NCBI GenBank assembly: GCA_018830645.1
Contig: JAHJSA010000088.1
Coordinates: 62,001-126,000, forward strand
From: Actinomycetota bacterium
Lineage (GTDB): Bacteria; Actinomycetota; Thermoleophilia; RBG-16-64-13
DNA: 64,000 nt
Reading direction: 5' to 3'
The notes under the pieces were generated by a model that did no database searches, was not told the origin of the DNA, and saw nothing but the letters and a program-made list of their open reading frames with translations. Positions within the stretch are counted from its first letter, which is position 1. The number at the start of each line of letters is the position of its first letter. The translations under genes were made by a program, and so were the position numbers. Positions 1-64,000 of this stretch are shown here, piece after piece.

Positions 1-3127
<3,127 letters not shown>

Positions 3128-3196
3128 CTAACGGCCCTCGATGCGGGTTGGGGTCACAGGCATCCGGCCGGTCGAACGCGGCGGGCGATGGTACAT
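3128..3196 (-). CDS. Possible 22-residue leader peptide upstream of carB
   Basis: A short ORF, MYHRPPRSTGRMPVTPTRIEG plus Arg, starts at ATG 3196 five bases after a GGAG sequence and ends in TAG directly abutting the carB ATG (TAGATG). It sits between the PyrR-type hairpin (3209-3238) and carB. This arrangement would let ribosomes terminating here reinitiate on carB, so PyrR masking of the leader start could control carB. Translation is inferred from spacing only; it may simply be untranslated leader. Confidence 0.4.
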   Translation of the reverse strand: MYHRPPRSTGRMPVTPTRIEGR

Positions 3197-3208
3197 CGGG
3201 TCTCCATT

Positions 3209-3238
3209 CCGTTCGGCCTCACGGGGCGCGATTAACGG
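3209..3238 (-). promoter_or_regulatory. PyrR-type RNA hairpin in the carB leader
   Basis: Read on the minus strand, this 30-nt element starts CCGTTAA, has the loop core GTGAGGCC and ends AACGG. The ends pair as CCGTT/AACGG. Elements of exactly the same length lie before pyrC and pyrB, where the closing pairs are CCTTT/AAAGG and CCTT/AAGG, so the stem is kept while its bases differ. The UUUAA...GUCC.GUGAGGCC layout resembles the PyrR binding loop known from Bacillus and mycobacterial pyr mRNAs. UMP-bound PyrR (gene at 44943-45533) is the likely ligand. Confidence 0.75.
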
Positions 3239-3361
3239 TCGACGCGCATGATACAGGAGGGGGCCGCAGGTGGGGAAGGCGACAACTCTCCGCGCCGGCT
3301 CCGTCCACATCGTTGTACGTGCGCCGCAAACGCCCCTTCCACCTGTTCGACTCGTTCTTCG

Positions 3362-3399
3362 GATGGTAGACTGACCATCGATTGTGAATCCCATCACAA
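3362..3399. promoter_or_regulatory. Two adjacent 18-bp palindromes, the second CRP-like, upstream of the acetate transporter
   Basis: Two perfect inverted repeats lie side by side: GATGGT-N6-ACCATC at 3362-3379 and TTGTGA-N6-TCACAA at 3382-3399. Their centres are 20 bp apart, about two helical turns, so two dimers could bind the same DNA face. The second matches the CRP/GlxR consensus TGTGA-N6-TCACA exactly. They end 93 bp before the satP start. In actinobacteria GlxR/CRP proteins are known to control acetate and carbon genes, which fits; the binding protein is not in this window. Confidence 0.55.
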
Positions 3400-3492
3400 C
3401 TGAGAGGAGCGAACCACGCGCGCAACAGGATCGGATCATCCCACCCCCACCCACGCTCGGCTGGCTGGTCAGCCACGAAAGGACATCTCTAC

Positions 3493-4116
3493 ATGACGGT
3501 ACGGCAGCAGCTCGCAAATCCCGCGCCCTTGGGCCTTCTCGGGTTCGGGATGACCACCATCCTCCTCAACATCCACAACGCCGGCTTCTTCCCCCTCGAT
3601 TCCATGATCCTCGCCATGGGGCTCTTCTACGGGGGCATCGCTCAGATCATCGCGGGCATCATGGAGTTCAAGAAGGGAAACACCTTCGGCCTCACGGCCT
3701 TCGCCTCGTACGGTCACTTCTGGCTCACCCTCGTCGCCCTCATTCTGATGCCCCGCTTCGGCTGGATCGAGGCCCCGTCGGCGGCGTTCATGGGCTGGTA
3801 TCTCGCCCTGTGGGGTGTGTTCACCTTCTTCATGTGGATCGGCACGTTCGGCAAGAACCGTGCCATCCAGAGTATCTTCTTCACCCTCACCATACTCTTC
3901 TTCCTGCTCGCCCTGCGGGATTGGACCGGTAGCGCCCTCATCGGCACTATCGCCGGCTACGAGGGCATCTTCTGCGGCGCTCTTGCCATGTACCTTGGGG
4001 TAGCCGAGGTCATCAACGAGACCCGGGGACGCGAAGTCCTGCCCATCGGCGTGGTGACCCTTACCCGGTCGTCGCACCCATACGCCGTGACTCCCGAGGT
4101 GAAGACCGCAAGCTGA
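3493..4116 (+). CDS. satP: SatP/YaaH (GPR1/FUN34) family acetate-succinate transporter
   Basis: Six-helix inner-membrane channel/transporter for acetate and related short monocarboxylates. The 207-residue protein carries the family signature [14 protein letters not shown] near residue 9 and then six hydrophobic segments, which is the usual size and topology. The ATG is preceded by GAAAGGAC at a proper distance. Two palindromes, one CRP-like, lie about 95-130 bp upstream. It is transcribed alone, with a convergent tautomerase gene 23 bp downstream. Acetate exchange would fit an organism using acetyl-CoA and thiolase chemistry (thiolase at 10817-12019). Confidence 0.9.
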
Positions 4117-4139
4117 CAGCCGGCCGGCCCACGCCGCGC

Positions 4140-4325
4140 CTACCGGTCGCAGATGAGCCGCCCGCCGGAGCCCACGCACTCCGCTTGGTTCTCGTGGAGG
4201 ATGACACCCATGGCGCTCTCAGGCAGATCGTAGGCGCCCACGAGGGCCTCGGTGACGGCCTTGACGAGGTCTCGCCGCTTCTCTAAGTCGGGCGGCGGCG
4301 GGCCCTCCACAGTCACAACGGGCAT
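4140..4325 (-). CDS. 4-oxalocrotonate tautomerase family protein
   Basis: A 61-residue protein beginning MPVVTVEG, so processing leaves Pro1, the catalytic base of the 4-oxalocrotonate tautomerase superfamily. The family moves double bonds in 2-hydroxymuconate-type or similar enol acids, usually as hexamers of subunits this size. An ideal GGAGG precedes the ATG. It stands alone, convergent with satP, so the substrate cannot be deduced. Its distance of only 5 kb from bamA makes a role in aromatic catabolism possible but not shown. Confidence 0.8.
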   Translation of the reverse strand: MPVVTVEGPPPPDLEKRRDLVKAVTEALVGAYDLPESAMGVILHENQAECVGSGGRLICDR

Positions 4326-4545
4326 CACGTGCCTCCTTCGCTCGATGCGTCTCCGCGCCCTGGGGCGGCGGCCCGAACGCCGTGCCGCCGCTTCTCGGAG
4401 CCCAGGCGTCCATCTTCCCACACTGTCGGCGGTGGGCTGAGCTTCTCGCAGCCGTCCGGGCCACTTACCCGTGCGCCGCGGCGCGCGGCCTCATCGCGTT
4501 TCGGCTATCATCGATACTCTTACGATCCTCCGGGAGAGGAGCTTG

Positions 4546-5727
4546 GTGCTCGCCGTCAAGGAGCTGTTGGGCAGCAAACTCAAGTTCGGCCTCATAGCTC
4601 TCGCCATAGGGCTGGTGGTGTCGCTGACCATGCTCATGTCGGCGATGTCGGAAGGGTTAGTGACCGGCATGACCGGAGCCAAGCGCTCCTTGGATGCCGA
4701 CGCGCTCGTGTTCCAGGGCGACACGGCCCTGAGTCTTGAGCGCAGCATGCTCACCGACGAAGACCTGGCTGTGATCTCGTCCGCCGCTGGGGTGGCGGAG
4801 GCGTACGCTGTCGGCCACCTCATCGTGACCGTCCGCGGGCCGCAGGGATCCTTCGACGCCCACGTCTTCGGCCTTGGCGGCGCTTTCGATCAGCTGCCGA
4901 TCACCGAAGGGGAGCCACGGTCTCCGACGGCGAACGAAGCAATCGTCGACGCTACCGCGGCGGCCGAAGGCGTCGGCGTCGGCGACACCCTGAGCCTCAC
5001 CCCCTTGCCCGGAGAACTGCGAGTGATGGCGTTCACCGAGAGTCGGCGGTACATCATGGCGCCCGCCGTCTACGTGAGTCTCGACACCTGGCGCTCGCTG
5101 CGCGCGGCGTCTCTCCTGGCGCCGAGGAGCACACAGGGAAGCGAGACCGGAACCGAGCAAGGCGGCGACGGTGCGGACGGACCGCCGATCTACGCGACGG
5201 CCGCGCTTGCCGGGACCGCGTCGATCATGGCCGTACGGTTGTCTCCGGGGGTGACGCCGAGCGACCTCTCGGCCACCCTCTCGCCCGCGTTCGAAGTCGC
5301 CACACCGGAGGAAGCCTCTCTGGCTGGGAACGGTATGAACGTGATGGTCCTCGCCGTGAACGGCATCCAGCTGGTATCGCTGCTCATCGGCGCCATGGTC
5401 ATCGGGGTCTTCTTCTACATCACCACGCTGCACAAGTCGGGCCAGATCGCAGCCGTGAAGGCACTGGGCGCCTCCAACTACTACGTATACCGCCAACTCC
5501 TGGTGCAGATCAGCATCCTGGTGACGCTCGCGACCGTCATCGGCGTCGGGCTGGCCCTCGGGGCCGGCAGCGGTATGCCGCCTGCTATGGCTTTCGATCC
5601 AAACCCGGCGAGGTGGGTTCTCAGCCTGCTCGCCGTCTACGCCACCGCCTATGTGGGCAGCCTCTTCTCCCTTCGGAGCATCCTCCTCATCGACCCTGCC
5701 ACCGCCCTCGACAGAGCCGAGCACTAG
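4546..5727 (+). CDS. ABC transporter permease, FtsX/MacB-like (DevC type)
   Basis: Membrane subunit of an ABC exporter. The roughly 393-residue protein has one N-terminal transmembrane helix (LKFGLIALAIGLVVSLTML), a long extracytoplasmic region containing a Gly/Thr-rich stretch, and three C-terminal helices starting around IQLVSLLIGAMVIGVFFYI, the FtsX-domain layout. I chose GTG 4546 because GAGAGGAG sits five bases upstream; a longer in-frame version from 4471 lacks such a site. The ATPase gene follows after nine bases, so the two form an operon. The substrate is unknown; relatives export lipids, antimicrobials or act in envelope signalling. Confidence 0.85.
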   Translation: MLAVKELLGSKLKFGLIALAIGLVVSLTMLMSAMSEGLVTGMTGAKRSLDADALVFQGDTALSLERSMLTDEDLAVISSAAGVAEAYAVGHLIVTVRGPQGSFDAHVFGLGGAFDQLPITEGEPRSPTANEAIVDATAAAEGVGVGDTLSLTPLPGELRVMAFTESRRYIMAPAVYVSLDTWRSLRAASLLAPRSTQGSETGTEQGGDGADGPPIYATAALAGTASIMAVRLSPGVTPSDLSATLSPAFEVATPEEASLAGNGMNVMVLAVNGIQLVSLLIGAMVIGVFFYITTLHKSGQIAAVKALGASNYYVYRQLLVQISILVTLATVIGVGLALGAGSGMPPAMAFDPNPARWVLSLLAVYATAYVGSLFSLRSILLIDPATALDRAEH

Positions 5728-5736
5728 AGGTCTGGA

Positions 5737-6423
5737 ATGCCGCTACTCGAAGTGACCCAACTGACCAAGCACTATCAAGGCGGCTCCGGCCACGTGACGG
5801 CCCTAGAAGACGTCTCCTTCGCCCTCGAAGGCGGACGGCTCCTGGGTGTCTTGGGACCGTCGGGCTCAGGCAAGACCACGCTTCTCTCACTCATCGCGGG
5901 GCTCCTGCGTCCCTCGTCCGGAGAGGTGCGACTCGGGGGTTCGGCCGTTCACCTGCGTTCGGCTCGTGAGTCGGCCGCATTCCGCCGGGAGCACGTTGGG
6001 CTCGTCTTCCAGGATCATCACCTTGTGCCGTATCTCTCGGCCCTCGACAATCTTCTGCTGGTGCCCCATCTGCGTGGACGCGTGCGCAAGGCCGATAGGC
6101 AGCACGCGTCCCACCTCTTGACCGAGTTCGGGCTGGAGCACCGTGCGTATCACGCCCCGGCCGAACTCTCAGGCGGGGAACGTCAGCGAGTAGCCATCGC
6201 CCGGGCACTCATGAACTCTCCGGAGATCATGTTGGTGGACGAACCCACCTCGAACCTCGACACCGAACGCGGCCAACAGGTGCTCGAGCTGCTGCGCGAC
6301 CAGGTGCACCGCGGAGCGATGACCTGTGTGATGGTGACCCACGACCCCCGCATGGCGGCCCAAGCGGACCAGACGTTACGGCTCGTGGACGGCCGGGTGG
6401 TGACAAACTCGGCGGCCTCTTAG
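5737..6423 (+). CDS. ABC transporter ATP-binding protein (LolD/MacB type)
   Basis: Energy-coupling subunit for the preceding permease. All nucleotide-binding motifs are visible in its 228 residues: Walker A GPSGSGKTT, Q-loop LVFQDH, signature LSGGERQRVAIARAL, Walker B IMLVDEP and the switch His in VTHD. Size and sequence fit the LolD/MacB/DevA class that pairs with FtsX-type permeases. Its 3' end overlaps the convergent small membrane-protein gene by 4 bp. Confidence 0.93.
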   Translation: MPLLEVTQLTKHYQGGSGHVTALEDVSFALEGGRLLGVLGPSGSGKTTLLSLIAGLLRPSSGEVRLGGSAVHLRSARESAAFRREHVGLVFQDHHLVPYLSALDNLLLVPHLRGRVRKADRQHASHLLTEFGLEHRAYHAPAELSGGERQRVAIARALMNSPEIMLVDEPTSNLDTERGQQVLELLRDQVHRGAMTCVMVTHDPRMAAQADQTLRLVDGRVVTNSAAS

Positions 6424-6647
6424 CCCCGCTTCGCCCCCGGCCCGCCCACATCGCGCGCAAACCAGATCTCGAGTGCAGTGGTGGCAACGGCGATGACGAG
6501 CCCGAGCGCCACGGCCAACGTCCAGTCGGTGGCGCACGCTCCCACCACGTACCGGTACCAGAGCCGTATGACCAAGGAGCTCACAGCCACCCCCAGGCCG
6601 AAGGTGATCAGGAAGCTCAGTATCCTCTCGTACGCGCGGGCCGACAT
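6420..6647 (-). CDS. Small membrane protein, function unknown
   Basis: A predicted 75-residue protein with two hydrophobic segments (ILSFLITFGLGVAVSSLVI and WTLAVALGLVIAVATTALEIWF) separated by a short hydrophilic turn. I do not recognise a family. The ATG at 6647 lacks a clear ribosome binding site, and the reading frame stays open far upstream antisense to typA, so coding potential rests mainly on the membrane pattern. It sits between the convergent ABC operon and the divergent typA. Confidence 0.5.
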   Translation of the reverse strand: MSARAYERILSFLITFGLGVAVSSLVIRLWYRYVVGACATDWTLAVALGLVIAVATTALEIWFARDVGGPGAKRG

Positions 6648-6779
6648 GACGATATGTTCGCACAAACCCCCCCTCCGGGCGCACGTGCTACCATTCCTGG
6701 TTGGTCCAAGTCGCGTTCTGTTCCCCCAGCGCGGTCGGGCCGCCCGGCCAGACTCCATCTCAAGCAGCCAGGAAGCCGT

Positions 6780-8795
6780 ATGCCCACCACCGTTCCCGCC
6801 CGCATCCGCAACGTAGCCATCATCGCCCACATCGATCACGGCAAGACCACACTCATCGACGCCATCTTCCGCGCCGCCCACGTGTTCCGCGAGAACGCCC
6901 GGGTGGAAGAGCGCGTCATGGACTCGCACGATCTCGAACGCGAACGCGGGATCACGATCCGGTCGAAGCACTGCACCGTCGAGTGGGGCGACCATCGCAT
7001 CAACATCATCGACACCCCTGGCCACGCCGATTTCTCGGGCGAAGTCGAACGAGTGCTCAGCATGGTCGACTCCGTCCTGCTGCTCGTGGACGCCAACGAG
7101 GGCCCCATGCCGCAGACGCGCTACGTGCTCATGCGCGCGCTGCGACTCGGGATGCGTCCGCTGGTGATCATCAACAAGGCCGATCGCCCCAATGCCGACC
7201 CGCAGCGCGCACTCGACCTCACCTTCGACCTCTTCTTGGAACTCGGCGCCACCGACCACCAGGCCGACTTCCCCGTGCTCTACGGCTCGGGACTCGAGGG
7301 GTGGCTGGTGCGCGACCTCGACGCCGACGAACCGCGGGGCATGGACGCGCTCTTCGAGGCTATCATCGCGGAGGTGCCCGCCCCGCAGGTGGACCTCGAG
7401 GCCCCCTTCCGGATGCAGGTGTCCACCCTCGCCTGGAGTGACTACATCGGCCGCATCGGCTGCGGTCGCGTCCTCGGGGGCAGGCACCGCCTGGGAGAGC
7501 CGCTCACCCGCATGGTCACGCGGTATTCGACCGCCGTGGCCGCCGCTGACACGGATGGCGACGTTGGGATCCACGATGCGGCGGGTGCCAACGGCGCCGC
7601 GAGGACCCACGACCACCTCCACCACGTCGCTGTCGACACCATAGGCAGTCCCTCCACTGCCCCGTTCGAAGTGGTCTCTACCGAGACGGTACGTTCCACT
7701 CACCTGTGGGTGACGGACGGACTGGGGCGTGCAGAGACCGAAGAGATCGCCGCCGGCGATATCGTGTGGCTCTCCGGGCCGCCGGACCTTTCGATCGGCG
7801 ACACCCTCTGCGCTCCTCCCGCGGACGAGGCCCACGCACGCGCGATCGCACTTCCACCCCTGGAGATCGAAGAGCCTACCGTCTCGATGTTCTTCCTCGT
7901 GAATACCGGGCCCTTCGCCGGGAACGAGGGGCGCGCGGTCACCCTTCGCCAGATCCGGGATCGCCTCGAGCGTGAGGCACGCGTGAACGTGGCCTTGCGC
8001 GTCGAGGACCTCGGCCGTTCCGACGGGCTGAAGGTCTCGGGACGAGGTGAGCTCCACCTGGCTATTCTCATCGAAGAGATGCGGCGCGAGGGCATGGAGA
8101 TGACCGTCTCTCGTCCCGAGGTGATCACTCACCGCGACGCCAAGGGAAGACTACTCGAACCGTACGAGGAACTCACCATCGAGGTGCCGGAGGAGTACCA
8201 AGGAGTGGTCATCGAGAAGCTGTCTAGGCGCAAGGGTGACCTCACGGGCATGCAGAACCACGGCTCGGGCACGGCGAGGCTGGAGTTCTCGATTCCCACC
8301 CGCGGTCTCCTCGGCTACCGCACCGACTTCCTCACCGATACGCGTGGCCTCGGCATCATGACGGCCCGCGTCACCGGTTACGGGAAGTGGGCGGGCGAGG
8401 TAGCCCATCGAGACCGCGGCTCGCTGGTCAGCATGGACACCGGAGTGGCCACGGGCTACCAGCTCGAGAGCCTGCAATCGCGCGGCACGATGTTCGTCTC
8501 ACCCATGGATCGCGTATACGTCGGCATGGTGATAGGCGAGCACACCCGTCCGGATGACCTGGTGTGCAACCCTACCAAGACCAAGAAGCTCGGCAACTAC
8601 CGCTCCGAGAACAAAGAGATCGACACCGGCCTCAAGGCGGTCCGGGTCATGAACCTCGACCAAGCGCTCGAATGGATAGCTGATGACGAGCTGGTGGAGG
8701 TCACCCCGACGTCGGTCCGCATACGGAAGACGCTACTCGACTTCGAAGATCGTCGGCGCGCCGACAAGCGGTCGGCGGCCCTCGAGCCGGCCTGA
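6780..8795 (+). CDS. typA: Ribosome-associated GTPase TypA/BipA
   Basis: Translational GTPase of the EF-G family that binds 70S ribosomes and assists 50S assembly and stress responses. G1 [11 protein letters not shown]3 DTPGHADF and G4 NKADRP are all present, followed by EF-G-like domains and the TypA-specific C-terminal region ([17 protein letters not shown]-like block). The start ATG follows AGGAAGCCGT. At 671 residues it is about 60 longer than E. coli BipA. The extra length sits in the domain II beta-barrel (about residues 255-310, an Ala/Asp/His-rich stretch encoded near 7540-7680). The selenoprotein gene follows after 24 bases. Confidence 0.95.
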
Positions 8796-8819
8796 TCACG
8801 CCCACCGAAGGGAAGCGGC

Positions 8820-9443
8820 ATGACCACGCACATCACGATCTACTCCGACTACATCTGACCCTTCTGCTACGTCGGCGCGGGCATCGTCGACAGGCTCAAG
8901 GAAGAGTTCGACATCGCGGACACGTGGGTGAGCTACGAGATCCATCCGGAGACTCCATCCGCCGGGCGCGACCTTGCTGACTACTTCCGCGGGAGGGATC
9001 TTGCGCCCATGCACGAGATGCTTCGCTCGCGTGCGGCGGAGTTCGGCCTTCCGTTCTCAGCTCCGCAGATCTTGGCCAACTCCCGGCTCGCGATCCTCGC
9101 AGCCGAATACGCCCGTGATGTAGGCAGCCACGAGGCTCTCAGCCGGCGGCTGTTCCGTGCGTACTTCGCGGAAGGGCTCAACATCGGCGATGTCGAGGTG
9201 CTGACCACGTTGGGAGCGGAGGTCGGCCTTGACCCGGCGGCCCTGCGTCATTCCCTGCTCACGCACGCCCACGCCGACCGCCCAGCCGCGGCAGAACAGG
9301 ATGCACGGCGCATGGGCATCACCGGAGTGCCGACCTTCGTTGTCACGTCGCCGCCCCCCGGCTCGGAACCCAAACCCGAGCCACTGCGGATCGTGGGAGC
9401 TCAGCCGATCGCGGTGTTCCGGAACGCAATCAGCGGGGACTGA
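8820..9443 (+). CDS. DsbA/FrnE-family thiol oxidoreductase, predicted selenoprotein (in-frame TGA = Sec13)
   Basis: Thioredoxin-fold disulfide oxidoreductase of the FrnE/DsbA group. Read from ATG 8820 (AGGGAAG upstream), the protein begins MTTHITIYSDYI, then TGA (8856-8858), then PFCYVG. The TGA falls exactly where the family has the first Cys of its YSDxxCPFC active site, giving U-P-F-C, and the frame stays open for about 194 codons to 9443. The rest has the helical insertion and the GITGVPTFVV cis-proline loop expected of the family. A 7-bp hairpin 12 bases after the TGA fits a bacterial SECIS element. Conventional gene callers would start at 8928 and lose the active site. It may be co-transcribed with typA. 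Sec machinery (selA-D) must lie elsewhere. Confidence 0.85.
8871..8891 (+). promoter_or_regulatory. Candidate bacterial SECIS element
   Basis: Starting 12 bases after the in-frame TGA, GUCGGCG (8871-8877) pairs with CGUCGAC (8885-8891) over seven base pairs, including one G-U. The apical loop is CGGGCAU. A loop 19 bases from the UGA with G in its second position matches published bacterial SECIS rules (loop 16-37 bases from the UGA, G among the first two loop bases). SelB would bind here to insert selenocysteine. Predicted by hand. Confidence 0.65.
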
Positions 9444-9505
9444 ACCGAGTCCTCTCTTTCGACCGTACCCTCTTCTTCGACGGCGCCCACCACGTAGCAC
9501 GTACC

Positions 9506-9538
9506 CTCCTGGAGCCGGCGCGCAGCCGGCCCCAGGAG
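9506..9538. terminator. Bidirectional hairpin terminator between convergent genes
   Basis: CTCCTGG (9506-9512) pairs with CCAGGAG (9532-9538) and GCCGGC (9514-9519) with GCCGGC (9525-9530), with one A-C mismatch and a five-base loop. The 13 paired bases lie in the 106-bp gap where the selenoprotein gene and bamA converge. There is no T-tract, so it may be a weak intrinsic terminator or an mRNA 3' stabiliser. Confidence 0.6.
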
Positions 9539-9549
9539 AACTGGATCCT

Positions 9550-10683
9550 CTAGCTCTGCGGCGAGCCCATGACTTCCTCGAAGGCCGCATCGTCCATGAG
9601 CGCGCCCTCGGCGAGCAGTTGCCGGAAACGCAGGAAGTCGATGACGTCCTCGCCGGTCTGCTTGCGGGTGGAGAAGGCGTTGAAGCCCAGGTGCGCCTCG
9701 ACCATCATGTTGGTGGCCAGCCAGTGACGATTCGGGCCCTTCGCCAGATCCCAGAAGAACTTCTTCTTCATGCGTATCGAATCGATGGACATCTGGAGTG
9801 ATTCGGGGAAGAGGTTGGCGAAGCGCCACACGATGGCGTCGACCTCTTGATCCAGGCGGGTGAAGTCGACGGTGCATGCCGCGACGACTTCCTTGGCAGC
9901 CGCAGCCGCCTCGCCCTTCTTCATCTCGCCGTAGATGATCTCGCCGTCCTCGACGTAGCTGTCGGTGTGGACGAGGGGATTGCGCACCCACTCGCCGGCG
10001 GCATCGCGTAGCACGGGGACGACCTTCGAGATCAAGGTCTTGGCCTTCATCTTGTAGGCCGACCAGAGTTCGCACGAGATGCAATTCCACATGGCGTCTT
10101 CCATCGAGAGGAACCAGGGAAGGAAGTCGGTGGAGCCGCCCACCGGCGCCGAGCCGTGCTTCGGGCCGGCTTGGCCATAGATGGCCATGTCGGACGAGAT
10201 GGCCAGATCGCAGGCCATGCCGATCTCCTGGCCGCCACCCACGCGCATGCCGTTCACCCGGCAGATCACCGGCTTCTTGCAGTTGAGGATCGAATCGACC
10301 ATCAGGTTGAACAGGTCCATGTACTCGCCGTACTCCTGCGGGCGCCTGGAGTAGTACTCGGCGTATTCCACGGTGTTGCCGCCCGTGCAGAAGGCCTTGT
10401 CGCCCACCGAGGTGAAGACCACGGCCACGACGCTACGGTCGAGCGAGGCATTGGTGAAGGCCCCGATGACGCCCTTGACCATGCTGGTGGTATAACTGTT
10501 GTACTGCTTGGGGTTATTGAGTGTGATCCGCGCCACGTAGAGGCCGGGCACCACCTCGCCCTCGGGACTCGTGAGCGGAAGCCTCTCATACATCGTACAG
10601 GGCACCTCGGTACCCCAGTACTGGGAACCGTGCAGGCTGTGGTCCTTCAGTTCGTTCGTCCTCGGCATCCAATCCAGACTCAT
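9550..10683 (-). CDS. bamA: 6-oxocyclohex-1-ene-1-carbonyl-CoA hydrolase (ring-opening)
   Basis: Crotonase-fold enzyme that hydrates and hydrolytically opens the alicyclic ring of 6-oxocyclohex-1-ene-1-carbonyl-CoA to 3-hydroxypimelyl-CoA, the signature late step of anaerobic benzoyl-CoA degradation. The predicted protein is 377 residues, the length I recall for Thauera Oah. It shares long blocks with it: MSLDWMPR, TEVPCTMYE, LNNPKQYNSYTTSMVKGVI, AFCTGGNTVEY, VNGMRVGGGQEIG, GSAPVGGSTDFLPWFLS. These exceed generic enoyl-CoA hydratase similarity. ATG 10683 follows GAGGGGAG. The upstream thiolase is 133 bp away on the same strand. No benzoyl-CoA reductase or the two dehydrogenases of the pathway are visible here. 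Confidence 0.9.
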   Translation of the reverse strand: MSLDWMPRTNELKDHSLHGSQYWGTEVPCTMYERLPLTSPEGEVVPGLYVARITLNNPKQYNSYTTSMVKGVIGAFTNASLDRSVVAVVFTSVGDKAFCTGGNTVEYAEYYSRRPQEYGEYMDLFNLMVDSILNCKKPVICRVNGMRVGGGQEIGMACDLAISSDMAIYGQAGPKHGSAPVGGSTDFLPWFLSMEDAMWNCISCELWSAYKMKAKTLISKVVPVLRDAAGEWVRNPLVHTDSYVEDGEIIYGEMKKGEAAAAAKEVVAACTVDFTRLDQEVDAIVWRFANLFPESLQMSIDSIRMKKKFFWDLAKGPNRHWLATNMMVEAHLGFNAFSTRKQTGEDVIDFLRFRQLLAEGALMDDAAFEEVMGSPQS

Positions 10684-10810
10684 GTGCTCTCCCCTCAATC
10701 GACGCGAACCCGCGTTTTTGGACTCGTCCTTGTTGGCCAGTCAACCAGCGTTGAGTGCCGGCACCGCCTTGAAAGGTCCGCAGACCTCATTACCGATCGC
10801 CGGATGTTCT

Positions 10811-10826
10811 GGAAGCCTAGGCTTCC
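10811..10826 (-). terminator. Palindromic hairpin overlapping the thiolase stop codon
   Basis: GGAAGC-CTAG-GCTTCC is a perfect 16-bp palindrome that contains the thiolase TAG stop. It could fold as a 6-bp stem with a CTAG loop and act as a processing or attenuation site between the thiolase and bamA. There is no U-tract after it on the minus strand, so true termination is doubtful. Confidence 0.35.
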
Positions 10827-12019
10827 CTGCGGATGATAGTGGCCATGGTCGACCCGCCGCCGCCGCAGATGGCGGCCACGCCATACTCCCCATCAGTGCG
10901 CTTGAGAGCATGGTACAAGGTGACGATGATGCGGGCGCCGGAGCAGCCGGTGGGATGGCCGAGCGCGATCGCGCCCCCGTGCACGTTGAGCTTCTCGCGG
11001 TCCCAACCGAGCTGACGCTCGTTCGCGAGAACCTGAGCGGCAAAGGCCTCGTTCACCTCGATGAGGTCCATGTCGGAGAGCGTCATGCCGGCCCGAGCGA
11101 GCGCCTTGGGGATAGCCACGCCCGGGCCCTCACCCATGAAGCGACCGTCGACGGCCGTCTGAGTGTAGTCGACGACGGAAAACAGCGGTTGCACGCCACG
11201 GCGCGCCGCTTCTTCGCGGCTCATGGCGACCAAGAAGGCGGCGCCGTCGGTGAGGCCGCACGAGTTGCCGGCCGTGACCTGCCCGTCGCGCGTGAAGGCC
11301 GGCTTGAGCTTGGCCATGGCGGCCACGTCGGCGTCGGCGCGTATGGACTCGTCCTTGTCGAACACCACCTCCGCCTGCTTACCCCGGGCGGGGATGACGA
11401 CGGGAGTGATCTCTTCGTCGAACCACCCGTTCGCCCGTGCGGCAGCGGCCTTGACATGACTGGACACGGCGAACTCGTCGAGCTCCTCACGGGTGAGGCC
11501 GTACTTCTCGACCAGGTTCTCGGCGGTCTCCCCCATCGCCATGTCGGCTACGGGGTCGTGCGAATCGGACCAACCGTCTTCCAATTGGATGTTGCCCATG
11601 CGGAACCCCTGCCAGCGGTAGCCGCGGATGAGGTGCGGGATCGTGGACATGCTCTCCATGCCACCGGCGAGCACGACCTCGGCCTGGCCTACCTGGATCA
11701 ACTGCGTGGCGAGGCTCACGGCCTTCATGCCGGCGGGGCAGGCTTTGTTGATGGTAACGCCGGGCACGTGCTGCCCGCAGCCACCCTTGAGAGCCGCAGT
11801 ACGGCCGGGGTTGACATAATTGCCCGCCTGACGGCAGGAAGCCACGATGGCGTCGTCTACGTCGTCGCCCGAGACTCCCGCCCGGCTGAGGGCCTCACGG
11901 ATCGCGAAGGCGGCGATGTCGTACACCTTCACGTCCTTCAGGGTGCCGCCGAACCGACCCATCGGGGTACGGACCCCGCTCACGAACACTACGTCGTTCA
12001 GCTCGCGTATCACAGCCAC
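10817..12019 (-). CDS. Acetyl-CoA acetyltransferase / thiolase
   Basis: Degradative-type thiolase of 400 residues that cleaves 3-ketoacyl-CoA with CoA or condenses two acetyl-CoA. The nucleophile Cys sits in NKACPAGMKAV (commonly CASGMKA in the family). The active-site His is in NVHGGAIALGHPTGCSGAR and the second Cys in AAICGGGGS. The GTG start 12019 has TAGGAGG five bases upstream. It precedes bamA on the same strand, so it plausibly completes breakdown of 3-hydroxypimelyl-CoA-derived ketoacyl-CoA; substrate specificity cannot be read from sequence. Confidence 0.92.
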   Translation of the reverse strand: MAVIRELNDVVFVSGVRTPMGRFGGTLKDVKVYDIAAFAIREALSRAGVSGDDVDDAIVASCRQAGNYVNPGRTAALKGGCGQHVPGVTINKACPAGMKAVSLATQLIQVGQAEVVLAGGMESMSTIPHLIRGYRWQGFRMGNIQLEDGWSDSHDPVADMAMGETAENLVEKYGLTREELDEFAVSSHVKAAAARANGWFDEEITPVVIPARGKQAEVVFDKDESIRADADVAAMAKLKPAFTRDGQVTAGNSCGLTDGAAFLVAMSREEAARRGVQPLFSVVDYTQTAVDGRFMGEGPGVAIPKALARAGMTLSDMDLIEVNEAFAAQVLANERQLGWDREKLNVHGGAIALGHPTGCSGARIIVTLYHALKRTDGEYGVAAICGGGGSTMATIIRREA

Positions 12020-12049
12020 TCATCCTCCTAGATGCTCTACTGTCCGACC

Positions 12050-12057
12050 GACTAGTC
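12050..12057. promoter_or_regulatory. Possible TetR-type operator upstream of the thiolase
   Basis: The 8-bp palindrome GACTAGTC, embedded in CCGACCGACTAGTCAG, sits 31 bp upstream of the thiolase start. The layout with a repeated CCGAC half resembles operators of TetR-family acyl-CoA-responsive repressors. No such regulator gene is nearby. Confidence 0.3.
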
Positions 12058-12248
12058 AGACCCTATTGGCACACTCTCCGTCGGGCGGCGCCCGACATGC
12101 CCCACCAATATCTCAATGAACAGCCGCTATTGGAAGAGCCGGTGGCGAATCGTTCGAAGGCGCAGGAGAGCCTGGCTGACCGACCAGCTTGCACCGGCAG
12201 CCGCCGACCCCCCGCAGGGCTGTCGAGGAACAAGGCTCTGCCAGACTG

Positions 12249-12761
12249 TCAGTTGGCGGGCGTCGGCGGCACGAACACTCTCGCGGCCATCTCGTTGTCG
12301 AGCTGGAACAGACCGCCGGGAGCACCCTCGGTGAGGCGAAGCTTCTGGATCATGTCTTCCGCGGAAGCCTCCTCTTCCACCTGCTCGGCGATGAACCACT
12401 GCAACATGTTGTGCGAGGCGTGGTCCTTGAGCTCGAGGGCAAGATCCGCGAGCGCGTCGATCATTCCCGTGACCTTGCGCTCATGGTCGAGGGCATCCTC
12501 GAACATGGCCGGCGCGGTCGGCCAAACAGAGGGCGGTTCCTCGATGGCGGTGAGCTTCACCTCACCGTTGCGCTCGACAACGTGATCGTAGAACCTCGCG
12601 GCGTGAGTCATCTCCTCCTGCGCCTGCACCCGCATCCAGTTGGCGCCACCTGACAGGCCGAGCGCCGAGAACCTGGACGACATCGAGAGGTACAAGTAGG
12701 CCGAGTAGAGCTCAGCGTTTATCTGTCGATTGATGGCTTCGAGCATCGGCTGCTGCAGCAT
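12249..12761 (-). CDS. ftnA: Ferritin (non-heme iron storage)
   Basis: A 170-residue ferritin that oxidises Fe(II) and stores iron in a 24-subunit cage. Ferroxidase-type residues are visible: INAELYSAYLYLSM (Glu/Tyr in helix A), QAQEEMTHAARFYDHV (Glu-Glu..His in helix B) and the WFIAEQVEEEASAE segment of helix D, typical of bacterial FtnA. GAGG precedes the ATG at about 8 bases. It is monocistronic, with a palindromic operator candidate about 40 bp upstream. Confidence 0.93.
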   Translation of the reverse strand: MLQQPMLEAINRQINAELYSAYLYLSMSSRFSALGLSGGANWMRVQAQEEMTHAARFYDHVVERNGEVKLTAIEEPPSVWPTAPAMFEDALDHERKVTGMIDALADLALELKDHASHNMLQWFIAEQVEEEASAEDMIQKLRLTEGAPGGLFQLDNEMAARVFVPPTPAN

Positions 12762-12800
12762 GTGGGGGGCCTCGTTTCATCTCTTGACGATAGGTACGAA

Positions 12801-12824
12801 TGATCGCTCACGTGACTGCGATCA
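12801..12824. promoter_or_regulatory. Palindromic operator candidate upstream of ferritin
   Basis: TGATCGC (12801-12807) and GCGATCA (12818-12824) form perfect 7-bp arms around a 10-base spacer that itself holds TCACGTGA. The element lies about 40 bp before the ferritin start, a usual promoter position. An iron- or redox-responsive regulator is a reasonable guess; the sequence is not a recognisable Fur or IdeR box. The rest of 12762-13003 shows nothing I can name. Confidence 0.4.
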
Positions 12825-13003
12825 CTGTAAGGAAAGTGCCCGTCGTGCCTGCGGTCGAAACACACCGCGGACGCCTCTTCCGGGGGAGGTATTCCGGTGA
12901 AGCGGACGCGCGAGACCGTGATCGTCGACGCGGGGTCGCCGTGCTGCGTCCTTCGCCTGCGAGGTGTTGCGCGGCCTGAGCCGGCATCCCGCCTAAGGCG
13001 TCC

Positions 13004-13696
13004 CTACCGCGGCAGCCCCTCCAGCCAGTCGAGTAGCGGCTTCAGAGCCGCGAACCTCTCTAGGCAGTGCTTCACGAAAGCCGAGCTGTGCAGCTGTTTC
13101 GGCAGGCGCTCCGATGTGCCGGCGTACAAGCCGCTGTGCAGGAGCAGGGGCGCATTCTCATGGGTTTCGTCGAGTCCACGTGGGACGCGCTTGTACGTCT
13201 CTCCCCATATCTCGTAGGGTCCGGCGGTGGCAACGGCGTCAAGCGCTTCGCGCAATCAAGGGCCGCGTGTGGGGTCGACGACCGCGTCTCGGTAGGCGGC
13301 GAGCACCTCTTTCGAGAAAGCGTGCGCACCTGCGCCCACCATCACGCTCCCCGGCTGCAGGTGGAAGTAGAAGCCAAGCCCTTCGCCCTTCGCACGCCCC
13401 TCCTCACCCCAGGACACGGCCAGATGGGTCTTGTAGGGGGTCTTGTCCTTGCTGAACCGCGTATCGCGGAAGATGCGGAACAGGGATCCGGTCATGGGAC
13501 CGTCGAACGTAGCGGGACGGAGTTCCTTGTCGAGCCTCTCCGCCATAACCTCGGTGAAGGCCCTGCCCGGCTCGAGATAGAGGCTTTCGTAGTCCGCTCG
13601 GTGAGCCTCGAACCACGACTTCTCGTTATGAGCGGCCACGTCCTCGAGAAAGCCGATCAGACCCTTGGGGAACCCGGCGAACTCACCCTTACCCAT
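13004..13696 (-). pseudogene. DUF2461/TIGR02453-like protein interrupted by an in-frame TGA
   Basis: Two consecutive reading frames on the same phase together make a full DUF2461-type protein of about 230 residues. The first ends ...AVVDPTRGP at TGA 13256-13258 (codon 147). The frame continues with LREALDAVATAGPYEIWGETYKRVPRG, where the family's G..YKR.PRG motif is intact, and ends at 13004. ATG 13696 has AGAGGG upstream. The function of the family is unknown. The TGA could be a nonsense mutation or base-call error. Selenocysteine is less likely because I recall no conserved Cys at this position and the hairpin just after it is too close to the TGA. The intact downstream half suggests the break is recent. 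Confidence 0.7.
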
Positions 13697-13706
13697 TGAG
13701 ACCCTC

Positions 13707-14174
13707 TTACCTTTCGTAGGTGCCCACGATCTCGGCCGTGGCCAATACATGCCCCTCGATAGCCGCAAGCAACTGCGACGTGCCGAGCCCGGCGGGGAGA
13801 TCGAGATCGGCGTCGAGCGCGTACAGTCTGAAATGGTAATGGTGCACGCCATGCCCCCGCGGCGGCGCCGGGCCGCCATATTCGGCCTCGCCGAAGTCGT
13901 TCGGACCTTGCACGGCCCCCACCGGCGCCGCGGCATCGCCCGAGGGCCACACTCCTTCGGGGAGGCCTGTGGCGCTCGTGGGGATCCTGTAGATCACCCA
14001 ATGTACCCAAGGCTCAGCCCGGGGCGCGTCGGGATCGTCGACGATGAGGGCGAGCTCCCGGGTGCCCTCGGGGAAGCCTCCAAAGGACAGTCCCGGCGAG
14101 ACGTCGTCACCGTCGTCAGTGTATCGCACCGGGATGGGAGACCCGTTCGTGAACGCATCACTCTCGATGTTCAT
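13707..14174 (-). CDS. PEBP/YbhB family protein
   Basis: A 155-residue member of the phosphatidylethanolamine-binding protein family (bacterial YbhB/YbcL branch), soluble and without signal peptide. Family blocks include DDVSPGLSF, LALIVDDPDAP, WVHWVIYRIP and HHYHFRLYALD, which form the anion-binding pocket. ACGGAGG precedes the ATG. It sits 10 bp upstream of the DUF2461-like ORF on the same strand, so the two are probably co-transcribed. Its molecular role in bacteria is not settled. Confidence 0.88.
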   Translation of the reverse strand: MNIESDAFTNGSPIPVRYTDDGDDVSPGLSFGGFPEGTRELALIVDDPDAPRAEPWVHWVIYRIPTSATGLPEGVWPSGDAAAPVGAVQGPNDFGEAEYGGPAPPRGHGVHHYHFRLYALDADLDLPAGLGTSQLLAAIEGHVLATAEIVGTYER

Positions 14175-14219
14175 ACTCACCTCCGTGTCGGTGGTGTCGG
14201 TCGGCACGGTCGACAACCG

Positions 14220-15305
14220 CTACGCCTCCCCGCGGAGTTGCACCACCGTCCGCCCCCTTCCTCGGCCCGAGACCATCTGCCGGGCCATCCCTTGGACTTC
14301 CTCCAGGGGTATGACCCTGGTGAAGGAGTGAAGCATGCCGGGGGTCAGTTCCCTGGCCAGGCGCTCCCAGGCAGCGAGACGTAGTTCCTTCGGGGTGAGC
14401 ACGGAATTGACGCCGAGAAGCCTGACGGCCCGCAGGATGAACGGCATGACCGTCGTATGGAGTGCACCGCCTCCCACCAAACCGCACGAAGCTACGGCGC
14501 CCCCGTATCGGGTCTCCGCGAGCACTCGGGCGAGAGTGCTTCCCCCTACTGAATCCACCGCGCCGGCCCAACGTTGCTGCTCGAGAGGGCTTGCGGGCTG
14601 CTCCAGCTCCTCGCGCTCGATCACTTCCGCCGCGCCCAAGGAGCGAAGGAACGGCCAGCTCTCGTGACGCCCGCTGGAGGCCACGACGTAGTGTCCGGCG
14701 CCGGCGAGCAACGACACGGCGATGCTGCCCACCCCCCCGCTCGCCGCCGTGACGAGCACGGGAAGGCGCTCGGGGCGCGCTCCGGAGGCGTCCGCGGTCT
14801 CCTCCCCAGGGATCTCCGGCTCCGGAGACCGCGGGGCGGGGCGAACCCCTGCCTCGTCCAGTGCCATCAGCGCGAGCATCGCCGTGAGTCCCGCCGTCCC
14901 TACCGACATTGCCCAGAACGCATCCCGGCCATCCGGGATCGGGACCAGGTGTTCCGAACGAACGCAGGCATACTCGGCCATGCCGCCCCAGTGGACCTCT
15001 CCGATGCCCCACCCCGTCAGGATCACTCGGTCTCCCGGCCGGTAGTCCGGAGACGAACTCTCCACAACGGTGCCTGCCAAGTCGATACCGGGCACCATGG
15101 GGTAGCTGCGGACTACGGGGCCCGCGCCGGTGATGGCCAGAGCGTCCTTGTAGTTCATCGAGGAGTAGGCCACCTCCACCAAGACGTCTTCCTCAGGGAG
15201 ATCCCGCCGAGTGAGGGTGGTGATCTCAGCCCTCGGCTCGTCACTCCCCTCGTGCAGGATCAGCGCTCGAAACGACTCACGTATCGGATCCGGCATCGAC
15301 CACAT
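14220..15305 (-). CDS. YhdH/AcuI-family quinone or acrylyl-CoA reductase (MDR superfamily)
   Basis: Zinc-free medium-chain dehydrogenase/reductase using NADPH. The family relatives YhdH and AcuI reduce acrylyl-CoA to propionyl-CoA. Characteristic features are SSMNYKDALAITG near the N-terminus, PGIDLAGTV, GDRV, and the Rossmann VTAASGGVGSIAVSLLAGAG. A Pro/Glu-rich segment around residues 150-165 (APRSPEPEIPGEE) is an added linker. Start is 15305, or ATG 15296, which is better spaced from GAAGGG. The gene lies upstream of PEBP on the same strand. Confidence 0.85.
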   Translation of the reverse strand: MWSMPDPIRESFRALILHEGSDEPRAEITTLTRRDLPEEDVLVEVAYSSMNYKDALAITGAGPVVRSYPMVPGIDLAGTVVESSSPDYRPGDRVILTGWGIGEVHWGGMAEYACVRSEHLVPIPDGRDAFWAMSVGTAGLTAMLALMALDEAGVRPAPRSPEPEIPGEETADASGARPERLPVLVTAASGGVGSIAVSLLAGAGHYVVASSGRHESWPFLRSLGAAEVIEREELEQPASPLEQQRWAGAVDSVGGSTLARVLAETRYGGAVASCGLVGGGALHTTVMPFILRAVRLLGVNSVLTPKELRLAAWERLARELTPGMLHSFTRVIPLEEVQGMARQMVSGRGRGRTVVQLRGEA

Positions 15306-15533
15306 CCCTTCGTCCTCCTCGGCTCGCGGCGCCCAGAGGACTCCGCGGCGCCCGGAAGAAGAGCTGAACCTATCAACCCCGGTACCCGTAAACGGCCCGA
15401 AGCTATCCCGCCCCGTTTCGGCTCACCGAGGCCCGACCTTGAGCGGGCGTCGTCGAGGCGGGGGTTCCACCTCGGCGCACCCCCCGGTATCCTTGGCCGA
15501 CGAAGGTCTGGCGGCCCGAGCCCAGGAGGACCC

Positions 15534-16307
15534 ATGTTCGCCCTCACCCACCTCTACTTCGCTGAGCGCCTTCTTGGTGACCTTGCGCCGGAGGAGGTCT
15601 TCGGCGCGGTGTTCCCCGACACCGGCCTGGCCGGTGGGCTCAGCTGGGAAGAGACGCACACGGTGGGCGGTCGCCTCTACGACCGCTCCATGTCCCTCTC
15701 CGCCCAGGGTGACGAGGGCTCCCTTGTTCGATTCGCGCGCGCCGTGGTCACCCACGGAGCGATCCCCGAGGGACTCGACCACTACTCCGACCGCGCATAC
15801 CGCGGCCGGAGCCACGGCTACTGCTTCGAGCTCTCCCGCGATCTCGCCGATGAGGCCGCCGACATCTGTGGCCTGCCGCGATCCTCGGGCTGGTGGAAGG
15901 CGCACAACTTCGTCGAGATGGCAGCGGACTTCGTCGTGTATCAGCGTCGACCCGACTTCGGACGCGAGCTCCTTCGCGCGCTCAAGGATCGCACGACCCT
16001 TGAGCCGCTCGGGCGCTTCCTGACGGATGCCCTCCCTGCTCCGACAGAGTCGGAACGACTGGTGCGGGCATTCATGGAGTTCCCAGACTACGTGCAGTTG
16101 GACCAGGTCACACCCCATACCCTGGCGGAGAAGTACGAGGTGCAGGTACGGGCCAAGCACGGTGTCCAGAGCATAGACGTCGTCGCCGCAGCGGCGCTCG
16201 TGGAGCGCTGCGTCGCCCGAGTGGCCCCCACCTTCGACGACTTCATCAACCACTCGCTCGAAATGGTGGCGCCCTTGCTGCTCGATGGCTGTCCGAGTCC
16301 CGAGTAG
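15534..16307 (+). CDS. Conserved hypothetical protein, His-rich hydrolase-like
   Basis: A 257-residue soluble protein starting MFALTHLYFAERLLG with AGGAGG ideally placed. I do not recognise the family with confidence. Clustered polar residues (THGAIPEGLDHYSDRAYRG, WWKAHNFVEMAADF, FDDFINHSLEMV) suggest a helical metal-binding fold such as the zinc-dependent phospholipase C/S1-P1 type, but this is only pattern resemblance. It is divergent from the acrylyl-CoA reductase and 119 bp upstream of the acetolactate-synthase-like gene. Confidence 0.65.
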   Translation: MFALTHLYFAERLLGDLAPEEVFGAVFPDTGLAGGLSWEETHTVGGRLYDRSMSLSAQGDEGSLVRFARAVVTHGAIPEGLDHYSDRAYRGRSHGYCFELSRDLADEAADICGLPRSSGWWKAHNFVEMAADFVVYQRRPDFGRELLRALKDRTTLEPLGRFLTDALPAPTESERLVRAFMEFPDYVQLDQVTPHTLAEKYEVQVRAKHGVQSIDVVAAAALVERCVARVAPTFDDFINHSLEMVAPLLLDGCPSPE

Positions 16308-16426
16308 GCGCTTCGCGGGGGCTCAAGCGCGCCGATGCTTTCCCGCGCCCGCTCGCGGGTAGTACTCGTCATGACCGCCAAGCCGCGCCGTCTTGACCGC
16401 CAAGCCGCACCGTCTCGGGGGGACCG

Positions 16427-18067
16427 ATGAGGATCAAAGCCGCTGAACTGTTCGTGCGCTGCCTGGAGAACGAGGGCGTCACCACCGTCTATGGGATCCC
16501 CGGCGAGGAGAACCTCGACGTGATGGACGCCCTCGCGGACAGCGGTATCCAATTCGTCACCACCCGCCACGAGCAGGGCGCCGCCTTCATGGCGGACGTG
16601 AGCGGGCGACTCACCGGCCAAGCAGGGGTGTGCCTCGCGACGCTCGGCCCCGGAGCCACGAACCTCCTGACCGGAGTCGCCGACGCCAATATGGATGGGG
16701 CTCCTCTCGTGGCCATCGCTGGGCAGGCCGCCACCACGCGCATGCACAAGGAGAGCCACCAGGTGCTCGATCTGCAGGCGCTGTTCGCTCCGGTGACCAA
16801 GTACACCGCGCAGATCCGGGCTCCCCAGATCGTGGGTGAGGTGGTGCGCAAGGCCTTCAAGGTCGCTCAGATCGAGAAGCCGGGCGCGAGCTTCATCGAG
16901 TTCCCAGAAGACGTCGCGGCTTCACCCGTCGAAGGCAAGCACCCGTTGCGCGTTCAGTCTCCAACGCCCCCCCTCCCGTCCGAGAAGAAGATCGCCCAAG
17001 TGGTGGAGGTAGTCGATGCCGCGAAGACGCCCGTCATCTTGGCCGGCAACGGAGTAGCCCGCGCCGGCGCCTCGGATGAACTGGTGGCCTTTGCTGAGCG
17101 ACTCAACATCCCGGTAGCCACGACCTTCATGGCAAAGGGAGTGATCCCGTCTTCACACCCCCTCGCCCTCGGGACGGTGGGCCTGCAGGCAAGGGACTAC
17201 GTCGCCTGCGGCTTCACCAACGCCGACCTGGTCATCTGCGTGGGCTACGACATCGTCGAGTACCAGCCCCACCACTGGAACAAAGAAGGTCACCTCAAGA
17301 TAGTACACCTGCACGCGGCGCCGGCGGAGGTGGACGAGTGCTACATCCTCGAAGTTGGTGTCGTGGGGCACATTGCGGCGACACTCGAGGCGATCGCGCG
17401 GGTCGGGCGACCCCACGAGGCTTCGCCGGCCGCCGACCTCGACCAGGCCGTGCTCGACGACGTGGCCGGTCACGCCGAAGACCGAGGGTTCCCCCTCAAG
17501 CCCCAGAAGATCATCTGGGACCTACGCAAGGCGCTCGGCCCCGAAGACATCGTGGTGAGCGACGTCGGGGCCCACAAGCTCTGGATGGCCCGTATGTATC
17601 AGGCGGAACGTCCCAACACCTGCCTCATCTCGAACGGGCTCGCCGCCATGGGCATCGCGGTGCCGGGAGCCATCGCGGCAAAGCACGTCATGCCGCACCG
17701 AAACGTGGTGGCCGTCACCGGCGACGCCGGATTCCTCATGAACTCCCAGGAGATCGAGACGGCGAAACGCCTGCGCACTCCCATCGTCATCCTGATCTGG
17801 AACGACTCGGCCTACGGCCTGATCCGCTGGAAGCAGATGGAGCACTTCGGCCGAGAGATAGGCGTCGCATTCACGAACCCCGACTTCGTCGCCTACGCTC
17901 GATCGTTCGGCGTGCGCGGTGTGCGCATCGAGCAGTCTGAGGACCTTGCTCCCGCCTTGGCCCACGCGCTCGCTGCAGACACGGTCACCCTGATCGACTG
18001 CCCCGTGGACTATCGCGAGAATCTACAGTTGCCCACCATCGCCGGCGATCTCGTCTGTCGCGACTAA
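16427..18067 (+). CDS. ThDP-dependent acetolactate synthase-like enzyme (catabolic AlsS type)
   Basis: A 546-residue thiamine-diphosphate enzyme of the acetohydroxyacid synthase family. The catalytic Glu is in TTRHEQGAAFMADV, and the ThDP/Mg site is GDAGFLMNSQEIETA ending in WNDSAYGL. Length, and the absence of a neighbouring regulatory small subunit, favour the catabolic AlsS/BudB type that joins two pyruvates to acetolactate, but other oxo-acid ligases or decarboxylases share these motifs. It is monocistronic, followed by a convergent thioesterase gene. Confidence 0.82.
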   Translation: MRIKAAELFVRCLENEGVTTVYGIPGEENLDVMDALADSGIQFVTTRHEQGAAFMADVSGRLTGQAGVCLATLGPGATNLLTGVADANMDGAPLVAIAGQAATTRMHKESHQVLDLQALFAPVTKYTAQIRAPQIVGEVVRKAFKVAQIEKPGASFIEFPEDVAASPVEGKHPLRVQSPTPPLPSEKKIAQVVEVVDAAKTPVILAGNGVARAGASDELVAFAERLNIPVATTFMAKGVIPSSHPLALGTVGLQARDYVACGFTNADLVICVGYDIVEYQPHHWNKEGHLKIVHLHAAPAEVDECYILEVGVVGHIAATLEAIARVGRPHEASPAADLDQAVLDDVAGHAEDRGFPLKPQKIIWDLRKALGPEDIVVSDVGAHKLWMARMYQAERPNTCLISNGLAAMGIAVPGAIAAKHVMPHRNVVAVTGDAGFLMNSQEIETAKRLRTPIVILIWNDSAYGLIRWKQMEHFGREIGVAFTNPDFVAYARSFGVRGVRIEQSEDLAPALAHALAADTVTLIDCPVDYRENLQLPTIAGDLVCRD

Positions 18068-18149
18068 CCTCACCGGCGGCGCGTTCGGCGCGCGCTGGGT
18101 GTGCCGGGCGCGTCGCGCGCGCCCGGGTGCGCGCAGGCGTCGAACGACC

Positions 18150-18569
18150 TCACTCATGCCCTGCACCGGAAGCGCTCTCCGCGAAGACCGCCGGCCCCAC
18201 CACGCTCATCGGCAGGGCTTTGCCGCTGGCCTTGTCTACCACGACGAACACCACCTCCGCGTCGGCCACCAGGCTATCGGCGCCCTTCAAGCGCACCACC
18301 TGCCGCAACCTGCCGCTCCGCTCACCAAGGCCCTCGAGCTCGGTGCGTATCTCCAGCACCTGGAAGGCCTCGGCGCCCAGCCGGTAGTTGATCTCGATCC
18401 TCACCACCATGAAGGTCCAACCGCGGTCGGCTAGTGTCGAGAAGCCGCTGAAGCTCTCCCAGAACGACCACCGTGCCTCCTCCAGGAACTCGAGGTACCG
18501 GGCGTTGTTCACGTGTCGGAAGAGATCGACGTGGTAGGGGCGTACCTGGATCTCGATGGTGTCGTTCAT
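18150..18569 (-). CDS. Acyl-CoA thioesterase, 4HBT hot-dog fold
   Basis: A 139-residue hot-dog thioesterase of the FcbC/YbgC type. The motif RPYHVDLFRHVNNARYLEFLEEARW near residue 8 holds the catalytic Asp and the typical HVNNARY signature. It hydrolyses acyl-CoA thioesters; the chain type cannot be inferred. Its ATG overlaps the stop of the upstream flavin reductase (ATGA), so the two are translationally coupled. Confidence 0.88.
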   Translation of the reverse strand: MNDTIEIQVRPYHVDLFRHVNNARYLEFLEEARWSFWESFSGFSTLADRGWTFMVVRIEINYRLGAEAFQVLEIRTELEGLGERSGRLRQVVRLKGADSLVADAEVVFVVVDKASGKALPMSVVGPAVFAESASGAGHE

Positions 18570-19141
18570 TCGGGCTTCAGCTCCCGGCCCACGGAGAAAG
18601 CCTTGGCGACACGCTTCGCACCCCCGTAGTAGTGGCAGTCGACCGGTGCGTAGAAGAGAGGAGCGATCCGGCCCGCATCGATCGTGCCCGTCTCGTCGAG
18701 ACATCCCTCCTCGACCTTCACATCGACGATCTCCCCGATGAACTGGGTGTGCAGCCCGAGTTCGTGCACCTGAACCACGCGACACTCGAGCACGAGAGGG
18801 AACTCGTCCACGTACGGCGCATCCACCGAAACGCTGCGCACCGGGGTGAGGCCGGCTACTTCAAGTTTGTCGGCATCGCGGCCGGACTCCACACCGAAGT
18901 AGTCGGCCTCGCGCACGTGCCGCTCCGCGGGCACGTTCACCGTGAAGGCCTTCTTCAGGGTGATGTTGCCGTGCGCCAGGGTGGCCGCTCGAAACGAGAC
19001 CGTCACGCAGGGCGGCCTCGAGCAGCAGATGCCGCCCCAGGCAGCCGTGGAGACGTTAGGCCGCCCCTCAGCGTCATAGGTGCCCACCACCAGCACCGGA
19101 GTCGGGTACAACACTGTCTTCGGTCCCAAGGAACGTTTCAC
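18566..19141 (-). CDS. Flavin reductase / flavoredoxin-like FMN-binding protein
   Basis: A 191-residue split-barrel FMN protein of the flavin reductase (flavoredoxin) family: PTPVLVVGTYDAEGRPNVST at the N-terminus, the central SFRAATLAHGNI and FTVNVP strands, and the late EIVDVKVEEG. Members transfer electrons from NAD(P)H or ferredoxins through bound FMN, often in anaerobes. It is the first gene of a two-gene unit with the thioesterase and is divergent from the GntR regulator across a 400-bp gap. Confidence 0.87.
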   Translation of the reverse strand: MKRSLGPKTVLYPTPVLVVGTYDAEGRPNVSTAAWGGICCSRPPCVTVSFRAATLAHGNITLKKAFTVNVPAERHVREADYFGVESGRDADKLEVAGLTPVRSVSVDAPYVDEFPLVLECRVVQVHELGLHTQFIGEIVDVKVEEGCLDETGTIDAGRIAPLFYAPVDCHYYGGAKRVAKAFSVGRELKPE

Positions 19142-19377
19142 GCGGGGCTCCTTCGTACATCTGTGAGTTCAGCGCCCATCTCCGGCCGCCTCGTGGCCGC
19201 GGTGCGCCGACTCTTCGCGGATGTCCACCGCTTCTGTATACCACCCCCGGTCCGATCCGAACAAGCGCGGGCGAAGCCTGGTCGAAGACACGCTCCGGCC
19301 CCTTTCCCTGACACTCGTTCGCCCGCAGCCCTGGCGCCGACCGACGCGAACCGCCGGAGATCCACCGGTTCCCACAC

Positions 19378-19408
19378 TTGACAACACCTCTACCGGCAAT
19401 GGTAAAGT
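19378..19408 (+). promoter_or_regulatory. Promoter with embedded palindrome upstream of the GntR regulator
   Basis: A perfect TTGACA (19378-19383) is followed after 19 bases by TAAAGT (19403-19408), giving a plausible though widely spaced promoter. Within the spacer TACC (19391-19394) and GGTA (19401-19404) make a TACC-N6-GGTA inverted repeat, an apt position for autoregulation by the FadR-type GntR protein encoded downstream. The remaining intergenic stretch 19142-19543 is GC-rich and shows nothing else recognisable. Confidence 0.45.
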
Positions 19409-19543
19409 TACTTGTCCTTTCCCCGGAACACCGGAGCACCACAGCCCCGGTGCACCGCAGAGGTCCTCTTGTACACGAGGACACTCGGGGAGAGCGAGAG
19501 ATGCCTACGACCGCGGCCGGCCATCCCGAGAGGTGAGACACAC

Positions 19544-20254
19544 ATCGTAGCCGAGATCGTCACGGAGTTGCCCACGCGCACCCTCGCGGAGGGGCTGGCG
19601 GCGCGACTGCGCTCGCGCATCCAGGGTGGGGAGCTCGGGGCCGGCGACCGGCTGCCGGCTCAGCGAGACTTTGCCCGGGAACTCGGTGTAGCCCGACCCA
19701 CCCTCCAGCAGGCGCTGCGGGTCCTACAAGACGAAGGCTACGTGGAAACCCGACGTGGCGCGTCCGGCGGCACGTTCGTGCGCCCGCTTGACGGCCCCGC
19801 CGAGATCTGGTTCGAGACCGTCCGCAACGATCTCGCCGAACTTGAAGACATCTTGGCTTTCCGTGCGGCGATCGAGTGTGAAGTGGCCATCCGTGCGGCC
19901 GGCCTACGAAGCGAGCACGACCTCGCCCAACTTCGCCACTCCCAGGACCTCATCGCTACCGCGACCACCTCGGCTGAGTTCCGCCGCGCCGACGCCCTGT
20001 TCCACGGAGTGCTCGCGGCGGCGTCGGGCAGCGCGCGCCTGGAACAAGCGGCCCGCGGGGCCCGCGGGGAGCTCTTCTCCCCCATCGATCGGACACTCAG
20101 TCCGCAGTTGGTGGACACCACCCTCTTCGACCACGGCCTCATCCTCGAAGCCGTCGAGACGGCCGACCCCGACCGGGCTGTCGCCGCTATCAGAGCCCAC
20201 ATCGAAACCACCCGCAGAGAGTTGCGGGTCGCCGTCGAAAGGACCACCGACTGA
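19544..20254 (+). CDS. GntR/FadR-family transcriptional regulator
   Basis: Winged-helix repressor with an all-helical FCD effector domain. The DNA-binding part reads [59 protein letters not shown] (split by eye over about 60 residues), and the FCD domain continues to the C-terminus. The start is uncertain. A textbook AGGTGA lies seven bases before ATC 19544, there is no ATG, GTG or TTG near it, and the next candidate, TTG 19568, has its GGAG directly adjacent. Its stop overlaps the amidotransferase start (TGATG), so the two genes are coupled and the amidotransferase is its likely target. Confidence 0.85.
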   Translation: MVAEIVTELPTRTLAEGLAARLRSRIQGGELGAGDRLPAQRDFARELGVARPTLQQALRVLQDEGYVETRRGASGGTFVRPLDGPAEIWFETVRNDLAELEDILAFRAAIECEVAIRAAGLRSEHDLAQLRHSQDLIATATTSAEFRRADALFHGVLAAASGSARLEQAARGARGELFSPIDRTLSPQLVDTTLFDHGLILEAVETADPDRAVAAIRAHIETTRRELRVAVERTTD

Positions 20255-21006
20255 TGAGCTTGCCCCTGATCGGGATCACCCAACGCCGCCTGTCGATGGC
20301 TCAGATCGCCGGGACGCCTCCCAGCGCGTACGACCACTGGATGAACGCCCAGTTTGTGACGTACGCGCGGGCGGTCGCACTGGCGGGTGGGCTGCCGGTC
20401 TACGTGTCGCGGGAGGCGGACCCCGCGGAGTTGGCGTGGCGTTTGGACGGAGTCGTCGTGGCTGGCGGCCTCGACATAGACCCCCGCCTCTACGGGGGTG
20501 TACCGGGCGCCAACTCCACAGTGATCGACCCCGAGTCCGACAGGTTCGAGATCCAGCTGCTGCATGGGGCCTTTCGCGCCGACATCCCGGTCTTGGGCAT
20601 CTGCAGGGGGCTGCACGTGCTGAACGTGGCGCTCGGAGGCACGCTGGTGCCCGACCTGCCTGTGGGTCAAGGCACCTCGCACTCGTTCCTCCTCTACCCG
20701 CCGCACGAGCGGGTGCACCACGTGAACCTCGCGCCTGGCAGCACGCTCTTCGACCTCTACGGACCCGACCTTCACGTCAACAGCCTGCACCATCAGGCCG
20801 TCGCTGATTTGGGGCGCATCGTCGTCGCGGTGGGCCACGCGGACGACGGGGTGGTCGAAGCTATCGAGGTGACCGGGCACCGCGCGCTCGGCGTGCAGTG
20901 GCACCCCGAGTTCTTTCGCGACGCCGACCCTATCTTCGAATGGTTGGTGTCGGAAGCGTCGGTCGCACGCGCGCAGGAGTCGGCTGCGGAAGGTCGCGCT
21001 GGTTGA
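20254..21006 (+). CDS. Gamma-glutamyl-gamma-aminobutyrate hydrolase-like class I amidotransferase (PuuD/peptidase C26)
   Basis: A 250-residue class I glutamine amidotransferase-type hydrolase. The nucleophilic Cys is in GICRGLHVLNVALGGTL and the catalytic His-Glu in GVQWHPEFF, and VVAGGLDIDPRLYGG is the PuuD-type N-terminal block. PuuD releases GABA or other amines from gamma-glutamyl conjugates in polyamine catabolism. It is coupled to the GntR gene. The amine substrate is unknown and no other puu genes are present. Confidence 0.87.
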   Translation: MSLPLIGITQRRLSMAQIAGTPPSAYDHWMNAQFVTYARAVALAGGLPVYVSREADPAELAWRLDGVVVAGGLDIDPRLYGGVPGANSTVIDPESDRFEIQLLHGAFRADIPVLGICRGLHVLNVALGGTLVPDLPVGQGTSHSFLLYPPHERVHHVNLAPGSTLFDLYGPDLHVNSLHHQAVADLGRIVVAVGHADDGVVEAIEVTGHRALGVQWHPEFFRDADPIFEWLVSEASVARAQESAAEGRAG

Positions 21007-21119
21007 CACCGACGTCGACCACCGACTCGGCTCTGGTCGGCGGCGCGACTGAGGTCGGCGGCGCGGCCCAGGCCGACACCTCCGCCGAGATCTGTGCCGC
21101 GGCCGCCGAACGGAGCCTC

Positions 21120-21851
21120 CTACTCTTCGACGACCACCTTCGCGCTCTCGATGACGATGGGCGTGACCGGGATGTCCTGCATCTGGCCCTTGCTGGTGGT
21201 GGGTACCGCCACCATGGCGTCCATGACCTCCATGCCGCTCACCACCTTGCCGAAGACCGCGTAGCCGTAGCCCTGCATGGTCTTCGCCTTGTGATCGAGG
21301 AACGCGTTGTCGGCCACGTTCACGAAGAACTGAGCCGTGGCGCTGTCGATCACGCTGGTCCGCGCCATGGCAACGGTTCCACGCAGGTTCTTCAGCCCGT
21401 TGTCCGCCTCATTCTTGATGGGCGCGTTCACCGGCTTCTGCTTCATGTCGGCGCTGAAGCCTCCACCTTGGGCCATGAATCCGGGGATCACTCGATGAAA
21501 CACGGTGCCGTCGAAGAACCCGGCATCCACGTACGCCAGGAAGTTCTCAACGGTCACGGGTGCGGCGGCGCCGTCGAGTTCGATCACGAAGGTGCCCATG
21601 GAGGTGACGAACTCAACACTCTTCTGACTATCGGCCATCTGACTATCTCCCAGGTCGGAACCGGCGTCCGGTCCGTTTGTTGTGTCGGCACCGGTGGTGG
21701 AGCTACCGGCGCCGTCGCCGTATGCCCCCGAAGACTCGGAGCCACACCCTGCCCCGAACACCCCCAGTGCGAGCAGGACGAAGATCGCCGCACCCGCGAG
21801 GCCACGCCCCACCGAACGCGACACGAGTCCCCCTCCCACCTTCTGTGTCAT
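21120..21851 (-). CDS. Cyclophilin-type peptidyl-prolyl isomerase, predicted lipoprotein
   Basis: Folding catalyst likely anchored outside the membrane. The 243-residue precursor has a signal helix ([16 protein letters not shown]) ending at a lipobox-like FGAGC, then a Ser/Gly/Asp linker. The cyclophilin domain follows: [31 protein letters not shown] with the catalytic Arg, then [11 protein letters not shown] and [17 protein letters not shown]. Single gene, divergent from the SMUG1-like gene. Confidence 0.93.
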
Positions 21852-21943
21852 GCACCACCTCTTTCGAACGGCGGATCGGCTCGCTACGACCGAGATAGGT
21901 TCTCACAAAGTCCGCCGCACAACGACATAGAGCGAGAACGGCC

Positions 21944-22732
21944 GTGACAGATCGAACAGTCGACACGGCTTCAGCCCGGGAAACATCCGACGCTCTCTTG
22001 ACCATCGCCCGGAGTCTCTCCGCCGAGGTCGGCTCCCTCCGCTTCGCTCCGCCCGTTAGCCACGTCTACAACCCGCTCGAGTACGCGTGGCAACCCCACT
22101 CGGCGTACCTTCGTCGCTGCGGATCCTCGTTGGGTGGGATCGTGCTGCTCGGCATGAACCCCGGACCCTGGGGCATGGCGCAGACCGGCGTGCCCTTCGG
22201 CGAGGTGGAGATGGTGCGAGACTGGCTGGGCATCTACAAACCAGTCGAGCGGCCTGTGCCCGAGCACCCACAGAGGCCCGTCACCGGTCTTGACTGCCCT
22301 CGACACGAGGTGAGCGGCCGCAGACTCTGGGGTTGGGCGCGCGACCGGTTCAAGACCCCGGACGTCTTCTTTCGCGAGTTCTTCGTCGCGAACTACTGCC
22401 CCCTTGCGTTCCTGGAGGAAACGGGCCGCAACCGCACGCCCGATAAGCTGCCCGCCTCAGAGAGGACGGCGTTGTTCGAGGCCTGCGACCGTGCCCTTCG
22501 GGCAACCGTCGATACGCTCAAACCGAGCCTCGTCATCGGGGTGGGAACGTTCGCCGAAGCGCGAGCGGTGGCCGCGCTTGCGGGGTCCGACATCGTGGTT
22601 GCCCGCATCGCTCACCCGAGCCCGGCCAATCCCGCCGCGAATCGAGGCTGGGAAGCTCTCGTCGACCGGCAGTTGGCGGAACTCGGTGTGGACGTGCCGC
22701 CACCCTCCGGCGGAGGGCCGAGGGAGTCATAG
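21944..22732 (+). CDS. SMUG1-like single-strand-selective uracil-DNA glycosylase
   Basis: DNA repair enzyme that excises uracil and oxidised pyrimidines. The 262-residue protein has the SMUG1 motif GMNPGPWGMAQTGVPFGE, where family-1 UNG enzymes have GQDPYH, and the late motif HPSPANPAANRGW containing the catalytic His. SMUG1 is best known in animals but is also known from some bacteria. Its 3' end overlaps the convergent NapH-like gene by 6 bp. Confidence 0.9.
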   Translation: MTDRTVDTASARETSDALLTIARSLSAEVGSLRFAPPVSHVYNPLEYAWQPHSAYLRRCGSSLGGIVLLGMNPGPWGMAQTGVPFGEVEMVRDWLGIYKPVERPVPEHPQRPVTGLDCPRHEVSGRRLWGWARDRFKTPDVFFREFFVANYCPLAFLEETGRNRTPDKLPASERTALFEACDRALRATVDTLKPSLVIGVGTFAEARAVAALAGSDIVVARIAHPSPANPAANRGWEALVDRQLAELGVDVPPPSGGGPRES

Positions 22733-24049
22733 TCGGGCGACTCCTAGGAAGCCGGCATGCAGGGCGACAATCAGCGCGATGAACACCGCCCGTGCCCTCC
22801 AGGGTTCTAGATTCCCGAGCCGGTAGCCCAGACTGCCGCTGCGGCAGCGCGTGACGCAGTCGCCACACAGGGTGCAGGCGGCGCCCGGCCGGCGGGCGGC
22901 GATGTGCTCGGGCCGAAGCGCATCGTACCGGCAGGCGGCGGCGCATGCGCCGCACGCGTCGCACTCGTCGGACATGCGCACTCGGAACGGGTTGAGGCGT
23001 CCCACCGTGGTGGCCAGGACTCCGATGGGACAGTAGCTGATGCAGTGAGTCATGACCCCGACGCGCCGCGACCACAGGATCATGAGTAGCACTCCCCCCA
23101 CTCCGAAGCTCGCGGCGACTGCGAGGGCGATCGAGCTCGACGCGCCCGCGAACCGGAGCCCGAGGGCGACGACGACCGTCAGCCCCAAGATCAAGAACTG
23201 GAGCGGCCGATGCCACGACGGCACCATCTTGGGGCGGCGACGTGGCCCACGAACGCCCCGGGCGGCCGCATCGTCCCAGGATCCGATGTAGCAGAGGTGG
23301 CTGCACCATGCGGACCCCACGAACACCAGAGTAGCGGTGAAGAGGATGGGCATGAAGAGCCCCGAGCCCCGGAACAGCGGGCCTCCGATTATGAGCGCCG
23401 GCACGGGCAGGTGCAGCTTGCCGGTCATCAGGAACCTGTCGAAGCCCAGCAGACCGATGACCAGCTGGGCGAAGAACACCGCTGAGAAGAGACGCCAGAC
23501 GCGCACCCTCCAACGCGGGCTGAGCGCGGGGTCGATCATCACCTCGGCCAACCATCCCGCGTAGAGAGTCAGCAGCGCGATCTCCACCCAGCCTGCTGTC
23601 GGCACGAACCGCTCGAGAAGAAGCCCCGGAGGGTCGACCACCAGCTGCACCGGCACGACCACCAGGAGGGTGAGCGCGACCGCCGCGACACTCACTCCGG
23701 TCGAACCCCGCGACGGACCGAACCTCTCCAACGACGCGCGCGAGCCCAGAAGCACCGCGCCTACGACGGTCAGCAGGATGACAGAACCGAGGATCGCCAC
23801 CAGTCGTTGCGCCGGTTCGCCGAGCGTCTGCCGTTCGTCCACCAGTATCGCCGTGGTGAGCACCCATTCCACCGCCCCCGCCAGCAGGACACCCTGAGCC
23901 ACCCGCAAAGCCCACCGGCGTCGAAAGGCCAGCAACACAGGCACGGCCAGCACCGCGACCAGCGCCGGCCCCAGTTCGAACGCACGCAGGAAGTGAGCCC
24001 CGAGGACGATGCCCGCGAGGATCGCGGGAGCGACGCGCAGGGCGATCAC
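22727..24049 (-). CDS. Polytopic 4Fe-4S binding membrane protein (NapH/YccM-like)
   Basis: Membrane electron-transfer protein with at least eight hydrophobic helices over the first 350 residues and a cytoplasmic tail with two ferredoxin clusters. The membrane Cys motifs CSHLCYIGSW and CISYCPIG are the NapH/NosR hallmarks. The tail has CDACGACAAACR and CTLCGDCVTRCR, then a final helix. GTG 24049 lies 19 bp after the preceding small gene, so the two are probably co-transcribed. The partner oxidoreductase is not in the window; a quinol-to-periplasm or ferredoxin link is possible. Confidence 0.85.
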   Translation of the reverse strand: MIALRVAPAILAGIVLGAHFLRAFELGPALVAVLAVPVLLAFRRRWALRVAQGVLLAGAVEWVLTTAILVDERQTLGEPAQRLVAILGSVILLTVVGAVLLGSRASLERFGPSRGSTGVSVAAVALTLLVVVPVQLVVDPPGLLLERFVPTAGWVEIALLTLYAGWLAEVMIDPALSPRWRVRVWRLFSAVFFAQLVIGLLGFDRFLMTGKLHLPVPALIIGGPLFRGSGLFMPILFTATLVFVGSAWCSHLCYIGSWDDAAARGVRGPRRRPKMVPSWHRPLQFLILGLTVVVALGLRFAGASSSIALAVAASFGVGGVLLMILWSRRVGVMTHCISYCPIGVLATTVGRLNPFRVRMSDECDACGACAAACRYDALRPEHIAARRPGAACTLCGDCVTRCRSGSLGYRLGNLEPWRARAVFIALIVALHAGFLGVARL

Positions 24050-24068
24050 GTGACGGCACGCGGGGCGA

Positions 24069-24374
24069 TCACGCGTCGGTATCCTCGGTTGAAGGCGCGG
24101 TGTCGAGGATGCGCTCGGCCGCCCGCTCGATGGCCCGTTCCACAGCCGCTGGATCGGCGGGCCGACCGAACACCTCCCACTCACGGACGCTTCCGCCCCG
24201 GGATAACGGAACGGATGGGAGTTCGACCCATCGAGTCACCACGTAGAGGCCACCCTCATGATCAACGAGGGCGCCGAGCGCGCGATCCGGATCCTGGAAC
24301 TCGGGGCGATGGGTGCGCAACAGAGCGGTCTCGCCGCCTAAACGCCTGCGGAACCTGCGGAAGAACCGTTCCAC
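24069..24374 (-). CDS. Hypothetical 101-residue protein
   Basis: Starts with a basic stretch (ERFFRRFRRRLGGETALL) at GTG 24374, preceded by GGAGGA at a good distance, and has a beta-rich middle (LGALVDHEGGLYVVTRWVELP). I recognise no family. The good ribosome site and 19-bp spacing to the NapH-like gene suggest a real, co-transcribed small protein, perhaps an accessory of that membrane protein. Confidence 0.6.
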   Translation of the reverse strand: MERFFRRFRRRLGGETALLRTHRPEFQDPDRALGALVDHEGGLYVVTRWVELPSVPLSRGGSVREWEVFGRPADPAAVERAIERAAERILDTAPSTEDTDA

Positions 24375-24415
24375 GCTTCGTCCTCCAGATCACTACGTCG
24401 CTCGGCCGCCGGTGA

Positions 24416-25663
24416 CTACTCCCCGCGCACGAACACCCGGCCGAAGACCTTCGCGTCGGCCACGAGGTTGTCGATGCGACAGTACTCGTTGGGCGAGTGG
24501 GCGGTCTCCTCCAACGTGGCCCAGACCACTGCCGGCAGGCCCCGGCGGCGGAAGACGGCGGCCACCGTGCCTCCCCCGATGCCGATAGGATACGGGGTGA
24601 GGCCGCGTAGCTCCCGGATGGCGTGAGAGAGCGCCTCGACCACCGGCGAGTCAGGAGCGGTCGGGGGGGCGGCCGGGAGCTCGGCGGGATAGCCGATGTC
24701 GATCTTCACGCCCAACTCGGACTCCACTTCACGAACCACCTCCGCTACCACCGACTTGACCTCGTCGATGGCATGCGCCGGCAGTAGGCGGCAGTCGAAG
24801 TAGAAGACATCTTCGCCGGGGATGGTGTTGACGTTGGGTACGTTGGCCTCCCGCTTGGTGGGTTCGAAGGTAGAGACGGGCGGCTCGAACAGCGGGTCTT
24901 CGTCGGAGAACGCCTCGTGCAGGCGGGCGTCGAGTCGCACTGCAAGGGTGGCGGAGCCCCTGTGAGCGTTGATACCCGCGGCGGGGATGGAGGCGTGCAC
25001 CTGCCGCCCCCGCACCACGAAACGCACCCACAGGGTGCACTTCTCCGCCACCTCCAACAACGCTCCCTCCGGAGAGCCGGCATCGGGCACTATCACCAGG
25101 TCCTCCGGGTCGAACAGATCTGGGGCGGCGGCGAGTACGTGCTCGATGCCGTACGCGTTGCCCGTCTCCTCGTCCGACACCAGGAGGAGGCAGACATCGG
25201 TGGTGGGCGCGACAGCTTCTTCGACGAGAGCCCGAAGAGCGAAGAGACCGGAGGTGAGGCCTTGCTGGTTGTCTTCCACCCCGCGGCCGACGATGGTGCC
25301 GTCTTTGACGACAGCCGCGTACGGATCGCCATCCCACAGGGAGAGCTCGCCGGGCGGCACCGTGTCCATGTGGGCCATCACCCAGACGGTGGGGCGCTCG
25401 GCGCGCCCCCGCACTCTGAACAGGAGGTTGGGTCTCAAGCCGGCCGGCACGCGAAGGTCGGGGGCGTGCAACTCCGTGACGTCGTCGAGGCCGAACGACC
25501 TGGCCCGTTCCTTGATGAACTCCGCCCGGCGCCACTCGCCGTCGCCGCCGTTGTCCGGGCCGAGGGCGACGACCGCGGTCAGGTCGCGCTGTAACGCGAC
25601 CATCTCGTCTCGGTATCCTTCGATCCGCGCGAGAAGGCGTGTGGTGTCGTCGGTGTGCGTCAT
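24416..25663 (-). CDS. M20-family metallopeptidase / ArgE-DapE-like deacylase
   Basis: Di-zinc amidohydrolase of 415 residues. Metal ligands and catalytic residues lie in MAHMDTVPPGE, GRGVEDNQQG, SDEETGNAYG and the late ETAHSPNEYC; the lid domain (HASIPAAGINAHRGS...) is intact. Members remove acyl or aminoacyl groups from amino acids or peptides; this one resembles the succinyl-diaminopimelate/acetylornithine deacetylase group without a diagnostic substrate motif. GGAAGG precedes the ATG. Single gene. Confidence 0.88.
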   Translation of the reverse strand: MTHTDDTTRLLARIEGYRDEMVALQRDLTAVVALGPDNGGDGEWRRAEFIKERARSFGLDDVTELHAPDLRVPAGLRPNLLFRVRGRAERPTVWVMAHMDTVPPGELSLWDGDPYAAVVKDGTIVGRGVEDNQQGLTSGLFALRALVEEAVAPTTDVCLLLVSDEETGNAYGIEHVLAAAPDLFDPEDLVIVPDAGSPEGALLEVAEKCTLWVRFVVRGRQVHASIPAAGINAHRGSATLAVRLDARLHEAFSDEDPLFEPPVSTFEPTKREANVPNVNTIPGEDVFYFDCRLLPAHAIDEVKSVVAEVVREVESELGVKIDIGYPAELPAAPPTAPDSPVVEALSHAIRELRGLTPYPIGIGGGTVAAVFRRRGLPAVVWATLEETAHSPNEYCRIDNLVADAKVFGRVFVRGE

Positions 25664-25771
25664 GCGATCCTTCCGGGTACACCCACGGTTCCCTCGAACG
25701 GGAGGGCGGGCGCTCCGAGCCATTCTACCAGCCGCACGAGCCCTTCGGACCGGAAGCGCGCGAGGCCGACC

Positions 25772-25940
25772 CTAGCAGGCTGTTAAAGAACGAAACCTCG
25801 GCCACGCGACCGCACTGGGCGGCGCCATGCGTCGTCCTCGGTCGCGCCCGTAGCGCTGCTACGAGCGCTCCCTGCGTCCTTGCCTTGCGCGTACCCAGTG
25901 TACTCCCGCGGCGAAGCGTCATCCTTCAACAGCCTGGTAG
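25772..25940. repeat. MITE-like palindromic element with 17-bp terminal inverted repeats
   Basis: CTAGCAGGCTGTTAAAG at 25772-25788 and CTTCAACAGCCTGGTAG at 25924-25940 are inverted copies matching at 15 of 17 positions. A central hairpin CGTAGC-GCT-GCTACG lies at 25849-25863. ACC flanks both ends, a possible 3-bp target duplication. No coding sequence is carried. This fits a miniature inverted-repeat element mobilised in trans. It occupies most of the 320-bp gap between the M20 peptidase and the beta-propeller gene. Confidence 0.6.
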
Positions 25941-25983
25941 ACCGCACGGGCGCCCCACGCCGTCGGTGCGCTATCCTGTTCTC

Positions 25984-27465
25984 ATGGACGATCGCGCTTC
26001 GTTCCCTCAGGTGGACCGCACGAATACCTACCAGACCAGGGGCGCCCGACGTCGCAGGCAGGCTTGGGTGGCACTGTTGGGGGCGACGCTCACGCTTGCG
26101 ACAGTCCTCCTCGTTTGGGGGACGGCGCCGGGAGGAAGAACCGCCGACCCACTCCCCGGCGCGGCCACATCGCTTCTGGGCTCACCCACCGAAGGCGGCG
26201 CCGACACCGACGCGCCGGGTCTTCCAGCCGGCCCCGATCGCCTGCTGGTGTACCAGCCGCACGAGCTGAAGCTCGACACCACGCCCACCGGAGCGACCGC
26301 CCGCCTTCGACTCCTCGACGGCACGGTGGCCTGGGAAGGGCCCACGCCGGCCACCATCGAGGCTCCGGGTGGACCCCTCGTCTTGGAGGTCGCCCACGAC
26401 TCCTGCAACCCACTCAGCACCAGGCTCACGCTCGACAGAGACCGCTCTCTCGAGCTCTACCTCGACCCTCAGGGACTGCTCCATCGCTCGATAGGCCGCT
26501 TCGCCACGGGCAGCAACCCCAAGCAGGTGGCCTTCACGCCCGACAACCGTGAGATCTGGGCCTCCTTGCTCGGGGGCTCGGGAGTCCAGGTGTTCGACGC
26601 CGTCACCCTTGAGAAGCTCGCGGACATCGACCTCGGGGACCACGGCTCGGTCGAGGTGATCTTCACCCGCGACGGCGCCACCGCCTTCGCCAGCCAGATG
26701 GAGAGCGCTTCGGTCTTCGAGATCGATCGGGCTACCCGCACCGTGCGCCGCCGGCTCAGGACCGAAGGTGTCTGGACCAAGATCATCGCGCTCTCTCCCG
26801 ACGAGCGCACCCTGTACGCGGCGAACTGGTCGAGCGACGACGTTTCCGAGATCGATCTGCCGACCGGCTCCGTCCGACGCCGCCTGCCCACCGTGCGCAC
26901 CCCCCGCGGCCTCTACGTGACCCCGGACGGTTCGAGCCTGTATGTCGCCGGGTTCGAGAACGGAGACATCGCCCGCATCGACTTGACTACAGGTGAAAGC
27001 ACCACACTCATCACCACGGGCGGCGCCATGCGGCATCTCGTGGGCGACGGGCGCTTCCTCTACGCCGACGACATGGCGCTCGACAAGGTCTACGTCGTCA
27101 ACCTCTCCACGGACGAGGTGCGGGAGTTCGCGCAGACCAACGAGAAGCCGAACACGATCGACCTGACCCCCGACGGCCGAGTGCTGTACGTGTCAAATCG
27201 GGGGGAGAACGGAGCCTCCTACTACCTACCGGGCCCCGAGTGGGGCTCCGTCGTAGCGATCGACACCGCGACCGGAGCGGTGCTCGACGGCATCGTGGGG
27301 GGCAACCAATGCACCGGCTTGGACGTATCTCCCGACGGACGCACCCTCGCCTTTTCCGACTTCCTCGACAATCGGGTGCGGCTGTACGCCATCCCCGACT
27401 ACGAGACCCTTGTCGCGGGGGCGGGGGGGCGAGCCGTCGCCCACCTGGCCGACATCAGGAAGTAG
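25984..27465 (+). CDS. Membrane-anchored YVTN-type beta-propeller protein
   Basis: A 493-residue protein with a single N-terminal transmembrane anchor (WVALLGATLTLATVLLVWG), a Pro/Gly/Thr linker, a small beta domain that looks PEGA-like (TPTGATARLRLLDGTVAWEGPTP), and six or seven propeller blades of about 42 residues recognisable by repeated xxPDxRxLYxx segments (TPDNREIWAS, SPDERTLYAA, TPDGSSLYVA, TPDGRVLYVS, SPDGRTLAFS). Such proteins act as extracytoplasmic scaffolds; no enzymatic motif is visible. Convergent with sbtB. Confidence 0.8.
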   Translation: MDDRASFPQVDRTNTYQTRGARRRRQAWVALLGATLTLATVLLVWGTAPGGRTADPLPGAATSLLGSPTEGGADTDAPGLPAGPDRLLVYQPHELKLDTTPTGATARLRLLDGTVAWEGPTPATIEAPGGPLVLEVAHDSCNPLSTRLTLDRDRSLELYLDPQGLLHRSIGRFATGSNPKQVAFTPDNREIWASLLGGSGVQVFDAVTLEKLADIDLGDHGSVEVIFTRDGATAFASQMESASVFEIDRATRTVRRRLRTEGVWTKIIALSPDERTLYAANWSSDDVSEIDLPTGSVRRRLPTVRTPRGLYVTPDGSSLYVAGFENGDIARIDLTTGESTTLITTGGAMRHLVGDGRFLYADDMALDKVYVVNLSTDEVREFAQTNEKPNTIDLTPDGRVLYVSNRGENGASYYLPGPEWGSVVAIDTATGAVLDGIVGGNQCTGLDVSPDGRTLAFSDFLDNRVRLYAIPDYETLVAGAGGRAVAHLADIRK

Positions 27466-27482
27466 CTCACCGAACAACGGCC

Positions 27483-27496
27483 AGGCGGAAGCGCCT
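27483..27496. terminator. Short hairpin at the convergent end of sbtB and the beta-propeller gene
   Basis: AGGCG-GAAG-CGCCT folds as a 5-bp stem with a stable GNRA-like tetraloop and lies exactly where the two transcripts meet. It could end the long sbtA-sbtB transcript. Short and without a T-tract, so support is modest. Confidence 0.4.
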
Positions 27497-27798
27497 CAGA
27501 ATTTCAGGGGCCTAGTCACCTCGACATCGCTCAGCAGGACGATCATCGCGTAGTCGCTATAGTACGTCTCGGCCAGGTGATCGACGAGGTCGCGCGCCGC
27601 CTCCTCGTCGCACACGGTGTCGATACGCACGTTCCTGCTGCCCTCCCACTCGCCGGAGCGTACACCCCGGAAACCTTCCCCCCATGCTTCAGACCCCGTG
27701 TAGCCGCGTATGCCATGAGCACGAATATCCGCGGCGATCTTCCGCTCCAGGCTGGCTTCGGTGATGATGGTCACGAGTTTGCGGCGCACCAACTCCAT
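27496..27798 (-). CDS. sbtB: SbtB/PII-like signalling protein (partner of SbtA)
   Basis: A 100-residue PII-superfamily trimeric regulator of the SbtB type, which binds adenine nucleotides and gates the SbtA bicarbonate transporter. The frame fits SbtB: KLVTIITEASLERKI at residues 7-21, GYTGSEAWGEG (32-42), RGVRSGEWEGSRNV in the T-loop (44-57) and YYSDYAMIVLLSDVEV (79-94). It lacks the C-terminal Cys-Gly-Pro-x-x-Cys R-loop of cyanobacterial SbtB. GGAG sits upstream of ATG 27798. It is the last gene of the array that begins with sbtA 10 kb upstream, 131 bp after the ferredoxin gene. A generic PII (GlnB/GlnK) is less likely given length, T-loop and context. Confidence 0.82.
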   Translation of the reverse strand: MELVRRKLVTIITEASLERKIAADIRAHGIRGYTGSEAWGEGFRGVRSGEWEGSRNVRIDTVCDEEAARDLVDHLAETYYSDYAMIVLLSDVEVTRPLKF

Positions 27799-27929
27799 AG
27801 CTCCGTCCTTTCTTCGTTCGCGGACTGTGCTGCCGACGGCCCTCGGATGAGAAGCCGGCCCGCAAGATCCCCCCTTGCGCGACTCAGAACAGCCCGGTAT
27901 CCGCCGCCTCCGGGCATGACTACGACATC

Positions 27930-28136
27930 CTACCGCAACACGGACTCCAACGAATCGCGGGGGCACAACTCCACGCAGAGTTCGCAGCCCTTACACCTTC
28001 GCGCCAACACCTCCACCTTCTTCTCCCCGTCGGGTCCCACGAGCAGCCGGATCGCGTTCCCTTCCGGACAGGAAGTTATGCATATCCTACATCCGTTACA
28101 GTCGTTCTCCTGTTTCAAGCGAGCGGCATAGTACAT
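27930..28136 (-). CDS. 2[4Fe-4S] ferredoxin, delta subunit of oxidoreductase set 2
   Basis: A 68-residue bacterial-type ferredoxin with two complete cluster motifs: Cys13-16-19-23 (CNGCRICITSCP) and Cys48-51-54-58 (CKGCELCVELCP). It starts 4 bp after the gamma-subunit gene, so it is the PorD-like electron-exit (or entry) subunit of the second 2-oxoacid oxidoreductase rather than a free ferredoxin. Confidence 0.9.
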   Translation of the reverse strand: MYYAARLKQENDCNGCRICITSCPEGNAIRLLVGPDGEKKVEVLARRCKGCELCVELCPRDSLESVLR

Positions 28137-28140
28137 TGCT

Positions 28141-28827
28141 CTACCTCTCCGGACTCTTGGTCATGTCGAACGCCGTTCGGATCGAAGCCATGTTCTTGTC
28201 GATCAGCTCCTTGGTGCGGGAGTACTTGCGGCGCAGGACGTCGTCCAGCACGGCCGTCGTCCCCGAAGCGATGAACTTCTCCGCCCCGAAACGCTGAGCC
28301 AGAGCGGCCTCGAGCCCCGCGAGCGTCGCCACTCCGGTGGCTCCGGCGAGCGCCCCGAGGATGGCCATGTTCGAGGCCAGCTCCGTGCCGGCGACGTCCC
28401 GCGCGATCTGCGCGGCCGGCACGTAGACGATGTGGGCCTCCAGCGCCTCAAGCCTCGCCAGGTCGCGGTCGGACACGACGGGTGTCTCCGAGTTGATCAC
28501 CAGCCAGCCACCCTTCCGAAAGCCGGAGTAGAACGGCATGGTGAAGCACTTGTCCTCCACGATGACATCGGCGTGGAACACGACGATGACGTCGGGGTAG
28601 GTGACCTCGCCGCACTCGTGGATGCGCTCCGACGCGATGCGCACGTAGCTCTCGGTGGGCGCCAGGCGTTTCTCGGCCCCGAAGAACGGCACGACGGTGC
28701 TGAATCGACCTTCACTCACGGCCGCCATACCGAGGAGCGTCGCGGCGGTGACCAGACCCTGACCGCCGAGGCCCGACATCCGGATGTTCGCCCGCTCACG
28801 CAGGTCGGTGCTCGCCTCAAAGTTCAC
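28141..28827 (-). CDS. korC: 2-oxoacid:ferredoxin oxidoreductase gamma subunit, set 2
   Basis: A 228-residue gamma (PorG/KorC) subunit. The glycine loop RMSGLGGQGLVTAA near residue 17 is diagnostic, and FFGAEKRLAPTESYVRIA and AGTELASNMAILG are family blocks. It helps bind CoA and shape the active site. It overlaps the beta-subunit gene by 4 bp and shares the same overlap with set 1, showing the sets arose by duplication or parallel acquisition. Confidence 0.92.
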   Translation of the reverse strand: MNFEASTDLRERANIRMSGLGGQGLVTAATLLGMAAVSEGRFSTVVPFFGAEKRLAPTESYVRIASERIHECGEVTYPDVIVVFHADVIVEDKCFTMPFYSGFRKGGWLVINSETPVVSDRDLARLEALEAHIVYVPAAQIARDVAGTELASNMAILGALAGATGVATLAGLEAALAQRFGAEKFIASGTTAVLDDVLRRKYSRTKELIDKNMASIRTAFDMTKSPER

Positions 28828-29660
28828 GCCGCACCTTCCAAGCTCTCGAGATACTCCCGGGCCGCCTCGGTCATGTACTCGTCGGTCTGGGAGACGAGCT
28901 CCTTCGACTTCCGGTGGGCCTCGATGGGAGTCAGTTTATAGTTCGTCGCGCACACGCAGGCCAACCGCACGAAGGTGGGGCCCACCTCGCGCGCCACCAG
29001 GATGGCCCGGCGGACCATGCTCTCGACTTGACGCGGCTTCGTCGGGGATGCCGTGGCTACGTAGGCGCACCCCGCGAGCTTGGCTATCTCGACGAAGGGG
29101 ATCTTGTCGAAGCTCTTGCCCTTGGGGGCCATGTTGAGCACGACGCCTTCCGGCGTCATCCCGCTGGCCTGGCCGCCCGTGTTCGCGTAGCACTCGTTGT
29201 CCAGCATGAATGAGGCGAACTTCTCGCCGCGGAACCACGAATGAGTGGTAGGCGCCATCCCGATGTCGGCGAACGAGCCGTCGCCGCCGATCGTGATCAC
29301 ATCCTTCTGCTTCTCGGGGAAGCGGATCCTCATCGCCCGGGTCAGCCCCGAGGCGAAAGCGTTCTGCGTGCCGAAGGGTGCGATCGAGGCGTGCAGGGCG
29401 ATCTGGGGGTGAATCACGCCGAAGCAGCCGGCGGTGGTCACGATGAGGGTGTCCTCGGGTTTCGGGAGAGAGGCCAGCAGCAGCCGAAAGGACAGGGTCA
29501 GGTTGCACCCGGCGCACAGCGGGTGGTCCTCGATGAGCTCTTTGAACGTCCCGAGGTCTTTGACTCCCAGGCTCCGGCCGTATGGGCCGTCGGCGACGAG
29601 CTCCTGGTACTCGAGCGGCAGTATGTCTTCGAAGCCCGGTGCGGGTTTGATCACATCCAT
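28824..29660 (-). CDS. korB: 2-oxoacid:ferredoxin oxidoreductase beta subunit (ThDP, [4Fe-4S]), set 2
   Basis: Carries thiamine diphosphate and the proximal iron-sulfur cluster. Cys49, Cys52 (HPLCAGCN), Cys79 (TTAGC) and a late Cys (RLACVCATN) are the expected ligands. IGGDGSFADIG is the ThDP-Mg motif and CYANTGGQASG follows it. Its 278 residues fit the family. The substrate loop differs from set 1 (here PKGKSFDKIPF, there PTGKKFNKISV), hinting at a different 2-oxoacid. Confidence 0.92.
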   Translation of the reverse strand: MDVIKPAPGFEDILPLEYQELVADGPYGRSLGVKDLGTFKELIEDHPLCAGCNLTLSFRLLLASLPKPEDTLIVTTAGCFGVIHPQIALHASIAPFGTQNAFASGLTRAMRIRFPEKQKDVITIGGDGSFADIGMAPTTHSWFRGEKFASFMLDNECYANTGGQASGMTPEGVVLNMAPKGKSFDKIPFVEIAKLAGCAYVATASPTKPRQVESMVRRAILVAREVGPTFVRLACVCATNYKLTPIEAHRKSKELVSQTDEYMTEAAREYLESLEGAA

Positions 29661-29672
29661 GGGGTCTCCTCC

Positions 29673-30845
29673 CTACGTCCGGGCGCCGACGAGCTTGTGC
29701 ATCTCGTCGAGTATCAGCTCAGGCGGCATGGTCATCCCGGCGAAGACGCGGGGACCGGCGAAGATCCTGGAGTTGTTGTCAACGCGCGACTTCACCTCGC
29801 GGGCCAACCACCCGTTCATGTTGAACTCCGGGATCAAGATGTGCTTAGCCTTCTTGCAGGCTTCCACCACCTCCCGCTCCGGGAAGGGGCGTATCACTTT
29901 GATCTTGACGAACCCGACGTCGAGGCCCTGCCGGCGCGCTTCCTGCATGGCGACGCGGGCCTGCGCCGCCGCCGAGCCTGATGCCACCAGGAGGATCTCG
30001 GCATCGGGGTGCAGCACCTCGACCGAACCGCCCATCAGCCGGTTGATGTGCTTGCGCGCCCGGTGCTGGGCGGCCCACACCTCCTGTTGCCAGCTGGCGT
30101 TGGCGTTATAGCTTATGAAGTTGCTCTTGATCACCAGGCAGTCCCGGGCCATCCGCACCGGGACGGTCTCCATGTCCATGGCGGGCACCGGTGCCACTGC
30201 AGGATCGTATCGGGCGAGCACCTCGCTCTCCGGAGGCAGCTCGACCACCTCACGGCTGTGCGTGACGAAGAAGCCGTCGGCGAACACGGCCACCGGCACG
30301 TGCACCTCTGGTTGCTCCGCGATCGCATAGGCCGCAATCGTCATGTCGAAGAAGTCCTGCGGGTTCTCAACGTGGAAGATGATCATGCCCGTCTCCAGGA
30401 GGTAGGCGATCTCCACGGAATCCGGTTGGATGTTGGCGGGCGTGCCGACGCCCCGTCCCATGAAGGCACATACGAGCGGGAGTCGATAACCGGGCCAGCA
30501 CGAGATGGCTTCCATCGCACGCATGGTCCCGGGGCCGCTGGTGGCCGTGAAGACACGGACGCCACCAGTGGCGGCGCCCATGGCCGACACCATCACGTGA
30601 AGCTCGTCCTCGCCGCGATAGTAGTCGCGAATGAGACCGCGCGCCCAGAGATCGCCGCAGAGGTGACTCACCTCGCTTTGCGGGGTTATGGGATAGACCA
30701 CCACGAAATCGACGTTCGCCCGCTTCACCGCCTCCGCCACGGCCTCGTTGCCGATGAGGTAGCGCTGCTCCCGGGGGGCGTCGAACAGCATATGTTCGGC
30801 AGTGACCACCGTGCGCGCGGGTATCTCGACTCCGATATCAGGCAT
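29673..30845 (-). CDS. korA: 2-oxoacid:ferredoxin oxidoreductase alpha subunit, set 2
   Basis: Alpha subunit of 390 residues with YPITPQSE at 51-58 followed by the TATSGPGTMRAMEAIS block. These bind the 2-oxoacid and form the interface to the ThDP site. The enzyme interconverts 2-oxoacid + CoA + oxidised ferredoxin with acyl-CoA + CO2 + reduced ferredoxin; the direction cannot be read from sequence. It overlaps the CdhB-like gene by 8 bp and precedes korB by 12 bp. Confidence 0.93.
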   Translation of the reverse strand: MPDIGVEIPARTVVTAEHMLFDAPREQRYLIGNEAVAEAVKRANVDFVVVYPITPQSEVSHLCGDLWARGLIRDYYRGEDELHVMVSAMGAATGGVRVFTATSGPGTMRAMEAISCWPGYRLPLVCAFMGRGVGTPANIQPDSVEIAYLLETGMIIFHVENPQDFFDMTIAAYAIAEQPEVHVPVAVFADGFFVTHSREVVELPPESEVLARYDPAVAPVPAMDMETVPVRMARDCLVIKSNFISYNANASWQQEVWAAQHRARKHINRLMGGSVEVLHPDAEILLVASGSAAAQARVAMQEARRQGLDVGFVKIKVIRPFPEREVVEACKKAKHILIPEFNMNGWLAREVKSRVDNNSRIFAGPRVFAGMTMPPELILDEMHKLVGART

Positions 30846-31464
30846 CGTGCCCTCCTGCCTTCAGACGGCGAACCGCCGCGGTGATCGAGGCCACTTTCAC
30901 GTCACCCGCATCGCGCATGGTGACCATGGCGTCTTCGTGGCCCCGCTCCCCGCACAACGCGATCGTGTAGCAGTCGGTGCCCGAACGGATGATCTTCAGA
31001 GCGATGTTGGCGAAGTGGCAGTGCACGCCGGCGAACACGCAGACGTCGATCTCGTTGTGCCAGATCGTCAGGTTCGGGTGGTTCGGATTGATCTCGATGG
31101 CGGGATCGATCTTGGGATACTTCGGCCGGTAGTCGGGCATGGGGATCATCTTCATGCCCGGCACCTCTGCCACGAGTTCCTGCAAAGCCCGGGCCTTGCG
31201 GATCGAGGCGTCTGACCACCCCCACAAGACCAAGGGGCCCGGGAAGAGGGTGGGGTTCCTGGCCTCCAGCAGCCGCTCGGCGATGATATCGGGAGCCAGG
31301 GAATCGGAGATCGACTCGCCTTCGACCAGACTGTAGCCTTCATCGGGGAGTTCGATCCCCATCGCCGCGGCGGCGGGCGAAAGGTAGCCCTCCGGACCGG
31401 CGACCACCCGATAGCGCGGATCGGGCGCCCTCGGCGGAGAGCCCGCGGTAACTGTATCGCCCAT
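30838..31464 (-). CDS. CdhB-like (CODH/acetyl-CoA synthase epsilon-family) subunit, set 2
   Basis: A 208-residue protein that resembles the epsilon subunit family of archaeal CODH/acetyl-CoA synthase (PF02552-type Rossmann fold). The key stretch HPNLTIWHNEIDVCVFAGVHCHFANIALK continues to a conserved GERGHEDAMVTMRD, where CdhB proteins have the equivalent D-V-I-F-I-G and H-P-x-A-x-x-S blocks. No CODH catalytic gene is near; instead it leads the five-gene oxidoreductase set. ATG 31464 opens 26 bp after purK. I infer a fifth structural or CO2/CoA-handling subunit, like the extra small subunit of anabolic five-subunit pyruvate synthases. Confidence 0.75.
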   Translation of the reverse strand: MGDTVTAGSPPRAPDPRYRVVAGPEGYLSPAAAAMGIELPDEGYSLVEGESISDSLAPDIIAERLLEARNPTLFPGPLVLWGWSDASIRKARALQELVAEVPGMKMIPMPDYRPKYPKIDPAIEINPNHPNLTIWHNEIDVCVFAGVHCHFANIALKIIRSGTDCYTIALCGERGHEDAMVTMRDAGDVKVASITAAVRRLKAGGHDA

Positions 31465-31490
31465 GCTCGACCTACCTCCCCTGTTGGAGT

Positions 31491-32627
31491 TCATCTGCCT
31501 GCGTTGTCTTCGTCGCCTTGGAAGACGGGCACGCGGCGGGGGTCTTCCATCCCCACGACGGCCAGCAATCCCTTCAGGCTCGAATCCATCGTATCTGCAT
31601 CTACGCCGGCGACGGTGGCGTGCCCGACCTTCCGGCCCGGTCGCGGCTGCTTGCCATAATCGTGGAGGTGGACGCCGGGCAGCGCCAATAGGTCTTCGCG
31701 CTTCGGCATGGCGCCCAGGATGTTCACCATGGCCGCCTCGCCCCTCGGGGCCGGCGATCCGAGTGGCAGGCCCAGTATGGCCCGCAGGTGGTTCTCGAAC
31801 TGGCTGGTCACGGCGCCCTCGATGGTCCAATGCCCGGAGTTGTGGACCCTGCAGGCAAGCTCGTTGGCGAGTAGGCGTTCCCCGTCATCGAAGAACTCCA
31901 CCGCCATGACCCCCACGTGCCCCAGAGCGTCCATGAGTCGCGCGGTGTGACCCACCGCCGTGTCTTCGACGGGATCTCCGGGACGGGGGACCGAGAGACG
32001 CAGGATCCCATCCTGGTGGTAGTTCTCGACAAGCGGGTAGAAGGCCGTCTGACCATCCCGGCCCCGCACGCCGATCACCGACACCTCGCGCACGAAGCGG
32101 ACCATGGTGTCGAGCATCGACGGCACTCCGCCGAGGGTGGCCCACGCCTCAGCTACGTCGGCCTGGGTACGGAGCACTCTCATGCCCTTGCCATCATAGC
32201 CTAGGCGCCTGGTCTTGAGGACGGCCGGGAGCCCGAGTTCTTCCACGGCCGCCCGGAACTGCTCCTCGGAATCCACCCCCAGATACGGGGGCACCGGGAT
32301 GCCGGCGTCGCTCAGAGCTCTCCGTTCGGCGAGCCGATCCTGCGCGGCCACCAGGCTCGTCTCGCCGGGGAACGTGGGCGTACGTTGCGCCAGCGTCCGG
32401 ACGGTCAGGCTGGGCACGTTCTCGAACTCCACCGTCAGGACGTCGCAGTCGCGGGCGAGTTCTTCCAGGGCGCTCTCATCAGAGAAATCAGCTACAAGGT
32501 GGCGCCCGAGCCCGCGGGCGCAGGCATCCGACGCCCGGTCCAGGAAGACGAACTCAAGACCCAGCGGGAGGCCCGCGAGAGCCAGCATGCGCCCGAGCTG
32601 CCCGGCACCGAGGACCCCGACTCTCAC
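31491..32627 (-). CDS. purK: 5-(carboxyamino)imidazole ribonucleotide synthase
   Basis: ATP-grasp enzyme that carboxylates aminoimidazole ribonucleotide with bicarbonate and ATP to N5-CAIR. The 378 residues start VRVGVLGAGQLGRMLALAG, have the ATP-grasp block LKTRRLGYDGKGM, and end with the PurK-specific region (ANELACRVHNSGHWTIEGAVTSQFENH in pieces). It follows purE by 16 bp. Its position between the two oxidoreductase sets in an operon opened by a bicarbonate importer is notable because PurK itself consumes bicarbonate. Confidence 0.95.
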   Translation of the reverse strand: MRVGVLGAGQLGRMLALAGLPLGLEFVFLDRASDACARGLGRHLVADFSDESALEELARDCDVLTVEFENVPSLTVRTLAQRTPTFPGETSLVAAQDRLAERRALSDAGIPVPPYLGVDSEEQFRAAVEELGLPAVLKTRRLGYDGKGMRVLRTQADVAEAWATLGGVPSMLDTMVRFVREVSVIGVRGRDGQTAFYPLVENYHQDGILRLSVPRPGDPVEDTAVGHTARLMDALGHVGVMAVEFFDDGERLLANELACRVHNSGHWTIEGAVTSQFENHLRAILGLPLGSPAPRGEAAMVNILGAMPKREDLLALPGVHLHDYGKQPRPGRKVGHATVAGVDADTMDSSLKGLLAVVGMEDPRRVPVFQGDEDNAGR

Positions 32628-32643
32628 GAGTGGGTCACGGGGA

Positions 32644-33186
32644 TCAACTGCCGAGTCTGGGATCAGGCTGCGCGAGCACGGCCTCGGTCTGCCGCGCTCG
32701 ATGCTCGTCCAGCGCGCATCGCACCAGCGGGTACTTGTTGGCGAGGATGCCCGCCGCCAGGAGAGCCGCGTTGATCGCCCCCGCTTTGCCTATCGCCAGT
32801 GTGCCCACCGGGATACCCGCGGGCATCTGCACGATGGACAGGAGCGAGTCGACGCCGCTCAGCACCCTTGACTGAACGGGCACGCCGAGCACCGGAACCG
32901 AGGTCTTGGCTGCCGCCATCCCCGGCAGGTGAGCCGATCCCCCGGCCCCCGCGATGATCACCTCGAGGCCACGCTCCCTCGCGCCGGCCGCGTATTCGAA
33001 GAGCAGATCGGGGGTGCGGTGGGCCGAGATCACCCGCACTTCGTGCGCGATCCCGAGCGACTCCAACGTCAGGGCGGCGTGCCGCATGGTCTCCCAGTCG
33101 GAGGTCGACCCCATGATCACGCCCACCAGCGGCGCGGCGTCTCCGATCATCGCGGCCGGGGACGTATCAGCTCCCTCCTGGATCAT
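32644..33186 (-). CDS. purE: N5-CAIR mutase
   Basis: Class I PurE, which moves the carboxyl group of N5-CAIR to make CAIR in purine synthesis. The 180 residues show [18 protein letters not shown] and [14 protein letters not shown], the substrate-binding motifs. ATG 33186 overlaps the end of the ferredoxin gene by 20 bp and has GGAGG three bases upstream; no other good start exists before the conserved core. The overlap places purE firmly in the transcript of set 1. Confidence 0.95.
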
Positions 33187-33400
33187 CGTCCTCCACCACC
33201 GTATCCACCACCGAGACCATGCTGATGGACGCCTTCGAACACTCTACTTCGCAGAGTCCGCACCCCTTGCACCGTTCCGATACGATGCGCACCTTCTTGT
33301 CTCCCGAGATGAACGCGATGGCATTCGGCTCAGGACAAGAGCGGATGCACGACTTGCATCCGTTGCACGACTCTTCATCTACGTATGCTACAACGTACAT
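33167..33400 (-). CDS. 2[4Fe-4S] ferredoxin, delta subunit of oxidoreductase set 1
   Basis: A 77-residue ferredoxin with Cys12-15-18-22 and Cys44-47-50-54, the two full [4Fe-4S] motifs, and an acidic tail ([10 protein letters not shown]). GGAGGAGG precedes ATG 33400. It lies 74 bp after the gamma-subunit gene and overlaps purE. It is longer and more acidic at the C-terminus than its set 2 counterpart. It serves as the PorD-type subunit exchanging electrons with soluble ferredoxin. Confidence 0.9.
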
Positions 33401-33474
33401 ACTCCTCCTCCAGTCCGGCGGGTCGGGACCGAGGCGCTATCCCCTCGCGCCGGCCGCCACCACCGACGCGATTC

Positions 33475-34143
33475 TCAGATACCCCGCCCGGCCACGAGCT
33501 CAGCAGATGCCCGCAGGACATTCATGTTCGATGAGATGAGCTTCTCGGTCTTGTCGTACTGCTTGCGGATCTGGTCGTCGAGGGCCGCCGTGGTTCCTGA
33601 CGCCACGAACTTCTTGGTGCCGGCGAAGCGCTCGGTAAGGGCCTCTTCCATGGCCGCCATCGATACGATCTCCGACGCGCCGATGAGGCCCCCGAGCATG
33701 GCCATGTTGGCGGCCAGTTCGGTGCCGCCCACGTTCTTCGCGATGCTCGTAGCAGGCACGAAGTGTACCGACGCGCCCATCTCCTCGAGCATGCTCCTCT
33801 CGTCTGGCTCGAAGGTGATCGTTCTTTCGGAGTTCACGACGATGACTCCGCCTTTGCGGAGGCCGGAGAAGAACGGCATCGTGTACGACTTGCCCTTCAA
33901 TATCACGTCCGGATGGAAGATCAGGATGATGTTCGGATACAGAACCTCGCCGGTGTCCCAGATCTCTTCGGTGGAGATGCGCACGTAGCTCTCCGCGGGA
34001 GCGAGCCGCTTCTCCGCACCGAAGAAGGGGTTCACGACGGCGTTCTTCCCGTCGATCACCGCGGCACTTCCGATGATATGGGCCGCGGTGACGACACCCT
34101 GGCCACCGAGGCCCGACATCCTGATCGCAGTCTGACCACTCAT
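33475..34143 (-). CDS. korC: 2-oxoacid:ferredoxin oxidoreductase gamma subunit, set 1
   Basis: A 222-residue gamma subunit with RMSGLGGQGVVTAAHIIG near residue 8, FFGAEKRLAPAESYVRIS and VGGTELAANMAMLGG. It is clearly paralogous to the set 2 gamma subunit over its whole length. It overlaps the beta-subunit gene by 4 bp (ATGA). Confidence 0.92.
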   Translation of the reverse strand: MSGQTAIRMSGLGGQGVVTAAHIIGSAAVIDGKNAVVNPFFGAEKRLAPAESYVRISTEEIWDTGEVLYPNIILIFHPDVILKGKSYTMPFFSGLRKGGVIVVNSERTITFEPDERSMLEEMGASVHFVPATSIAKNVGGTELAANMAMLGGLIGASEIVSMAAMEEALTERFAGTKKFVASGTTAALDDQIRKQYDKTEKLISSNMNVLRASAELVAGRGI

Positions 34144-35039
34144 GCCGAATGCATCTCCTCGTCCTTCGACGTCACGCGCACCTGCTCTTCGGTCTTCTCG
34201 GCACGAGCTGCCAGGAACTCTTCAGCCTCCGGCGAAACGTGCTCACGGAACTGGTAGGTCCCCTTGGAACGTTCCTTAGCGAGACTCACCGACTCCGACG
34301 ATTTCAGCTTGAGATTGGTCGGGCACGGAGTGTAGATCTGCACATACGTGGGGCCGATCTCGCGAGCGACCAACACCGCCTTCTCGAAGCACTTGCTGAT
34401 CTTCAGCGGACTGGCGGTCGTGACCACCGCCACGTACGCGCAGCCCGCCTCGATCGCCAGGTTGGCAACCGAGATCTTGTTGAACTTCTTGCCGGTCGGC
34501 GCCATGTTGCGAATCTCGCCGCACTCGGTCATGCCGCTCTCTTGGCCTCCCGTGTTGGCGTAGATCTCGTTGTCGAACATGACCGTGGCGAACTTCTCGC
34601 CGCGGAACCAGGAGTGAAGCGTCATGTCGAGGCCGATGTCGGCTGTGGCGCCGTCGCCTGCGACGACGACCACATCTTTGACCTTGTCGGGGAAGCGGAG
34701 CGCGAGGCCCCGCTTAAGTCCACTGGCGATCGCGTTCTGATTCCCGAACAGGGAGTGCACGTTGTGCAGGGCAAGCTGAGGGAAGGCGATGCTGTTACAG
34801 CCGGTCGAACCGACCATGATCGTGTCGGCCGGGTTGGGCAGCGAGGCCACTATGATACGGAACGCCAAGCTGAGGTTGCAGCCCGCGCACATCGGGTGCT
34901 CCTCGAACAGCTCCTTGAACGACCCCAGGTCTCGGGCGCCGAAGTCGCGTCCAAAGGGGCCGTTCTCCACGAGATCGGTGTATTCCTGCGGCATGACATC
35001 CGCGAAATGTGGGTTCATGCGGGTTATCTCAAGGGACAT
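34140..35039 (-). CDS. korB: 2-oxoacid:ferredoxin oxidoreductase beta subunit (ThDP, [4Fe-4S]), set 1
   Basis: Catalytic beta subunit of 299 residues. Cluster ligands are Cys51, Cys54 (HPMCAGCN), Cys81 (GSTGC) and a late Cys (YTPCPTN). ThDP binding is AGDGATADIG and is followed by IYANTGGQESGMT. A charged C-terminal extension of about 20 residues (KTEEQVRVTSKDEE) is absent from set 2. GGAGG precedes ATG 35039; the gap to korA is 42 bp. Confidence 0.92.
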   Translation of the reverse strand: MSLEITRMNPHFADVMPQEYTDLVENGPFGRDFGARDLGSFKELFEEHPMCAGCNLSLAFRIIVASLPNPADTIMVGSTGCNSIAFPQLALHNVHSLFGNQNAIASGLKRGLALRFPDKVKDVVVVAGDGATADIGLDMTLHSWFRGEKFATVMFDNEIYANTGGQESGMTECGEIRNMAPTGKKFNKISVANLAIEAGCAYVAVVTTASPLKISKCFEKAVLVAREIGPTYVQIYTPCPTNLKLKSSESVSLAKERSKGTYQFREHVSPEAEEFLAARAEKTEEQVRVTSKDEEMHSA

Positions 35040-35081
35040 GGGATTCCTCCGTTGTCTGCTGGATCGCGATGCATTCGCCGG

Positions 35082-36239
35082 TCAAACACCGACGAGTACG
35101 TCGCCCTTGATCACGTCGACGATCACCTCGGGCGGCATGGTCATCCCTCCGAACACCCGCGGTCCGGCCGCGATCCGATCGTTGTTGGGGATCATCGAGG
35201 CGATCTCGCGGGCGAGCCAGCCGGTCCTGTTGAACTCGGGGATGACGATCCGCTCCGCCTTGGCGAGCGCTCGGCGGATCTCCTCCCGGGGAGCCGGGCG
35301 AAGTACCTTGATCTTCACCAGGCCGACTTCCAGGCCCTCTTCACGGGCCATCCTCACCGCTTCTCGACCCTGTGACACCGCGGTGCCGCACGCCACTACC
35401 TGGATGGGCGCGTCGGGATTCTCCTGCTCCACGAACGAACCCAGATGCGCTTCGATGTGAGGCCGCGCCCGCTCCGCCGCTGCCATGACCTCCTGCTGCC
35501 AGCTCGCGTGTGCCGCGTAGCTGATGTAGTTCGACTTCATGACGAAGGGGTCACGCATGTAGCGGAACGGCGGTGTCTCCATGTCCATCGTGGGGACGGG
35601 TGAGTGCGTCGGGTCGTACGGCAGAAGCTTGACGTCCTCGGAAACGATCTTGACCTTCTGACGCGTGTGGGTGACGAAGAAGCCGTCGACGAACACTCCG
35701 ACCGGGATATGGACGGACGTGCGCTCCGCCACCGAGAACGACATGAGGATCATGTCGTACAGGTCTTGAGCGTTCTCAGCGTGGAGCATGATCATGCCGG
35801 TATCGAGCAGCATGCCCATCTCGATGGTGTCCGGCTGGATGGTGAGCGGAGAGTTGATCCCCCGGGTCATGAAAGAGATGACGATCGGGAGCCTCGTGCC
35901 CGACCACATGGGGAAGTTCTCGAAAGCGCGCAGCGTGCCCGGGCCGCAGGTAGCCGTGAAGACCCTGACGCCCGCCATGGCCGCCCCGGCGATCTCGGAC
36001 ATCACCGCGAACTCGTTCTCACCCCGGAAGTAGTCTCGGATGTAGCCTTCGGCGTACAGGTCGCCGACAAGGTGCATGCTCTCGCTCTGCGGCGTGATGG
36101 GATAGGCCACGGCGATATCGACGTTGGCCCTGCGGATGGCCTCCCTGACCGCCTCGCTCCCCGTGATGAACACCTCTTCGCGTTGGCACTCGCGGAGAAG
36201 ATGCTCGGTAGATACCGGTTTCAACTCGACGTCGGGCAT
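35082..36239 (-). CDS. korA: 2-oxoacid:ferredoxin oxidoreductase alpha subunit, set 1
   Basis: Alpha subunit of 385 residues with YPITPQSE at 46-53 and TATCGPGTLRAFENFPMWSG. It is collinear with set 2 but differs around the substrate pocket (here MTRGINSPLTIQPDT, there MGRGVGTPANIQPDS). It begins 3 bp after the CdhB-like gene. The pair of sets could be pyruvate and 2-oxoglutarate synthases; which is which is not decidable here. Confidence 0.93.
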   Translation of the reverse strand: MPDVELKPVSTEHLLRECQREEVFITGSEAVREAIRRANVDIAVAYPITPQSESMHLVGDLYAEGYIRDYFRGENEFAVMSEIAGAAMAGVRVFTATCGPGTLRAFENFPMWSGTRLPIVISFMTRGINSPLTIQPDTIEMGMLLDTGMIMLHAENAQDLYDMILMSFSVAERTSVHIPVGVFVDGFFVTHTRQKVKIVSEDVKLLPYDPTHSPVPTMDMETPPFRYMRDPFVMKSNYISYAAHASWQQEVMAAAERARPHIEAHLGSFVEQENPDAPIQVVACGTAVSQGREAVRMAREEGLEVGLVKIKVLRPAPREEIRRALAKAERIVIPEFNRTGWLAREIASMIPNNDRIAAGPRVFGGMTMPPEVIVDVIKGDVLVGV

Positions 36240-36242
36240 CGC

Positions 36243-36818
36243 TTACTCCCCCCCTTGTTTCACGATTCGGACTGCGTCCAGGAGAGCGGTGAGCGAAGCG
36301 ACATCGGTGTCCCTGAGGGACGCGTTGGCGTCTTCATGTCCTTCATGTGCGCACAACGCCACGGTGAAACAGCTCGTGCCGCCCCGGATGATCTTGAGTG
36401 CGAGGTTGGCTTGGTGGCAGTGGACGCCGATGAAGACGCCCACATCGATCTTGTTGAACCAGATGGTGAGGTTCGGGTGGTTGGGGTTGATCTCCACCGC
36501 CGGATCGATCATGGGGTACTTCGGCCGGTAGTCGGGCATCGGGATGACCTTCGCCCCGACCTCCCGCGCGATCTCCCGTACCAGTCGACCCCGCTCCAGC
36601 GCCTCTTCCGTCGACTTCCACAACAGCAGAGGGCCCGGAAAGAAGGTGGGCACCGAGGCGCTCACCAGCCGCTCCGCGATGGCAAGCGCAGCCGTTCTCC
36701 CCTCCACCCGAGAGCCCTCGACCAACCCCTGACCCGGCAGTGGCAGTTCCACTCCGTGCAGGGCGGCGGCCGGGGGCAAATAGCCCTCCGGGCCCGGAAC
36801 AACCCGATACCGCTCCAT
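36243..36818 (-). CDS. CdhB-like (CODH/acetyl-CoA synthase epsilon-family) subunit, set 1
   Basis: A 191-residue paralogue of the set 2 protein. Shared blocks are YRVVPGPEGYLPPAAA near the N-terminus, PGPLLLW, MPDYRPKYPMIDPAVEINPN, HPNLTIWFNKIDVGVFIGV and CAHEGHEDANASLRDT. The second half resembles the CODH/ACS epsilon family, where HPNADAS-like and DLVIFIGV-like blocks occur. The N-terminal GPEGYL region seems particular to these oxidoreductase-linked forms. ATG 36818 was chosen for the GGAGG five bases upstream. It lies 76 bp downstream of sbtA. Confidence 0.75.
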   Translation of the reverse strand: MERYRVVPGPEGYLPPAAALHGVELPLPGQGLVEGSRVEGRTAALAIAERLVSASVPTFFPGPLLLWKSTEEALERGRLVREIAREVGAKVIPMPDYRPKYPMIDPAVEINPNHPNLTIWFNKIDVGVFIGVHCHQANLALKIIRGGTSCFTVALCAHEGHEDANASLRDTDVASLTALLDAVRIVKQGGE

Positions 36819-36894
36819 CACAACCTCCTTGACAGTGTGCAAACAATCTCTCGAGACGGCGACCGCCACCCCGCAACGTCGAAGCGAGAACCGA

Positions 36895-37848
36895 TCATCC
36901 GATCAGGCCTTGGATCGTACGAGCCATCCAAAGATACACCGGTATGCCCCAGATGATGTTGAAGGGGAACGTGACCCCGAGCGCCGTCGTCAGGTAGATG
37001 GAAGGGTTCGCCTCAGGCACGGCCAGGCGCATCGCCGCCGGCGCGGCGATATAGGAGGCGCTGGCGGCCAGGGTGGCCAGCACTGCGGCACCGCCCACCG
37101 AGAGACCGAGAACCAGACCCAACAGAGCTCCCAGGGCCCCGGAGAACAAGGGCCACATTGTGCCGAACGCCAGCAGGAAGGGACCAAGCCGGACGATGTC
37201 ACGCAGGCGTCTGGAGGCCACCAGACCCATCTCCAGCAGGAAGAGGGCAAGCACCCCTTTGAAGGGAGTGAAGAAGACGGGTTCCAGGCTCTCCGCCCTG
37301 ACCGGCCCGGCCACGTAGCCCACGATCAAGCCCACGATCAAGAAGTAGACCCCCTTTCCGAGAAGGATCTCGCGGGCCGCCTCGGCGTATCCGCTCTTCC
37401 TCCCGCTCCCGCGCCGTGCGAGCATGATGCCTACGGCAAGCGCGGGGATCTCCATGAAGGCCAGCAGAACGGCCACGTACGATTCGTACGGCACACCTTC
37501 CCGATCCAGGAAGGTCAGGCAGACGGCAAAGGTGACGGCACTCACGGATCCGTAGTGCGCGGCCAACGCCGCCGCGTTGGGCTTGTCGAGTCTGCCCATC
37601 CTCAAGACCGGGTACGCGAGTAGAGGCAAGGCTGCACCTGAGAGAGCCGCCGCGATCACGGCCGGCCCGGCCTCTACTATTCCCGTCTTGGCCAGGTCGA
37701 CTCCACCCTTCAGGCCTATGGCGAGGAGCAGGTAGATGCTGAGGGTCTCGTAGAGCGCCTCAGGCAGCCGGATATTCGACCCCAGGATCCCCGCCAGCAC
37801 GCCGAGCGCGAAGCATAAGACCGCCGGTTCCAGAAGATTCTGAAGCAC
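36895..37848 (-). CDS. sbtA: SbtA-family sodium-dependent bicarbonate symporter
   Basis: Na+/HCO3- symporter of 317 residues, ten predicted helices in two inverted halves. Family marks are YLLLAIGLKGGVDLA in the first half, HYGSVSAVTFAVCLTFL (the S-V-S-x-V-T-F substrate region), and LAASASYIAAPAAMR with TTALGVTFPFNI in the second half. GTG 37848 follows GAGGTGATTC. It is the first gene of the array, driven by the promoter at 38086-38114. High-affinity bicarbonate uptake is the known role in cyanobacteria; here it heads an operon of CO2/bicarbonate-using enzymes rather than carboxysome genes. Confidence 0.88.
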   Translation of the reverse strand: MLQNLLEPAVLCFALGVLAGILGSNIRLPEALYETLSIYLLLAIGLKGGVDLAKTGIVEAGPAVIAAALSGAALPLLAYPVLRMGRLDKPNAAALAAHYGSVSAVTFAVCLTFLDREGVPYESYVAVLLAFMEIPALAVGIMLARRGSGRKSGYAEAAREILLGKGVYFLIVGLIVGYVAGPVRAESLEPVFFTPFKGVLALFLLEMGLVASRRLRDIVRLGPFLLAFGTMWPLFSGALGALLGLVLGLSVGGAAVLATLAASASYIAAPAAMRLAVPEANPSIYLTTALGVTFPFNIIWGIPVYLWMARTIQGLIG

Positions 37849-38079
37849 GAATCACCTCACTAGATCCGTTTCCCACGCGAGGGTGGAAGCACATTCGACC
37901 TACCCCCAGAACCCGGGCCCCCCCGAGTCTTTCCAGAAGCACGTACCAGAAGCGCCACTCACCCCGAAGGAGACCGGCCCACTCCCGCGGAACCACGGCG
38001 TCGCTCGATCCATGAAGGCCGAGCAAGGACTCCAAGACGAACCACATGCGGCGGCACGAGCGTCCACCGCGTGATGCCC
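37849..38079 (-). other. Long 5' leader of the sbtA operon
   Basis: About 230 bases separate the predicted transcription start from the sbtA GTG. The stretch is GC-rich with an internal CTTCTGG direct repeat near 37935-37955 and a C/G-run near 37918-37925. I see no known riboswitch fold or complete intrinsic terminator, but the length is unusual in this compact window and could host RNA-level control. Confidence 0.35.
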
Positions 38080-38085
38080 GTACAA

Positions 38086-38114
38086 CGAATACCAGAGAAT
38101 TGTAGCACGGTCAA
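38086..38114 (-). promoter_or_regulatory. Predicted sigma-70-type promoter of the sbtA operon
   Basis: On the minus strand TTGACC (38109-38114) is followed after exactly 17 bases by TATTCG (38086-38091), itself preceded by TG as in extended -10 promoters. Transcription would start near 38079. The palindromic operator at 38153-38169 lies about 50 bp upstream of the -35, a usual place for LysR-type activation. Confidence 0.55.
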
Positions 38115-38131
38115 GCCGGAAGCCCGGATCA

Positions 38132-38169
38132 TCCGAAGATTTGGTACACTTCGTTCGGACAGTCCGAAC
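38132..38169. promoter_or_regulatory. Operator cluster between sbtA and the LysR-type regulator
   Basis: GTTCGGA (38153-38159)-CAG-TCCGAAC (38163-38169) is a perfect 17-bp inverted repeat, and a third TCCGAA half-site lies at 38132-38137. The repeat is 21 bp before the regulator start codon and upstream of the divergent sbtA promoter, the classical recognition site position for LysR-family proteins that autoregulate and activate a divergent operon. Confidence 0.6.
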
Positions 38170-38190
38170 ATCGGTTCAGCGAGGTGCGCT

Positions 38191-39108
38191 GTGGAGTTGA
38201 ACTATCACCATCTCCATTACTTCTGGGCCGTGGCACGCGAGGGGAACCTTACGAAGGCCGCGACTTCCCTTCATGTCACCCCGCAGACGGTCAGCGAACA
38301 GATACGAGAACTCGAGTCTGAACTCGGCCACGGGCTCTTCGATCGGGCCGGTCGAGGCCTCGTGCTCACGGAAACCGGCCAGATGGTGTTCCGCTACGCC
38401 GACCAGATCTTCACACTGGGCAGGGAACTAGGAGAGACGCTCAACGCGAGTCCACACAAGGCTCCCCTCCACCTGTCCGTCGGCGTCGTGCATTCGGTGC
38501 CCAGGTTCCTGGCCCAACGTCTCATCACTCCGGTCTTGGAGCGGGAGCAATCGGTCCGTATCCTCTGCCGCCAAGGATCGCTGCATGACCTACTCGCCTT
38601 GCTCGCAACACGCGACTTGGATGTGATCGTCTCCGACGAACCCATGCCGCGGGGCCATCACGTGAAAGGCTTCAGCCGTGACATAGGAGAATGCCCCGTG
38701 CTTATCATGGCTGAGCCGGCCCTGGCCGACCGCCTGGTGGACGGCTTCCCCGATTCCCTGGACGGCTTCCCCATGCTCCTGCCGACCGGCAGCACAGCCC
38801 TGAGGAGAGAGTTGGACACATGGCTCGAAGCCCGCGGTCTCCGACCCGTCGTGGTTGGCGAGTTCGAGAGCCTCTCGCTTCTCAAGGCATTTGGAAGGAT
38901 CGGCGCCGGCGCCTTCGCGGTCCCGGCCATGATCGAAGAAGACGTCGCCTCGTGCGAGGGGGTCCGACGGGTGGGAGTCGTCGAAGGCCTGACACAGGTC
39001 TTCTACACGATCACGGCGGAGCGGCGCTCGAGCAACCCCCTCGTCTCGGCCATCTACGACTCGGCCCGCAGCGCCCGGGGGGAGAAGGCGCCCCCCACGA
39101 CCGCCTGA
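38191..39108 (+). CDS. LysR-family transcriptional regulator, NhaR-like
   Basis: A 305-residue LysR regulator. The N-terminal winged helix starts VELNYHHLHYFWAVAREGNLTKAATSLHVTPQTVS, the NhaR-type variant (LNYxHLxYFWxVAxEGSxxxA). The effector domain follows. GAGG lies six bases before GTG 38191. It is divergent from sbtA and followed by nhaA on the same strand after 181 bp. NhaR in E. coli activates nhaA in response to Na+. Control of both nhaA and the Na+-driven bicarbonate operon by one Na+-linked regulator is a plausible reading. Confidence 0.88.
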   Translation: MELNYHHLHYFWAVAREGNLTKAATSLHVTPQTVSEQIRELESELGHGLFDRAGRGLVLTETGQMVFRYADQIFTLGRELGETLNASPHKAPLHLSVGVVHSVPRFLAQRLITPVLEREQSVRILCRQGSLHDLLALLATRDLDVIVSDEPMPRGHHVKGFSRDIGECPVLIMAEPALADRLVDGFPDSLDGFPMLLPTGSTALRRELDTWLEARGLRPVVVGEFESLSLLKAFGRIGAGAFAVPAMIEEDVASCEGVRRVGVVEGLTQVFYTITAERRSSNPLVSAIYDSARSARGEKAPPTTA

Positions 39109-39289
39109 CACGCTCGCCTCCGCTCGAGCGCATCTCCGCCATCTTCACTCGAGTGCGTCCGCGTCTGCCAGGAGGGGTATCCGTGCCTCCCACCACGCTC
39201 CGATAAGGTACCCTTGCCGACATGACCGCAGAGCCCCAGACTAGAGCCTCCCGCGCCCCGAGCGGGAAACGCGCACCACTCCAGAGACG

Positions 39290-40633
39290 ATGACGCCGCG
39301 CCTTCCCGCCCCCATCGCAGCAGCGGTGCGGCCCTTCCAGCAATTCGCCAAGCTCCAGGCGTCCCAGGGCATCCTGTTGCTCTTCTCCACAGCGGTGGCT
39401 CTGATATGGGCCAACTCGCCATGGAGTCACAGCTACGACGCGCTCTGGCACACCGAGATCGCCGTCGCGGTGGGAACGCATGTCCTGGAGAAGACCCTGC
39501 TCCACTGGATCAACGACGGCCTCATGGTGGTCTTCTTCTTCGTGGTGGGCTTGGAGATCAAACGAGAGATCCTCGCGGGGGAGCTGGCCTCCCCCCGCAG
39601 AGCCGCCCTCCCGATCGCTGCGGCCCTCGGAGGGATGATCGCCCCGGCACTCATATATCTGGCCTTCAACTATGGAGGAGAAGGCGCCCGGGGTTGGGGG
39701 ATCGCCATGGCTACCGACATCGCCTTCGCCCTCGGCGTCCTCACGCTCGCGGGGCCGCGGATCCCGGTGGCGTTGAAGGTGTTCCTGGTCGCCGTCGCGA
39801 TCGTCGACGACATCGGTGCTGTGCTCGTGATCGCCCTGTTCTACTCCGAGGGAGTCTCGCTGACCGCTCTTGCCGGCGCGGCCGGAGTGCTGGTGCTGCT
39901 CGCTCTCATGAACCGTGCGGGCGTGCGCCGGCCCCTGGCCTATGGAGCCCTTGGAGTCGCGCTCTGGCTCTGTTTCCTCGTGAGCGGCATTCACGCCACG
40001 GTCGCGGGCGTCTTGCTGGCGATGACCGTGCCTGCCCGCAGCGACATCAGCACCGAGCGATTCACCCACAAGGTGCGAGAACTCCTCACGGTGTTCGACC
40101 GCGGTAACGGCGCGACGGTGTTGGGCGACGAGCGCCGACAGACTGCAGCCCTCGGCATCGAACACGCGGTCGAACGGGTGGGAGTGCCCCTCATCCGGCT
40201 CGAACACACCCTTCAGCCATGGGTCGCCTTCTTCATCATGCCGCTGTTCGCCCTCGCGAACGCCGGAGTGGCCCTGGGCGGCGACTTGGCGAGCCAGTTG
40301 CGTCACCCCGTGAGTCTGGGCATCATCTTCGGCTTGGTGGCGGGCAAGCAGCTTGGCATCATGAGCTTCTCCCTCACCGCGGTGAAGTCGGGCTACGCCC
40401 ACAAGCCGGCGAGTATCGGATGGGGCCAGATCTACGGCACAGGCTGGCTCGGGGGGATCGGGTTCACGATGGCCTTGTTCATCGCAAGCCTGGCCTTCGA
40501 GGGTACGGAGCTCATGGCCACGGCCAAGACCGCCATATTGGTCGCGTCCGCCGTGTCCGGTGTGGCAGGCTGGACGATCCTACGACTCCTCCTTCCCGCC
40601 GTAGGCCGGAGACAGATCAGACGCAGCAGCTGA
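39290..40633 (+). CDS. nhaA: Na+/H+ antiporter NhaA
   Basis: Electrogenic antiporter exporting Na+ for incoming H+. The 447 residues show the NhaA hallmarks: FFVVGLEIKREILAGEL, WGIAMATDIAFALGVL and the two adjacent ion-binding Asp residues in VAIVDDIGAVLVIALFY. It lies downstream of the NhaR-like regulator. In this context it would restore the sodium gradient used by SbtA. Convergent with carA. Confidence 0.95.
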   Translation: MTPRLPAPIAAAVRPFQQFAKLQASQGILLLFSTAVALIWANSPWSHSYDALWHTEIAVAVGTHVLEKTLLHWINDGLMVVFFFVVGLEIKREILAGELASPRRAALPIAAALGGMIAPALIYLAFNYGGEGARGWGIAMATDIAFALGVLTLAGPRIPVALKVFLVAVAIVDDIGAVLVIALFYSEGVSLTALAGAAGVLVLLALMNRAGVRRPLAYGALGVALWLCFLVSGIHATVAGVLLAMTVPARSDISTERFTHKVRELLTVFDRGNGATVLGDERRQTAALGIEHAVERVGVPLIRLEHTLQPWVAFFIMPLFALANAGVALGGDLASQLRHPVSLGIIFGLVAGKQLGIMSFSLTAVKSGYAHKPASIGWGQIYGTGWLGGIGFTMALFIASLAFEGTELMATAKTAILVASAVSGVAGWTILRLLLPAVGRRQIRRSS

Positions 40634-40651
40634 CACGCGGGGGCTGCGCGC

Positions 40652-41800
40652 CTACGCCTCCATCAGCGCGACGAACTGACGGAACAGGTAGAGGCTGTCG
40701 TGCGGGCCGGGCCCCGCTTCCGGGTGATACTGCACGCAGAACGCAGGCAGGTCGAGCAGACGAAGCCCCTCCACCGTGCCGTCGTTCAGGTTGAGGTGGC
40801 TCACCTGCACCGGCCCGAACTCTGAATCCACCACCATCGCGGCCGGATCGAGCCCCGAGAGATCGGCGCCCCCGTTACGCACCTCCTCGACCGCCGCCGG
40901 GGCAGCCACGGCGAACCCATGGTTCTGACTGGTGATCTCGATCGCGTCGCGCAGGTAGTTCTTCACGGGGTGGTTGATGCCTCGGTGTCCGAACTTCAGC
41001 TTGTAGGTGCTGAGTCCCAGGGCCAGAGCCATCAGCTGGTGCCCCAGGCAGATACCGAACAGCGGCACTCTCCCGAGAAGGCCGCGGATGGTCTCGACCG
41101 CGTAGGTCACGGGCTCCGGGTCCCCTGGGCCGTTCGAGAGGAACACCCCGTCGGGTTGTAGCTTGAGCACCTGATCCGGCATCCAGTGGGCGGGCACCAC
41201 CGTGACTCGGCACCCCATCTCGATGAGGTTCCTCAAGATGGAGCGCTTCATTCCGAAGTCGAACGCCACCACGTGCAGCCCGGAACCGGCGGCGCCCACG
41301 ACATACGGCTCGTCGCAGGTGACCTCCCGCACCAGATCGCGGCCCGAGAGGCCGGGGAAGGCCCGCACTTCGGCGAGAACCTCCTCGACGTTCAGGTCCT
41401 CGCCCGCCGCGACGCAGGCCGTCATGGCTCCCTGGTCGCGGATGCGGCGCGTGAGCGCCCGGGTGTCCACGCCACCGACACCCACGACCGCCCTCTGCTC
41501 CAGCCACTCGATCCAAGCCTCCGGACAGGTGCGGTTGTAGTTGGTGTTCTTGACCTCGCGCACCACCAGCGCGCGGGAACGCACTTCAGCCGACTCGAGC
41601 AGGTGGTCGGCGGCACCGTAGTTGCCGATCATCGGATAGGTGAAGGTGACCATCTGCCCGTGATACGAGGGGTCGGTGAGCACCTCCTGGTACCCGGTCA
41701 TGCCGGTATTGAACACGATCTCACCGAACACCCGGCCGGGCGCGGCGAAGCCGAAGCCCTGGTAGACGGTGCCGTCCTCCAACACCAAGTAGCCGGGCAC
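40652..41800 (-). CDS. carA: Carbamoyl-phosphate synthase small subunit
   Basis: Glutamine amidotransferase subunit that delivers ammonia to CarB. From GTG 41800 (AGGAG four bases upstream; GTG 41815 is the alternative) it is 382 residues. Motifs are [16 protein letters not shown] at the N-terminus, [14 protein letters not shown], the nucleophile Cys in [16 protein letters not shown] and the late [14 protein letters not shown]. It follows pyrC by 50 bp in the same direction and is likely co-transcribed. Confidence 0.96.
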
Positions 41801-41850
41801 GTCGCTCCTATACACTCCTGCTTCTCCTCTCGTGGACCGCCACGCGGCCT

Positions 41851-43281
41851 TCAGGCCCTCGCATGCCCGCCGTCCCGTGCTTTTCTTGTGCGCTCGAACC
41901 GGCGGGCGCCCTTCACCATGGTCATAGCGACTCTCCCGCGCACCCGTCTGCCCAGGAAGGCCGAGTTCCGGCTCTTCCCATACAGGTCGGAGGTGGTCAC
42001 CTCCCACGACTCTTCGAGGTCGACCGCGCAGATGTCGGCGGCGCTCCCCACTTCCAGGCGTGGAGCTTCGACACCCAAGATGCGACACGGGGCGGTGCTC
42101 AGGGCTTCCACGAGCCGGGCGAGAGTGAGCGATCCCGTCTCGACGAGACCTCCGTAAAGAGCGGGGAACGCCGTCTCGAGACCCACCGACCCGAAGGGCG
42201 CGTCCTCGAAGGGTACCTCCTTCTCGTGCGGAGCGTGAGGCGCGTGGTCGGTGGCAACACAGTCGATGACTCCCTCGACCAGGGCGGCCAGGAGCGCCGC
42301 CCTGTCCTCGGCGGCACGCAACGGCGGGTTGACCTTGAGGCTCTGATCGAAACCGGACACCAGGTCGTCGCCGAGGAGCAGATGGTGCGGCGTGACCTCC
42401 GCGGTGACGGGAAGCCCGGCGGCCTTTGCGTCTCGCAGCAGTCGCACCGAGGCGGCCGTAGAGAGGTGCTGAAGATGCAGCAAGGGGACCCGGCTCGCGG
42501 TCCCGGGGGTGGGGCTGCGCCTCGCACGCTCCTCCACCACCGCGCGGAGCACCTCGAGGTCGCGGGCCAGCGGGCCCGACTCGGCGGCCGTCGGGATACC
42601 GCGCAGACCGAGACGAGCGCTCCAGGCGCCCTCGTGCATCACCCCGTCCGCGGCAAGGCTCGCGTCTTCCAGGTGCAGGAGCAGAGGGCGACCTATCGAG
42701 CCCGCGTACCGCAGGGCCGTGAGGAGCAGGTCGAGGTCGCGCAGGGCACGACCGTCGTCGGAGAAGGCCACAACCCCGGCGTCCGCGAGTTCCCAGAGCT
42801 CCGACAGCGCCTCCCCGCGAAGACCGTGGCTCACGGCCCCCACCTGGGCGACCGCGACGTCGGCGACCTCGTCCGCCTGATCCAGTACCCACGCAGCCAA
42901 GGGGCCCGCGTCGACCGGCGGATCGGTGTTCGCCATGCCCGCCACAAGCACGAATCCGCCCGCGGCGGCCGCGCGTGCGGCTGAGGCCAGGTCTTCCTTG
43001 TACTCCTGGCCTGGTGTGCGCAGGTGGGCGTGCATGTCGACGAAACCGGGGAAGACGTGACAACCGGCCAGGTGCGCGAGCACCGTGGCATCCGGCGCGT
43101 CGGCGACGAGGCCGCCAGACTTGCCGATCGCCACGATCACGCCGCCGCGCACCAGCAGGGAGCCTCGGCGGTCGAGACCACAGGCCGGGTCGAAGAGATG
43201 CACATCGGGGAGCAGCAGCTGCTCGGGAGGCCTGCTCCGCAGGGCAAGGCGCGGAGCCGGCCGGGGGACGGTGACATCCAT
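41851..43281 (-). CDS. pyrC: Dihydroorotase (class I)
   Basis: Zinc amidohydrolase that cyclises carbamoyl aspartate. The 476-residue protein has the metal motif [19 protein letters not shown] (His-x-His) and the late catalytic [11 protein letters not shown], with [10 protein letters not shown] between. It is about 40 residues longer than most relatives, mainly through a central Ala/Arg/Thr-rich stretch around residues 225-245. The ATG is preceded by AAAGGA, which is itself part of the PyrR-type hairpin directly upstream. Confidence 0.95.
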
Positions 43282-43288
43282 CCGGGTT

Positions 43289-43318
43289 CCTTTCGGTCTC
43301 ACGGGACACGTTTAAAGG
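43289..43318 (-). promoter_or_regulatory. PyrR-type RNA hairpin covering the pyrC ribosome binding site
   Basis: Minus-strand element CCTTTAA...GTCCCGTGAGACC...AAAGG, 30 bases. The closing stem CCTTT/AAAGG contains the AAAGG that serves as Shine-Dalgarno for the pyrC ATG seven bases downstream. PyrR binding would therefore hide the ribosome site. Same length and core as the elements before pyrB and carB. Confidence 0.8.
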
Positions 43319-43342
43319 CCAGCCTATGGTACCCCGGCCGGA

Positions 43343-43383
43343 CCCACGGTGGTAGCCCAACGGCCCACGGTGGTAGCCCAACG
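43343..43383. repeat. 21-bp tandem repeat, two copies plus degenerate third
   Basis: CCCACGGTGGTAGCCCAACG occurs at 43343 and again at 43364, exactly 21 bp apart (two helical turns), followed by a decayed copy with TTGGTGGCACCC. Each unit contains the near-palindrome CCACGGTGG. It lies between the divergent pyrC and zinc-ribbon genes and could be a pair of operator sites for the latter. Confidence 0.6.
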
Positions 43384-43461
43384 TCGCTTGGTGGCACCCG
43401 GCTGGTCTACAACTTGCCGGCACGGGTACTCTTCCCTCACGCCGAATGGAAGGAGAGCCAA

Positions 43462-43863
43462 GTGAGTAACACGTGCTATAACTGCGGGACGGAGAACGCC
43501 GTCGTCGAGACGTTCTGCCACAAGTGCGGCGCGGCGCTGGGCAAGCTCAGCAACATGCAGCAGTCGGGCATCCAGGCCGGCTCCGGCGAGGAACGTGTGC
43601 TCTGGGAGATGGGGGACATCCGCCTCACCACCGAGGCGGTGCTCATCGGCATGGACACCGACGCTCCCGACGTGGTGCCGCTCGACACCATCCATGACGT
43701 CGTCGTCGATACCCGCTGCCTCGTGCTCAAAGTCAAGGACGGCGACGACAAGTACTGCATGATTGACGACCCTACCGATCTGGCAGATCTGGTGCGCGAC
43801 CACATGTTCCGTGGGCGGTTGGCCCACAAGCGCAAAGACATGGGTTACATCCCACCCGACTGA
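43462..43863 (+). CDS. Zinc-ribbon protein with C-terminal domain of unknown function
   Basis: A 133-residue protein with an N-terminal zinc ribbon (Cys5, Cys8, Cys19, Cys22) and a beta-rich domain after residue 45 ([20 protein letters not shown] ... [14 protein letters not shown]) that looks like a small PH-like or DUF domain. AAGGAG precedes GTG 43462. It is inserted on the opposite strand inside the pyr cluster between pyrB and pyrC; a direct link to pyrimidine synthesis is not evident. Confidence 0.75.
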
Positions 43864-43880
43864 GCCCCCGGGTCGGGCGC

Positions 43881-44801
<921 letters not shown>

Positions 44802-44809
44802 GTGGATCC

Positions 44810-44839
44810 CCTTCCGGCCTCACAGGACGCGCTTAAAGG
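44810..44839 (-). promoter_or_regulatory. PyrR-type RNA hairpin covering the pyrB ribosome binding site
   Basis: Minus-strand element CCTTTAA...GTCCTGTGAGGCC...AAGG, 30 bases. The 3' stem arm GGAAGG continues into the Shine-Dalgarno AAGGGG of pyrB. It is the closest of the three to the published PyrR binding consensus (UUUAA....GUCC.G.GAGGCU-like). Confidence 0.8.
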
Positions 44840-44942
44840 TCGTCACATCCTAGCGCGAACGGGTCTCATACGGTAGCCCCAGGGTTGGAGGCGACGGCGC
44901 GCGCGCCTCAACGCGACCCCGCCACCGTCACGCTCGCGCGCG

Positions 44943-45533
44943 TCAGGCGCGGCTGGATACCAACGACACTTCGTCCACCCCGTCCAGCTCCGCCAAACGC
45001 ACGTCGATGCGTTCGAGGCGGCTGGTGGGCACGTTCTTGCCCACGAAGTCAGGACGTATGGGAAGCTCGCGATGACCGCGATCCACCAGCACCGCGAGCT
45101 GCACCACCTGCGGTCGCCCGTAATCGAAGAGGGCTTCGATCGCGGCGCGGATGGTGCGGCCGGTGAAGAGTACATCGTCCACGAGTACGATGCGACGTCC
45201 CTCCACGTCGAACGGCAAAGATGTGGAGCGCACCAGAGGCTGGTCGTATGCCGGCACGCGGGCGCCGAGGTCGTCGCGATAGAACGAAATGTCGATGGAG
45301 CCGGTCGCCGGCCGCGCCCCATGATACTCCTCGAGCAGGCCCGCAAGACGGTCGGCCAACTCGACGCCCCGCCTCTGGATGCCCACGAGAGCCAGGGCGG
45401 ATACATCGGGAGTGTGCTCGGCGATCTCATGCGCCATGCGGATCAGAGTGCGTCTCATGCGCTCGGGATCGAGCAGGACCTTGCTCGCATCCCCGCCGGG
45501 ATCGTGGCCGGGACCTCGGTTCGACACGCGCAT
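44943..45533 (-). CDS. pyrR: Bifunctional pyr mRNA-binding attenuator / uracil phosphoribosyltransferase
   Basis: RNA-binding regulator of pyrimidine genes that senses UMP/PRPP. The roughly 196-residue protein has the PRPP loop RIVLVDDVLFTGRTIRAAIE and the PyrR block LALVGIQRRGVELADRLA, with basic residues typical of the RNA-binding face. The start may be ATG 45533 or the GTG two codons later, which is better spaced from GGAGG. It lies upstream of pyrB (141 bp gap) and matches the three hairpins found before pyrB, pyrC and carB; it has no hairpin of its own. Confidence 0.95.
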   Translation of the reverse strand: MRVSNRGPGHDPGGDASKVLLDPERMRRTLIRMAHEIAEHTPDVSALALVGIQRRGVELADRLAGLLEEYHGARPATGSIDISFYRDDLGARVPAYDQPLVRSTSLPFDVEGRRIVLVDDVLFTGRTIRAAIEALFDYGRPQVVQLAVLVDRGHRELPIRPDFVGKNVPTSRLERIDVRLAELDGVDEVSLVSSRA

Positions 45534-45678
45534 CCCCCTCCGTTGGCACACCTGCAGGCTCAGCCGGATTCTAGCTCACCGGCCGAACGGGGACCAAACG
45601 GCGCCCTGCACCGCAGGTGGGCCGCCGCCCCCGACCCGACTCGGCCGCGAGGCGGCCATCAAACCGACCCGACTTCGC

Positions 45679-46404
45679 TCACCCAGCCGCGGCCTCGTCC
45701 ATGATCCAGGTGAGGGCACGCGCGCCGCCCACCACCAAGCCTGCCGGCATGGTGGGGTCTTCCTCGTGCAGGGCGCGCTGCACGAGCTCCCGCTTCGGGG
45801 AGCCCGTCACCAGGAACATGACGCGGCGGGCCGCAAGGAACACCGGCATGGTGAGCGTGAGACGCCGCATCCCCGAGTGCTCGGCCGTCGCCACCACCCA
45901 ACGGTCTCGCTCTTCGACATCGGGCGACCCTGGGAACAACGACGCTGTGTGACCGTCGTGCCCCATGCCCAGGAGGATCAGGTCGAGTTCCGGCCCTCCG
46001 CCAATGCCGTCCGCGAGCGTAAGGAGCACACGCTCGTAGGCCGCCGCGGCGTCCTCGGGCGGGTCTTCCCCCCGCATGCGGTGCACGCCCGCGACCGCGC
46101 GTTCGAGCAGCCCGGTCGTCTCCGCGAGACGGTAGTTGCTGCGCTCGTCCTGAGGAGACACACAGCGCTCGTCTCCCCAGAGTAGGTGCGTGGAAGCCCA
46201 AGGAAGGTCGTCGTACGCCGAACCGGCCAAGACCCGATAGAGCCCCTCGGGCGTCGAGCCGCCGCTGAGTACGAGAGTGAACGCACCTCGAGCCTCTACT
46301 GCAGCTCGGGCCTCGCGGGCCACCCGCATCGCGGCGGCTTCGGCGACGGCCTCCAGACACGACTCCACGACGATCTCCCGCGAAAGCCCCCCGACCTTCT
46401 CCAT
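45679..46404 (-). CDS. pgl: 6-phosphogluconolactonase
   Basis: Hydrolyses 6-phosphogluconolactone in the oxidative pentose phosphate pathway. The 241-residue DevB/SOL-type protein has LVLSGGSTPEGLYRVLAG, THLLWGDERCVSPQDERSNY and LDLILLGMGHDGHTASLFPG. It is the last gene of the tkt-tal-zwf-opcA-pgl operon, 9 bp after opcA. Confidence 0.96.
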   Translation of the reverse strand: MEKVGGLSREIVVESCLEAVAEAAAMRVAREARAAVEARGAFTLVLSGGSTPEGLYRVLAGSAYDDLPWASTHLLWGDERCVSPQDERSNYRLAETTGLLERAVAGVHRMRGEDPPEDAAAAYERVLLTLADGIGGGPELDLILLGMGHDGHTASLFPGSPDVEERDRWVVATAEHSGMRRLTLTMPVFLAARRVMFLVTGSPKRELVQRALHEEDPTMPAGLVVGGARALTWIMDEAAAG

Positions 46405-46413
46405 GACTCCCCC

Positions 46414-47730
46414 TTACGTGTCGCGCCCGATGCCGTCACTACCAGGAAGTGCCGCCAAGGCGGCGGCGAGCAGAAGTGACTCCTCGAAGACACGGTCGGG
46501 ACCTAGGTAGTCGAGCTCCTCGGCCAGCAACCGGTCTTCGGGGATCGGCGAAGCGTCCGCAGTGTGCGATATCGGCCCGTCGGCCGGACCCCTGACCCGT
46601 GTCTCGCATATGCAAGAAGTACCCACTCGCCCGATCGACAGGACGAACGACCCGCCGTCTCCCGACGCCCCGGCGATCTCCGCTTCGACCGTCACCAAGC
46701 CACCCGAAGCATCGAGGGGCAAGGCCTCAGATTGCAGCACCACCTCCACCGCGTCATCGTCCGCGAATGCCTCATCTGAGCCGGCTGGACCGTTCCAGAA
46801 ACCACTCCCGGCGGGCCGATGGAGCACCGTGCGCGCCGAAGACCCCTCCAACATCCACTCCGAACCGGCCACCTTCCAGCCCAAGCGCGAGGCGAACCAC
46901 CCCACGAAGAGCAGGGCCCGCGACGCGGCGGGGGGGATGCTCCGATCCGGGCGCTCGTAGGTATCTTCAGCGCCGAACACCACCTTCAGCCGTCGGATCC
47001 TCGAAAGCCATTCCAGCCGCGAGGCATCGTCGAAGACCGCAGCCGTCATCTCCCGCCAGGTGGTCAACCGCGCCCAGTTCAGATCGTTCACGTGAAAGCC
47101 GCGGGAGTCGTCGCGCACCACCGCGGCCACACGACACAGACCCCGCACCGGTTCCGCAAAGCCCGCGGAGTCGACCACCAGCAGGTCGGTCACATCGCCG
47201 AGGCGTCGAAAGGTATCGCCCTCGAGTTCGGGCTGTCCGGGCCACCACAGCACCGTGGGCAGATGCGGCACCAGCACCGGCATAGCGGCCGCATCGAGAA
47301 GCTCCACTGCCTTGCCGTATGCGGGGATGGTGACCTGCTCCCAGCACACGTGTCGCTCACCATGGGCCGTGAGGTAGCAGGCTGCGCTCACCCATGAGTC
47401 GGTGAGCCCCTCACCGGGCGCGGGGAGGCCCACGTCGAGGAGCACGACCGCCCTGGCGGGGTGCCGCTCGGCGAGCCGTAGTATCACTTGGCTGACCCGC
47501 TCGGCGACCGCTTCCCCCGCCGCGTACACCACCAGGTTGATCTCGCGCAGGCGGAGCACTCCGCCCTGGCCCGCCTGCTCGGCCTCCCGCGCCGTGGTCT
47601 CCCATAACCCGCGCAGCTCGACTTCGGCATCGCGCAGTCGGACACGACGCGAACTGCCCAGGGCGTACACGAGATCGGTGCCTTCCACCGGCGGCTGTGA
47701 GGCGGTGTCGTCAGGCTCGAAGGCGCTCAT
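46414..47730 (-). CDS. opcA: Glucose-6-phosphate dehydrogenase assembly protein OpcA
   Basis: Partner protein needed for full activity and oligomerisation of G6PDH in actinobacteria and cyanobacteria. The 438 residues contain the OpcA-typical LREINLVVYAAGEAVAERV, VTIPAYGKAVELLDAAAMPVL split motif, PTVLWWPGQPE and DLNWARLTTWREMTA. The ATG overlaps the zwf stop (ATGA). Its presence supports an actinobacterial origin. Confidence 0.93.
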   Translation of the reverse strand: MSAFEPDDTASQPPVEGTDLVYALGSSRRVRLRDAEVELRGLWETTAREAEQAGQGGVLRLREINLVVYAAGEAVAERVSQVILRLAERHPARAVVLLDVGLPAPGEGLTDSWVSAACYLTAHGERHVCWEQVTIPAYGKAVELLDAAAMPVLVPHLPTVLWWPGQPELEGDTFRRLGDVTDLLVVDSAGFAEPVRGLCRVAAVVRDDSRGFHVNDLNWARLTTWREMTAAVFDDASRLEWLSRIRRLKVVFGAEDTYERPDRSIPPAASRALLFVGWFASRLGWKVAGSEWMLEGSSARTVLHRPAGSGFWNGPAGSDEAFADDDAVEVVLQSEALPLDASGGLVTVEAEIAGASGDGGSFVLSIGRVGTSCICETRVRGPADGPISHTADASPIPEDRLLAEELDYLGPDRVFEESLLLAAALAALPGSDGIGRDT

Positions 47731-49268
47731 AGCCTGCGCCACTCCCGTCGATCGGCGTCGACCAGGTCCTCCGCGGCCTTGGGGCCCCAGCTGCCGGCTT
47801 CGTAGAGTTGCGGCCCAGGCGCCTCGAGGTGGCCCCAGCGCTCGATGATCTGGTCTACGAACGCCCACGCTACCTCGACGCCGTCGCCGCGTGCGAACAG
47901 CGTGGAATCGCCCAGAAGGGCGTCCAGAAGCAGGCGCTCGTATGCGTCGGCGGGGGCGACACCGAAGGAGCTGCCGTAGCGGAAGTCCATATTGACCGAG
48001 TGTACGTGCACAGTCGGTCCGGGCACCTTCGAGCCGAACTTCAGCGTGATCCCTTCGTCGGGCTGGATGTGCATGGCGAGGACGTTGGGCTCGGTCTCGG
48101 CCGCCGCCTCAGCGCCGAAGAGAGGCAGAGGTGGGCGCTTGAACTGGATCGCCACCTCGGTGCATCGCTTCGGTAGTCTCTTGCCGGTGCGCAGATAGAA
48201 GGGCACGCCCGCCCAACGCCAGCTGTCGATGAACACCCGCAGCGCGACGAATGTCTCGACCGTCGATGCCTGCGCGACTCCCTCTTCGCCGAGGTAGCCC
48301 AAGACCGCTTCTCCCTGCGACAACCCTGAGCCGTACTGACCCCTCACCACGGCGTCGTCGACCTCCGCTCCCCTCAGCGGACGCAGAGCCATGAGCACCT
48401 TCACCTTCTCGTCGCGGACCGGGCCTGCGGCGAACGTGATGGGGGGCTCCATCGCGACGAGCGCCAGCAGTTGCAGAACGTGATTCTGGATCATGTCGCG
48501 CAGGGCGCCCGCTTCCTCGTAGTAGCCGGCGCGCTGCTCTATGCCGATATCCTCGGCGACCGTGATCTGCACGTGATCCACGTACTGGCTGTTCCAGAGG
48601 GGCTCGAAGATGGCGTTGGCCAGACGGAACACCAGGATGTTCTGCACAGTCTCCTTGCCGAGGTAGTGGTCGATCCGGAACACGTCGTCCTCCCCGAACC
48701 ACTGCCCCAGGGTGCGGTTCAGGGCACGGGCGCTCTCCAGGTCACGACCGAAGGGCTTCTCGACCACGATGCGCGTCCAGCCCGCTCCACGATTCCCCGC
48801 GAGACCATGTCGTCCAATGCCGTCGATGACGTCCAGATAGGTGCTCGGGGGCATGGCCAGATAGAAGAGGCGATTCCCGTTCCGAGGCCGATCGGCGTCC
48901 ACCGAGAGTAAGGTGTCGTCCAGACTGCGATAGGCTTCGGCGTCGACAAGGTCGCCGGGGCAGAAGTACAGCATCGCGGCGAAACCCTCCCACATGCGCT
49001 CATCCACACCCTTCTCCATGAAGAGGTCGAGAGCTTCACGCACCATGCTCCGGAACTGTTCGCCGTCCCACTCGCGCCGGGCGACGCCGAGAATGGCGGT
49101 ACCGGGGGGCAAGAGGCCCTTGCGGAACAAGCGGTACAGCGAGGGCAGCAGCTTCCGGCGGGCGAGGTCGCCGGTCACACCCAAGATCACGAGGGTGGCG
49201 GGCGGCGGCACGCGGCGCAGGCGCATGCCGGAGCGGAACGGGTTCTCCACGAAGCGCTCGGTGCTCAC
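47727..49268 (-). CDS. zwf: Glucose-6-phosphate 1-dehydrogenase
   Basis: First enzyme of the oxidative pentose phosphate pathway, making NADPH. Motifs are LVILGVTGDLARRKL (nucleotide binding), FRIDHYLGKETVQN (substrate binding) and the late GPTVHVHSVNMDFRYG. From GTG 49268 it is 513 residues, the usual length; a longer GTG start at 49340 would overlap tal by 38 bp. It ends in a 4-bp overlap with opcA. Confidence 0.96.
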   Translation of the reverse strand: MSTERFVENPFRSGMRLRRVPPPATLVILGVTGDLARRKLLPSLYRLFRKGLLPPGTAILGVARREWDGEQFRSMVREALDLFMEKGVDERMWEGFAAMLYFCPGDLVDAEAYRSLDDTLLSVDADRPRNGNRLFYLAMPPSTYLDVIDGIGRHGLAGNRGAGWTRIVVEKPFGRDLESARALNRTLGQWFGEDDVFRIDHYLGKETVQNILVFRLANAIFEPLWNSQYVDHVQITVAEDIGIEQRAGYYEEAGALRDMIQNHVLQLLALVAMEPPITFAAGPVRDEKVKVLMALRPLRGAEVDDAVVRGQYGSGLSQGEAVLGYLGEEGVAQASTVETFVALRVFIDSWRWAGVPFYLRTGKRLPKRCTEVAIQFKRPPLPLFGAEAAAETEPNVLAMHIQPDEGITLKFGSKVPGPTVHVHSVNMDFRYGSSFGVAPADAYERLLLDALLGDSTLFARGDGVEVAWAFVDQIIERWGHLEAPGPQLYEAGSWGPKAAEDLVDADRREWRRL

Positions 49269-49302
49269 GGTCCCGTTGTCGGGGTGACGCGGGGCATGGG
49301 AG

Positions 49303-50472
49303 TCAGCCTTGGCCGCCGGCCAGACCGTCCCGCTTGGCACGGAGCGTGGCCATGAGCGACTCGAAGGAATCGGCGAAGGCAGCCACGCCCTCGGCCTCGA
49401 GGCGGCTCGTGACGTCGGACATCGCGATACCTGCCAACTCGATAGCCCCGATCAGCCGGCGCGCGGCCTCGACGCCCTGGGTGAGCGTGACGCGCGGGTC
49501 TCCATGGTCACGGTAGGCCTCGAGGGTCGCGTGAGGCATCGTGTTCACCGTGTCGGGACCGATCAACTCGTCGACATACAGCACATCGCTGTACGCCTTG
49601 TTCTTCGTGCTCGTGGACGCCCACAGGGGACGCTGCACTTTGGCACCGGCCGACTCGAGCTTCTCCCATCGCGGGCCTGCGAATGTCTCGAGGAACGCCT
49701 GATAGGCGAGTTTGGCGTTGGCTACGGCGGCCTGCCCCCGCAGAGCCAGGAGTGCGTCGGTCTGTTCAGCATCGGCGCCATCCGCCGCAGCTTCGAGCAA
49801 GGTGTCGCAGAGCGAGTCCACGCGACTCACGAAGAAGCTGGCCACACTGCGCACCGATGCCGGCTCCGGCAGGTCTTCGCCCTCCGCGCGACGCGTGATC
49901 AGGTGTTCCATCCCAGTCAGATAGGCCCCCATCACCTCGCGGTAGCGATCGATCGAGAAGATGAGCGTCACGTTCACGCTCAGCCCCTCGGAGATCAGGC
50001 GCTCGATAGCGGGGATGCCCTGCTCTGTCGCCGGCACTTTCACCAAGACGTTGGGTCGCCCGACCAGCGCCCGTAGGCGCCGCGCCTCGACCACCGTGTT
50101 CTCAGTGTCGTAGGCGAGCGCGGGATTGACCTCGATGCTCACCCACCCGTCGACCGAACCGGTGGTGTCGAAGGTGGCGTGAAGCAGATCGGCGGCCATG
50201 CCCACGTCTTCGGCCATGAGCGTGTCGAGGACTCGCTCCGCATCGGCGCCGGACGCGACCAGTTCGGCGATGGCGCTATCGTATTCGTCTGTCGTTGCGA
50301 TGGCCTTCTGGAAGATGCTCGGGTTCGAGGTGAGCCCCACCACCGCGTCCTCGTCGACCATCTTCTTCAGGCCGCCGGCCACAAGGAGACCTCTCCCGAT
50401 GTTGTCGTACCAGACGCTCTGACCGAATCCCTGCAACTGTGTGAGCGGGTTGCTCCCCATGCTCTGCGTCAC
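49303..50472 (-). CDS. tal: Transaldolase
   Basis: Non-oxidative pentose phosphate enzyme moving dihydroxyacetone units. The 389-residue long form (actinobacterial type) has VGLTSNPSIFQKAI, the Schiff-base Lys in NVLVKVPATEQG and the late RPLWASTSTKNKAYSD. The start is GTG 50472 or ATG 50460. Between tkt (51-bp gap) and zwf. Confidence 0.95.
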   Translation of the reverse strand: MTQSMGSNPLTQLQGFGQSVWYDNIGRGLLVAGGLKKMVDEDAVVGLTSNPSIFQKAIATTDEYDSAIAELVASGADAERVLDTLMAEDVGMAADLLHATFDTTGSVDGWVSIEVNPALAYDTENTVVEARRLRALVGRPNVLVKVPATEQGIPAIERLISEGLSVNVTLIFSIDRYREVMGAYLTGMEHLITRRAEGEDLPEPASVRSVASFFVSRVDSLCDTLLEAAADGADAEQTDALLALRGQAAVANAKLAYQAFLETFAGPRWEKLESAGAKVQRPLWASTSTKNKAYSDVLYVDELIGPDTVNTMPHATLEAYRDHGDPRVTLTQGVEAARRLIGAIELAGIAMSDVTSRLEAEGVAAFADSFESLMATLRAKRDGLAGGQG

Positions 50473-50523
50473 TCCCGTCCGGGCTGCCTTACGCCCCTCG
50501 ATCTCGAACTCACCTTCGAACGC

Positions 50524-52566
50524 TCATCGTGTCGTGGCGTCCCGCCCCTCGACGAGGTCGCGCGCCGCGGCGGAGACACGCGCCGCGGTGATGCCGAACT
50601 CCTCCATCAACACCGGCCCCGGAGCGGACGCACCGAAGTGATCGATACCGATGACGGCGCCGCGGTCGCCGACGAACTTCGACCACCCGAAGGTCGCCGC
50701 CGCCTCCACGGCCACGCGCACCGTGACCGCGCCCGGCAGGACGGTCTCACGATATCCGGTGTCCTGAGCGTCGAACAGCTCCCAACTCGGCAGCGACACC
50801 ACACGCGTCGCGTGACCTTCTGCCTCCAGCATCGCCTTGGCGTCGAGAGCCACGGATATCTCCGAGCCGGTGGCCAGGATGATGACGGCGATGCCCTCGG
50901 GGCCGGTCGAGGCCTCGGCGAGCACGTAGCCGCCCTGCTCCAGTCCGCTCGCGGCTCCCAGCGTGCTCCGGTCGAGTACGGGCAGGTTCTGGCGCGACAG
51001 GATCAAGGCGACCGGGCCGTCCCGCCGCTCGAGCGCGACCTTCCACGCGACAGCGGTCTCGTTGGCGTCGGCCGGCCGAATCACCACCAGGCCCGGGATC
51101 ACGCGCAGTGCGGCCAGGTGCTCGACAGGCTGGTGGGTAGGTCCGTCTTCCCCGAGCCCGACGCTGTCGTGGGTGAAGACGTAGGTGACCCGCGCCTTCG
51201 AGAGCGCGGCCAACCGGATCGACGGCCGCATGTAGTCGGAGAAGATCAGGAACGTGCCCCCATACGGGAACACGCCGCCGTGCAACGCCATACCGTTCAG
51301 GATCGCCCCCATCGCGTGCTCCCGCACGCCGAAGTGTAGGTTCCGACCCCCGCGCTCCCCACGCTGGAATGTGCCGCACGGTTGTTCGCCGCAGGCTTCG
51401 AGGAAGGTGTTGTTCGAGGGTGCAAGATCAGCCGAGCCACCCATCAGCGTGGGTACGCATGATGCGATCGCGTTCAGGACCTTGCCCGAGGCGGCTCGAG
51501 TGGCCATGCCCTTGCCGTCGGCCGGGAACTCAGGCAGTCGAGCCTCCCAACCTTCCGGCGCCTCGCCCGAGAGCGCCGACTGGAACGCGGCGGCGATGTC
51601 GGGGTGCTCGTCCGAGAACGCCTGCATGCGTTCGAGCCAGGCGGCGCGCGCCCCGGCGCCGCGACCGGCCGCGCTGGCATACAGATCGCGAACGGCGCCC
51701 GGCACGAAGAACTCCTCAGGAGCAGTCCAGCCCAGGTTCTCCTTGGTGAGCGCCAGCTCCTCGGGGCCGAGCGGCGCGCCGTGAGCCTCGGCGGAGCCCT
51801 GCTTGTTGGGGCTCCCGAAACCGATGTGGGTGCGCACCATGATGAGCGAGGGATGCTCCGCATCGGCCTTCGCCTCGATCACCGCTCGATCGATCTCGGC
51901 AAGGTCGTTGCCGTCCTCGACTTCGAGCACCTGCCATCCGTACGCCGCAAAGCGGCCGGCCACGTCTTCGGTGAAGGCGAGGTCGGTGGAGCCCTCGATG
52001 CTGATGTGGTTGTCGTCGTAGAGGTAGATCAGGCGGCCGAGTCCAAGATGCCCCGCGAGGGAGGCCGCTTCCGACGCCACGCCCTCCATCAGGTCGCCGT
52101 CACTCACGATCGCGTACACCCGGTGATCCATGACATGATGCCCGGGCCGCGTGAACGTGGCAGCGAGGAACGACTCCGCTATGGCCATGCCCACGCCGTT
52201 CGCGAAGCCTTGCCCGAGCGGTCCAGTGGTCACCTCGACCCCTGCGGTAAGACCGTTCTCGGGATGTCCCGGCGTGCGGCTGCCCCATTGGCGGAAGGCC
52301 TTCAACTCCTCCATGGGCAGGTCGAACCCCGAGAGGTGGAGCAGGGCGTACAACAGCATCGACCCATGACCCGCGCTCAGGATGAAGCGATCGCGATCGG
52401 GCCATTCGGGGTGATCCGGGTCGAAATGCAGATGGCGAGACCAGACCACGTGCGCCATGGGCGCCGCGCCAAGTGGCATGCCCGGGTGGCCGGACTGTGC
52501 CTTCTCGACCCCTTCGATCGCCAGCACTCGTATGGTGTTGACGGCCAAATGGTCCGTGTCGCTCAC
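50524..52566 (-). CDS. tkt: Transketolase
   Basis: ThDP enzyme transferring two-carbon units in the pentose phosphate and Calvin-type pathways. Its 680 residues show [15 protein letters not shown], the ThDP-Mg motif [14 protein letters not shown] to DDNHISIEG, and [22 protein letters not shown]. It starts at GTG 52566, and is the first gene of the five-gene pentose phosphate operon, 57 bp after the HAD phosphatase. Confidence 0.96.
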
Positions 52567-52623
52567 TTCGGTCTCGCTTTCCCTCGTGTCTTCACAGTGG
52601 ACCGCACACTCTTCAGGCGTGAC

Positions 52624-53313
52624 TCACGGTATCACCGGCCAGCCGCGCTCGAGCGCTATCCTCGCAAGCGCCGGGCGTGGACTCACCGCAACGGGCCTGC
52701 CTACCGCGCCCAGCAGGTCCACGTCGGTCTCATGGTCGGCGTACGCCGCACAGTTCTCCAGCGCCACCCCGTGGGTGGTCGCAAAGGCCAACGCCACTCG
52801 CGATTTCTCGGTACCGTACAAGGACAGGCCGTCCAGCCTCCCGGTGTACACGCCTCCACGCTGCTCGAGACGGGTGCCCGCGCAGGAGGTCACGCCCAGA
52901 CGGCGCCCCAGCGCTTCCACGACGGGAGCGAGGGCGGCAGAGACGATCACCACCTCATCACCCACCCTCTGATGCTCTCGCAGGGCCGCGACCGCAGCCT
53001 CGTGCAACCTCGGCACGAGTGCCTCCTCGGTGAAGCGATCCATCAGCACCGCCACGTCGCTCACGGACATGCCCTTCATCAACTCGGCCCCCCGAGCTCG
53101 GGCTGCATCCGTGGCCTTCACCAGTCCCAGGCGGTACGCAGCGAACCAGAGCGCGACGCCCACCAGGAACCCGAATCTCACCATGCCCTCGGCACGTAGG
53201 AAGGAAACGAGGAGGCGCTGTGTCTGCCCGACGACCAGGGTACCGTCGAGGTCGAAGAACGCCGCAGCCTCGATGCCCGGATGTGTCTGCTCCATGGCGG
53301 TCGAGTCTATCAC
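52624..53313 (-). CDS. HAD-superfamily subfamily IB phosphatase (SerB-like)
   Basis: A 229-residue HAD-IB hydrolase with the nucleophile motif AFFDLDGTLVVGQTQRL, the motif II Ser in VIVSAALAPVV, a Lys in motif III (GTEKSRVALA) and motif IV YADHETDVDLLGAVG. A hydrophobic stretch (FGFLVGVALWFAAYRL) near residue 50 is typical of this branch. Relatives hydrolyse phosphoserine or phospholipid-like substrates. Upstream of tkt on the same strand; divergent from putA. Confidence 0.85.
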   Translation of the reverse strand: MIDSTAMEQTHPGIEAAAFFDLDGTLVVGQTQRLLVSFLRAEGMVRFGFLVGVALWFAAYRLGLVKATDAARARGAELMKGMSVSDVAVLMDRFTEEALVPRLHEAAVAALREHQRVGDEVVIVSAALAPVVEALGRRLGVTSCAGTRLEQRGGVYTGRLDGLSLYGTEKSRVALAFATTHGVALENCAAYADHETDVDLLGAVGRPVAVSPRPALARIALERGWPVIP

Positions 53314-53385
53314 GTTGGCACATGCGCTCAGCGGGGTACAGCATCAGGGCGACGGGTCTCGGCCACGATGCCTGGAAGGTGGATC

Positions 53386-56300
53386 ATGGTACTCATGCTC
53401 CCGGAAGCCTCGGCGCAGGAAGTGCAATTGCGGGCGATCGGAAAGCAGCTCTTCTCGGCGATGGCCGAGCAGCGACCGTCCGTCTTCAGGGCAGACTGGT
53501 GGCAAGGGCAGGCGCTCGAATGGGCCATGCGCGACGAGTCGTTCAAGGTGCAGCTCTTCCGTTTCGTCGACGTCTTCCCCACGCTCCGCACGACCGACGA
53601 CATCGCGGAACACCTCGCGCAGTACTTCGCACATCCGAGCGGAGAGCTCCCCGCGGCCTTGCGCTGGGGCTTGAAAGCGGCCTCGCCCGGCCACGCCGGG
53701 AGCGGGCTCGCGGCCAAGGCGATCGGACGCAACATCCACTCGATGGCCGAACGCTTCATCGCCGGAGTCGACGCCGCACAGGCGCTGCCCACCCTCGAGA
53801 AGCTGCGGGCGGCCGGCGTGGGGTTCACCCTCGACGTGCTCGGAGAAGCCTCGCTGAGTTCCGAGGAGGCCCTTCGGTATCAGGAGAGGTATCTCGATCT
53901 GCTGCGCACCCTCCCCCGGGAAGTGGCCGCGTGGCCGGCCGACAGCAAGATGGACCGTTCTCCGTGGGGTGACGTGCCGCGACTGAACCTCTCGCTCAAG
54001 ATCACCTCGCTCTACTCTCAGATCGACCCCATCGACTTCGCCGGCTCCCGGAATGCGATCATGGACCGTTCGCGCCCCATCTTCGAAGCGGCGGTGAAGA
54101 GCGGTGCGTTCCTCAACCTCGATCTCGAGCAGTTCCGATTTCGGGACCTCACCTACGCGGCGTTCGAGGGACTGCTCGAGGAGGAAGCGTTCGTCGACTA
54201 CCCTCACTTCGGTGTGGTCGTACAGGCCTATCTCAGGGACTCGGAGAACGACCTTCGCCGGCTCATCGACTTCGCCCGGAAGCGCGGGACCCCGATCACC
54301 GTACGCCTGGTGAAGGGCGCCTACTGGGACTACGAGACCATCCACGCCCGCCAGCAACACTGGCCCATACCCGTGTTCACGAACAAGAACAACACCGACG
54401 CCCGGTTCGAGCACCTCACCCGCATGATGATCGCGTCCAGCGACGTGGTCCATTCCGCCCTCGGCACCCACAACGTGCGGAGTATCGCGAATGCATTGGC
54501 AGCGGTGCGTGCGGCGGGGCTCCCCGACGCCGCCGTGGAGTTCCAGACGTTGCACGGCATGGCCGAGCCGATCAAGCACGCGATCTCCCGCATGGGCCTG
54601 CCGCTGCGCGAGTACGTGCCCATCGGGGAAGTGGTGCCGGGCATGGCATATCTGGTGCGTAGGCTGCTCGAGAACACGGCCAATGAGTCGTTCCTGAGAC
54701 TCACGTTCGTAGACGGCGCCGATCACGACCGGCTCCTCGCCCCCCCTCTCCCTACACCGGACTACGAATCCAGTCCGCCTCTGCGCATCGAGGTGCACGC
54801 GACCGATCCGGCCGCCCCCGGGCCATTCGCGAACGAACCACCCACCGACTTCTCGCGCGAAGCGGATCGAGTCGCGATGGTGGAGGCGCTCGAACAAGTC
54901 GGGGGATCTCTCGGCGCGCATCATCCCCTGTTGCTGGGGGGTGCCGAGGTCGAGACCGACGCGGCCATAGCGTCGCTGAACCCGGCGGCTCCAACACAGG
55001 TGATCGGCACGGTGGCCGCCGCGGGCATCAAGGAGGCGGAGCGAGCCTTGGCCGAGGCTGAGCGGGCGTTCCCCCTCTGGCGCGACACACCCTACAAGGA
55101 GCGCGCGACAGTGATCTTCCGCGCCGCCGACCTCATGCGCCGACGGCGCGGCCATCTCGTCGCGCTCGAGATACTGGAGGCCGGCAAGACCTGGCGGGAG
55201 GCCGACGCCGACGTCGCCGAGGCCGTCGACTTCCTCGAATACTACGGCCGAGAGATGCACCGCCTCGGCCAACCACGCTCGCTGAGCGACATACCTGGAG
55301 AGACCGACCTCCTCTTCTATGAACCCCGAGGCATCGCCGTGGTGATCGCCCCCTGGAATTTTCCGCTCGCGATCCTCGCAGGGATGACAGGTGCCGCTCT
55401 GGTGGCGGGCAACGCCACGATCATGAAGCCGGCCAACGCCACCCCCCTCATAGCCTGGGAGTTGGCGGGCATCCTCCGCGAAGCCGGCCTGCCGAAAGGA
55501 GTGTTGAGCTTCCTGCCCGGTCCAGGGTCAACGGTTGGAGCCTTCCTGGTGCGGCACCCGAGCGTGGATCTCATCGCCTTCACAGGGAGCCGCGAGGTAG
55601 GCACAGACATCGTACGCGAAGCCGGCATCATCCGCAGCGGACAGCGGAACGTGAAACGCGCGATCGTCGAGATGGGTGGGAAGAACGCGGTGATCATCGA
55701 CTCCGACGCCGATCTCGACGCGGCGGTGGAAGGCGTGGTGACCTCGGCCTTCGGCTACTCTGGCCAGAAATGCTCGGCATGCAGCAGGGCGATCGTGGTC
55801 GGGCCCGTGTACGACGACTTCGTCGACAGGGTGGTGAACGCGGCCTCCAGTCTCAAAGTCGGCGACCCGGCCGACCCGGCCACCCGCGTCGGCCCTGTGA
55901 TCGACGAGGCGGCGCTTCTCAGGATTCGACGTTACATCGAGGTGGGCACGAAAGAAGCGACCCTGGCTCTCGCGGCTCCCGCTCCCGCCGACGCCGGGTA
56001 CTTCGTGGCGCCGCACGTGTTCGTGGATGTCCCACCGGGAAGCGTGATCGCGCGAGAAGAGATCTTCGGGCCGGTGCTCTCGATCATACAGGCTAAGCAC
56101 ATCGACGAGGCGTTCCGAATGGCGGCCGACAGCGACTACGCGCTCACCGGCGGCATCTACTCGCGAAGCCCCGAGACTGTGCGGCGCGCCTACCGGGAGT
56201 TCCGCGTGGGCAACCTCTACATCAACCGAGGCATCACCGGCGCCATGGTCGGGCGGCAGCCGTTCGGCGGTTCACGCATGAGCGGCGTAGGATCCAAGGC

Positions 56301-56406
56301 CGGCGGCCCCGACTACCTGCTGCAGTTCATGGAGCCTCGGGTGGTCACCGAGAACACTCTGCGACGCGGTTTCGCGCCGACCCAGAGGCCGGCCCGGAGG
56401 TGCTAG
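53386..56406 (+). CDS. putA: Bifunctional proline dehydrogenase / L-glutamate gamma-semialdehyde dehydrogenase
   Basis: Oxidises proline to glutamate in two fused steps. Residues from about 90 to 460 form the FAD-dependent proline dehydrogenase barrel (NLSLKITSLYSQIDP, RLVKGAYWDYETIHARQ, EFQTLHGMAEPIK, PIGEVVPGMAYLVRRLLENTANESF in pieces). From about 520 on is the NAD aldehyde dehydrogenase with APWNFPLAI, EMGGKNAVI and the catalytic Cys in SGQKCSACSR. There is no N-terminal DNA-binding domain, so it is not autoregulatory PutA. ATG 53386 was chosen for GGAAGG six bases upstream. Its end overlaps the convergent lipoprotein gene by 4 bp. Confidence 0.95.
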   Translation: MVLMLPEASAQEVQLRAIGKQLFSAMAEQRPSVFRADWWQGQALEWAMRDESFKVQLFRFVDVFPTLRTTDDIAEHLAQYFAHPSGELPAALRWGLKAASPGHAGSGLAAKAIGRNIHSMAERFIAGVDAAQALPTLEKLRAAGVGFTLDVLGEASLSSEEALRYQERYLDLLRTLPREVAAWPADSKMDRSPWGDVPRLNLSLKITSLYSQIDPIDFAGSRNAIMDRSRPIFEAAVKSGAFLNLDLEQFRFRDLTYAAFEGLLEEEAFVDYPHFGVVVQAYLRDSENDLRRLIDFARKRGTPITVRLVKGAYWDYETIHARQQHWPIPVFTNKNNTDARFEHLTRMMIASSDVVHSALGTHNVRSIANALAAVRAAGLPDAAVEFQTLHGMAEPIKHAISRMGLPLREYVPIGEVVPGMAYLVRRLLENTANESFLRLTFVDGADHDRLLAPPLPTPDYESSPPLRIEVHATDPAAPGPFANEPPTDFSREADRVAMVEALEQVGGSLGAHHPLLLGGAEVETDAAIASLNPAAPTQVIGTVAAAGIKEAERALAEAERAFPLWRDTPYKERATVIFRAADLMRRRRGHLVALEILEAGKTWREADADVAEAVDFLEYYGREMHRLGQPRSLSDIPGETDLLFYEPRGIAVVIAPWNFPLAILAGMTGAALVAGNATIMKPANATPLIAWELAGILREAGLPKGVLSFLPGPGSTVGAFLVRHPSVDLIAFTGSREVGTDIVREAGIIRSGQRNVKRAIVEMGGKNAVIIDSDADLDAAVEGVVTSAFGYSGQKCSACSRAIVVGPVYDDFVDRVVNAASSLKVGDPADPATRVGPVIDEAALLRIRRYIEVGTKEATLALAAPAPADAGYFVAPHVFVDVPPGSVIAREEIFGPVLSIIQAKHIDEAFRMAADSDYALTGGIYSRSPETVRRAYREFRVGNLYINRGITGAMVGRQPFGGSRMSGVGSKAGGPDYLLQFMEPRVVTENTLRRGFAPTQRPARRC

Positions 56407-56936
56407 TACTTGGCCAAGACGAGCGCTACCACCTTCTTGACGGACTCCTCGTCGGTGCCGGTGACCTCGACAGTGATCGTGCCATCCAACACCGCGTAGA
56501 CATCGTACCGCTCGTCGTCGGGGTGATACGCGATGAATGCGTCGTCGCCGAGGCCCGTGAGATCGCCGGTCAAGTCTTCCTCCACATCCTTGAGTAGAAG
56601 GAAGTCTTCCGGCGGCATGGTCCACAGGACGAACGCCTGTTCCACGCCCGCAGAGTCGATGACCTTGTAGACGCAGCGTGTCTGGGATTCGGGCGCCTCC
56701 AGCGGAGTCGCGGAGACGAGCTCGGCACCAAGTGCCTTCGCCAGCTCTTCGCCCGAGACGACACACCCCTCGCCTCCGCCGGCAGGCGACGTGTCGACCG
56801 TGCTCCCACTCGTTGTCGTCGCGGCCTAGCCCGCCGCGGACTGGGTCGTCGTGACCTCAGCATCGCCGCCGCATCCCATGGCCCCGACGAGGACGGCGAC
56901 ACAGACGCCCGCGAGCACTACCAAGACGGTTCTCAT
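56403..56936 (-). pseudogene. Small lipoprotein with in-frame amber codon
   Basis: From ATG 56936 the frame encodes a signal helix (RTVLVVLAGVCVAVLVGAMGC) ending at a lipobox-like Cys, then a Thr/Ser linker interrupted by TAG at 56826-56828 (codon 37). The same frame continues open through another Thr/Ser linker (AATTTSGS) into a compact domain with two Cys residues (GEGCVVSGEELAKALG, QTRCVYKVID) and ends VVALVLAKY at 56403. The domain resembles nothing I can name. The stop lies in the low-complexity linker, so a recent nonsense change, a base-call error or readthrough are all possible. No pyrrolysine genes are visible. Confidence 0.65.
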
Positions 56937-57010
56937 CACGTCCACCCCCCTTGATCGACGAATACTGCCCGACGCACACTACCGCAGGTGGGTCCTCCCC
57001 AAACTCACGG

Positions 57011-57970
57011 TCAACCCAGCCGCACACCTGCCCGAGCCCGCTCCAGCACTTCCTGAAGATCGGGCGGCAGAGGGCTCTCCACGCACACCTCGGCGCCATC
57101 CACCGGGTGAGAGAAGCGCAGGCTGTGGCTGTGCAGGAATTGCCGCCCCAGTCCGGCGACATCGCGGCGAGCATAGGTGGGATCCCCGACCACCGGGTGT
57201 CCGATGGCCAGGAAGTGCACACGTATCTGATGGGTGCGCCCGGTCTGGAGCGTGGCCTCCACCAGGGTGAACGCGCCGAGGCGCTCGAGCACTGTGAAAT
57301 GAGTGACCGCGTCCCGGGCGGCGGAGCCGCCCACCGCCATGGTCTTGCGTCGGTGAGGGTCCCGCCCGATCGGGGCCTCGATCGTTCCCGTGGGCGCCGC
57401 CAGATCTCCGTGCACCAGAGCCAGATAGCGTCGATCGACCTCCCTGTCTCTGATCATCTGCTGGAGGTTCCTGTGGACGGCCACGTCCTTCGCCACCAGG
57501 AGCAACCCGCTGGTGCCCTTGTCGAGACGATGCACGATCCCGGGACGGAACGACTCTCCGCCGGCAGGCTCGTGTTCGACCAGCGCATCCACCAACGTGC
57601 CCGACGTATGACCTTTCGCGTGATGCACCACCATGCCGGCGGGCTTGTCGACGACTAAGAGCCACTGGTCTTCGTATGCGAGCTTCACCGGTGCGGTGCC
57701 CGTCACGGGAGCAAATTCGACGGGCTCCGGGAAGGCCACCACGATCGTCTGACCGGAGACGACCCGCGTGCTCTTCGCCCGGTCCCTGCCCTCGATGGTA
57801 ACGGCGTGTCGGTCGCACAAGAGAGCGGCCTGGGATCGGCTGCCCACCTCGTCCCTGGTCGCCAGGATCACGTCGAGCCGGAGGCCGTCCTCCTCGGGCT
57901 GCACCATGTACGTGCGAACCGGAGCGCCTGATCCCGGGTTCAGCTCCGCGGTATCGAGAGACATGATCAC
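57011..57970 (-). CDS. rluD: 23S rRNA pseudouridine synthase, RluD family
   Basis: Isomerises uridines in 23S rRNA. The 319-residue protein has an N-terminal S4-like domain (LRLDVILATRDEVGSRSQAALLCDRH), the catalytic Asp in IVHRLDKGTSGLLLVAK and GRTHQIRVHFLAIGHPVVGDP. Start is GTG 57970 or ATG 57964. It follows lspA by 22 bp, a pairing common in Gram-positive bacteria. Confidence 0.94.
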   Translation of the reverse strand: MIMSLDTAELNPGSGAPVRTYMVQPEEDGLRLDVILATRDEVGSRSQAALLCDRHAVTIEGRDRAKSTRVVSGQTIVVAFPEPVEFAPVTGTAPVKLAYEDQWLLVVDKPAGMVVHHAKGHTSGTLVDALVEHEPAGGESFRPGIVHRLDKGTSGLLLVAKDVAVHRNLQQMIRDREVDRRYLALVHGDLAAPTGTIEAPIGRDPHRRKTMAVGGSAARDAVTHFTVLERLGAFTLVEATLQTGRTHQIRVHFLAIGHPVVGDPTYARRDVAGLGRQFLHSHSLRFSHPVDGAEVCVESPLPPDLQEVLERARAGVRLG

Positions 57971-57992
57971 ATCTGAGGCGGCATGAGAGCCG

Positions 57993-58505
57993 TCAGCGAC
58001 CCTCGGATACCGGCTCCCGACGCAGACCGAGCGCCAGATTCAGCAGGAGCAGCCCCACCCCGGCCACGATGAACACATCGGCGAGATTGAACGTGGGCCA
58101 GTACGGTAGGCGCAGGAAGTCGGTGACGTGGCCATGCACGATCCGCTCGAAGAGGTTACCCCCACTCCCACCAGCGAGAAGGCCGCCGGCGACAGCAGCG
58201 AGAGGCCGCCTGTCGAGCGCCACATACGCCACCACCGCGAGGAGGGCGACGGCAACGGCTGGAAAGATGATGGAGGGTCGGCCGGACAGGAGACCGAAGG
58301 CCACCCCGTCATTGACCCCGTAGTGAAGGTCGAGGAACGGAAGGATCTCTTTACGCTCGCCGAGCGCGAGGGACTCCACTACCGCACTCTTCACCCAGAG
58401 GTCGAGCGTGAGCGCGACGCCCGCCAAGGCGGCGAAGACCCACCACCTGGCTCGCGTGCCACCTCTGACCACTCGGTCGGGCGTGTTGATTGACGGATCG
58501 GTCAC
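57993..58505 (-). CDS. lspA: Lipoprotein signal peptidase II
   Basis: Membrane aspartyl protease that cleaves prolipoprotein signal peptides; needed for the lipoproteins in this window. The 170 residues have four hydrophobic helices and the conserved NDGVAFG, GGSGGNLFERIVHGHVTDFL and NLADVFI, the last two holding the catalytic Asp residues. GTG 58505 lies 4 bp after the dksA-like stop. Confidence 0.94.
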   Translation of the reverse strand: MTDPSINTPDRVVRGGTRARWWVFAALAGVALTLDLWVKSAVVESLALGERKEILPFLDLHYGVNDGVAFGLLSGRPSIIFPAVAVALLAVVAYVALDRRPLAAVAGGLLAGGSGGNLFERIVHGHVTDFLRLPYWPTFNLADVFIVAGVGLLLLNLALGLRREPVSEGR

Positions 58506-58509
58506 AGAT

Positions 58510-58875
58510 CTACAGGCCCTTCTCTGTCAGTCTCTGGCAGTCGATGCAGAGGCTCGCGTCCGGCGCGATGTTGAGACGCCCGTGACCGATCGCCTTCGCG
58601 CACGCGTCGCAGACCCCGTAGCTACCGTCGTCGAGCTTCTTGAGGGCGCGCTCTACGCGGGCCAGCCCGTGCCGCGCGTTCTCCTCGAGCGTGAGGTCCA
58701 TCTGCCGCTCCTGAGTGAAGGCCGCGGCTTCCGCCATGTGTTGATCGTACGGGCTCTCTTCCGATGTATCGGCGAGCGACACCGCGAGACCGTCTTCCAG
58801 TTCGTCGATCTCCCGGAGTAGCCGATCGCGCTCCTGCAACAGCTTCGTTCGGGTCTTGTCGTCATCCATGGTCAT
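58510..58875 (-). CDS. DksA/TraR-family C4 zinc-finger protein
   Basis: A 121-residue protein with an N-terminal coiled coil (residues 7-80) and a C-terminal zinc finger with Cys89, Cys92, Cys110 and Cys113. Family members bind RNA polymerase through the secondary channel; the short actinobacterial and Bacillus forms near lspA are less studied. GGAGCGAG precedes ATG 58875. In the divIVA-lspA-rluD run, probably co-transcribed. Confidence 0.9.
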   Translation of the reverse strand: MTMDDDKTRTKLLQERDRLLREIDELEDGLAVSLADTSEESPYDQHMAEAAAFTQERQMDLTLEENARHGLARVERALKKLDDGSYGVCDACAKAIGHGRLNIAPDASLCIDCQRLTEKGL

Positions 58876-58922
58876 CTCGCTCCCGATCGTTCAGCGGGGT
58901 CGGTCGCCAGACCTCACCGAGC

Positions 58923-59846
58923 TCACCACTGGAATTCGCGGTCCTCCGACTCACGTGGAGGGTCACGCCTGGCTTCATCGGGTCTGTCCTTCTTGCCGAA
59001 CAGAAAACGTCGCACCGACGAGTCCTTGTGTTGTTCCCGCTCGTACTCCTCGGGGTCGTCCGGTATCGACAGGTCGTCATCTGTATCATCGTCGAACTGC
59101 AGGTAGGAATCGGAGGAGTCTGTGGATCGTGCGGCCGCGGTGACGGGCGCGGAAGCCGCTGACGGAGGAGTCTGAGGAGGCGTGGCGGCGTGGTCGTCGG
59201 CCGCGGCGGCCTGCGAAGCGGCAGCAGGCGAAGCCACCGCTGAAGAAGCTGCGACGTCGGCCGCGGGGGTGCGCTCGGGCGCCGGAGCCGCGTACGCGGC
59301 GGGCTCATGCTGCCCCTCAGCCGCTGCCGCGTCGGAGCCCTGGTGCGCGAGCGCAGCCTCCACTCCCGAGACCAGGCTCCGGAACTTCTGCCGATCGCCC
59401 GAGGTCTCGTCCTCCGCCAGAAGGTTGAGATGCGCCTCCAGCAACGAGCGGAACTTGAAGCGGAAGTCTTCCTCGACCTGCTTGAGTTGGATCAGGTCCT
59501 GCTGCAACCGCCGCTTCTCGCCGTACGACTCGCCCAGGAGATCGCGCCCTCGTATCTCGGCGTCCTTCAGGATCAACTCCGCTTCCTTGCGGGCGTTGGA
59601 CTTCGTGTCGTCGGCCTGTTGTTGCGCCGAGAGCAGGGTCTTCTGCAGCGCCTCTTTGAGCGACTCATAGTGACGTATCTGCTCCTCGAGACGATCGATC
59701 CTCTCGCGCGACTCGATGTTCTCCTGGAACAGCGACTCGAACGCGTCGGCCACCTCGTCGAGGAACACATCCACATCCTCGTCGGAGTAGCCGCGCATCG
59801 CACGACGGAACTCCCTGTGCCGTATGTCAAGAGGTGTGAGCTTCAT
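58923..59846 (-). CDS. divIVA: DivIVA/Wag31-like cell-pole and septum protein
   Basis: Coiled-coil protein that recognises curved membrane at poles or septa. The 307-residue protein has the N-terminal DivIVA domain (MKLTPLDIRHREFRRAMRGYSDEDVDVFLDEV in pieces), a long coiled coil to about residue 165, then an Ala/Pro-rich disordered linker (175-245) and a charged tail (DDDTDDDLSIPDDPEEYERE). Located directly after yggT in the division cluster. Confidence 0.94.
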   Translation of the reverse strand: MKLTPLDIRHREFRRAMRGYSDEDVDVFLDEVADAFESLFQENIESRERIDRLEEQIRHYESLKEALQKTLLSAQQQADDTKSNARKEAELILKDAEIRGRDLLGESYGEKRRLQQDLIQLKQVEEDFRFKFRSLLEAHLNLLAEDETSGDRQKFRSLVSGVEAALAHQGSDAAAAEGQHEPAAYAAPAPERTPAADVAASSAVASPAAASQAAAADDHAATPPQTPPSAASAPVTAAARSTDSSDSYLQFDDDTDDDLSIPDDPEEYEREQHKDSSVRRFLFGKKDRPDEARRDPPRESEDREFQW

Positions 59847-59865
59847 GGCTTCTCCTTCGGACCCG

Positions 59866-60126
59866 CTAGAGTGCACCCCGGATCATGTTCTCCACCAGGA
59901 TCAACACCAGGATCGCCAACATGGGGCTCAGGTCAAACCCCATGCCCCCGCGCCCGAGCGAGGGCATCAGGCGGCGGAACAGCCCCAGGTAGGGCTCGGT
60001 GATGTCGTAGATCAGGCGATAGAGCGTACGGACCATGTCGTTCTCGGGCAGCGGGATCCACGACAACAGCACCCGGATGATGATCAGCCAGTAGTAGACT
60101 TTGATCACTGCGAGAAGATATTCCAC
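59866..60126 (-). CDS. yggT: YggT family membrane protein
   Basis: An 86-residue integral membrane protein with two helices (YLLAVIKVYYWLIIIRVLLSWIP and LSPMLAILVLILVENMI) and the family motif DITEPYLGLFRRLMPSLG between. Function is not settled; it is routinely found between sepF/proC and divIVA in Gram-positive bacteria. AAGGGG precedes the GTG start. Confidence 0.92.
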   Translation of the reverse strand: MEYLLAVIKVYYWLIIIRVLLSWIPLPENDMVRTLYRLIYDITEPYLGLFRRLMPSLGRGGMGFDLSPMLAILVLILVENMIRGAL

Positions 60127-60148
60127 ACCAACCCCTTGGGCCGCTCAG

Positions 60149-60958
60149 TCATAGTTGCCGTCCGCGCTCGACCGCTGCTTCGACGGCTCGGATCATGGCG
60201 CCTCGCACGCTTCGGTCTTCGAGCACCGCCAGACCCGCCATCGTGGTGCCGCCGGGTGAGGATACCTGGTCTTTCAGAACGCCGGCAGGGCCGGCGTCGT
60301 CCAAGAGCAGCCGTGAGGTGCCCAGTGCCATCTGCCGCACGAAGGGCCGCGCCACGTGGCGCGGCAACCCGGCCCGCACCGCCCCGTCTTCGAGTCCCTC
60401 GAGCACAACGGCCAGGAACCCGGGGCCGCTTCCCGTGACTGCGGTCACCACGTCGAAGTACTCTTCGGGCAGGACGCCGATGGTGCCCAGGCCCTCCAGC
60501 AGCCCGCTCACCGCCTCGAGCGCACTCGGTCCGGCCCCTTCTTCACCCGCCAGAGCGACGACCCCTTGGCCGACGCCCACCGCCATGTTGGGCATCATGC
60601 GAAGAAGGATCGGTCCGGAACCGACCGAAGCCCGCAGCCGGGCGAGTGTCACGCCCGCAGCCGTCGAGACGACCTTCTGGCCGGGGCGGAGGAGCGGAGC
60701 AAGCTCCGCCATGAGCGTGTCCATGTCTTGGGGCTTTGTCGCAACGATGAGCGGATCGGCGACGTGGACCAGTTCTTTCAGGGTGCCGGCGTGCCCGACT
60801 CGACTCCCCGCTTCCGTGGCCACCTTCGCCGCGCGCGGACCATCCCTGTCGAACACCACCACCGACGTGGTCGCCGGGCCATGCTCGATCCACCCCCGCA
60901 CGAGGGCGTTCCCGATGTTGCCAACCCCGATGATGCCTACGATCGCACTGTCTTCCAT
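60149..60958 (-). CDS. proC: Pyrroline-5-carboxylate reductase
   Basis: Last step of proline synthesis. The 269-residue protein has the NAD(P) loop GIIGVGNIGNALVRGW, KPQDMDTLM, RMMPNMAVGVGQGV and the diagnostic DQVSSPGGTTMAGLAVLE. ATG 60958 has GGAG eight bases upstream. It sits in the sepF-proC-yggT order typical of actinobacterial and clostridial division clusters. Confidence 0.95.
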   Translation of the reverse strand: MEDSAIVGIIGVGNIGNALVRGWIEHGPATTSVVVFDRDGPRAAKVATEAGSRVGHAGTLKELVHVADPLIVATKPQDMDTLMAELAPLLRPGQKVVSTAAGVTLARLRASVGSGPILLRMMPNMAVGVGQGVVALAGEEGAGPSALEAVSGLLEGLGTIGVLPEEYFDVVTAVTGSGPGFLAVVLEGLEDGAVRAGLPRHVARPFVRQMALGTSRLLLDDAGPAGVLKDQVSSPGGTTMAGLAVLEDRSVRGAMIRAVEAAVERGRQL

Positions 60959-61040
60959 AGCGGTCACTCCGTCTACTACATCTCCTCCCGGGGCGCGCCC
61001 GTGGATGACCAGAACGCCGCCCGGGGGACGGCGACCGCGG

Positions 61041-61598
61041 TTAGAATTGGTTGAAGAACCCCTTCTCCACGAGTCGCTGCCGCTCTTCCGCCGACACCTC
61101 GACGTTCTTCGGCGTGAGCAGGAACACCTTGTCGGCGACCCGCTGCATACCACCGTCGAGCGCATACGTGAGTCCGCTGGCGAAATCTATGAGTCTCTTG
61201 GCGAGCTCGGTTTCGCTGGTCTGGAGATTGAGGATCACCGGCACATCGATCTTGAACTTGTCGGCGATGAGTTGCGCGTCGTTGAAGTTCTTGGGAACCA
61301 CGAGGTGCACCTTCACGGGAGGAGCTTCGGCGGGTGAGGGAACGGGGCGGATCACCGCGGTGCGCTGGCTCCGCATCCCGTCGCCCTGGCTGTAGATATC
61401 GTCGAAATCGTTCGACGAAGAAGACCGCCTGCGACTGGTCGAGCGACTCTCCCGCTCAACACGCTTGACGCTCGGGCGCTCCCGGTAGGATTGCTCGAGC
61501 TCCTCGTGGGGCGCAAGCGTCTCCTCGTCGTAGTACTCATCTTCCTCGGCGATGCCGAAGTAGACTAAGGTCTTGTGCCACACGTCGCCCAGAGCCAT
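61041..61598 (-). CDS. sepF: Cell division protein SepF
   Basis: FtsZ-binding membrane anchor of the Z-ring. The 185 residues have the N-terminal amphipathic membrane segment (VWHKTLVYFGIA), an acidic then basic Ser/Arg linker, and the C-terminal SepF domain with VPKNFNDAQLIADKFKIDVPV and FASGLTYALDGGMQRV. It starts 3 bp after yggS stops, with AAGGAGGATAAGGG upstream. Confidence 0.95.
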   Translation of the reverse strand: MALGDVWHKTLVYFGIAEEDEYYDEETLAPHEELEQSYRERPSVKRVERESRSTSRRRSSSSNDFDDIYSQGDGMRSQRTAVIRPVPSPAEAPPVKVHLVVPKNFNDAQLIADKFKIDVPVILNLQTSETELAKRLIDFASGLTYALDGGMQRVADKVFLLTPKNVEVSAEERQRLVEKGFFNQF

Positions 61599-61601
61599 CC
61601 C

Positions 61602-62297
61602 TTATCCTCCTTGTGCGCCAGCGAAGAGCGTGCTGCCCAGCCGCACGATCGTCGCGCCTTCCTCGACCGCAACCTCGTAGTCGTTGCTCATCCCCATCGA
61701 GAGTTCGCTCAGCGAGTATCGGGGAGCGAAAAGGGGGGCGAGCCGATCCCGGAGCTCCCTCAGCCCGCGGAACACCAAGCGGACATCTTCGGGTTCGCGC
61801 ACGAAGGGAGCCATGGTCATGAAGCCCTTGAAACGCACCTTTTCGAAGGCCTGAGACTGCTCCAAGAAGGCCTCCGCGTCGCCCGGAAGAATACCATACT
61901 TGCTCGTTTCTCCGCTCACGTTCACCTCTAAGAGAGCGTCTACCACGGACTCTGCCCGTCGATCCATCTCGCTCACCAACGTAAGTGAATCTACCGAATG
62001 CACCAGCGAGACGCACGGCAGCACACTGCGCACTTTGCGGCTCTGCAGGTGTCCGATGAAATGAAACTCGAACATCTCCGAGAACGCACCCCACTTCCGA
62101 TCGAGCTCTTCAGCCCTGTTCTCTCCCACCAGACGGACGCCCGCCTGTGCGAGCGACCCCATCTCGTCGAGACCCACATACTTCGTGGCCACGAGCAGCC
62201 GTACCTGCTGCCCGCGCCCGCTGCGACGCCGCGCTTCTTCGATACGCGCCTCCGCCGCGGTCACGTTCATCCTCATCTGTTCGATGTCGATGGCCAT
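61602..62297 (-). CDS. yggS: Pyridoxal-phosphate homeostasis protein, YggS/PROSC family
   Basis: PLP-binding TIM-barrel protein that buffers pyridoxal phosphate. The 231 residues have the PLP Lys39 in LLVATKYVG, GENRAEELDRK, FHFIGHLQSRKV, VNVSGETSKYGI and LSMGMSNDYEVAVEEGATIVRLGS (in pieces). Between pgeF and sepF. Confidence 0.94.
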   Translation of the reverse strand: MAIDIEQMRMNVTAAEARIEEARRRSGRGQQVRLLVATKYVGLDEMGSLAQAGVRLVGENRAEELDRKWGAFSEMFEFHFIGHLQSRKVRSVLPCVSLVHSVDSLTLVSEMDRRAESVVDALLEVNVSGETSKYGILPGDAEAFLEQSQAFEKVRFKGFMTMAPFVREPEDVRLVFRGLRELRDRLAPLFAPRYSLSELSMGMSNDYEVAVEEGATIVRLGSTLFAGAQGG

Positions 62298-62329
62298 TTC
62301 CCCTCTTGCTGCCAGACGGATCGTCTCGT

Positions 62330-63151
62330 TCAGACGCCTGTCGCCCACAGGGCGGCGCCGTGTCTGCCGGTGCCGGCCCCGTCGGCCCTGTGAGAGAAGA
62401 AGAGGTCTCGATTGCACATGGTGCAAAGGCGCGGGTTCACCACGTTCTGCCGGGCGACGCCTACCTCGCCCGCAGCTTTCGTGGCTACCTCCCACAAGTC
62501 CAGATAGCCTTCCCGTGGAACGATCTCGGAACCGAACCGCCGCCGGAAGCCCGCCGTCAACTGAGAGTCCACCTGGTAGCAGCACGGGCCGATGCTCGGC
62601 CCGATCACCGCGAGGCCGGGCGGTCCCGTCATTGTGGCGGCACCCTGTTGGACGATGCCGTCGAGGAGACCGCGCCATCCGCCGTGCACGAGTGCCGCGT
62701 CCACCTCCCCCACCAGGATGACGGGGACGCAATCAGCGAAGACCAGGAGTGCGGCAAGACCCGCGTCGAGGCCCGGGTTGACCACGAGCCCGTCGCAGGG
62801 AGCTTTCGTCCCCTCGCGCATGTACTCCGCCGCGCCGGCGACTCGCACCCCATGCACCTGCTGAGGAGACACGAGGACGGGATCCGGATCGGCCCCCCCG
62901 GCCAGGCAGCCGAGAACACCGGCCAGGATTCCTCGGGCGGCGCACCCCGCTTCATCTCTGAGATCGAAGGGTCGGGCCTCCGACAGATGCGGCGAGTCCC
63001 AGCGTGTGGTGAACACGGCGCGGAACGGCTCGGGGAGCTCCACCGACAACAGGGGTATCTCGCCGGCGACCATGGGACGCACCCGCTCGGCCGCGAGTTC
63101 ATGTACCCGTTCTCCGAGAGAGGCCGGCACACTCCCAGCGGATGACAGCAT
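62330..63151 (-). CDS. pgeF: Peptidoglycan editing factor PgeF (laccase-domain protein)
   Basis: YfiH/DUF152 protein; relatives remove misincorporated residues from muropeptide precursors and may oxidise phenols or act as purine nucleosidases. The 273 residues have the metal-binding core: VSPQQVHGVRV, FADCVPVILV, ALVHGGWRGLLDG and GPCCYQVD. It lies 13 bp after ftsZ. Confidence 0.92.
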   Translation of the reverse strand: MLSSAGSVPASLGERVHELAAERVRPMVAGEIPLLSVELPEPFRAVFTTRWDSPHLSEARPFDLRDEAGCAARGILAGVLGCLAGGADPDPVLVSPQQVHGVRVAGAAEYMREGTKAPCDGLVVNPGLDAGLAALLVFADCVPVILVGEVDAALVHGGWRGLLDGIVQQGAATMTGPPGLAVIGPSIGPCCYQVDSQLTAGFRRRFGSEIVPREGYLDLWEVATKAAGEVGVARQNVVNPRLCTMCNRDLFFSHRADGAGTGRHGAALWATGV

Positions 63152-63164
63152 CGTCACTCCGCGG

Positions 63165-64000
63165 CTAGTCCTTGTCCCGCAGGAACGGGGGGATGTCGAG
63201 GATGTCCTCGTCCATCTCGAAGTGCGGGCGTTCCAGGTCCAAGCCCACCGGGTCCGCGTCGGCCGCTGCGTCAAGCGCGACCTCCTCCACACCACCCTCG
63301 ATGCCGAGCACCGCGCGAGGGTCGAAACCCGTGGCGATCACGGTGACCCGCATCTGGTCGCCCAGAGTCTCGTCGATCACGGCGCCGAAGATCACGTTGG
63401 CTTCGGAGTCGGCGGCGCCGGAGATGATCTCGGCCGCCTCATTCACCTCGAAGAGGCCCATGTCCTTCCCGCCCGTGATGTTGAGCAAGATACCGGTGGC
63501 GCCCTCGATAGATGACTCCAGCAGAGGCGACGAGATGGCCGCGCGGGCCGCCTCTACTCCACGGTTCTCGCCGGCGGAGATCCCGATGCCCATCAGGGCC
63601 GACCCGGCGTTCCGCATGATCGTGCGGACGTCCGCGAAGTCAAGATTGATGAGCCCGGGCACGGTGATGAGGTCGGTGATGCCCTGGACTCCCTGACGCA
63701 GCACGTCGTCGGCCACCTTGAAGGCCTCAATGATCGAGGTGCGGCGTTCCACGACCTGCAGGAGCCGGTCGTTCGGGATGATGATCAGTGTGTCCACCTT
63801 GCGACTAAGGGCTTCGATGCCCATCTCAGCCTGAGAGGCGCGTTTGCGTCCCTCGAAGCTGAACGGACGCGTGACGACCCCGACGGTGAGAGCGCCCAGT
63901 TCGCGGGCCAACTCAGCGATCACCGGAGCGGCGCCGGTGCCGGTTCCTCCGCCTTTGCCGGCAGTGACGAACACCATGTCGGCGCCCTTCAGGGCCTCAC
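63165..64000 (-). CDS. ftsZ: Cell division GTPase FtsZ (5' end outside window)
   Basis: Tubulin-like GTPase forming the Z-ring. The visible part begins just before the tubulin signature [10 protein letters not shown] and runs to the C-terminus, including [29 protein letters not shown], and the conserved C-terminal peptide [13 protein letters not shown] that binds SepF and FtsA. The linker between core and tail is short (about 35 residues). First visible gene of the division block; the N-terminal part lies beyond position 64000. Confidence 0.97.

Follow-up and report, generated by a model that had tools for sequence, protein, structure and literature searches.

A predicted selenocysteine-containing FrnE-type oxidoreductase gene, truncated by standard gene calling, in a Thermoleophilia actinomycete

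A gene located in a 64,000-nucleotide stretch of DNA (the window) from a Thermoleophilia actinomycete very probably encodes a FrnE-type selenocysteine (Sec) oxidoreductase, in which UGA codon 13 is predicted to be decoded as Sec; we assign to this reading a probability of about 0.96. It is based on the position of the TGA, the Sec machinery of the genome, the covariation of a hairpin placed after the TGA, and the predicted fold of the product. The features of this region, all on the forward strand, are:

6777..8795, forward strand: gene of a TypA/BipA GTPase (Pfam BipA_C), start approximate
8807..8815, forward strand: purine-rich sequence resembling a ribosome site, GAAGGGAAG, 5' of the ATG at 8820; the sister species has a similar one (GAGGGGAAG)
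8820..9443, forward strand: predicted FrnE/DsbA-like selenoprotein gene, 207 amino acids, ATG start, TGA stop at 9441-9443 (Pfam PF01323, PDB matches)
8856..8858, forward strand: in-frame TGA, predicted selenocysteine, residue 13 and first residue of UPFC (column with Cys or TGA only, 110 homologues)
8865..8867, forward strand: TGC, Cys16, resolving Cys of UPFC (translation; invariant in the alignments)
8871..8891, forward strand: predicted bacterial SECIS hairpin, 7-bp stem (8871-8877 with 8885-8891) and loop CGGGCAU (8878-8884), from comparative pairing
8928..9443, forward strand: truncated ORF of 171 amino acids obtained by standard gene calling, with a GTG start and without strand 1, helix 1 and the active site

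The frame at 8820-9443 includes one in-frame TGA (8856-8858) and is then open until the TGA at 9441-9443; with the first TGA read through, the protein is MTTHITIYSDYI-U-PFC..., and among its 207 residues Cys16 is the sole Cys. An earlier note on this DNA had described an open frame from the ATG at 8820 with a single TGA at the first active-site Cys and an intact remainder, preceded by a good ribosome site; the translation confirms the frame, and the purine-rich stretch is seen at 8807-8815. The same note had stated that standard calling would give a truncated 171-residue protein from 8928, in agreement with the ORF list, which has only the frame that starts at GTG 8928. This ORF call is what favors the idea that the protein truly starts at that GTG and that the upstream stretch is untranslated; nonetheless, such a short form would have zero Cys, and none of the Cys homologues lacks the upstream stretch, which in the fold corresponds to strand 1 and the helix of the active site. 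In addition, there are 3 amino-acid differences from the sister-species copy (L025) in codons 1-36 and 42 from codon 37 onward, so that conservation is highest in the very stretch that standard calling drops. A start at GTG 8928 is thus extremely improbable, and the frame from ATG 8820 is preferred. The typA/bipA gene ends 24 bp 5' of this ATG and is also found directly upstream of frnE in the sister species; in another genome (G057) a TypA-like match adjoins frnE.

The assignment of the product to FrnE/DsbA proteins with a UPFC active site, also made in the earlier note, agrees with the matches to PF01323 and to FrnE in sequence and fold. The Pfam DSBA domain matches over the whole protein length (E 9e-30; 104 bits, cut-off 25.6), and the best PDB relative by sequence is FrnE of Deinococcus radiodurans (5cnw, E 1.6e-22); no NCBIfam equivalog scored over its cut-off. 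The AlphaFold model obtained with 38 aligned sequences (pLDDT 95.3, pTM 0.90) has the FrnE fold, with residue 13 just before the helix formed by residues 14-27 and UPFC at residues 13-16; a single-sequence model (pLDDT 43) was discarded. In a Foldseek search the top five PDB matches were all D. radiodurans FrnE (5co3, E 4e-15), followed by SCO1869 of S. coelicolor. The residue P171, which belongs to the motif GVPTF and is invariant in the alignment, probably represents the cis-proline loop.

An alignment with Cys homologues had been suggested in the earlier note as a means to evaluate the TGA. Among 110 aligned homologous loci, a few of which are duplicates because their genome was retrieved twice, 82 have Cys at position 13 and 28 have TGA, with no other residue; these proportions are not an estimate of frequency, the second set of loci having been found partly by a Cys-containing pattern. 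The second active-site Cys, position 16, is Cys in all 110 loci, and none of these homologues has a further in-frame TGA. A homologue was found in 36 of the 61 genomes searched, i.e. the genome under study and 60 relatives. The nearest relative, a sister species of the same genus, gives a match of 79% identity and carries the same TGA, which is also found in the same column in about 20 further genomes from several families and phyla; the TGA forms belong to Thermoleophilia families, a Chloroflexota MAG, Thermodesulfobacteriota, a Myxococcota-labelled MAG and a gammaproteobacterial MAG. According to a quick tree of 107 proteins, at least five changes between Sec and Cys are needed.

A nonsense mutation or a sequencing error in a Cys-type frnE, or a decaying pseudogene, could also account for a lone stop codon in a frame that is otherwise intact. 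However, separately assembled genomes, from that of the sister species to those of many other genera and phyla, have TGA at the same codon, and purifying selection is evident on the frame on both sides of the TGA; we consider this explanation hardly credible. The presence of the TGA in the same column across genomes, together with the absence of in-frame TGA elsewhere, rules out a chance origin of the TGA at 8856-8858, which is read here as a predicted Sec codon.

Among the Cys homologues, the Cys (TGC) FrnE of L029 (G008:C23:48400-48966) and L056:3001-3618 is sister to a Sec form (L032). Its genome keeps selA and selB, and 6 of the 7 SECIS stem pairs remain in this gene, which may possibly have changed from Sec to Cys recently and kept the hairpin as a fossil. 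Three other Cys FrnE (L057, L058 and L060), from contigs labelled Bathyarchaeota, nest in the quick tree inside the Sec-rich branch of family f1; either a transfer accompanied by a Sec-to-Cys change or a binning error may possibly explain this placement.

The predicted SECIS hairpin begins 12 nt past the TGA, and its loop carries three G. The SECIS-like hairpin of the earlier note was recovered as described with regard to its 7 bp and its loop CGGGCAU; its stability, in contrast, is not significant in the single sequence, given that its folding energy does not exceed that of shuffled sequence (z = -0.5). The evidence for the hairpin comes from the relatives. The energy of the whole stretch, evaluated against synonymous codons, gave a weak signal (mean z of -0.94 for Sec and -0.40 for Cys genes), and this test was replaced by one based on stem pairs, with the seven pairs defined on the window gene. 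The Sec genes have 5.6 of the 7 pairs versus 4.2 expected with synonymous codons (25 distinct sequences, one-sided Wilcoxon p 2.6e-6, shared ancestry ignored); for the Cys genes (79 sequences) the values are 3.3 and 3.6, respectively, with no excess. When 15 Sec sequences were compared (14 from the class of the window and one from Chloroflexota), 87% of the cells were paired; shuffles gave 78%, and slid registers no more than 51%. Compensatory changes on both sides were observed at 3 of the 7 pairs. At this register the stem is poorly paired in G010, G014 and the f3 family, and another register would be needed. From these comparisons, the predicted hairpin is conserved and covarying among Sec homologues, and weaker in some relatives. 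The f3 family (L050, L052, L053) is a more distant Sec-FrnE branch with UPWC; after the TGA, its three Sec genes fold other hairpins, in a register different from that of the window gene.

The earlier note had also claimed that the organism decodes selenocysteine, and had proposed a search for selA, selB, selC and selD. All four genes are present in the genome (3.87 Mb in 112 contigs, completeness 99.8%), and this full set supports the claim. The nearest named loci, LH_M24 (Actinomycetes), FR_37 (Thermoleophilia) and AS06 (Gaiellales), also place the organism in Thermoleophilia (Actinomycetota). The selA gene (558 bits) and selB (345 bits, C-terminal part included), which is located just downstream of selA, are both over their curated cut-offs and share a contig with selC, a tRNA-Sec with anticodon TCA (Rfam 72.6 bits, ARAGORN agrees). 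In selD (L010, G000:C73:21163-22089; 403 bits, over the curated cut-off) there is one internal TGA at HGSG-U-ACKL, the catalytic site where SelD proteins usually carry Sec or Cys, and this TGA is followed by a stable, GC-rich hairpin; SelD of this genome is itself a predicted selenoprotein. If TGA were reassigned to an ordinary amino acid organism-wide, the frame would also run on through the TGA, but nothing more speaks for this possibility; the complete Sec machinery, the use of TGA as the stop of the same gene and of the TypA gene just upstream, and the presence of only Cys at position 13 in the non-TGA homologues make it most unlikely, and Sec is the residue predicted for codon 13. In all 16 TGA-form relatives tested, selA and selB both pass the cut-off, as they do in only two (G008 and G055) of seven Cys-form relatives, the other five being without selA and without an over-cut-off selB (Fisher p about 6e-4, calculated by hand and ignoring relatedness). 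Within the window, there is no tRNA gene or Rfam match, and a regex scan inspected by eye gave no other convincing UxxC/CxxU candidate.

DsbA-like UxxC selenoproteins (COG2761/PF01323) were reported in 2005 by Zhang and Gladyshev (PMC1088965), counted across bacterial genomes in 2006 (PMC1794560), and included in reviews from 2022 (PMC9312934) and 2026 (PMC13188914, as 'DsbA-like protein form 1'); a few have also been reported for Asgard archaea (PMC11227280). The gene described here shares with this family (PMC1088965) the DSBA domain, Sec as the first residue of UxxC, and, further downstream, a SECIS-like hairpin whose small apical loop contains G. In this case the host is a Thermoleophilia actinomycete, and no paper describing Sec proteins in Thermoleophilia was found in the literature searched. 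Considering COG2761, which we take to be FrnE, the gene is a well-supported member of the already described DsbA-like (COG2761/PF01323) UxxC family, and its novelty is low because the family has been known since 2005.

The predicted structure has a TM-score of 0.85 (query-normalised) and 30% identity with D. radiodurans FrnE (DR_0659; PDB 5cnw, 5co3). Both proteins are of the cytoplasmic type with a CP(W/F)C-type active site, in which the first Cys is replaced here by Sec. The C-terminal CxxxxC of DrFrnE has been proposed to regenerate the active site, and some FrnE proteins are devoid of it (PMC8945050); this motif is absent here, leaving one U-C pair only. A Sec-containing FrnE has been reported in green algae (PMC6627142), likened here by description: both are annotated as FrnE Sec oxidoreductases, whereas the alga has the eukaryotic Sec machinery and SECIS.

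The product would be a cytoplasmic thiol:disulfide oxidoreductase of the FrnE type (DsbA family, COG2761/PF01323), with SelB, the Sec-tRNA and the hairpin 12 nt past the UGA directing Sec insertion at codon 13. Sec13 would stand where the nucleophilic, N-terminal Cys of the active site is otherwise found, with a probable catalytic role, and Cys16 would resolve the selenenyl-sulfide. From its homology, the most likely reaction of the enzyme is to reduce substrate disulfides or to rearrange them, and its physiological role may perhaps be related to oxidative or metal stress. A broader, tentative proposal, which we consider rather doubtful, is that a Sec-FrnE with a single U-C pair and without CxxxxC regenerates unlike DrFrnE, and that Sec and Cys have been repeatedly exchanged in Thermoleophilia and their relatives, a recent change from Sec to Cys at L029, with its fossil hairpin, being among these exchanges.

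Judged from the sequences, Sec decoding and a conserved Sec-FrnE are documented for Thermoleophilia. Standard gene calling truncates the Sec-FrnE gene, with loss of the active site, and the genes recognized here as predicted Sec forms are new members for a known, biochemically uncharacterised selenoprotein family.
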